Of a stretch of 34,935 nt of DNA, positions 1 to 34,935 are shown in pieces. The stretch covers positions 92,981 through 127,915 of the forward strand of contig JAIPJT010000001.1 of assembly GCA_021733985.1 (NCBI GenBank), read 5' to 3'. The translations under genes and the position numbers were made by a program. Source of the DNA: Victivallales bacterium (GTDB taxonomy: Bacteria; Verrucomicrobiota; Lentisphaeria; Victivallales; GWF2-38-69). Under the pieces are notes generated by a model, which was given only the letters and a program-made list of their open reading frames with translations, ran no database searches and was not told the origin of the DNA. The stretch's first letter is position 1, and each line of letters opens with the position of its first letter.

Positions 1-498
1 GTCGGGAGAGAAAGGATCGGGGTACAGTTCATTAATGGAAAATTTCCTGTTTTCAGGCAGTAGTATTTTAATTTTATCACTTGTATTAAGCTCCATCATA
101 ACCTGTCTGCATAATGCGCAGGGTATATAGTTAACAGCAAGTTTAGTTATGCCTCTTTCTTTATGGTTAAAAGCGTTTATGATTGCAAACTGTTCTGCAT
201 GAATTGAATAATTAAGCGCTTCATGTTCAAACTCCACATTGCAACCGAAATACAGATTTCCTGAAACACCTTTAGCTACTGCACTTACTTTGAAATTTGA
301 GACTTCAGTTTTAGCATAGTTCTCATAGAATTTAAGAAGTTCTATTAAAATTTCATCCTCTTTATTGGGGGTAAGGTTAAAGAGCTTCTCAAGTTCTTTC
401 GCATTAATAAGGCCGCTAAAATTTTTATCACGGACTAAAGCTGCAAATTTCTCATTAAATTCAGATGAAAGTCCTGGTAACATTACTTCTTCGTTCAT
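1..498 (-). CDS. cdd: Cytidine deaminase, C-terminus cut by window edge
   Basis: Hydrolytic deamination of cytidine and deoxycytidine to uridine and deoxyuridine in cytoplasmic pyrimidine salvage. The first 166 residues are inside the window. Visible motifs are HAEQ (His100, Glu102) and PCALCRQ (Cys127, Cys130), the zinc ligands and catalytic Glu of the family. Their distance from the N-terminus matches the long E. coli-type enzyme (zinc His at 102, with an N-terminal helical extension) rather than the short Bacillus type, so about 125 residues are probably missing. The ATG lies only 3 bases after the prfA stop, so it is probably translated from the prfA transcript. A second zinc deaminase, acting on dCMP, lies at 28841-29290. 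Identity is firm; the full length is not visible. Confidence 0.9.
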   Translation of the reverse strand, partial: MNEEVMLPGLSSEFNEKFAALVRDKNFSGLINAKELEKLFNLTPNKEDEILIELLKFYENYAKTEVSNFKVSAVAKGVSGNLYFGCNVEFEHEALNYSIHAEQFAIINAFNHKERGITKLAVNYIPCALCRQVMMELNTSDKIKILLPENRKFSINELYPDPFSPD

Positions 499-501
499 AA
501 C

Positions 502-1590
502 TTACTCTTCTGTTAAATTTTCGATTTCTCTTTTGCTGTCCTCTTCCATTATAGCTTCAAACAACTGATCCATTTCACCGTTCATTATAGTCGGCAGCGA
601 ATAAACAGAAACATTGAATCTATGGTCAGTGACTCTGTTTTGCGGAAAATTATAAGTTCTAATCCGTTCGCTTCTGTCACCTGTACCTATTTGTCGGCGT
701 TTTGAATCCGCCTGTTTAGCTGCTTCTTCGGCCTGTTTAATTTCCAGTAATTTTGCCCTTAAAATTCTCAATGCCGTTGCCTTGTTGCGATGCTGGGATT
801 TTTCCTGCTGTGAAGCAACGCTTATCCCCGTGGGAATGTGAGTAACCCTCACTGCCGAGTCAGTAGTATTTACACACTGCCCGCCTGGTCCTGAAGCCCT
901 GTATACATCAAACCTCAAGTCTTCTGTTTTTATGTCAATATCCACATCCTCAGCTTCAGGCATAACCGCAACAGTAATAGTAGAAGTATGGATTCGCCCA
1001 CCGGATTCTGTAGTAGGGACTCTCTGCACACGGTGTACACCTGATTCATATTTCATAAACGAATATGCATCATTACTGTTTATAGAAAAAATTACTTCTT
1101 TAATCCCACCCAGTGAGCTTGGGGTAAAATCAAGGGTTTCAACTTTCCAATTTTTTATTTCTGCAAATTTAGAGTATGCTCTGTAAAGATCGCCGGCAAA
1201 AAGTGCAGCCTCATCCCCCCCCGCAGCGGGACGGATTTCAACAATTATACTTTTGCCTTCATTAGGGTCCGGAGGAAGAAGAGAAATTCTAACTTTTTTC
1301 TCGTACTCAGGTATTGTATTTTCGAGCTTTTTTATATCTACAAGAATCATTTTCTTCATCTCTTCATCTTCCTCAAGCTCAATCATCTCTTTATTCTCTT
1401 CCAGTTCTTTTACATAGGTTGCCCATTGATCATAATCTTTAAAAAGCCTGTTAAGCTTCTGAAGTTCTCTTGTTATGTCACGATACTCCTTCTGCCGGGA
1501 AAATATAGAAGGGTCTGACAATCGTTTCTCTATTTCTTTAGACCTTGTTTTTAAATTATCAATATGTTCAGATATTTCTTCGGGAGTCAT
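502..1590 (-). CDS. prfA: Peptide chain release factor 1
   Basis: Terminates translation at UAA and UAG. The 362-residue length is normal for RF1. The codon-recognition motif is PTT at residues 192-194 (the PxT form that separates RF1 from the SPF of RF2). The peptidyl-tRNA hydrolysis motif GGQ is at 236-238, inside RASGPGGQCVNTTDSAVRVT. The residue after GGQ is Cys where E. coli has His. The N-terminal third is the usual charged coiled domain. In many bacteria prmC, which methylates the GGQ glutamine, follows prfA; here cdd follows 3 bases later, so any prmC is elsewhere. The gene is separated from upstream typA by a terminator-like hairpin, so it probably has its own promoter in the AT-rich stretch 1600-1640. 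Confidence 0.97.
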   Translation of the reverse strand: MTPEEISEHIDNLKTRSKEIEKRLSDPSIFSRQKEYRDITRELQKLNRLFKDYDQWATYVKELEENKEMIELEEDEEMKKMILVDIKKLENTIPEYEKKVRISLLPPDPNEGKSIIVEIRPAAGGDEAALFAGDLYRAYSKFAEIKNWKVETLDFTPSSLGGIKEVIFSINSNDAYSFMKYESGVHRVQRVPTTESGGRIHTSTITVAVMPEAEDVDIDIKTEDLRFDVYRASGPGGQCVNTTDSAVRVTHIPTGISVASQQEKSQHRNKATALRILRAKLLEIKQAEEAAKQADSKRRQIGTGDRSERIRTYNFPQNRVTDHRFNVSVYSLPTIMNGEMDQLFEAIMEEDSKREIENLTEE

Positions 1591-1640
1591 ATAAACACCA
1601 ATTTAAAATTTTTTATATAGTTTATAAAATTATATATAAC

Positions 1641-1698
1641 AAAAAACAGCCGGTTTTCTACTGTAAATATTATTTAAAGATATAAAAACTTTGGCTGT
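1641..1698 (-). terminator. Terminator-like hairpin after typA
   Basis: Read on the minus strand, ACAGCC (1693-1698) pairs with GGCTGT (1646-1651), and a run of T follows (A run at 1641-1646 on the plus strand). The inner bases are AT-rich and could extend the stem, with AAAA near 1685 against TTTT near 1655. It lies about 30 bases beyond the typA stop. The loop is long, so it is a moderate candidate. Confidence 0.45.
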
Positions 1699-1730
1699 GG
1701 CTTTAATGTATCAGGTAAATTCCATATTAT

Positions 1731-3536
1731 TCAACTGCTGTTTCTTTTTTTTACCCGTTTACGTTCAGTTTCAGTAAGATGAAGTTTTCGAAGCCGGATA
1801 TTTTTAGGTGTTATTTCAACCAATTCGTCATTAGCTATATATTCCAGAGATTCTTCCAGGCTAAGTTTATGAAACGGTGCAACTTTTAATGCTCTGTCGG
1901 AGCCGGATGCCCTGACATTCGTCAGCTGTTTGGTTTTCTGCAGGTTAACTACAATATCACCTTCCTTACAGTGTTCCCCAACGATCATACCTTCATATGT
2001 TTGAGTATTCGGCGGAATAATAAATACACCTCTTTTTTGCAATGCATCCATAGCATATGCTGATGCTTTGCCGTTGTCCATACTTACAATCGCTCCGTTA
2101 ATTCTCTGAGGGATTTCACCTTTAAATTCAGCATAATGAATAAATCTATGAGATACAATTCCCTCTCCGGCACTTGCTGTCAGAATTTTACTCCTCAGGC
2201 CTATTAAACCTCTTGTCGGTATATGAAATTCAAGTAGTTTTCTTTTCCCGTACTGTTCCATATTTATCATTTCACCTCTACGGTGGCCGACAAGTTCTAT
2301 AACTTTACCGGCGCTTTCATCCGGCAGGTCAACAGATAAAATTTCTATAGGCTCCTGTTTTTTTCCGTTAATATTTTTAGTTATAACATGAGGCTGTGAA
2401 ACACTCATTTCATAACCTTCCCGCCTCATATTTTCTATGAGTATTGAAATATGCAAAACTCCTCTGCCGCTGACCTTAAATAATTCCCCGTTTACTTCTT
2501 CCACTTTAAGCGCTACATCCTTTTCAGCCTCTTTAAATAAGCGTTCTCTTAAATGTCTACTGCTGACATATTTTCCCTCCTTTCCGTATAAAGGAGAATC
2601 ATTAACTCTGAAATGCATTGAAATAGTAGGCTCATCAATACTGATATTAGGTATTTTTTCAGGTTTTTCCGCATTTGCAATTGTATCACTTATATCAATT
2701 CCCGGAATTCCAACGACTGCGCATAGATCCCCGCAGTCAACCCTTTTTACCTGTTCCCTTCCAAGTCCTTTAAAAACAAATAGCTGTTTTATAAATGCGG
2801 GGCTTTCTCTTCCGTCACGTTTGATCATCACCATAGGCCTCGTAATATCAAGTACTCCGCGGTAAACTCTTCCTATTCCAATTCGTCCGACATATTCTGA
2901 ATAATCCAGACTGGCAACCTGCATCTGAAGCGCTCCTTCTCTTATAACAGGCGGCGGTATGAATTTTATTACGGATTCAAGTAGAGGCAAAATAGAATCT
3001 CTTTCTTCTTTTTGCCAGTCATTATTCATCCAACCGTCCTTACCGCTTCCGTAAAGTATAGGAAAATCAAGCTGCTCATCACTGGCATCGAGTTCAACAA
3101 AAAGGTCGAATATTTTATCCAGTATTTCGTCCGGCCTTGCATCCTGTTTATCTATTTTGTTTATAACAACAATTGGTTTTAACCCTAATTTCAATGCTTT
3201 ATCCAGAACAAATCTTGTCTGGGGCATCGGCCCCTCTGCTGCATCCACAAGCAGAAGAACTCCGTCGGCAAGGTTCAAAACACGTTCGACCTGACCGCCG
3301 AAATCGCAGTGTCCCGGAGTATCTATTATATTTATTTTAACTTTTTTGTATTCTACGCTAATATTTTTGGAAAGAATAGTAATTCCTCTTTCTCTTTCCA
3401 GGTCATTGCTGTCAAGAATACATTCCTTTATCTTTCTGTTCTCTCTGAAAAGTTTAGCCTGTTTCAGTATTTCATCCACCAGGGTTGTCTTACCATGGTC
3501 TACATGCGCTATAATAGCAATATTTCTTAATTCCAT
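1731..3536 (-). CDS. typA: Ribosome-associated GTPase TypA/BipA
   Basis: Translational GTPase of the EF-G-like family that binds the ribosome and assists 50S assembly and stress or low-temperature growth. Starting at the ATG at 3536 gives 601 residues, the normal size. An in-frame ATG 29 codons upstream would add MPDFFKKPF..., which does not resemble the family, whereas the chosen start begins MELRNIAIIAHVDHGKTT directly before the P-loop and has AGGA 7 bases upstream. G motifs seen: HVDHGKTT (G1), RERGIT (G2), DTPGH (G3), NKID (G4). The C-terminal half keeps the typical GLIGLRSKILTASAGEG and the arginine- and lysine-rich end. The gene stands alone, with gaps on both sides. Confidence 0.95.
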   Translation of the reverse strand: MELRNIAIIAHVDHGKTTLVDEILKQAKLFRENRKIKECILDSNDLERERGITILSKNISVEYKKVKINIIDTPGHCDFGGQVERVLNLADGVLLLVDAAEGPMPQTRFVLDKALKLGLKPIVVINKIDKQDARPDEILDKIFDLFVELDASDEQLDFPILYGSGKDGWMNNDWQKEERDSILPLLESVIKFIPPPVIREGALQMQVASLDYSEYVGRIGIGRVYRGVLDITRPMVMIKRDGRESPAFIKQLFVFKGLGREQVKRVDCGDLCAVVGIPGIDISDTIANAEKPEKIPNISIDEPTISMHFRVNDSPLYGKEGKYVSSRHLRERLFKEAEKDVALKVEEVNGELFKVSGRGVLHISILIENMRREGYEMSVSQPHVITKNINGKKQEPIEILSVDLPDESAGKVIELVGHRRGEMINMEQYGKRKLLEFHIPTRGLIGLRSKILTASAGEGIVSHRFIHYAEFKGEIPQRINGAIVSMDNGKASAYAMDALQKRGVFIIPPNTQTYEGMIVGEHCKEGDIVVNLQKTKQLTNVRASGSDRALKVAPFHKLSLEESLEYIANDELVEITPKNIRLRKLHLTETERKRVKKRNSS

Positions 3537-3789
3537 AATATTTCCTAAAAGTTTTGGCCAGCAGTAAAAAACAAGTTCCAGGACACACGAAGCCTGAAAA
3601 GGTTTTTTAAAAAAGTCAGGCATTAAGGCATTAAGGCTCAGAACAACAAAGGGATATGTTTTTCTAAAAACCTATGTTCTTGTTTTCACGTAAAAAGTTT
3701 TTTTATTAAATCTTTGATAAGCTCAACTGCAGCTTATCATTCTCATTCACATAAATAGTACAACTTATTTCGCAAAACTCAAATTTTTT
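3537..3789. other. Gene-free stretch between typA and the ald relic
   Basis: AT-rich DNA with no credible reading frame. It holds a GCCTGA/TCAGGC inverted repeat near 3590-3625, a short tandem repeat (GGCATTAA twice, near 3622-3640) and the hairpin at 3715-3739. The typA promoter must lie here, but I cannot pick it out. Confidence 0.6.
3715..3739 (-). terminator. 9-bp perfect hairpin beyond the nhaC-ald relic unit
   Basis: TGATAAGCT (3715-3723) and AGCTTATCA (3731-3739) are perfect complements around a 7-base loop. It sits about 50 bases beyond the stop of the alanine dehydrogenase relic, where the end of an nhaC-ald transcript would be expected. The T run after it is weak and interrupted, so it may instead be an RNA-stabilising hairpin. 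Confidence 0.4.
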
Positions 3790-4031
3790 TTAAAGTATTT
3801 CTTCTGGAGAAGTAAACGGCGGATTCTGTTTTAAAGCTGTTTCTTTTAGGCTAAACAGCACTTTAATTAAATATTCATTTTCAATCTGGGCCTTACTGAA
3901 CCCTTATCTGCAGTTTCCAGCACATATGGAAATGTGGAATTACGCAATATGCTTGTTGAAGTCTGCGGGAAAGCAGTCCGCGCATACTGCAACCCCATTA
4001 TCATACCGCCTTGCCCTGCGGTTACACTCAT
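3790..4031 (-). pseudogene. ald: Decayed C-terminus of alanine dehydrogenase
   Basis: On the minus strand, 3900-3968 reads PQTSTSILRNSTFPYVLE followed by TADKG. This matches the conserved block of alanine dehydrogenases, roughly PRTSTxALTNATxPYVLxLADxG. A one-base deletion then shifts the frame. The next frame continues (3900-3790) FSKAQIENEYLIKV... and ends in PFTSPEEIL and TAA, which fits the usual Ald ending (YxPPEEIL). Upstream, SVTAGQGG may be what is left of the conserved DQGG region. Only 43 bases separate the relic from the nhaC stop, so about 300 codons are gone. Ald makes pyruvate and ammonia from L-alanine with NAD. The match is by remembered family consensus, not by alignment. Confidence 0.72.
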
Positions 4032-4074
4032 GGATTACAATAACGGGTATCCGTCTCTTTTATCAGTAACATCT

Positions 4075-5529
4075 TCATGAGCTACTGATTTTTTTCTGCT
4101 CTTCCAGATTCTTTTTATCTTTGGAATCATCTGTTTTATCTTTGGGCTCGTCCTTTTTCTCCATTGTAATTCCTGTATAACCGTAAAAGATTGAAACAAG
4201 AGGATTAATTAGATTGAAGAAGGCAAAAGGTGCATAAAAAAATGGATAAACACCAAGTGTTGCCCACATAAAAGCCCCGCATGTATTCCACGGAACAAGC
4301 GCAGAAGTCAAAGTACCTGAATCTTCAAGACATCTTGAAAGGTTTTTTGCTTTAAGGTTGTTTTCATCAAATGAATTTTTATACATTCTGCCGGAGACAA
4401 CTTCTGCAACATACTGTTCTGCCACAATAAAATTAAAACTTATAGTGGTCATATTTGTGAGGGCTACCAGTGAACCCACCCGTTTAACTCTGTTGACAAC
4501 CGGCTGCATAATAATATTCAGCATTCCGGTGCCTTCCATAATACCTCCGAACGTAAGTGCACTCATTATCAACCCGATTGTGGAATACATACTTGTTATG
4601 CCTCCCCTTGTCAACAGACCGTCAACCATTTCGGTTCCAGTATTTGAAACATACCCTGAATAAGCAATTTTGAAAACTTCTGAAACTGTACAATCCTGGA
4701 ATATCAAAGCAAATATTCCTCCGAGAATACCCCCGATAAGCAGCCCCGGCATAGCAGGCATTTTTCTTACAACTAGCACAATAACAACAATTGGGGGTAT
4801 TAACAGAAATAAATTAATATTATATGAACTGTTTAACGTCTGAAGTATCATGTCAATATTCTCAGTTTCCATATGTCCGTCACTATAAGAAAAACCAATA
4901 AAGGCATAAATAATCAGTGCTATTATATATGAAGGCCCTGTTGTATATAGCATATGTTTTATATGAGATATCAAATCTGTACCTGCTATTGCAGGAGCCA
5001 GATTCGTTGTATCAGAAAGCGGTGACATCTTATCTCCGAAATAAGCTCCGGAAATAATAGCCCCTGCCACGATAGTTACAGGTATTCCCATTCCTTTTCC
5101 GACTGCTATTAAAGCAACACCAACTGTCCCGGCAGTAGACCAGCTGGAGCCAGTCCCCAATGCTACGATCGAGCAAATCAGCATTGTAGCAACAAGAAAT
5201 ATTTTCGGAGACAATACCTGAAGTCCGTAATAAATCATTGCAGGTACAACACCTGCAACTATCCAGGTGCCGATCATTATTCCAATTAACATAAGGATAA
5301 GCATTGGAACAATCGTCATAGATATACCGTGAACCATCTGCGATTCAAGTACCTTCCACTGATAATTATACTTGATCGCTACTATAACAGCTACTCCTGC
5401 AGCCAAAAGCAGAGGGATGTGCGCGCTTTGTTTAAATACAATTATTGTAAGCCCCAAAATAAAAACAAGAAATAATATCGGAATTAAAGCCATTACAAAT
5501 GGTATAGGTTCCGGATTTTCTTTTGTCAT
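4075..5529 (-). CDS. nhaC: NhaC-family Na+/H+ antiporter
   Basis: Inner-membrane antiporter, 484 residues, within the NhaC size range. It has about a dozen hydrophobic segments from residue 10 to about 450. Family-type blocks include GTGSSWSTAGTVGVALIAVG, ISGAYFGDKMSPLSDTTN and the late LVPWNTCGAFMWATLGV, the last typical of NhaC proteins that exchange Na+ for H+ or for an organic acid. The C-terminus is a charged lysine- and glutamate-rich tail of about 30 residues. A strong Shine-Dalgarno (AAGGGGGAG) precedes the ATG. A promoter and a leader hairpin lie upstream (5608-5695). The alanine dehydrogenase relic just behind suggests a former two-gene unit. The exact substrate cannot be read from the sequence. 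Confidence 0.9.
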   Translation of the reverse strand: MTKENPEPIPFVMALIPILFLVFILGLTIIVFKQSAHIPLLLAAGVAVIVAIKYNYQWKVLESQMVHGISMTIVPMLILMLIGIMIGTWIVAGVVPAMIYYGLQVLSPKIFLVATMLICSIVALGTGSSWSTAGTVGVALIAVGKGMGIPVTIVAGAIISGAYFGDKMSPLSDTTNLAPAIAGTDLISHIKHMLYTTGPSYIIALIIYAFIGFSYSDGHMETENIDMILQTLNSSYNINLFLLIPPIVVIVLVVRKMPAMPGLLIGGILGGIFALIFQDCTVSEVFKIAYSGYVSNTGTEMVDGLLTRGGITSMYSTIGLIMSALTFGGIMEGTGMLNIIMQPVVNRVKRVGSLVALTNMTTISFNFIVAEQYVAEVVSGRMYKNSFDENNLKAKNLSRCLEDSGTLTSALVPWNTCGAFMWATLGVYPFFYAPFAFFNLINPLVSIFYGYTGITMEKKDEPKDKTDDSKDKKNLEEQKKISSS

Positions 5530-5607
5530 GTTTCTTTCTCCCCCTTTTTTGAATTCTTATATTATTGAATAATAACAGACTTACAAATAAAACACGGCTG
5601 TTGTTTG

Positions 5608-5651
5608 AAGGTTTTAAGCACCGGACTGCTACCTGATGAAGTTAAAACCTT
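5608..5651 (-). promoter_or_regulatory. 10-bp inverted repeat in the nhaC leader
   Basis: AAGGTTTTAA (5608-5617) and TTAAAACCTT (5642-5651) are perfect complements around 24 bases. In an RNA started from the promoter just upstream, this would be a leader hairpin beginning within about 10 bases of the 5' end and ending about 80 bases before the start codon. It could be an operator, a riboswitch stem or a late terminator of the phosphatase gene. I could not match it to a known class. Confidence 0.45.
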
Positions 5652-5666
5652 TATATATAATTTAAA

Positions 5667-5695
5667 ATTATATTATAATTTAATCTGACATGCAA
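5667..5695 (-). promoter_or_regulatory. Probable sigma-70 promoter of nhaC
   Basis: Minus strand: TTGCAT (5690-5695), a 17-base spacer, then a perfect TATAAT (5667-5672). The -35 box is only partly conserved. The predicted start is near 5660, which gives a leader of about 130 bases. Confidence 0.5.
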
Positions 5696-5751
5696 TACTT
5701 TTTACTAAGAGAATATCTAAAAGATATAAGACTTGAACATGATAAACAAAC

Positions 5752-8004
5752 TTATATCTTTCTTTCTAAAACCAGAACAGTTACATCATCGTATCTCTTC
5801 TGCTTTTCAAAATTGCGTACTTCTCTTATAATACTTTTTGCTAAATCTTCACAGTTTAAATCTACATTCCTTAAAAGAAACTTTTTAAATCGATCTTCCC
5901 CATAATCCTCATTATCGGGACTGACAGCTTCAATCACCCCGTCTGTATAAAGAACGACTTTATCATTTTTATTGATAAAAGTTTTGTTTGATCTGTATTT
6001 AGTATCAGTCACACCTAATGCTATTCCCTTCATTCTGCCGAACCTTCTATATAATCCGTCACAGCCTAAACATATAGCATCATGATGGCCGGCATTTGCA
6101 AAAACCAGCTTGCCTGTAATAATGTCATAATAACAGACTATCAAAGTTACAAACATCAATGTTGAATTGTCCTGGCTTAATAAAACATTAACTTTGTTGA
6201 GTGCCTTAGCGGGATCATCGTTTTCCTGAAGACAGACACTTTTGAGCAGTGTTTTCACAGTGCCCATAAAAAATGCTGCAGGTATGCCCTTCCCTGAAAC
6301 ATCTGCAATAATTAGAGCAACTCTATTCTCATCAATATAAAAGAAATCATAGTAATCTCCGGAAGCTTCTTTTGCAGAAGACCATTTGGCTGCTATCTGA
6401 AAATCTTCCCCTTTAAATTTATTTGTCACAATTGGAAGCATAGATTTTTGTATATCAGCAGCTATTCTGACTTCTGCTTCTATCTGCTGGCGTGCACGAA
6501 TTTCTTTTTTTAAAGTAGCCGTATATGTTTCAAGTTCGCTTCCTAAATAATTGAATGTAGAAGCGAGTTCAGCTATTTCAGCAATTCCCTCTTCTCTGAA
6601 TTTAATATGGTATTCACCTTTAGCCATTCTTCTAATCTTTTTTTTCATTGTATCAACTCTACTGAAAAGTGCTCTTCTGAAAAAGGCTATTGTGATTAAA
6701 ATTGATATAATTAACAGAACGAAGGCGAATAACATTCCTCTTTTAATAGCAACTAATTCCACTCTGGATACCTCCTGGCGTGTTTTCAATGCAGGAGCCA
6801 TTAACGATTTTTCATCAACAGTAAAACAGAGTATCCAGCCCGTAGACTCCAGTCTATTATACGATATTAGACATTGAGTACCTTTAATGTTTACCATTTC
6901 TATACCCGATTTCTTTTTCAGTATCCTCCTTACTGTTTTTCTTATTGAGGGATCTTTGGAATCAAGCATCTTAGTACTTATTTCCTGTGTAAAATACTTT
7001 AAGTTTGAATAACCTAAGGGCAGTGAAAAAAAATCTGCATATTCTCCCGGAAATGCTATAATATCACTGTCTTTGTCCATTAAGAAAAGAAAACCATTAA
7101 TCAATGATTGTTTCTCCTTTGCAGATTCATTCGATGCTTTCAAATTTCTCTCTATTGTTAGATCGCAGGATATCATAGCAGATACAAACTTTTTAAGGTT
7201 GATATCAAGCCCCACCATAGCCATTAAATCCCCTTTTGTATCATAAGCAGGTGTAAAGACAGACAATACAGTATCACCGGTTATATCCTTATATGGTTTT
7301 ATCCAGTGAGCTTTACTACCCCGGAAAGAGTTCTTGTGCTTTTCCAGTAAATTGAATCCTTTAAAATAACTTTCAAATCCTTCCCGGCTGGTTATTGTCT
7401 TATAATAAACTTTAGATTCGGGAACCATAAACTGAAATGAATCTTTGGAATGTATCCATATACAGTTAAAATAATTATGTTTGTTATGTTTCCTCAACAG
7501 CGCATTAAGCAGGGGCGTAAGAATATTTAAAGAATTTATTTGTTCTGTTACTTTTTTTGGTACTTTACCATCTTCATTTTTCCCCCAGTACAGTACAGAT
7601 GCACCTGATCCGGCTCGGGATTTATAAAAGTTTTTTTCTTTATAATTCTCTAATTTAATTTCGTTTAATTTGTTATTCAGGCCCTCTATTTTTTCTTTAT
7701 TTAATAATTCCTCTCCAATTTCTGTAGCCAGCATTTTAGTTATTGTTTCCGCATCTTCAAAATAATGTGAATACTCTCTGGTAATTCTAAGGGTAAGCTC
7801 TGTAAATAATTCAGTAGATATATCCTGTACATTCTTGTTATCTATATCAATAGCATATGCGCCGATCTTTCTTACTGAATTAACAGAAATAATAGAATAG
7901 GCTGCAGATATGAGAACAAGTATCACTGTTAACCCTACCGTGCATAGGACTGATAATTTTATTTTTCTACCTTTAAATAAATTGAACATATTAGAGGAAA
8001 ACAT
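5752..8004 (-). CDS. Cache-HAMP-SpoIIE (PP2C-type) serine phosphatase, RsbU-like
   Basis: Membrane sensor with a cytoplasmic phosphatase output, 750 residues. It has a membrane segment at about 18-40 and an extracytoplasmic sensor at about 45-415 of the double-Cache type (SVFTPAYDTKGDLMAMVGLD at about 248-267 is typical). The second membrane segment is at about 422-441, HAMP at about 445-500, a helical linker, then a SpoIIE-type phosphatase at about 545-750. Metal-binding positions visible are GD (Asp550), ADVSGKG (Asp568), YTDG (Asp688) and DDVT (739-742). These proteins dephosphorylate anti-sigma-factor antagonists in partner-switching cascades; no antagonist or kinase gene lies nearby. The first ATG is used. 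A second ATG five codons on is equally possible, as neither has a good Shine-Dalgarno. Divergent from the EAL gene. Confidence 0.88.
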   Translation of the reverse strand: MFSSNMFNLFKGRKIKLSVLCTVGLTVILVLISAAYSIISVNSVRKIGAYAIDIDNKNVQDISTELFTELTLRITREYSHYFEDAETITKMLATEIGEELLNKEKIEGLNNKLNEIKLENYKEKNFYKSRAGSGASVLYWGKNEDGKVPKKVTEQINSLNILTPLLNALLRKHNKHNYFNCIWIHSKDSFQFMVPESKVYYKTITSREGFESYFKGFNLLEKHKNSFRGSKAHWIKPYKDITGDTVLSVFTPAYDTKGDLMAMVGLDINLKKFVSAMISCDLTIERNLKASNESAKEKQSLINGFLFLMDKDSDIIAFPGEYADFFSLPLGYSNLKYFTQEISTKMLDSKDPSIRKTVRRILKKKSGIEMVNIKGTQCLISYNRLESTGWILCFTVDEKSLMAPALKTRQEVSRVELVAIKRGMLFAFVLLIISILITIAFFRRALFSRVDTMKKKIRRMAKGEYHIKFREEGIAEIAELASTFNYLGSELETYTATLKKEIRARQQIEAEVRIAADIQKSMLPIVTNKFKGEDFQIAAKWSSAKEASGDYYDFFYIDENRVALIIADVSGKGIPAAFFMGTVKTLLKSVCLQENDDPAKALNKVNVLLSQDNSTLMFVTLIVCYYDIITGKLVFANAGHHDAICLGCDGLYRRFGRMKGIALGVTDTKYRSNKTFINKNDKVVLYTDGVIEAVSPDNEDYGEDRFKKFLLRNVDLNCEDLAKSIIREVRNFEKQKRYDDVTVLVLERKI

Positions 8005-8034
8005 TATAGCTTATTAATTATATGGTCAACTTCC

Positions 8035-8068
8035 GACGCACAAGGTCTTGAATTTTACCTTATCCGTC
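8035..8068 (-). promoter_or_regulatory. Leader hairpin upstream of the phosphatase gene
   Basis: GACG (8035-8038) pairs with CGTC (8065-8068), and AAGGT (8042-8046) pairs with ACCTT (8057-8061), with a symmetrical 3x3 internal loop. It lies 31 bases before the phosphatase start and would be in its 5' untranslated RNA. The sequence just beyond (8070-8085) is unusually GC-rich for the region. No known riboswitch was recognised. Confidence 0.35.
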
Positions 8069-8112
8069 ACACCTCCTCCGGGCGGCCATATTTTTTGAGT
8101 ACTCCAATTTTC

Positions 8113-8131
8113 TGTATATTAATAATATACA
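8113..8131. promoter_or_regulatory. Perfect 19-base palindrome, candidate operator
   Basis: TGTATATTA, A, TAATATACA: two perfect 9-base arms around one central base, in the middle of the region between the divergent phosphatase and EAL genes. This spacing suits a dimeric repressor. A second, 8-base palindrome GAGTACTC is at 8097-8104. Palindromes arise easily in AT-rich DNA, so this is moderate. Confidence 0.45.
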
Positions 8132-8200
8132 AAAACAAATATTTTTCATTATACAAAACTATTTTAAAGCAATATATATTGAAATACTTTAAGTCAGTTA

Positions 8201-8229
8201 TTGATATAAATTACTTTTTTAGTTAAAAT
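8201..8229 (+). promoter_or_regulatory. Probable sigma-70 promoter of the EAL gene
   Basis: TTGATA (8201-8206), a 17-base spacer, TAAAAT (8224-8229). Each box differs from consensus at one position. It lies about 60 bases before the ATG and is the best-matching promoter I see in the window. Confidence 0.55.
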
Positions 8230-8291
8230 AAACTTATAAACCGCTTTTTAGGATAATTGGAGGACCAAAAAACTAAACACAGAAGATAAAT

Positions 8292-10928
8292 ATGGATATA
8301 GCAAAGCTCAACAAAAAGATTTTTTACACAAGAATTATAACATACAATATGCTTCTGCTCCTGATGCTCAGTTTAACAGCTTATTTCATTTTCGGCTACA
8401 AAATTCATAATTTCAAGAAAATCATTGAAAAGGAAGAACATAACAAACTTATTTCCGTTAAAAGTATTATACTGAACTCCATTAATGAATTCAAAACAGA
8501 GACATTAATACTTTCTAAAATGGAAAATGTAAAAATTTTATTTAAAAATAATAAAAAAGAAAAACTGCGGAACAGCCTTTCTCAAATAATGTATGAAAGA
8601 CGTTATTATGATTTTATAAAATTTATTGATCTGTCAGGACAGGAAAAATTATGTATGGGATACAATAACAGGACTTCTAAAATATCGGACTCTACCGGCA
8701 AACATTCTGTCACAAAATATTTTAATACTCTGAGAGAACCTGAAAAAAATCAAATATTTGTAACTTTTAAAGGTACAGCCTCCGGGAAAGAAATAATTCC
8801 TACATTAAAACTGCTTACACCGGTTATTAATAACAGTACTAAGGTAGGATATATTTCAATTGGATTTAATATTTCACACTTAAATAAAAGATTGTCATAT
8901 TTCTTCAAGAATACTCCATATAGGTTTCATATATTAACCCAAAACGGGAAATTCATATTTTATAACTCATCCGCTGAAACCCTGAAACAGGTCAACAGTT
9001 CTCCTTACAAGCATGCAGTTTTCAAAAGAGTAATCCTTGATAATAACGGTTTTTTTTCATATAACAATGCACTTTTTTACAGAAAAAATATAAAGATAAA
9101 TTTAGGCTGTAATACGTTAAATTTAATTCTCGCAGCTGAATATCCCGAAAAAGCTCTACTCCCTATTAAAGAAAAAGAATTCCAAAAAGTATTGAAAGAT
9201 ACCTTCTGGATATATATAGTTTCTGCTGTATTGCTTACAATAATAATTCTTATTCTCTCAAAGCTTTCAGTAAGTAAAATGCAGTCAAGAATTTTCGGGA
9301 AACTGATTGAACAGAGCAGTGAAAGCATTGCGATTACCGATCTCGAAGGAAATATCATCTATACAAACAATTCATTTCTCTCTTTATTTAGAACTACAAG
9401 AAAACAAACTACCAATTCTAATATAAAAAACTTTTATTCTGAATTCCATGATAATGATTTTTATTCGTATATGTGGAAAAAAATTAAAATATCCGGTTTC
9501 TGGGAAGGAGAAATAATAAGTAATTCAAATGATGGAGAAAAAATTTACTCCAACTTAAAAATCAACAAAATTGAGATAAAAAAAACAAATCAGGTTTTCC
9601 TGTTTTGGAGTTTCAGCAATTTAACAGATACTAAATATGCAAAAATAGAAATACTGAAATCTCAGCTTTACGATGCCTGCACAGGGTTACCGAACAGGGT
9701 GTACATCAACAAATATCTTACTAAACTTATTAAAAATAAAACTCAATTCGGCCTCCTTTCCATAAAAATCAATAATCTTTCCAAAATAAACAGAAGCTAC
9801 GGTTTTGATACCGGTGATATAATTCTGGTCATGTTAACCGAAAAACTTAAAAAAATCTGGGGGGAAGATGTCTTTGAAGGTCGACTCAATGAAAATACTT
9901 TGGTTGTTTCCATTGAGCACTCTAATCTTGATAATTTAGAAAATAAATTGAAAAAAATTCTTTCTCTCAGTAACTCTCCATTCAGCCTTTTCTCAAAAAA
10001 CATCTTTCTTGATATAGATATGGGGATTGTTTTTTACCCTGAAGCAGGCGATACCACAGATAAAATATTGAAAAGTTTATGTAAAAACACACAAACTATT
10101 AAAGATAATAAAGAAAATTTCTTTAAATATTTTTCTAAGAAAACTAAAGAACTTGAGCTTAAAAGACAAGAAATGCTGGATTGCCTGAAAAATGCCTCCG
10201 TCAATAATGAATTCTCGTTGGCATATCAGCAAAAAATTAATATTTCAACCGGGGAATTTGTCGGTGCGGAAACCTTGTTACGCTGGAATAACAAAAAACT
10301 GGGTTCCATATCTCCGGCTCTGTTTATTCCCCTTGCCGAACAGTCAGGATGTATTAATAAAATTACTGAATGGACAATTAATAAGTTATGTGAACAGCTG
10401 AAGAAATGGAAAAATAAATTTTCAAGAAGTTTTCCTGTTTCAATTAATATTTCATTCCTGGAATTCAAGGATAAAAAATTTGCCGATAATTTTATAAATA
10501 CATTAAATAATTACGGCCTCCACGGAGATGATGTTATTATTGAAATTACAGAAAATGCACTCAATACAAATTTTGACATTTCTTTTACTTTAGATAAGCT
10601 TAAAGAACATAATTTTAAAATCCATATAGACAATTTCGGAACCGGTTCATCCTCTCTCGGATATCTGAAAAAGCTCAATATAGATGCTCTGAAAATAGAT
10701 AGAGAATTTATTAAAAATTATCCTGTAAAAGATGACGGCGGTCTTGCAAAAATCATAACAGATACAGCAAAAACATTAAAACTCGAAGTTATTGCGGAAG
10801 GGGTAGAAACTGAACAGCAGGTCAGCTTCCTGCGTAGAATCGGCTGTAACGTTGTGCAGGGATATTATTTTAGTAAACCTCTAACCTCCGACAAATTTGA
10901 AGAATATCTAAAAAAAAATATTTCCTGA
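8292..10928 (+). CDS. Membrane Cache-PAS-GGDEF-EAL cyclic-di-GMP signalling protein, both catalytic motifs altered
   Basis: 878 residues. Membrane segments are at about 13-35 and 304-323, enclosing a sensor of the double-Cache kind. Then come PAS (about 335-450), GGDEF-like (about 455-615) and EAL (about 630-875). The cyclase signature is lost: after Arg531-Leu532 the five GGDEF positions read NENTL. EAL is better kept: ETL at 660-662, Asn719, Glu751, Asp780, Lys801, Glu836 and Gln856 are present, but the DDFGTG motif reads DNFGTG, so the second metal-ligand Asp is Asn781. It may be a weak phosphodiesterase or a c-di-GMP-binding receptor. An in-frame stop six codons upstream fixes the start at or after this ATG. 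GGAGG at about 8260 is too far away to serve it. Confidence 0.9.
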   Translation: MDIAKLNKKIFYTRIITYNMLLLLMLSLTAYFIFGYKIHNFKKIIEKEEHNKLISVKSIILNSINEFKTETLILSKMENVKILFKNNKKEKLRNSLSQIMYERRYYDFIKFIDLSGQEKLCMGYNNRTSKISDSTGKHSVTKYFNTLREPEKNQIFVTFKGTASGKEIIPTLKLLTPVINNSTKVGYISIGFNISHLNKRLSYFFKNTPYRFHILTQNGKFIFYNSSAETLKQVNSSPYKHAVFKRVILDNNGFFSYNNALFYRKNIKINLGCNTLNLILAAEYPEKALLPIKEKEFQKVLKDTFWIYIVSAVLLTIIILILSKLSVSKMQSRIFGKLIEQSSESIAITDLEGNIIYTNNSFLSLFRTTRKQTTNSNIKNFYSEFHDNDFYSYMWKKIKISGFWEGEIISNSNDGEKIYSNLKINKIEIKKTNQVFLFWSFSNLTDTKYAKIEILKSQLYDACTGLPNRVYINKYLTKLIKNKTQFGLLSIKINNLSKINRSYGFDTGDIILVMLTEKLKKIWGEDVFEGRLNENTLVVSIEHSNLDNLENKLKKILSLSNSPFSLFSKNIFLDIDMGIVFYPEAGDTTDKILKSLCKNTQTIKDNKENFFKYFSKKTKELELKRQEMLDCLKNASVNNEFSLAYQQKINISTGEFVGAETLLRWNNKKLGSISPALFIPLAEQSGCINKITEWTINKLCEQLKKWKNKFSRSFPVSINISFLEFKDKKFADNFINTLNNYGLHGDDVIIEITENALNTNFDISFTLDKLKEHNFKIHIDNFGTGSSSLGYLKKLNIDALKIDREFIKNYPVKDDGGLAKIITDTAKTLKLEVIAEGVETEQQVSFLRRIGCNVVQGYYFSKPLTSDKFEEYLKKNIS

Positions 10929-10975
10929 TAAAAACCAACTCTTTGCGTAAAATTTTTTTACTCCAGCTGCTTATT

Positions 10976-11104
10976 TCATAAAGGTACAGATTTCGTTTTC
11001 TTATTTCTCATCCAATTCCTCCATCCAAATTCTTTTGGAAGTCTCATTAGCTCCGCTTTCGCTCTTTTAGCTATGGCGGATAAATCGTTAGCGTTGGATT
11101 GCAT
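10976..11104 (-). CDS. Possible small basic protein, 42 residues
   Basis: An ATG-started frame behind phaB on the same strand, 76 bases after its stop. The product starts MQSNANDLSAIAKRAKAEL and ends in a Lys/Arg-rich tail with two Trp residues (GWRNWM). Residue choice looks coding, with few low-complexity runs although the DNA around it is AT-rich. There is no clear Shine-Dalgarno, and a stop lies three codons upstream. It could be a real small protein or a relic of a longer gene. I recognise no family. Confidence 0.3.
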   Translation of the reverse strand: MQSNANDLSAIAKRAKAELMRLPKEFGWRNWMRNKKTKSVPL

Positions 11105-11180
11105 TAGAAATTACAGGGTTCTCATACGGCAGTAGTACACGAAATCTTTTAGATAACAGTTTTAATATGTACTGCCAATA

Positions 11181-11921
11181 TCAGGACATATATTGTCCTC
11201 CATTGATTGAAATAGTAGAACCAGTTATAAATCCTGCATTATCTGACGCAAGAAATGCAACAGCATCAGCAATCTCTTTCGGTTCACCAAGTCTACCTAC
11301 AGGTATCTCGGCAATTATTTTTTTCATAATATCCTCAGGTATACCCTGCATCATTTCAGTATTGCAGTAACCCGGAGCAACCGCATTAACTGTAATACCT
11401 TTACTCGCAGTCTCTAATGCAATTGTTTTTGTGAAACCTAACGCTGCAGCTTTTGTTGAAGCATAATTAGCCTGCCCGAATGCTCCCTTCTGTCCGTTAA
11501 CAGATGCAATGTTTATTATTCTGCCATATTTGTTCTTAAGCATATTTTCTATAACATTGCGGGACATATTAAACAGGCCGTCAAGATTGACCTTCATAAC
11601 CATATCCCATATTGCCTTATCCATCTTTCTGAACACTTTATCTTTAATAATTCCGGCATTATTTACAAGAATGTCTATTTTCCCATATTTCTCAATTATA
11701 ATTTCTATGACCTTCCGGCATTGTTCAAAAGAAGAAATATCGCACTTATATGCATCAACATACTTATAACCTTCAGATTTCATTTCCTTTGCCCATTTTT
11801 CGCAACTTCCCTGATTTATATCTAATGCTATAACAGTTGCACCTTCATCTAAAAGTTTTTTGGAAATTGATTTGCCCAAACCACGAACACCGCCGGTAAC
11901 TACAGCAACCCTGTTTTTCAT
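11181..11921 (-). CDS. phaB: Acetoacetyl-CoA reductase (SDR family)
   Basis: Reduces acetoacetyl-CoA to 3-hydroxybutyryl-CoA with NAD(P)H. 246 residues, a classical short-chain dehydrogenase: TGGVRGLG cofactor loop (9-16), NNAG (87-90), catalytic Ser140, Tyr153 and Lys157 (YASTK). The block VNGQKGAFGQANY next to the active site is characteristic of PhaB-type reductases and separates it from FabG. AAGGAG lies 8 bases before the ATG. A thiolase gene lies upstream on the same strand, separated by a 337-base gap with inverted repeats, so the two may be transcribed separately. No phaC synthase is in the window, so the product may go to polyhydroxybutyrate or to another C4 route. Confidence 0.87.
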   Translation of the reverse strand: MKNRVAVVTGGVRGLGKSISKKLLDEGATVIALDINQGSCEKWAKEMKSEGYKYVDAYKCDISSFEQCRKVIEIIIEKYGKIDILVNNAGIIKDKVFRKMDKAIWDMVMKVNLDGLFNMSRNVIENMLKNKYGRIINIASVNGQKGAFGQANYASTKAAALGFTKTIALETASKGITVNAVAPGYCNTEMMQGIPEDIMKKIIAEIPVGRLGEPKEIADAVAFLASDNAGFITGSTISINGGQYMS

Positions 11922-12258
11922 AAGTTTAACTCCTTAATTTATTACCAAAACAAATTTCTGTTAAAAAATGTGCTCCTTTTTAATTAATATAATATATTAA
12001 CGGATATACAGTTAACTAATAAAACCAGGAGCAGATACTTGATAATAAACAGTACACCTTATTTATATGATTTCAACGAAATAATAGTTTTAGACCGAAG
12101 TAACGGAAATTTTAATAAATCTCCTGAAATTCAGAAAAAATTTTGAAATTTAATTAGACGGCCTGAAAGTTAAGCTGAACTTAAAATATGACAGATAATA
12201 TTAAAAAGGCTTTTAGCCGGCCGTCTAATTAATCATACAGTATTGAAAATATGAAGTA
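11922..12258. other. Gap between thiolase and phaB with two inverted repeats
   Basis: No credible gene on either strand. Near phaB there is an imperfect palindrome with 7-base ends TGCTCCT (11971-11977) and AGGAGCA (12027-12033). Inside it the sequence is nearly all A and T. Near the thiolase end is the 14-bp inverted repeat listed separately. The phaB promoter should lie in this stretch. Confidence 0.6.
12150..12232. repeat. 14-bp perfect inverted repeat, 55-base spacer
   Basis: TTAATTAGACGGCC (12150-12163) and GGCCGTCTAATTAA (12219-12232) are exact complements. After a two-base bulge, CTGAAAG-like and CTTTTAG sequences can extend the stem. It begins 27 bases after the thiolase stop. It could be a terminator or RNA-stability stem for thiolase, or the ends of a tiny inserted element. 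The GC-rich inner end is unusual in this AT-rich gap. Confidence 0.5.
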
Positions 12259-13440
12259 TTAATCCATCTGAACAGTTACAGCTGTTCCCATACCGCCACC
12301 TATACATAGTGTAGCCAGACCTTTTTTGGCACCGCATTTTTTCATTTCATGTAAAAGGGTAACAAGAATACGGCATCCTGAAGCGCCTATCGGGTGTCCT
12401 AATGCTATAGCACCGCCGTTAACATTGACTTTATCTTTATCCCAGCCCATTTCTCTGTTAACAGAAATGGCCTGAGCAGCAAAAGCTTCATTGGCTTCAA
12501 TCAAATCCAGGTCATCCACAGTCCAGCCTGATCTCTCAAGAGCTTTTTTTGAAGCAGGAATCGGGCCTGTTCCCATAATTTTCGGATCAACTCCCGCAGA
12601 AGCATAACCGACTACTTTAGCCATCGGCTTTAATCCTAATTCTTCAGCTTTTTCTGAAGACATCAGTATAACTGCTGCAGCACCGTCATTAATCCCTGAT
12701 GCATTCCCGGCTGTCACGGTACCTGCTTTATCAAAAGCAGGGCGCAATTTTTGAAGAATTTCTATTGTTGTAGTCTGTTTCGGGTGTTCATCTGTATCGA
12801 ATACTATTGAAGCCTTTTTTCTTTGAGGTATTTCGTAAGGTATTATTTCATCTTTAAACTTACCTGCTTCAATCGCAGTTGCGGCTTTCTTCTGTGAATT
12901 TAAGGCAAATTCATCCTGTTCCTCACGGCTTATATCATATTTCTTGGCTATATTTTCTGCTGTTACTCCCATATGATAATTATTGAAAACTTCTGTAAGA
13001 CCATCTTTAATCATAGAGTCTTCCATTTTCCATGGCCCCATTTTAACTCCGTTGCGTGAACCCTGTAATATATGAGGGGCCATATCCATGCTCTCAATGC
13101 CGCCTGCAACAACTACATCATGCTCCCCAAGCATGATTTGCTGCACACCTAATTCCACGGCTTTAAGACCTGAGCCACACAGCATATTCAAAGAATAGCC
13201 CGTAGAGGTATACGGAATACCTGATTTTATCTGAACCTGTCTTGCGGGGCCCTGTCCGTTGCCTGCAGTTAATACCTGCCCAAGGATAACCTCTTCAACT
13301 TCTTCAGGTTTTACATCGTTTCTTTCTAAAAGTCCTTTTACAACCGCTGTACCGAGATCAACGGCAGGGACTTTTGCTAATGAGCCGAGAAATGAACCGA
13401 TTGCTGTCCTTGCAGCGTCAATAATTACAACTTCCTTCAT
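12259..13440 (-). CDS. phaA: Acetyl-CoA acetyltransferase (thiolase)
   Basis: Condenses two acetyl-CoA to acetoacetyl-CoA, or the reverse. The 393-residue length is exactly typical of biosynthetic thiolases. Active-site residues are Cys88 (NMLCGSG), His349 (GHPIGASG) and Cys379 (LCIGGG). AAGGAG lies 6 bases upstream of the ATG. With the downstream phaB it gives the acetyl-CoA to 3-hydroxybutyryl-CoA path. The symbol follows this context; the same protein could be called atoB if it serves fatty acid or acetoacetate breakdown. A TATAAT at about 13500 on the minus strand may be its -10 box, but I see no matching -35. Confidence 0.93.
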
Positions 13441-13747
13441 TACTTTCTCCTTTTATTTGGTAGTTGAGGATTAGTTCTAATTCTAAAGTGGATTTTTGTA
13501 TTATATACTATATATAAAATAGTTCTGCTTCTCATACCTTTAATTGATTCGTTTTATCTCCCTTTTATAACTGATTTTTTAAAAAAAAATACAAATAGAA
13601 TCTTCCATTATATGTAGCAGTTAAAATGTTTAAATTAAACTGAAAATATAATTTAAAATTTCAAACTATTGAATTTATGAAATTAGATATAAATAAAAAC
13701 TATTCAAAATAATAGTCCGCATGACATGGAACCTTTTCGTGTACCAT
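13441..13747. other. AT-rich gap between the AlbA_2 gene and thiolase
   Basis: About 300 bases of very AT-rich DNA without a credible reading frame. It contains the thiolase ribosome binding site and presumed promoter at the left end and the weak terminator at 13692-13716 at the right end. Nothing else was recognised. Confidence 0.6.
13692..13716 (-). terminator. Weak AT-rich terminator after the AlbA_2 gene
   Basis: Minus strand: ACTATT (13711-13716), a 6-base loop, AATAGT (13699-13704), then TTTTATTT. The position 30 bases after the stop is right, but the stem is short and AT-rich. Confidence 0.35.
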
Positions 13748-14575
13748 TTAGTTATTCCATCTCATAGAAATATAATCAACCGCTTCCTTAAGATTTAATT
13801 CCCGTGTGCTACAGCCGGTTCTGATATAGAACTTTGTAAGAGTCCCGTCTTTTACATATACAGGTCTCGGTGAAGGCATAGCAATAATTCTACAAACATC
13901 TTTATTTTCTAATGAGTGGAACATAGTTAAAATAGAGCCGCATACAGTGGAACCCATTTTTGCTGAAATTGAAGATATTATAGCCTGTTCAAAACCATCA
14001 CGGCCGGGTTTTTTAAGACTGTTATAATCATTCTCAAGCCCGAGTACTTTGTTATTATCGTTAACACCTATTAATAAAGTTCCTCCATCTGAATTTAAAA
14101 ATGCTGCAATAGTTTTAACTATAACATTTTCAAGATTTTTATTTATCTTATTTGTCTGATAATCCCATCTGAAAGAAGATTTAAATTCCAATATACTGCT
14201 CTCACCCTGTGCAAGCAGAACGGGGAAACTTTTTTCCAGTTCAGTACTGAGACGCCTAATCATTTGGGAGTTTTTATTTATGGTCTTGGAGATATAATAA
14301 AACAGTATCCCTAAAAAAGCCCCAATGATAGTCCAGAACTCTATTATTATTAAAGAAACACGCCCCTGAAAAATATCGGCAACTCTAATATATAAATATT
14401 CTGTCAGAGATTCCTTCAGCATCATCCCCTTATCATAAAATATAGCAATTTCATGCAAGGGAAAAAGAATAAATATCCCAACAAGCATCCCTATCAGTAC
14501 TGATATAAGAAAAATAGTGTATTTTCCCGTATTCTTTAATAAAAACGGTAAAAAAGAGGCATTATTTTTGTTCAT
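13748..14575 (-). CDS. Membrane-anchored AlbA_2 (Schlafen-type) domain protein
   Basis: 275 residues. Two membrane segments (about 18-40 and 73-95) are followed by a soluble domain (about 122-265) with the AlbA_2 or divergent-AAA pattern: GESSILEFKSS, then KTIAAFLNSDGGTLLIGVND and GLENDY. The domain is found in Schlafen-like and many bacterial proteins of unknown role and can bind nucleic acid or nucleotides. Most bacterial copies that I know are soluble and fused to helix-turn-helix domains; tethering to the membrane is less usual. It follows pyk by 19 bases on the same strand, so it is probably co-transcribed, though no functional link is obvious. Function unknown. Confidence 0.8.
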   Translation of the reverse strand: MNKNNASFLPFLLKNTGKYTIFLISVLIGMLVGIFILFPLHEIAIFYDKGMMLKESLTEYLYIRVADIFQGRVSLIIIEFWTIIGAFLGILFYYISKTINKNSQMIRRLSTELEKSFPVLLAQGESSILEFKSSFRWDYQTNKINKNLENVIVKTIAAFLNSDGGTLLIGVNDNNKVLGLENDYNSLKKPGRDGFEQAIISSISAKMGSTVCGSILTMFHSLENKDVCRIIAMPSPRPVYVKDGTLTKFYIRTGCSTRELNLKEAVDYISMRWNN

Positions 14576-14594
14576 TAAAAGCCTGTTTTAACAA

Positions 14595-16031
14595 TCAGTT
14601 AACGATCCATACAGTAACAGCATTTGTTTTCCATATATCTTCATCATCATGCACCCCGGTTAATACAATGAGTTTATCTCCGGTTTTTATGTAGCCCTGC
14701 TTTTTCAGCTCTGTTTCAACAGTTTTCTGTACTTTTACCGGTCTTGTGCTTTTTAGTGCCCTCTTATCAATCAAAATAGGAAGCACATTATTATACAGTG
14801 CCATCCTGTTATAAGTCCTTTTATCATCAGTTACACTGTAAATAGGAGTCTGAGGGCGGTATTTGGAAAGTATTTTAGCTGTATTACCGGATTTCGAAAT
14901 AACCAGATTGGCCTTTTCTCCAATAAAAAATGAAAGTTGAGAAGCTGCACTGCACAAACCTTCATATAAAGAATTCACCTCAGGTAGGTCAAGCCCTGAA
15001 TGAAAGTACTCTTCATGAAAGGATTTCTCTGTTGCTTTGATAATTGAGTCCATCATTTTTACAGCTTTTATCGGATACTTTCCCGTTGCGGTCTCATTAG
15101 ACATAAATAAAACATCAGTACCGTCAAGAACGGCATTTGCCACATCTGAAGCTTCTGCGCGGGTAGGTCTCGGCTCATTAACCATAGATGAAAGCATTTC
15201 AGTGGCAACTATAGAGAATTTTCCTTTGAGGTTAGTCTCCTTAATTATTTCTTTCTGAACAGCCGGTACCCGTTGAATAGGAATCTCATCCCCCAGGTCA
15301 CCTCTTGCTATCATTATGCCTTCAGAAATATTTATAATTTCATCTATATACTGGAGAGCTTCAGGCTTCTCTATTTTAGCTATTATAGGTATCTCAGGAT
15401 GCCCCTCCTCTTCAAGAAGCGACCTCAGTCTTAATATGTCTTTAGGCTTCCTTACAAAGGAAAGTGACATAAAATCCACACCTGCTTTTATACCGAATTT
15501 AACATCCCGAATATCTTTTTCTGTCAAAGCCGGTAAAGATATATCAGTATAAGGCAGATTAATTCCATTACCGGTATTGATACTACCTCCGTTTTCCACT
15601 TTACATTTTACTTCACGGCTAGCCGGATCTGCAGATAAAACCCTTAATATGACTTTACCGTCATTTATTAAAATGGTTTTACCTTTTTTTGTATCTGAAG
15701 CGACATTAGGATAAGTTGTAGGAAGATACAGAGACTCTTTATGCTCACTGTTTCCGGATAATATAACTGTATCGTCTTTTTCGATAGTGACAGCCTGTTT
15801 CAGCTCTCCAATTCTTATTTTTGGTCCCTGTATAGCCAGCATTATAGAAACAGCTTTACCAACTTTATCTGCTGTTTTTCTAACCATATCAATTAATTTC
15901 TTATTTTCCCTCTGGGTTCCATATGAAAAATTTATTCTGCATACGTCAACACCACTATTAATCATTTCTTCAAGCACTTCCGGTGTATTGCAGGAAGGCC
16001 CCAGTGTTGCAAGTATTTTAGCTCTTCTCAT
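14595..16031 (-). CDS. pyk: Pyruvate kinase with unusual active-site residues
   Basis: Makes pyruvate and ATP from phosphoenolpyruvate and ADP, the last step of glycolysis. 478 residues, normal length. Recognisable blocks: CRINFS (Arg32, Asn34, Ser36), AKIEKPEA (Lys219, Glu221), ARGDLG (242-247), TEMLSSM (Thr277) and PTRAEASDVANAVLDGTD. Departures: NFSHG is NFSYG (Tyr37), the usual LDxxGPxIR region reads LAIQGPKIR (Ala66, Lys71), and the usual SGETA reads SNETA (Asn312). Gln and Lys in the QGPKIR block are the pattern of K+-independent enzymes. AGGAG precedes the ATG by 11 bases. With enzyme I of the PTS in the window, it competes for the same phosphoenolpyruvate. Confidence 0.9.
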   Translation of the reverse strand: MRRAKILATLGPSCNTPEVLEEMINSGVDVCRINFSYGTQRENKKLIDMVRKTADKVGKAVSIMLAIQGPKIRIGELKQAVTIEKDDTVILSGNSEHKESLYLPTTYPNVASDTKKGKTILINDGKVILRVLSADPASREVKCKVENGGSINTGNGINLPYTDISLPALTEKDIRDVKFGIKAGVDFMSLSFVRKPKDILRLRSLLEEEGHPEIPIIAKIEKPEALQYIDEIINISEGIMIARGDLGDEIPIQRVPAVQKEIIKETNLKGKFSIVATEMLSSMVNEPRPTRAEASDVANAVLDGTDVLFMSNETATGKYPIKAVKMMDSIIKATEKSFHEEYFHSGLDLPEVNSLYEGLCSAASQLSFFIGEKANLVISKSGNTAKILSKYRPQTPIYSVTDDKRTYNRMALYNNVLPILIDKRALKSTRPVKVQKTVETELKKQGYIKTGDKLIVLTGVHDDEDIWKTNAVTVWIVN

Positions 16032-16176
16032 TGTTTTTATACTCCTGAAATATTATATAATAAAAAAGTAGTTTATATAATTTTGTATATATACTTATAT
16101 TATTTTAATACATACTTTAGCAGAATCAAATTTTATACTTTAATTGTTCGCAACATCACCTGCCCTTTTTCTATTA
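16032..16176. other. Upstream region of pyk
   Basis: AT-rich non-coding DNA containing the candidate pyk promoter at 16102-16129. Together with the adjacent relic (16177-16379) it makes up the gene-free stretch between pyk and recN. Confidence 0.55.
16102..16129 (-). promoter_or_regulatory. Candidate promoter of pyk
   Basis: Minus strand: TTGATT (16124-16129), a 16-base spacer, TAAAAT (16102-16107). It would give a leader of about 65 bases. The AT-rich setting makes chance matches likely. Confidence 0.35.
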
Positions 16177-16379
16177 CTAACTGTTATCTTTCTTGTATAT
16201 TCGATACAGCTTTGAAACCGGGGATGCACGGATATATCCACTGAATCTATATTCAGCCGGAAGTTTTGCAATATTATATTTTATCCCAAATTATTCATAA
16301 TCCTGGTTTATTGCTAAAACAGGAATTTTCGGAAGGATAGCTTTCAAAGAATGCCCTTTGCCGGCTGACAGTGAATTGC
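16177..16379 (-). pseudogene. Coding-like relic behind recN, unidentified
   Basis: Directly after the recN stop, one minus-strand frame stays coding-like for about 66 codons with a single internal TAA. The first part reads SAGKGHSLKAILPKIPVLA and the second KLPAEYRFSGYIRASPVSK, ending at a double stop (TAG TAA). The residue mix, with paired charged and aromatic residues and few Lys/Asn runs, is unlike translated AT-rich spacer. It could be a decayed gene fragment. I recognise no family, and chance cannot be excluded. Confidence 0.3.
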
Positions 16380-18038
16380 TTATACCTGTTGTGAATTCAG
16401 AAGTTCTCTTGCATGTTTCTCCGCCGCATCACCGTTACCGAGCATTCTAGAAATTTCCTTTACTCTTTCTTTAGTATCGAGTTTAATTATTTTTGAATAT
16501 GTACGTGAATCTATAATTTCTTTTGCCACCCTGAAGTGGCAGTCCGCCAGGGACGCAACCTGAGGTAAGTGTGATATACATAGGACATGATGCTTTTGTC
16601 CTAATTTTTTAAGTTCGGACCCTACCCGGTGTGCGGTTTTACCGCCTATATTAGTATCTATTTCATCAAAAATAAGTATAGGAACATCATCGGCATCTGA
16701 AAGCACGGTCTTTATTGCAAGCATAACTCTGGATATTTCACCGCTGCTTGCAATGTTTTTAAGAGGCTGATTTTGTTCGCCCGGGTTGGGACAGAACATA
16801 ATTTCGATTTTATCTATGCCGGCCCGGGAAGGTGGGGATTCTTTAAACAGAACCGATATTTCAGATTTCATAAAACCGAGTTTTTTAAGAGTAACCCCGG
16901 TTGCCTCGGAAAAAGCCCGAGCATTCTTTTTTCTTTCACAGCTCAGTTTCTCTGCTATTTTGTTGTATTTTTCTCTTAGTATTTCCGTCTTTTCTTCTAA
17001 GTCCTGTTTTAAGTACTGAAAATTATCAAGAGTTTCAATCCTTTGTCTGGCATTTTCAAGAGTTGTCATTATATCTTCTACAGAAGGTCCATAAAGCCTC
17101 TTAAGTGTATTTATACTGCTGGTTTTTTCCTCAAGAAGCAGATACTCCTGTTCATCTATTTCAATACTGGAAGAATAATCATCTATATCAATGGACAGTT
17201 CATTGACTTCTTCAGTTAACCCGTTAACTCTTTCGATAAAATCTTCTGATTGTTTTGTATCATATTTTGAAAGATTGTAAAGTGCCCTGTTTGTGTTTGC
17301 AAGCCGGCTTATAAGAGAATCTTCGGACTCCTGAAGGTCATTTTTAACTTCGTATAAAATTTGCAGTATTTCTTTAGAATTAGAAACAATATTAAACTGT
17401 TCAATAAGGTTTTTTTCATCATACAGAAAATTCTCGGCATTCTCAATTTCTCTTATAATTTTCCTTAAGTGACCGGCTTCAACAGCGTCCGGAAGTTTGT
17501 TTTTCAGTTCTTTGAGTTCCAATTCAGCTTCCTGCATTATTTTAAAAGCGTCAGCGCACTCATTTTTAAGTTTTGTGCAATTTGAATATTTATCAAGCAG
17601 TTCAAGCTGTAAAGAAGGTTTCAGTAATGACTGGTGCTGGTTGGGACCATGAAAATCAAAGAGTTCACTTCCGAGCCGGCTTAAAATATTGAGAGTTACA
17701 GAAGAATCGTTGATATAATTTCTGGAAGAAGAATGAGTAATTACTTTTCTTAAAATCACTTCGTTTCCATTGAATTCTATACCGTTAGTTTCAAAAAAAG
17801 TTTTAAGCTTGTTTTTCAGTTTTTCCGGAAAGTAAATACAGGCGGAAAGCTCACATCTTGCTCTTCCTTTTCTAATCAGCGATTTATCTACCCGCTGGCC
17901 GAGAAGCAGGGAAACCGCGTTTATTATTACAGTTTTGCCTGCTCCAGTTTCTCCGGAAATTACATTGAAACCTTTTTTGAAATCTATTTCAGCATCTTCT
18001 ACAAGTGCCAGATTTTTAATTGTAAGCCACTGAAGCAT
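16380..18038 (-). CDS. recN: DNA repair protein RecN
   Basis: SMC-like ATPase that gathers broken DNA ends during recombinational repair. 552 residues, the usual size. The N-terminal Walker A GETGAGKT (29-36) follows MLQWLTIKNLALVEDAEIDF, which fixes the start. A central coiled-coil arm (about 150-380) includes the short hinge. The C-terminal half carries the signature SSGEISRVMLAIKTVL and the Walker B stretch ILIFDEIDTNIGG, then LCISHLPQVASLADCHF. It is divergent from hyuA across 135 bases of AT-rich DNA. I see no recognisable LexA box there. Confidence 0.96.
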   Translation of the reverse strand: MLQWLTIKNLALVEDAEIDFKKGFNVISGETGAGKTVIINAVSLLLGQRVDKSLIRKGRARCELSACIYFPEKLKNKLKTFFETNGIEFNGNEVILRKVITHSSSRNYINDSSVTLNILSRLGSELFDFHGPNQHQSLLKPSLQLELLDKYSNCTKLKNECADAFKIMQEAELELKELKNKLPDAVEAGHLRKIIREIENAENFLYDEKNLIEQFNIVSNSKEILQILYEVKNDLQESEDSLISRLANTNRALYNLSKYDTKQSEDFIERVNGLTEEVNELSIDIDDYSSSIEIDEQEYLLLEEKTSSINTLKRLYGPSVEDIMTTLENARQRIETLDNFQYLKQDLEEKTEILREKYNKIAEKLSCERKKNARAFSEATGVTLKKLGFMKSEISVLFKESPPSRAGIDKIEIMFCPNPGEQNQPLKNIASSGEISRVMLAIKTVLSDADDVPILIFDEIDTNIGGKTAHRVGSELKKLGQKHHVLCISHLPQVASLADCHFRVAKEIIDSRTYSKIIKLDTKERVKEISRMLGNGDAAEKHARELLNSQQV

Positions 18039-18173
18039 TTTTTTTATTAAATTTCCTGTTTACTATTTTTTTGTCTCTGTTTTAAAATTGTTTTTAAAAT
18101 ATAATAATACTTATAATTAATATTTTTTCATGTTATATAATTAAAAATTTAAAATTTAACGTTTCTTAAAACT

Positions 18174-20240
18174 ATGGACAGTTTATATAGAATAGGAATC
18201 GATACTGGCGGTACTTTTACTGATGTGTGCTTAGTCAATGAAAATAATGGTAAAATAACCGTAACAAAAATACCTTCTACTCCGGGTAATCCTGATCTGG
18301 CAGTAATTCAAGGTTTAAAAAAGATTTTTAAAATTGAAGACATTAGCCCAGCCAACATACGCTTTCTTATACACGGCACTACTGTTGCTACTAATGCACT
18401 GCTTGAACATAAGGGTGCTGAAGCCGCACTTATTACCACTAATGGCTTTGAAGATGTGCTGCATATAGGAAGGCAGAAAAGGCCGGATTTATATGATTCC
18501 AGCGTTCGGCGGCCTCCGCCGTTAGTACCTAAAAATTTGCGTTTCGGTGCTGTGGAACGAATTCTTTTTGATGGAACCATACATAAAAAGCTTAACGAAG
18601 AAAAAACTATTGAAATAATTAATGAAATCGCAAATCAGAATATAAATTCCATTGCCGTATGCCTGCTTCATTCGTATAAAAATCCTGTTCATGAGCAGAA
18701 GATCAATAAGTTGATAGAAAAATTACTTCCGCAAGCATATGTAACTCTGTCTTCAGAAATTCTTCCTGAATTCAGAGAATATGAGAGAATAAGTACTGTA
18801 GCAGTAAATGCCTTTGTTATGCCTAAAGTAAGCAGATATATAGATAAACTGGAAAGTGAATTAAAGTCACTGGGAACTTTGTCTGAACTATATATAATGC
18901 AGTCTAATTCCGGTGTAATTACTGCGGAGGCAGCCAGAAAGACAAGTGCCAGAACTATATTATCCGGTCCTGCGGGCGGAGTCCTTAAAAGTTTATTTAT
19001 TTCAAAAATAAAAAAAGAATATAATATAATCTCAATAGATATGGGGGGTACTAGCTCCGATATAAGTCTTATAGCTAACATGCAACCCAAATTTACTACA
19101 GAGAGCGAAATTGCAGGATATCCAATAAAACTTCCCATGGCAGATATAAACACAATAGGTGCCGGAGGCGGTAGTATTGCCTGGATCGATAAAGGAGGCG
19201 CATTAAGAGTCGGCCCTGCCTCAGCCGGAGCTGCTCCTGGGCCTGTATGCTATAACAGAGGCGGCAGCAAACCAACTGTGACAGATGCAAATGTTGTTCT
19301 CGGAAGATTAAATCCTGATCATTTCCTGAATGGCGAGATGGAAATATACCCAGATAGGGCTTATCGGGTTATAAAAGAGAAAATAGCTGAACCTTTAAAT
19401 ATGAACGTTTACAAAGCTGCGGAAGGAATTATAACTGTAGTGAATGCGAATATGCAGAGAGGTATTCGTAAAGTTTCAGTAGAAAGAGGTTATGACCCCC
19501 GACAATTCTGTTTATTTTCGTTCGGCGGAGCTGGGCCGGTTCACGGGGCTCAATTAGCAGAACAGTTAAATATGCCTAAAGTTATTGTTCCGGCTAATCC
19601 AGGAATAGCCTCTGCTATCGGGATGCTTACAGCGGATGTCAGGCATGATTATGTCCAGACATATTTATCTGAGGCCGGCGACACAAAAGCAGGAGTTATT
19701 CTAACGGTTTTTCGTTCATTAGAAGCCGAAGCTGTTTCTCAGCTTCGACAGGAAGGCTTCTCTAAAGCAAATATTATTTTAGAGAGAAAGGTGGATTTGC
19801 GATATAAAGGGCAGGCATACGAATTGTCTGTGCCGGTTAACTGCGGTAATATTTCCCAACTCGATATATCTAATATCAGATTGGAATTTGATAGAAAGCA
19901 TAGTCGAATATACGGTTTTGAGAGGAAAGAAAAGGAGGTTGAATTTGTCAATATAAGAGTGGTGGCTTTAGGCAAACTTCCAGTTTTACCTTCTCAACAT
20001 AAAGAATGTTATCATGAATTAAACCCACGAGCGACAGAAATAAGAAAAGTTTTCTTTAACGGAGAATTTTATAACACACCCGTTTACAGAAGAGAAAAAT
20101 TTAAATATGGAAATCAAATAAAAGGCCCGGCTGTTATTGAACAGCTTGACTCAACCACTGTTATTTTTCCGGGGCAGGTTGCAGAAACAGATTTTTATGA
20201 TAATATCATTATTAATTCCATAATCCGGGTTAAAAGTTGA
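18174..20240 (+). CDS. hyuA: Hydantoinase/oxoprolinase family subunit A
   Basis: ATP-dependent ring-opening or carboxylating enzyme subunit of the HyuA family. 688 residues, typical length. The N-terminal ASKHA-type nucleotide motif GIDTGGTFTD (8-17) begins the hydantoinase A N-terminal domain. The second phosphate-binding motif SIDMGGTSSDISLI and the glycine-rich GPAGGVLKS and GAGGGSIAWID lie centrally. The family includes N-methylhydantoinase, 5-oxoprolinase, acetone and acetophenone carboxylases and caprolactamase, and the substrate cannot be read from sequence alone. No third small subunit, as in acetone carboxylase, follows hyuB, which favours a two-subunit amidohydrolase such as 5-oxoprolinase or hydantoinase. 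Weak Shine-Dalgarno. Divergent from recN. Confidence 0.9.
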   Translation: MDSLYRIGIDTGGTFTDVCLVNENNGKITVTKIPSTPGNPDLAVIQGLKKIFKIEDISPANIRFLIHGTTVATNALLEHKGAEAALITTNGFEDVLHIGRQKRPDLYDSSVRRPPPLVPKNLRFGAVERILFDGTIHKKLNEEKTIEIINEIANQNINSIAVCLLHSYKNPVHEQKINKLIEKLLPQAYVTLSSEILPEFREYERISTVAVNAFVMPKVSRYIDKLESELKSLGTLSELYIMQSNSGVITAEAARKTSARTILSGPAGGVLKSLFISKIKKEYNIISIDMGGTSSDISLIANMQPKFTTESEIAGYPIKLPMADINTIGAGGGSIAWIDKGGALRVGPASAGAAPGPVCYNRGGSKPTVTDANVVLGRLNPDHFLNGEMEIYPDRAYRVIKEKIAEPLNMNVYKAAEGIITVVNANMQRGIRKVSVERGYDPRQFCLFSFGGAGPVHGAQLAEQLNMPKVIVPANPGIASAIGMLTADVRHDYVQTYLSEAGDTKAGVILTVFRSLEAEAVSQLRQEGFSKANIILERKVDLRYKGQAYELSVPVNCGNISQLDISNIRLEFDRKHSRIYGFERKEKEVEFVNIRVVALGKLPVLPSQHKECYHELNPRATEIRKVFFNGEFYNTPVYRREKFKYGNQIKGPAVIEQLDSTTVIFPGQVAETDFYDNIIINSIIRVKS

Positions 20241-20249
20241 AAAAATCTT

Positions 20250-21989
20250 ATGACTAAAGAAGATGTAGATCCAATAACACTTGAAGTTATGAGAAATGCT
20301 TTTCAGTCTATTGCTGAAGAGATGGGTGCAGCTCTCATTAGAACCGCTTTATCCACCAATATTAAAGATAGAGGTGATTTTTCCACTGCCGTTTATTCGC
20401 CGAAAGGAGACCTCATAGCTCAGGCTGAACATATTCCCCTTCATTTAGGGCTTATGCCTTCAGTAGTCAAATCTGTATTAAAAAAATTCCCTGTAAAAAA
20501 GCTTAAACAGGGAGATGCTGTTGTAACTAATGACCCTTATGTAAGCGGCTCGCATCTCCCGGATGTTTCAATAATAACTCCTTTGTTTTATAAGGGTAAG
20601 CTTACCGCAATATTGGCTAATCTGGCCCACCATATAGATGTTGGAGGTATAACTCCCTGCAGTATGCCTGCTAATTCAACTGAAATCTTTCAGGAGGGAA
20701 TCAGGATTCCGCCTGTCAAAATTAAAAATAAAGGAAAAATGAATTATGATATACTGGAATTGATAATTAATAATGTGCGGACAAAAGAAGAGTGTTACGG
20801 TGATTTTTTTGCACAGCTTGCTGCAAACAGTGTAGGAGAAAAAAGATTAATCGAACTCGCAGATAAATATTCTCCTGAAAAATTGTTATTATATATGGAT
20901 GCTATTAACGGTTACGCGGAAAAAAGAATGGCAGCTAATATAGAAAAGCTTCCTGAAGGGAACTATTTTTTTAAAGATTATCTGGAAGGTGACGGAATAA
21001 CTGATAAATTAATAAAGATCCAGGCAGAAGTTTCTGTTAAAAAGAACAGTGTAACTGTGGATTTCACAGGAACTGAACCACAGGTAAAAGGTTCTGTTAA
21101 CTGTACGAGACCTGTAACCCTTGCATGTGTGTATTTTGCAGTTAAATCTGTAGTTGATCCGACACTTCCTTCGAGTACCGGTGCTTACGAACCGATAAAA
21201 GTAATAACACCCGCCGGCAGCCTTGTAAACCCTTTATTCCCCGCAGCCGTGGCAAATGCTAATATTAATACAGCACAGCGTGTAGCCGATGTTGTTTTGG
21301 GAGCATTGTCAATTGCTGTACCGGAAAAAGTTCCTGCCGCTTCCGCCGGAAGTATGAATAATTTCACTATTGGCGGGATTCATCCTGATACAGGGGATTA
21401 TTATTCTTATGTTGAAACTTACGGTGGCGGACAGGGGGCTATGTTTAATCTGGATGGAATGGATGGAGTGCATACTAATATGACTAATACTGGAAATGCT
21501 CCTGTTGAGGTTATAGAGACAAGCTATCCTTTACGTGTAGAAAAATATTCACTTGTTAAGGATTCGGAAGGCCCCGGCAAATTCAGGGGCGGATTAGGTT
21601 TATGTCGTGAAATAACAGTATTAGGACATGAGGCAAAAGTATCTTTAAGTTCAGAACGTGAAAAGATTAAGCCGTGGGGGCTTGCAGGAGGTAAATCACC
21701 GAAAGGCTCAGAATGCACAGTTATCTTACCATGTGGCAAAGAAAAACAGCTGCCGATTAAGTTTACAGGAAGTATTATTTCTGAAAACAGAATAAGGCTT
21801 CAAACTGCCGGCGGAGGCGGCAACGGGAATCCGTTTGAAAGAGAAGCTTCCCGAGTACTGAACGATTTTAAACAGGGATTTATTTCTATTCAGAGAGCAA
21901 AAAAGGAATACGGTGCTGTGATAGATCCTGACAGCTTAACTGTTGACAAAGAAAAAACTGACAATATTAGAAGGAAGATAACTTATTGA
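20250..21989 (+). CDS. hyuB: Hydantoinase/oxoprolinase family subunit B
   Basis: Partner of HyuA, 579 residues, normal for the HyuB family. The N-terminus DPITLEVMRNAFQSIAEEMG and the blocks NDPYVSGSHLPDV, GMDGVHTNMTNTGNAPVE and GGLGLCREI are standard for the family and include likely metal-ligand Asp and His residues. It starts 9 bases after the hyuA stop on the same strand, so the two form an operon and a complex. Reaction: ATP-driven opening of a lactam or hydantoin ring, with HyuA supplying the nucleotide site. The last 50 residues are lysine- and glutamate-rich. Confidence 0.9.
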   Translation: MTKEDVDPITLEVMRNAFQSIAEEMGAALIRTALSTNIKDRGDFSTAVYSPKGDLIAQAEHIPLHLGLMPSVVKSVLKKFPVKKLKQGDAVVTNDPYVSGSHLPDVSIITPLFYKGKLTAILANLAHHIDVGGITPCSMPANSTEIFQEGIRIPPVKIKNKGKMNYDILELIINNVRTKEECYGDFFAQLAANSVGEKRLIELADKYSPEKLLLYMDAINGYAEKRMAANIEKLPEGNYFFKDYLEGDGITDKLIKIQAEVSVKKNSVTVDFTGTEPQVKGSVNCTRPVTLACVYFAVKSVVDPTLPSSTGAYEPIKVITPAGSLVNPLFPAAVANANINTAQRVADVVLGALSIAVPEKVPAASAGSMNNFTIGGIHPDTGDYYSYVETYGGGQGAMFNLDGMDGVHTNMTNTGNAPVEVIETSYPLRVEKYSLVKDSEGPGKFRGGLGLCREITVLGHEAKVSLSSEREKIKPWGLAGGKSPKGSECTVILPCGKEKQLPIKFTGSIISENRIRLQTAGGGGNGNPFEREASRVLNDFKQGFISIQRAKKEYGAVIDPDSLTVDKEKTDNIRRKITY

Positions 21990-21997
21990 TATTATTG

Positions 21998-22036
21998 TAA
22001 AAATCCTATGGGGGATAACAGAAAAACCGATTTTTA
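21998..22036. terminator. Possible two-way terminator between hyuB and the K+ channel gene
   Basis: TAAAAATC (21998-22005) and GATTTTTA (22029-22036) are perfect complements between the two convergent genes. The arms supply A and T runs at both ends. The stem is AT-rich, so it is weak. Confidence 0.3.
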
Positions 22037-22099
22037 TGTTTTAACCACACCCTCGAATAAATACTGGAATATTTGTTATTATTAATTACACACCAATAG

Positions 22100-23236
22100 T
22101 TATGAGTTAAAACTGGAATTTATTATTGAACTTGCAGCCATTTTTGTAGGTGATACAATTTTACTTACACCCAGCTTTTCAGCTTTTTCGATATTTTCCT
22201 CATTCTCTATTCTCGATATTAGTTGTGTAGTTCCATTTCCTCTCTCATCTAAAAGCTCTTTTACTGTAAAGAGTGTTAAAAAATTATCAGAATCATTATC
22301 ATAAACAGTTATTACAGCTTTTGCTTTATCAATTTGTGCGTTTAAAAAAGTTTTTTTCTGGAAAGTACTTCCCGAAACCGTTATATATTTTTCTTCGATT
22401 TCACTTTTCCTTTCAGGAGAGTTCTCGAGAACAATAAATTGTATATCTTTTTCTTCGAACTCTTTGATTAAAGCCTGGCTTAGGCTTGTGTAACCGCATA
22501 AAATAACATGTCCTTGCATATTGTTCAGTTTTTTCATGATTTTTAAAACCCCTTTTAATCTGTTTTCTATTAACGGCCCGATCAGGAATGTAAAAGTAGT
22601 TATAAATGATCCCAAACCGACCAGAATCATTGAAACTGTAAAAAATTTGGCCTGTCGGGTTATTGGAAAAATATCACCGAAGCCTACAGTACTGTAAGTA
22701 ACAACGGTATAATAAAGTGCATCACTCAAACAATTTAGGTTCTCAAACTCACTCCTCAGTAAATAGCTTCCGAATATACCATACGACAAAGCTATTATAA
22801 TAGATAGCCAGGCCAGTGTCTGCTGATACCCCATATTAGAATAAGATTTCTCATTAAATTCTTTGTAAAAGATAAGCAGTAATATTAAAAATGTTAAAGA
22901 AACTATATTAATTTGTGGAAGGGTCTGAATTAAAAAATTATTAATAATTGAAATGGAAAGTATTATGACAGTAATGAACCAGGCTTTTCTTTTTCTTTCC
23001 CAAAGTCCCTTCCCTATAATATAAAGTAAAAACCCAAAAAAAATTGCCAGTAAAATTCCGGTTTCTTTATAATTTTGAAGCTTAAAAGTATGCCTAAATC
23101 TGGTCACATAGGGAATATGCAGACCGATAAGAACACAGGCGGGAATTACAATGTGGACAAGGCCGTATAGCATAGTAACTGCCCCGATAAACTGAGGTAT
23201 TTTATTTCTTAACCTGAATCTTTTAGAAAAATTCAT
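22100..23236 (-). CDS. Potassium channel with RCK (TrkA-N) domain and extra N-terminal membrane module
   Basis: 378 residues. The pore has the selectivity filter TVGFGD (183-188) between two membrane segments (about 141-160 and 197-221). The cytoplasmic RCK Rossmann domain spans about 242-375, beginning HVILCGYTSLSQALIKEF. The usual GxGxxG is altered there (CGYTSLS), so nucleotide binding may be changed. The first 130 residues form four or five further membrane segments. One stretch, GKGLWERKRKAWFITVIIL (75-93), resembles the membrane part of MprF/LysX lysyl-phosphatidylglycerol synthetases. The channel is therefore larger than the simple two-segment RCK type. It follows the CheB-like gene on the same strand after 105 bases. 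Confidence 0.85.
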   Translation of the reverse strand: MNFSKRFRLRNKIPQFIGAVTMLYGLVHIVIPACVLIGLHIPYVTRFRHTFKLQNYKETGILLAIFFGFLLYIIGKGLWERKRKAWFITVIILSISIINNFLIQTLPQINIVSLTFLILLLIFYKEFNEKSYSNMGYQQTLAWLSIIIALSYGIFGSYLLRSEFENLNCLSDALYYTVVTYSTVGFGDIFPITRQAKFFTVSMILVGLGSFITTFTFLIGPLIENRLKGVLKIMKKLNNMQGHVILCGYTSLSQALIKEFEEKDIQFIVLENSPERKSEIEEKYITVSGSTFQKKTFLNAQIDKAKAVITVYDNDSDNFLTLFTVKELLDERGNGTTQLISRIENEENIEKAEKLGVSKIVSPTKMAASSIINSSFNS

Positions 23237-23341
23237 AATATACCTTTATACTTATACTATGAGAGTAGCCTTCCGTCTTGTATTTTACTATTAAAAAGTA
23301 AGGACACTGTTCCACAATACATTCATTATTGTTCGTTTTGT

Positions 23342-24385
23342 CTATTTTTCTTTATCAAACTTAATAAGATAATCGGATATCATCCCCGGATCCATAATAT
23401 AAGTAGCTGCATTTATTTTTGCGGCCTCTTTTGGCATACCGTAAACAATAGATGTTTTTTCGTCCTGTGCAATCGTTACAGCACCGCTGTCTTTAAGCAT
23501 TTTCAACTGTTCCACACCATCATTTCCCATTCCTGACATAATGATTGCTACAATATTGTTTCCATAATGGCTTATGACAGACGCAAACAGTGCGGCTACC
23601 GATGGTAAATGCCCACTGAAATTTTTCGGTGGATCTATTACTACCAATTCATTATGCATTACTTCAGTTATTTTTGATGCCGGTGCAAGATAAACAGTGC
23701 CTTCTATAATAGGTTCTCGTTTACCAATAACTTTAATAGGAATTCTTGATACTTTATCAAGCTGTTTTTGCAACAGCTTGTCAAAACCGTATGAAATATG
23801 CTGTGCAATAATAATCGGTGTTTTAAAATCTTCAGGTAATTTAGAAACAATAGTTTGAAGAAGTGCAGGACCTCCGGTAGAAATACCAATTAAGATAAGT
23901 TTTTTTTTCTGTTTCTTATTATAAGGCAGCTCATCCGGAACAGGTATATCAGTTTTTCGTTTTCTCAGTTTTCCCGGATCAGACAGCAGTTTAACATGTC
24001 TGATTATATTTTTTGAAGCTTTATCAAAATTAACATTCCACGGTCCGGGCGGAGAATCAATAAAAAACAGTGCTCCGCTTTTCATTATAGCCTTTGAAAC
24101 TTCCTGTTTATTTTCTTCATTTCTTATTGCACTGATCACTAAGATTGGAATTGGATTTCTACTCATAATCAGCTTTGTTAATTCAAAGCCGTTGATACCG
24201 CCGGGAATATTTATATCCATCGTTATCAGATCCGGCCTCTGTTTACTTATTGATTTGAGGGTTTCTTCAGCATTTTTTGCAAAATCTATAACCTCAATAT
24301 CTTTGTCAGAGGAAAGAATGTGATCAAGGATCTTTCTTTTTACCGGTGAATCATCAACAACAAGTACTCTGATTTTTCTATCCAT
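23342..24385 (-). CDS. cheB: CheB-like response regulator methylesterase, orphan
   Basis: Protein-glutamate methylesterase/deamidase with a receiver domain, 347 residues. The receiver (about 5-125) has acidic Asp11-Asp12, phosphoacceptor Asp57 (TMDINIPG) and Ser85, but where CheB proteins have the conserved Lys-Pro (FVEKPxG) this one reads FFIDSPPGP, so the switch lysine is missing. The CheB domain (about 160-345) has the catalytic triad Ser169 (GISTGGP), His196 (AQHI) and Asp289 (MSGMGNDG). No chemoreceptor, cheA, cheR or cheW gene is near. It may act in a non-flagellar pathway. AGGA precedes the ATG by about 9 bases. Confidence 0.88.
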   Translation of the reverse strand: MDRKIRVLVVDDSPVKRKILDHILSSDKDIEVIDFAKNAEETLKSISKQRPDLITMDINIPGGINGFELTKLIMSRNPIPILVISAIRNEENKQEVSKAIMKSGALFFIDSPPGPWNVNFDKASKNIIRHVKLLSDPGKLRKRKTDIPVPDELPYNKKQKKKLILIGISTGGPALLQTIVSKLPEDFKTPIIIAQHISYGFDKLLQKQLDKVSRIPIKVIGKREPIIEGTVYLAPASKITEVMHNELVVIDPPKNFSGHLPSVAALFASVISHYGNNIVAIIMSGMGNDGVEQLKMLKDSGAVTIAQDEKTSIVYGMPKEAAKINAATYIMDPGMISDYLIKFDKEK

Positions 24386-24451
24386 CGCAATTCCTATTTT
24401 CTATAATATAAAATTAATTGTTATTTCAGAAAAGATGTTCCACCCTAACAT

Positions 24452-25114
24452 TTATATACTGCTTGCATCAATTAACTTATCCTCAACAATTTTCTGCCAT
24501 TTTTTCAGTTCTTCATCAGTCAGGTCACCTGGTATTTCAATCGGTTTACCTAATACAAGTTTTACTTTTGCACCTGGCTTTGCTATCTGAAAATTATCCC
24601 AGGTCTTTGTTTGCCAGTATTTTGAAGCATTAATAGCCACAGGAAGAATACTGACACCAGTTCTGGAAGCAAGAATAACCGGACCCTTACTCATTTTATA
24701 CTTAGGCCCTCTTGGTCCATCGGGAGTGATAGAAAGAACTGCACCCTTTTTCAGCACCTCCTCACATTTCTTAAGAGCTGACGCTCCTCTTTTAAATGTC
24801 GATCCCCTAATACTTCTCACTCCGAAACGGCTAATCAAATCAACTACATACTGGCCGTCCCTTGAAGGACTTATCAGGGCATAGGTCCTTTTCCTGTATT
24901 TTTTGGGAAACATGGCAGGAAAATACAATAAGCGATTATGCCAGGTAACAGTTATAAAAGGTTTCCCTCTGTCGTTTTGCTCAAATGCATTATCAATATC
25001 CACTATTTCAGTCCTGATTAAAAAAGTTTTGGAAAACTTTAAAATCAACGCCGCAAAAAAATAAATCCATGAAGGTAGTTTTTTAATTTTTTTAAAAGGT
25101 TCAAATATTTTCAT
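24452..25114 (-). CDS. DUF374-type lysophospholipid/lipid A acyltransferase-like protein
   Basis: 220 residues. N-terminal hydrophobic anchor (about 14-34), then an acyltransferase fold of the DUF374 type. Visible features are TWHNRL (His59), SPSRDGQYV (82-90), SIRGSTFKRG and TPDGPRGP (130-137). The family is linked to acylation of lipid A or glycerolipid precursors at the inner membrane in Gram-negative bacteria. The start codon overlaps the epimerase stop (TAATG), so translation is coupled and the two genes probably work in one envelope lipid or sugar pathway. The acyl donor and acceptor are unknown. Confidence 0.82.
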   Translation of the reverse strand: MKIFEPFKKIKKLPSWIYFFAALILKFSKTFLIRTEIVDIDNAFEQNDRGKPFITVTWHNRLLYFPAMFPKKYRKRTYALISPSRDGQYVVDLISRFGVRSIRGSTFKRGASALKKCEEVLKKGAVLSITPDGPRGPKYKMSKGPVILASRTGVSILPVAINASKYWQTKTWDNFQIAKPGAKVKLVLGKPIEIPGDLTDEELKKWQKIVEDKLIDASSI

Positions 25115-26076
25115 TATTCTGTTTCTTGTATATGTTGATTAACATCATTTATAATATCGTCCAATTTCAGCATAGGCTCCCAGTTAATAGCTTTTCTGAT
25201 TTTTTCAATATCAGGATGTCTTCTCTTCATGTCTTCAAAACCGGGGCTGTAGGCCTCATCATATGAAATTTTTTCTATAGTGGAAGAGCTGTTTAATTTT
25301 CTGATTATAAAAAGAGCTAACTCTTTTATACTGATCTCATAATCATTGCCTATATTAAATATATCATTTTTTAAATCCGATTGTCCAAGTATTTTCAGTG
25401 CTCTAACTGTATCATAAACATGGCAGAAACATCTGCTTTGTTCTCCGGTACCGTAAACCTGTAAAGGTTTGTTCACTATAGCATTTTTAACAAACCTCGG
25501 TACAACCATTCCATATTTCCCTGTCTGTCTGGGGCCTACTGTATTGAACAGCCTGACTACAGTAACAGGTATTCCATACTCTTCAGCAAAAGCCATACAG
25601 TAGAATTCATCTAAAAGCTTACTGCATGCGTAAGACCATCTTGAATGTTTTGGCGGCCCTATAAGTAAATCGTCCTCTTCTGAAAATTTATTCATTTCAG
25701 ATTTACCGTAAACTTCACTGGTTGAGGTCAGAATTACTTTTGTTCTTTTAATTTTAGCAGCATTGAGGACCCGCTCAGTTCCGTGAACATTTGTAATTAT
25801 AGTTTGAGCAGGATCTTTTACCACGAGTTCGACTCCAACGGCCGCTGCTAAATGAAAAACAATATCCGAGTGAGAAATAATATAGTTCAGCTCGGGTAAA
25901 TCTATTATATCACCTTTTATAAACTCAAACTTCGGCTTATCTTTTATTTTTTCTATATTTTTAATAGAACCTGTAGATAAGTTATCTATAACTTTAACTT
26001 CATAACCGTTTTCAATTAATGACTCAGCCAGGTGGCTTCCAATAAAACCGGCTCCGCCGGTAATAACTGCACGCAT
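25114..26076 (-). CDS. NAD-dependent nucleotide-sugar epimerase/dehydratase
   Basis: Extended short-chain dehydrogenase of 320 residues. GGAGFIG (7-13) binds NAD, TSTSEVYG (117-124) supplies the catalytic Ser/Thr, and YACSK (149-153) has Tyr149 and Lys153. The block PRQTGKYGMVVPRFVKNA (near 183-200) followed by YGTGEQSRCFCHVYD is shared by UDP-glucose 4-epimerase-like and UDP-glucuronate-processing enzymes. The exact sugar cannot be assigned. The first 13 residues are the nucleotide fold itself, so the start is secure. It is the first gene of a coupled pair with the acyltransferase, which points to envelope polysaccharide or glycolipid synthesis. Confidence 0.87.
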   Translation of the reverse strand: MRAVITGGAGFIGSHLAESLIENGYEVKVIDNLSTGSIKNIEKIKDKPKFEFIKGDIIDLPELNYIISHSDIVFHLAAAVGVELVVKDPAQTIITNVHGTERVLNAAKIKRTKVILTSTSEVYGKSEMNKFSEEDDLLIGPPKHSRWSYACSKLLDEFYCMAFAEEYGIPVTVVRLFNTVGPRQTGKYGMVVPRFVKNAIVNKPLQVYGTGEQSRCFCHVYDTVRALKILGQSDLKNDIFNIGNDYEISIKELALFIIRKLNSSSTIEKISYDEAYSPGFEDMKRRHPDIEKIRKAINWEPMLKLDDIINDVNQHIQETE

Positions 26077-26738
26077 AAACTACCTTCTAAAATTTTGTTG
26101 TACCAGGGATAATTCAGTGACTGCAATAAAGCAGACATCCAATAGAAGCTGGAAGAAAAAGTTTCCTACTCTACAGCCTAATTTCTGCGTTTTTTTTGTT
26201 TTTCCGAAAAGCCTCATACATCCTTATGCATCACTCAATGCCGTTGAATTTAGGCAAAATTATTGATTTTGCCGCGTTCACTCCACCACGAATTCTGTAT
26301 TCTGTGGAGGGAATCAATCCTTCTGTGTCGGCCATAGTACAGCAACTTCTGTACGACGGCTGATGATTCCGAAAGCATAATCCTTAATTCAATGACATTG
26401 ATGCATCACTTAAAAAAAACAAAATTTAAAACCTTATGCATATTCAGCAGAGTTAGACCCTTTTTGTGTAACATCTAATCAATCAGCAACTGCCAATAAA
26501 ATAAATTAAAATTATTGGTTAATTAAAATAGCATGAGGTAAATAAAATTCATTTATTTAAATAAAAATTTACTATTTTTATTAAAAAGAAATATGCTATT
26601 TATAAATTTAGTGTTAATTTATTAACTATATAAAGTTTACAGCTAAAAACTAAACCGGAGACACTAAACAAGTTACCTAATTTATTAAAGCTTTACGTAA
26701 CTACTGTAATAACAAGTATTATCTAAAAAGATACACCT
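26077..26738. other. 662-base gap before ptsH
   Basis: From 26077 to about 26200 nothing was recognised. At 26226-26406 lies the structured palindromic element listed separately. From 26411 to 26738 the DNA is extremely AT-rich and should contain the ptsH promoter. A TATTAT about 20 bases before the ptsH ATG, with a poor TTACGT 18 bases upstream of it, is the nearest candidate. Confidence 0.6.
26226..26406. repeat. Structured palindromic element, possible foldback repeat or ncRNA
   Basis: The ends pair: ATGCAT (26226-26231) with ATGCAT (26401-26406), and CAATGCCGTTGAATT (26236-26250) with 26386-26400 at 13 of 15 positions, leaving a 4-base bulge. Inside are GGCAAAAT/ATTTTGCC (26253-26273), CTCCAC/GTGGAG with GAAT/ATTC (26281-26309), and a compound stem: GGAATCA/TGATTCC (26310-26316, 26364-26370), TCGGCC/GGCTGA (26328-26333, 26358-26363) and GTACAG/CTGTAC (26337-26354). 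All stems nest without conflict into a multibranched fold. It looks richer in G+C than its flanks. An imperfect direct repeat, TTCCGAAA(A)GC...ATCCTTA, is at 26202-26226 and 26367-26386. The minus strand also has one open frame through most of it. Confidence 0.6.
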
Positions 26739-27020
26739 ATGTCTAAATCCGCCACAATAGAAATAATTTTAAAAAATAAATTGGGACTGCATGCCAGGCC
26801 TGCATCAAATTTTGTAAAAAAAGCTTCTGAGTTCGAATCAGAAATCACAATAGAAAAAGAAGGAGAAACTGTAAACGGTAAGAGCCTAATCGAACTTCTT
26901 ATGCTTGCTGCAGAATATAATACAAAACTTAAAATAACCGCAAAAGGCCCGGACGCCTATCAGGCAATAGAAGCTATAGAAACGCTTATAAAAAATGACA
27001 AAGGTTTTAATAAACAATAG
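26739..27020 (+). CDS. ptsH: HPr phosphocarrier protein
   Basis: Carries phosphate from enzyme I to sugar-specific PTS enzymes or, in bacteria without sugar permeases, to regulatory proteins. 93 residues, normal for HPr. The active-site His18 is in GLHARPAS. Ser49 in VNGKSLIELL is at the place of the regulatory serine that HPr kinase/phosphorylase modifies, so carbon-regulation by HPr kinase is possible. No EII permease is in the window. Shine-Dalgarno is weak. ptsI follows 39 bases later on the same strand. Confidence 0.96.
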   Translation: MSKSATIEIILKNKLGLHARPASNFVKKASEFESEITIEKEGETVNGKSLIELLMLAAEYNTKLKITAKGPDAYQAIEAIETLIKNDKGFNKQ

Positions 27021-27059
27021 CCTCTTAAGTTATCAAAAAACATAAAGGTCTCTATAATA

Positions 27060-28841
27060 GTGAAAAGCTCAAAAGATGAAATAAAAATAAAAGGTATTGC
27101 AGCATCCCCCGGTATTGCTATAGGGACAGCATTAGTTATTGGTACCCGTCTTGCTCATGCTGAAAAAAGAAAAATATCAGCAGAAGAAGTGGAAAAAGAA
27201 ATAAACAAACTTGAGGCTGCATTAAACAAGACAAAAGAACAGATAAAAATAATACAAACTGAAGTCCACTCAAAACTTATGGACGATGAAGCGCATATAT
27301 TTGATGCACACCTACTCATTATCGACGACCATACCCTCATAAACAGCGTTAAAGAATTAATAAAAAAAGAAAAGGTTAATGCCGATTATGCTTTTCACAA
27401 AAAAACACAGCATTATATCTCGACCATAAACAAAATTAAAGATTCATATATAAGCGAACGCGCCTCAGATATTAAAGATGTAGCTTCAAGAGTTATTGCA
27501 AACATAAACAACCAGGAGATTGAAACACTTAAACACCTTCCCGGACAGCGGATAATAATTACCCAGGAAATAACTCCTTCCGATACAATATCAATGGATA
27601 AAGATAATGTTCAGGCTTTCGCTACCGAATCCGGCAGCAGAACTTCACACGCAGCTATTATGGCAAGATCAATGAAAATTCCGGCTGCAGTGGCTTTAAA
27701 ATCAATGACACATTATGTTAACAGCGGCGATGTTATTATAGTTGACGGTTACACCGGTACCATTGTTATCAATCCTACTCCGGGTTCACTTAATGCCTAT
27801 ATCCAAAAGGAAGCATACGAAGGCAATCTAATAAAAAACCTTATAAGCGAAAGTAGCCTGAGGCCGGAGACAATCGACGGATTCAGGTTTCAACTGGCTG
27901 CCAATATTGAATTTTTATCTGATGTAGAAGATGCTAAAAAATACTGTGCAGCCGGTATTGGTTTATACAGAACAGAATATCTGTATATCAACAGTAAAAC
28001 CCTGCCTAACGAAAATGAGCAGGTTGAAAACTATAAGACTGTAGCAAAACATTTTAAAGAAAAACATGTTATAATCAGAACTGTAGATTTGGGTGGAGAC
28101 AAACTTAAAGACATATTAAATCTCCAACCTGAAGATAATCCTTTTCTCGGCTATAGAGCTATCAGGCTTTGTCTTGGATTCCCACCTTTATTTCAAACTC
28201 AGCTTAGAGCACTGCTGAGAGCAAGTATTTATAAAAATGTAAAGATCATGTTCCCTATGATATGCAGTGTAAGTGAAGTAGTAAAAGCCCTTGAACTCCT
28301 TGAAGCAGCTAAAGAAGAGTTAAAAGAAAAAGATATACCTTTTGATAAAAATATAGAAGTCGGTATAATGCTCGAAACACCTTCTGCAGCCATAATAGCA
28401 GACAAACTGGCCCCTTATGTAGATTTTTTCAGTATCGGAACAAACGACCTTATACAATATACACTTGCAGTAGACAGAAACAGCGAAAAAGTTGCTTACC
28501 TTTATCAGCCTGCACATCCAGCAATACTGCGATTGCTCAAAAATATTACAGAAACAGCGAAAAAACATAATATATGGATAAGTTTATGCGGTGAAATGGC
28601 AAGTGACCCAATCTATACAGTATTTCTTGTCGGACTCGGTATACATGAATTGAGCATGAGCCCTATATCAATGGGTGCTGTCAGGAGAATTATCAGAAAG
28701 ATGAAACTGTATGAAGCAGAAGATATAATGGAAAAATCCCTGAAATGTTCCACTGCAGACGAAACTATTAAGCTTTCTTTAAATTACTTAAGGAAGATTG
28801 ATCCTGATATTTTAAATTTAACTTCTATAGGAGACTTATAA
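27060..28841 (+). CDS. ptsI: PTS enzyme I (phosphoenolpyruvate-protein phosphotransferase)
   Basis: Moves phosphate from phosphoenolpyruvate to HPr. 593 residues, slightly longer than the usual 570-580. The N-terminal HPr-binding region is helical (about 40-160). The phosphorylated residue is His197 in SGSRTSHAAIMARSMKIPA. The C-terminal PEP-binding barrel has GLYRTEYLY, FPMICS, EVGIMLETPSAA, FFSIGTNDLIQYTLAVDR and LCGEMASDP. The start is GTG, chosen because KGIAASPGIAIG should come about 10 residues in. AAGG is 11 bases upstream. The stop overlaps the next start (TAATG). Substrate competition with pyruvate kinase is expected. Confidence 0.96.
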   Translation: MKSSKDEIKIKGIAASPGIAIGTALVIGTRLAHAEKRKISAEEVEKEINKLEAALNKTKEQIKIIQTEVHSKLMDDEAHIFDAHLLIIDDHTLINSVKELIKKEKVNADYAFHKKTQHYISTINKIKDSYISERASDIKDVASRVIANINNQEIETLKHLPGQRIIITQEITPSDTISMDKDNVQAFATESGSRTSHAAIMARSMKIPAAVALKSMTHYVNSGDVIIVDGYTGTIVINPTPGSLNAYIQKEAYEGNLIKNLISESSLRPETIDGFRFQLAANIEFLSDVEDAKKYCAAGIGLYRTEYLYINSKTLPNENEQVENYKTVAKHFKEKHVIIRTVDLGGDKLKDILNLQPEDNPFLGYRAIRLCLGFPPLFQTQLRALLRASIYKNVKIMFPMICSVSEVVKALELLEAAKEELKEKDIPFDKNIEVGIMLETPSAAIIADKLAPYVDFFSIGTNDLIQYTLAVDRNSEKVAYLYQPAHPAILRLLKNITETAKKHNIWISLCGEMASDPIYTVFLVGLGIHELSMSPISMGAVRRIIRKMKLYEAEDIMEKSLKCSTADETIKLSLNYLRKIDPDILNLTSIGDL

Positions 28842-29290
28842 TGGCTGATAACCGTCCTGGCTGGGACGAATACTTTATGAATATGGCAAAAGTAGCAGCA
28901 TCAAGAAGCAACTGTGTCAGGAGACATGTCGGTGCAGTAATAGTTAAAGACAGACAAGTTATATCCACTGGCTATAACGGAACGCCCCGTGGCATCACCA
29001 ACTGTAATGAAGGCGGATGCCCCAGATGTGCATCAAGTGCAAAAACCGGCGAAAACCTTGGAGAGTGCTTATGCTCTCATGCTGAGGAAAACTCCATTGT
29101 ACAGGCTGCATATCACGGGGTTGCTGTAAAAGATGCCACATTATACACAACATACTGCCCATGTCTGCTTTGTGCAAAAATGATAATCAATTCGGGTATA
29201 ACGGAAGTCGTTTATTTCGGGTCTTATAAATTTGATGATTTGACGAAAAAGCTTTTCAGCCAGGCTGAAATAAAATTCAGGACAGTCTAA
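28841..29290 (+). CDS. dCMP deaminase (ComEB-like)
   Basis: Zinc deaminase converting dCMP to dUMP for thymidylate synthesis. 149 residues. Zinc and catalytic positions are His80 and Glu82 (SHAEENSIV) and Cys108 and Cys111 (CPCLLC). The NGTPRG loop (46-51) and the cysteine-rich CNEGGCPRC...CLC stretch (55-78) are typical of the dCMP deaminase and ComE operon protein 2 family. AGGAG lies about 7 bases upstream, and the ATG overlaps the ptsI stop, so it is co-translated with the PTS genes, an uncommon pairing. With cdd at the left edge, the cell has both nucleoside and nucleotide deamination routes. Confidence 0.92.
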   Translation: MADNRPGWDEYFMNMAKVAASRSNCVRRHVGAVIVKDRQVISTGYNGTPRGITNCNEGGCPRCASSAKTGENLGECLCSHAEENSIVQAAYHGVAVKDATLYTTYCPCLLCAKMIINSGITEVVYFGSYKFDDLTKKLFSQAEIKFRTV

Positions 29291-29332
29291 AAAAAATAGT
29301 TTTATCAAGCATGGGTTCCAAAACACAAAGGT

Positions 29333-30424
29333 CTAACCTAAAATACCGTTATCGCTGCTAAGGTAAACTCCTTTTAGGTTCATTTTAAGAGCCTCTGGGT
29401 TTGAAGCATGTGTTAACGCTTCTTCTTCAGTAATAGTCCCCTCCTTCACAAGACTGATCAGAGACTGGTTAAATGACTGCATCCCTTCAGATTTACCTTT
29501 TTCTATAGCATTATTCAGTTTGTCCAGCCTGTCTTCGATAAGTAGAGCTTTTATAAGCGAATTATTCTGCAATATTTCAACAGCCGGAATAAGTTTTCCA
29601 CCTTTCCCTTTGACCAGTCGCTGGGTGATTATTGCTATTAGATTATTGGCCAGAGCATGCCGTATACTCTGGTGTTCATCGGCCGGATATAAATTAAGAA
29701 GCCTGCCGATAGCCTGTGAGGAATTAGTTGTATGCAGAGTGCTCAAAACCAGATGACCTGTATCAGCGGCTCTGAATGCGCAGTCAAAACTTTCTTTATT
29801 TCTCATTTCTCCGACAAGAATAACATCGAGGTCCTGTCTCAGCGAGTGTATGAACGCGGAATTGAAAGAATTCGTGTCAAAACCTACTTCTCTCTGTTCG
29901 ATAAATGATTTATTATCTGTAAACTCATATTCAATCGGATCTTCTATCGTACCAATATGTTTTCTGTAATTATCATTAATATACTGAATCATAGAAGCTA
30001 CTGTTGTTGATTTGCCGCAACCGGTTGCTCCGGAAATAAATATTATACCTCTTTGTTTCTGTACAATCTTTTCAAGCTGCAGTGGCAGATTTAATTCTGT
30101 GAAATTCAGTATTTCTGATTTGACATATCTTATAGCCAGCGCGGGAGTATTTCTCTGTTTGTGGACATTAATCCGGAATCTCCCGCTTTCGTCATCATAA
30201 TATGATAAATCTGTATCTCCGGTCGAATCGAGTTCCTGTTTCATATTATCGGTCAAAATATCATCTACTATTTTCTGCAGGTCACTTTCACTAAAGCTTA
30301 AATCGCATTCAACCAATGAACCGTCTACCCTGAGGATAATATTTTTACCTGCAGAAATATGAATATCAGAAGCGTCATTCGTTATTGCAAATCTCAATAT
30401 ACGTTTTAAATTTTCATCCTTCAT
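29333..30424 (-). CDS. pilT: PilT-like twitching/retraction ATPase
   Basis: Hexameric secretion ATPase of the PilT family that depolymerises type IV pili. 363 residues, close to the usual 345-370. The N-terminal PAS-like domain ends near 100. Walker A is SGATGCGKST (131-140). The Asp box EDPIEYEF and the His box STLHTTNSS are present. A C-terminal helix follows. No pilB, pilC or pilin genes are nearby, so it may be an orphan or serve a pilus encoded elsewhere. The ATG overlaps the stop of the secreted hypothetical gene upstream (TAATG), so the two are translationally coupled. It is convergent with the dCMP deaminase gene. Confidence 0.92.
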   Translation of the reverse strand: MKDENLKRILRFAITNDASDIHISAGKNIILRVDGSLVECDLSFSESDLQKIVDDILTDNMKQELDSTGDTDLSYYDDESGRFRINVHKQRNTPALAIRYVKSEILNFTELNLPLQLEKIVQKQRGIIFISGATGCGKSTTVASMIQYINDNYRKHIGTIEDPIEYEFTDNKSFIEQREVGFDTNSFNSAFIHSLRQDLDVILVGEMRNKESFDCAFRAADTGHLVLSTLHTTNSSQAIGRLLNLYPADEHQSIRHALANNLIAIITQRLVKGKGGKLIPAVEILQNNSLIKALLIEDRLDKLNNAIEKGKSEGMQSFNQSLISLVKEGTITEEEALTHASNPEALKMNLKGVYLSSDNGILG

Positions 30425-31080
30425 TACTGTTTCTTTTCATTTAACAGTTTTTGTTTTGCTTTTTTGAGGAGAAGTTGTTTTGCTATATCTATTCCAGCAT
30501 AGCATTCTAAATTTTCACCCTTATTAACTACTGTTTTATTCAATGGATATACACCGCCAGCCCAGCTTGAACCTGTATCGCCTAACTCCTGTCCATATAA
30601 AAGTATCTTCCCTTTATATACCTGTTTACCGTTAGGAAAAATACGCCAGCATTTACCCTCGGTTCCCTGCTGGAGTGTATCACCTCCCTGAAACTGAATG
30701 TCTATAGCTCTTTTCTCGACCAGCATATCGATTTCGTTCTGTAATTTCAGCATTTCATCGCTTAGTTTTTTCCCTTTCTCCTCCTTTTTTTTCTGTGCCG
30801 CAATCCAATTATGGTGTTCTGTATCAAACTTTCCTGCTGCAGTCTTGTTGTACTTATACTTTTTACGCAGTTTCTCGGACAGTTCCTTAAAATTTATAAA
30901 AGTCAAGCAGTCAAAACCGTTATCATTCATATAATTTATAACGATTCCGTTAACTTTAGTGTCGAAAACTTTTGCATCAGGATATGTGCGACCATCTTTA
31001 GTTTTGACAGTTAAAGCGTTCAGATGTGTTACAGCCAGCATAAAAGTTCCAAGTAAAATGAAGAATTTCGCTTTATTCAT
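30424..31080 (-). CDS. Secreted protein of unknown function, coupled to pilT
   Basis: 218 residues from the ATG at 31080. AAGGTGG lies 8 bases upstream, and the product begins with a clear signal peptide (MNKAKFFILLGTFMLAVTH, cleavage after about residue 22). A longer frame adding 23 residues upstream lacks these features. The mature N-terminus reads VKTKDGRTYPDAKVF and then KELSEKLRKKYKY. This short module is frequent in proteins of the Verrucomicrobia/Lentisphaerae group, from memory. A lysine-rich coiled-coil stretch (about 88-125) follows, then a C-terminal domain with WRIFPNGKQVYKGKILL and a lysine-rich end. Function unknown. Coupling to pilT suggests a periplasmic or envelope role. Confidence 0.75.
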   Translation of the reverse strand: MNKAKFFILLGTFMLAVTHLNALTVKTKDGRTYPDAKVFDTKVNGIVINYMNDNGFDCLTFINFKELSEKLRKKYKYNKTAAGKFDTEHHNWIAAQKKKEEKGKKLSDEMLKLQNEIDMLVEKRAIDIQFQGGDTLQQGTEGKCWRIFPNGKQVYKGKILLYGQELGDTGSSWAGGVYPLNKTVVNKGENLECYAGIDIAKQLLLKKAKQKLLNEKKQ

Positions 31081-31145
31081 ATATAAGCCACCTTTCTTTA
31101 TTATGTATATAATAGCATTTTTAAACGCGCATACAAATTTACACG

Positions 31146-32267
31146 TCAATACAAACAGGCAGCCGGAACAAATGATATTGCAAAAAAGAAAACCAGTATG
31201 CCAAAACTGTTAATAGACGTGTAAACTGCCGATATATTACTAGCACTATTTATTTTTATTTGTTTTAAAACAGCAAATACAGCAGTCATTATTCCGAAAA
31301 TCAGCCCTGAAACAGAATAGAGAAGCTGTTTATCCGTTATAAAAGACCAGCCGTAAACCAGTAAACTAAAAGAAACTAAAACGAGAACCACTGCCAATGG
31401 TTTTACAATGTTCTTAGAAAGGTTTCTGTTCCTAATAAACTTAAAACAGCCGTCAATACATTTCCTTTTAAAACAGAAAAACCTTGCAATGATATTTTTC
31501 TTTCCGGAATGAGGGAATAAAAATATTTTTGAGTAAGCCGGAGCCATCCATATAAAAAGCGAAGGGGCAAATAGCTCCATAAAGTCAAGGCGAGTGCCTT
31601 CTCCTTTCAAGGCTTCAGGCAGAAATATAATAAGACACATTATAAAAAGTGCCAGCACATATATTCTCGGTTTAAATCTCTCCAGAAATTCAAGCAGTTT
31701 AAGCAGTTTAAACCTTTTATACCTAATATAATAAGCAATTCCAACAGCAATAAGTCCAAATCCCAAACCTGCGGTTACATCGCTCAGATAATGTGCATTT
31801 TTATATGTCCTAACAAAGCCGACAGCCGGAGCCGCAATAAACATTGGAGTAACAGGGGGATATTCAACTGCCGCTGCTCCAAAAAATGCACTTGTGGTAG
31901 CCGTATCACCGCTTGGGAAAGAAACATTGTTGCTTCCATTCGGCCTTTCTCTCTGAACAGTAGGCTTTAAACTCCATACAATGACTGCCATTATTAACAT
32001 CGATAAAGCTATATTGAATGCAGTTTTCCGCAACCCTTTAGCAGCAATTACAACAATTATTATCGCAATCATATCGCCCTTACCTAAAGTTGCTATTAAA
32101 TCGACAAAATAATCAAAAGCCGGAATTCTGTTTCTCTGAAAAAAACAGTTCTGAATGAAATCTTTGTACACATAATCCCATGGATGCAAAATTAAGGCGA
32201 GGACCAGAAAGGCTATTCCAATTATGATGAAAACAGCGGGGCGGACAATATTGTTTTTTTTACTCAT
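31146..32267 (-). CDS. PAP2-family membrane phosphatase with C-terminal membrane extension
   Basis: 373 residues. Hydrophobic segments throughout, with the PAP2 signature in the first half: KPTVQRERP (Lys101, Arg108), FPSGD (117-121) and RTYKNAHYLSD (Arg153, His159, Asp163). The middle motif is PSGD instead of PSGH, so the His that normally protonates the leaving group is Asp121. The remaining catalytic Arg and the nucleophile His are kept. Residues about 195-373 form five or more further membrane segments with no family that I recognise. It probably dephosphorylates a lipid phosphate or isoprenyl diphosphate at the membrane. A relic precedes it on the same strand, and the secreted hypothetical gene lies 65 bases downstream. 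Confidence 0.82.
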   Translation of the reverse strand: MSKKNNIVRPAVFIIIGIAFLVLALILHPWDYVYKDFIQNCFFQRNRIPAFDYFVDLIATLGKGDMIAIIIVVIAAKGLRKTAFNIALSMLIMAVIVWSLKPTVQRERPNGSNNVSFPSGDTATTSAFFGAAAVEYPPVTPMFIAAPAVGFVRTYKNAHYLSDVTAGLGFGLIAVGIAYYIRYKRFKLLKLLEFLERFKPRIYVLALFIMCLIIFLPEALKGEGTRLDFMELFAPSLFIWMAPAYSKIFLFPHSGKKNIIARFFCFKRKCIDGCFKFIRNRNLSKNIVKPLAVVLVLVSFSLLVYGWSFITDKQLLYSVSGLIFGIMTAVFAVLKQIKINSASNISAVYTSINSFGILVFFFAISFVPAACLY

Positions 32268-32285
32268 ATTGATTCCATTCGTTAT

Positions 32286-32462
32286 TTATATTAATATTTG
32301 TGCTATTGCGAATAATGCTGATCCGGCAGTCGTCTGGAGAACTGCTCCTACCACAAAATAAAATGTATGTTTATGACTGTAACATTAACCATAACCTTCT
32401 TCACGTCCCGGTTCAGCGCACCAGTTTCGGACAATACCCCTCCCCCCTGAAACAACAATCAT
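32286..32462 (-). pseudogene. Coding-like relic between proS and the PAP2 gene
   Basis: A minus-strand frame of 58 codons starts with ATG at 32462 and ends at 32286, broken by one TAA after 25 codons. The first part reads MIVVSGGRGIVRNWC, the second SHKHTFYFVVGAVLQTTAG and a hydrophobic end. The VVSGGRG start recalls a glycine-rich loop (as in electron-transfer flavoprotein alpha), but the rest does not fit. The sense of coding comes from residue mix only. It may be a degraded gene fragment. Confidence 0.3.
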
Positions 32463-32507
32463 TATATCAGAGCAAATTGACTATTTAAATTTAATGATAA
32501 AACAAAT

Positions 32508-34238
32508 TTATAAACGATATTTTTCAAATTCGGATTTAATCTTATTTTTAACTGTTTTTATCAGGTTTCCATCAACCGGAAGCAGTTCACCGTCTCTGCA
32601 GCCACGTCTTTTAAATTCAATTTTGCCCTCTTTTAAAGTTTTAGGAGAAACTATAATCCTAAACGGCACACCTATCAGATCTGCATCATTAAACATAAAA
32701 CCGGCTTTTTCGCCACGGTCATCAAAAAGTACATCAATTCCGGCTTCCTTTAATTTTTCATAAAGGTTATCCGCATTATTTCTCACATCATCCTTTTTAT
32801 AGTTCAGGGCACACAGATGAAGTTCATACGGAGCTATGGAAACCGGCCATACAGGGCCGAAATGATCATGGGACTGTTCAATAACAGCAGCCATAGCTCT
32901 GCCGATACCTATGCCGTAACACCCCATCACCATCGGATGAGATTTTCCGTTTTTATCAAGAAAATTACACCCCATTGGCAAAGAATATTTTGTTCCCAGC
33001 TGAAAGATATTGCCAACCTCTATTCCTTTATATTCTCTTAGCGGAGTTCCTGTAACAGGACAGACATCCCCTTCCCTGACTGTGCTTATATCGACAATTT
33101 CAGCATCTGGAAGGTCTCTTTGCAGATTAAAATTTTTATAGTGGTAATTTTCCTTATTTGCACCGACAACCAAATTAGCCGTTCCTTCAACAGAGGGATC
33201 AACCACTATCCTTACTTTTTTATGGTCAAGTGCGAGGGGAGATGCATAGCCGGGATGAGCACCGACAGATTTAATCTTTTCATCATCCGCAAAATTCAAT
33301 ACAGAAGCACCTAAATGATTTTTAAGTTTAGTTTCATTTACTTCGAAATCTCCTCTGATCATAACAAAAATCAGTTCTTCTTTTTCGTTGACATAAAACA
33401 CAGCTTTCCCTGTATTCTTACGGCCAACTCCCAGGTATTCAGAGACTTCTTCTATTGTTTCTTTTCCGGGTGTGCTGACAATTTCGAGTTCGAGTGGAGT
33501 GCCCCCTTCAAAATCATACTCAGCAACAGCTATCTCCCTGTTAGCTCTGTAAGATTTATCTTCCGACATAAAAACTGTATCTTCTCCGGATTCTGTTATG
33601 GCCATAAATTCATGAGCAACAGCACCTCCCATCATTCCGGAATCAGATTTTATTGAAACAACTTCATTCATGCCGAGGCGATTAAAAATCCTTACATAAG
33701 CATCATATACTTCCTGATAATAATCATTGAGTGATTCCTGATTTTCATGAAATGAGTAAGCATCCTTCATTGTAAATTCTCTTACACGTATCATTCCGCC
33801 TCTTGGTCTTGCTTCGTCTCTGTATTTTGTCTGTATCTGATATACCATAAAGGGGAGCTGTTTATAACTGTTTACTTCTGACCGGACAAGATGCACTACC
33901 GCCTCTTCATGAGTCATTGCAAGAAGCATTTCCTTATCATTTCTATCTTTAAAACGGAGGAGTTCGTCATGAATCTGCTCATATCTCCCTGATTCTTTCC
34001 ATAATTCGGCCGGCAGTGATACAGGCATGAGAATCTCCTGTCCGTGAATACTATTCATTTCTTCCCGAATTATCTTTTCAATTTTTTCAGCAATTTTTTT
34101 CCCCAAAGGCAGCAACGAATAAACTCCTGCGGAAACCGGCCTGATATAACCACCCCTTATCAGGAATTTGTGGCTTGTTATTTTTGCATCTTTGGGATCT
34201 TCTTTTATTCGCTTGCCAATCAGTTCAGTCATTCTCAT
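32508..34238 (-). CDS. proS: Prolyl-tRNA synthetase, bacterial type
   Basis: Charges tRNA-Pro. 576 residues, the long bacterial form. The class II catalytic core is at the N-terminus: GGYIRPVSAGVYSLLPLG, TSHKFLIRGG and motif 2 RDEARPRGGMIRVREF (about 142-157). A 170-residue insertion (about 230-400) corresponds to the editing domain that removes misacylated Ala. Motif 3 lies in MVMGCYGIGIGRAMAA. The anticodon-binding domain follows with PYELHLCALNYKKDDV and VLFDDRGEKAGFMFND. The first of two nearby ATG codons is used, with AGG 11 bases upstream; the second (two codons on) is possible. Identity is certain. Confidence 0.97.
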   Translation of the reverse strand: MRMTELIGKRIKEDPKDAKITSHKFLIRGGYIRPVSAGVYSLLPLGKKIAEKIEKIIREEMNSIHGQEILMPVSLPAELWKESGRYEQIHDELLRFKDRNDKEMLLAMTHEEAVVHLVRSEVNSYKQLPFMVYQIQTKYRDEARPRGGMIRVREFTMKDAYSFHENQESLNDYYQEVYDAYVRIFNRLGMNEVVSIKSDSGMMGGAVAHEFMAITESGEDTVFMSEDKSYRANREIAVAEYDFEGGTPLELEIVSTPGKETIEEVSEYLGVGRKNTGKAVFYVNEKEELIFVMIRGDFEVNETKLKNHLGASVLNFADDEKIKSVGAHPGYASPLALDHKKVRIVVDPSVEGTANLVVGANKENYHYKNFNLQRDLPDAEIVDISTVREGDVCPVTGTPLREYKGIEVGNIFQLGTKYSLPMGCNFLDKNGKSHPMVMGCYGIGIGRAMAAVIEQSHDHFGPVWPVSIAPYELHLCALNYKKDDVRNNADNLYEKLKEAGIDVLFDDRGEKAGFMFNDADLIGVPFRIIVSPKTLKEGKIEFKRRGCRDGELLPVDGNLIKTVKNKIKSEFEKYRL

Positions 34239-34813
34239 AAATTATTACCTATCAACTCCAAATATTGTTAAACTTTTTTTTGTTTTTTTATAATTTATTA
34301 CAGGGTTTCAGTTTAACCTGAATCCGTGAAATAGTTTATAAAAAATATATTTATTATTTACAGTAAACTGATTATATAATATTTGATACTTTACCTTTTA
34401 GGTGAAAAGAATATTTTTTATAAATCAACCCGCGAAGGGCTTTCTGCAGCACCGTATATGGTTGACGTTAAAACACTTAAGTAGTTACTACATTACGTGG
34501 TTGAATGCCTGCACATCTACAGCACTGCAAAAAGCTCACGGAATCAGGTTTAATGTAAAACCTGAAATTTATTGAAAGATACATCGTTGAAACATTATTA
34601 CAAGAAGATTTACCGGTAAAATAAAGATCGTAAAGACCTATTTATAATAATCGCCCGTAACAGTGTGACACCCCCTACTCAGGCAATAAATGTTTTATTC
34701 AGTCCGTTAAATCCTGCTGCAGTTAGAAAAATATAATGAAATTACTCATTTCAGCGATTATAATTGTATATAAGTTATTAAACAAAGTATACATTAAAAT
34801 AAGGGCATTTGTC
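34239..34813. other. 575-base gap upstream of proS with relic-like fragments
   Basis: 34239-34390 is AT-rich, presumably with the proS promoter, and contains a small hairpin (TTCAG/CTGAA around 34310). From about 34400 to 34740 the plus strand shows coding-like pieces in different frames: GEKNIFYKSTREGLSAAPYM, then ALQKAHGIRFNVKPEIY, then ARNSVTPPTQAINVLF. This suggests a decayed gene on the plus strand with several frameshifts. I cannot name it. An 8-bp perfect hairpin, TCAGGTTT/AAACCTGA, is at 34544-34565. Confidence 0.35.
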
Positions 34814-34935
34814 CTAGCTGGTCATCTGTCCCTGTTTTTCCATCATATAATCAATATCTTTTTGAAAATTAGAATCATTTTCAATTTCATATTTTTCAAT
34901 ATTTTCTATAACGTAGCCTCTATTTTTATATACTT
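34814..34935 (-). CDS. C-terminal end of an unidentified gene
   Basis: The last 39 codons of a minus-strand frame that enters from beyond the right edge. It reads VYKNRGYVIENIEKYEIEND and ends MMEKQGQMTS before TAG. The Glu/Lys/Tyr-rich mix with no interruption looks coding. I recognise no family, and there are no motifs in this fragment. Confidence 0.5.
   Translation of the reverse strand, partial: VYKNRGYVIENIEKYEIENDSNFQKDIDYMMEKQGQMTS

Follow-up and report, generated by a model that had tools for sequence, protein, structure and literature searches.

The stretch of DNA analyzed here (the window, 34,935 nucleotides from a Victivallales bacterium) corresponds to C31:92981-127915 of its own genome (G000). 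It contains a gap between a divergently oriented epimerase gene on the minus strand (25114-26076, PF16363/PF01370) and ptsH on the plus strand (26739-27020, PF00381). Promoter and terminator scans of this gap showed nothing beyond the background expectation. The gap holds a 165-bp non-coding element without a transposase gene, at 26236-26400 on the plus strand in the family-consensus orientation, which we assign to subfamily A of a probable MITE family and whose borders rest on 29 aligned copies and on the flanking 10-bp repeat. An initial annotation had described inverted ends and nested hairpins at 26202-26410; these are real and beyond chance, and the borders, which were shifted, are corrected here.

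Architecture of the element

The element is bounded by 18-bp terminal inverted repeats, CAATGCCGTTGAATTTAG on the left (26236-26253, plus strand) and CTTAATTCAATGACATTG on the right (26383-26400, minus strand, where it reads CAATGTCATTGAATTAAG), both of which are common to a second subfamily (B), to elements of a sister genus and to IS4-family elements. Immediately outside lie two perfectly matching 10-bp direct repeats, ATGCATCACT, at 26226-26235 and 26401-26410, which we designate the left and right copies of a target-site duplication on the basis of direct reading and of the 10-bp repeats found at other copies. The motif ATGCAT, formerly assigned to the inverted end, is in fact a piece of these direct repeats, and it seemed inverted only because it is self-complementary.

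Between the ends, the fold prediction places three hairpins on the plus strand: hairpin 1 (GGCAAAATTATTGATTTTGCC, 26253-26273), which is conserved in the copies, and hairpins 2 (CTCCACCACGAATTCTGTATTCTGTGGAG, 26281-26309) and 3 (GGAATCA...TGATTCC, 26310-26370), both of which are also backed by the alignment of the copies. Inside hairpin 3, one hairpin segment (about 26321-26360) occurs in some copies but not in others, and a GGAACC...GGTTCC segment, present in most copies, is absent directly before hairpin 2 in the window copy. These predicted hairpins make up the body of the MITE.

The block was rightly noted to be rich in G+C, since the element reaches 42%, above the 36% of the window and the 22% of the downstream DNA. 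Two further features ascribed to it did not hold. The pair TTCCGAAAGC...ATCCTTA, read as an imperfect direct repeat, combines sequence from the flank with the element's right end, and an equally good alignment arose for 47 of 500 shuffled flanks. The minus-strand open frame of about 50 codons is no longer than 42 codons when counted from an ATG, and indels between copies would break any frame.

Copies in the genome and their target sites

The suggestion that the block might be a non-autonomous, MITE-like element present in many copies could be followed in the source genome itself. A whole-genome search with the block recovered at least 113 segments matching subfamily A, corresponding to at least about 40 related elements on many contigs and on both strands. 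At least 21 places match subfamily B; these copy numbers are lower bounds, given that the best 40 of 152 and the best 40 of 93 first-look candidates were scored. The end motif alone occurs 106 times in G000 at no more than one mismatch, compared with a single occurrence for the reversed control. Subfamily A elements range from 123 to about 250 bp, varying by the gain or loss of whole hairpin segments, and any two of them agree at 76-99% of their shared columns (median 87%). Subfamily B, which resembles subfamily A in its ends only, is about 155 bp long and mostly 95-99% identical to its reference copy. A large number of its copies sit at the ends of contigs, a placement to be expected of a recent repeat that interrupts assembly, and subfamily B thus accounts for many of the contig breaks in the source assembly. 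By a rough ORF-based count, 31 of the 33 copies bounded by terminal repeats are intergenic. No copy of the element was found in the phage and plasmid collections.

When ends were paired by the quality of the terminal repeats alone, 10-bp direct repeats were perfect at 11 and near-perfect at 17 of 29 copies, and the same 29 copies showed no perfect repeat of 4-9 or 11-13 bp. With refined ends, for which the direct repeat served as a tie-breaker, the counts were 14 perfect and 21 near-perfect among 33 copies, compared with a mean of 0.7 near-perfect repeats for re-paired flanks; about a third of the copies have no good 10-bp repeat. The preferred target is AT-rich and roughly palindromic, with A at position 1, T at 3, A at 8 and T at 10. 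An empty site was also found: the joined flanks of the copy at C31:22433 line up unbroken with a C45 paralogue, identical at 162 of 169 positions, in which the 10-bp target is present once. For the copy at C17:12427, an uninterrupted relative exists at C57, with diverged target bases.

The MITE copy at C31:22433-22610 (L075:2934-3111) is embedded in a copy of the transposase gene of another IS, the uninterrupted paralogue of which is the one in C45 (L117:1172-1340). Separately, the flank class of C31:22433 and the copies at C60:13147, C63:2047, C68:6578 and C47:8269 occupy similar places of another repeat (...ACTGCATACCAGTCATGCGACGGTACTTGAATTGC...).

Folding of the element was assessed against shuffled sequence. 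In agreement with the earlier statement that such pairing is unlikely by chance, the originally delimited stretch of 209 nt has a folding energy of -63.6 kcal/mol (z = -5.0, with none of 200 shuffles as stable), and the excess stability that the initial annotation had set as a check is found for the element as well (z = -4.6, for a folded segment with its frame shifted by 2 bases). The corresponding values are z = -7.4 for a full-length copy on C59 and z = -5.1 for subfamily B. This stability, z = -4.6 to -7.4 across copies, is what an RNA with its fold under selection, whether a structured non-coding RNA or a cis-acting regulator of ptsH or of the epimerase gene, would be expected to display, and MITE transcripts in other systems do form stable stem-loops (PMC10969869). 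Nevertheless, a structured RNA of unknown class, which had been put forward as the second possibility, is not supported, because the copies lack compensatory base changes: among 23 aligned copies, a single cell was changed on both sides of a pair, compared with 5.5 when the 3′ letters were shuffled, and the covariation score fell below the shuffle mean and below most individual shuffles. RNAalifold returned no covariation bonus on the aligned copies, and a comparison with Rfam gave no family at its gathering score. Moreover, the copies sit beside unrelated genes in both orientations, and entire hairpin segments are gained or lost among them. We thus regard an RNA under selection as very unlikely. 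The stable pairing is explained by the construction of the element from palindromes, with no demonstrable selection on an RNA, and annotators should avoid labeling the block as an RNA that regulates ptsH.

IS4-family elements with the same ends

Using an end-pattern search, we found two transposase-encoding insertion sequences bounded by these 18-bp ends. One is a 1712-bp IS in G014, a genome of the same order, which encodes an IS4-family transposase whose N-terminal frame is apparently disrupted, and whose flanks match at 7 of 10 positions. The other is a 1469-bp IS4-family IS with CAATGTCGTTGAATTAAG ends, located on a contig listed as viral (IMGVR_UViG_2883713342_000004:1689-3157; L210/L213), with an open transposase frame across most of its length and a perfect 10-bp duplication, ACTGGTGCAT. 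Apart from this IS, most matches to the end pattern on viral contigs had no second end. Both transposases exceed the cut-off of the NCBIfam IS4-family transposase model, and both fit the IS4 family in their D-D-E spacing (75-77/108-109) and YREK signature, thereby displaying the DDE triad and the Y(2)R(3)E(6)K motif described for subgroup IS4 of the IS4 family (De Palmenaer et al. 2008, PMC2266710). The MITE ends (CAATGCCGTTGAATTTAG) likewise fit the consensus of that subgroup, -AATR--------WTW----, and the 10-bp repeats fall within its range of 10-13 bp (PMC2266710); the window element differs from the subgroup in being a 165-bp derivative without transposase, and not an IS. Beyond the 18-bp ends, the MITE and the two IS have no evident sequence in common.

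Several known elements can be set beside this family. MIC231 elements are non-autonomous with IS4-family ends, as is the MITE described here, and unlike it they carry genes and have other ends. The window MITE, compared with MIC231, is short and non-coding. The mobilization of MIC231 mobile insertion cassettes by IS231, itself of the IS4 family, is cited in PMC6542083. ISPa1635, a related IS4-like element of Pseudomonas plasmids, has CAATGTCATCAA... ends, a perfect 10-bp duplication and a transposase that is about 28% identical; it differs in being autonomous (1636 bp) and in the inner half of its end. Bacterial MITEs such as QMITE2 of Coxiella burnetii (PMC10969869) are likewise short and mostly intergenic, with terminal inverted repeats, direct repeats and a stable stem-loop fold, whereas the end sequence and the interior of the window family are its own.

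In the source assembly (96% complete, 71 contigs), we found no intact transposase of this IS4 type; the sole trace of it lies at C47:178-303, where about 40 residues match. The DDE_Tnp_1 genes of the same genome (on C45, C14 and C47) were considered as partners and rejected, as they have no matching ends. Since all that the assembly retains of such a transposase gene is a fragment, the family looks orphaned, and it is probably either orphaned in fact or separated from a partner missing from the assembly.

Taken together, the dispersed copies with conserved ends, the 10-bp duplications, the empty paralogous site and the IS4-family elements with the same ends bear out the MITE-like reading of the initial annotation, and they point with high confidence to an IS4-family MITE mobilized in trans by an IS4-family transposase that recognizes the same 18-bp ends. 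IS4-family elements move by cut-and-paste transposition, and from this knowledge of the family we infer a similar route for the MITE. An IS4-family element with the same ends would supply the transposase, which would bind the terminal repeats, excise the element and paste it at a new site via breaks staggered by 10 bp, and gap repair at the insertion would then produce the 10-bp direct repeat. Judging from the mere fragment of a transposase gene in the assembly, the family may now be largely immobile in the source strain. That the MITE instead belongs to another DDE family and matches the IS4-family ends by convergence, as might be argued from ends of only 18 bp, from the unrelated interiors of MITE and IS and from an assembly without an intact partner, is highly improbable, given that the ends match exactly within the observed variation, that the duplication length is identical, and that these ends occur in only five of 198 genomes of the class, yet the search led to an IS4-family element.

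As far as the open literature shows, where we found no paper with these end sequences, this is a previously undescribed but otherwise ordinary MITE family with clear borders and an IS4 parent family.

Shared ends around different interiors

A search of related genomes, which had been proposed as a test of the element, recovered the same ends, placed around other interiors in two genomes. In G002, of the same family and another genus, elements with these ends and with perfect or near-perfect 10-bp duplications (L120, L121, L122, L129, L131) have a different interior, made of two inverted GTAG-tagged hairpins, that is, a REP dimer (REPIN). The REP hairpin of G002 is not confined to such ends: G002, G000 and G001 also carry it elsewhere. 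In G000 it is present only at other places, and the window element has no GTAG REP dimer. In G147, of the same class and another family, a 102-bp element (L183:1501-1602) has the same ends, a 9/10 duplication and a GC-rich hairpin unlike the others. In G001, at C59:15174-15897, two REP hairpins flank a Y1_Tnp frame (C59:15494-15706), and this frame with its bracketing REPs is likely a REPtron as described in PMC3733652. REP dimers nested in longer palindromic repeats have been reported in A. variabilis (GTAG-15) and others (PMC3733652), which provides a precedent for the sister-genus elements. What sets the sister-genus elements apart from those composites is their outer palindrome, an IS4-type terminal repeat with a 10-bp target duplication, and the window copy has no GTAG REP.

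The palindromic build of the window element, the presence of Y1_Tnp genes and GTAG-type REPs in the lineage, and the REP dimer lodged within the same ends in the sister genus raise the question of whether the block itself belongs to the palindromic repeats of REP/REPIN type, short hairpins tagged GTAG (or CGTC) that a Y1 (RAYT) transposase mobilizes. We consider this scarcely credible: the window element contains no GTAG-tagged hairpin, its 18-bp terminal repeats and 10-bp target duplications are indicative of a DDE transposase, and an enzyme of that kind is encoded by the IS4-family elements that these same ends delimit.

The sole unusual aspect is that common ends surround unrelated hairpin interiors, namely those of subfamilies A and B, the REP dimer of the sister genus and the GC-rich hairpin of the more distant genome of the same class. 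For now, this is sufficiently explained if abundant palindromes were captured by chance between IS ends. We think it unlikely that the IS4-type ends serve as a common chassis for unrelated hairpin-rich interiors, with a hairpin interior being needed or favored; if they did, the hairpins might shield the element after excision, keep transcription from entering it, or permit exchange of interiors with the RAYT/REP system. The sister-genus composites, with a REP dimer inside IS4-type ends, are a natural setting in which to study the combination of two unrelated transposition systems, and they are the part most worth following.
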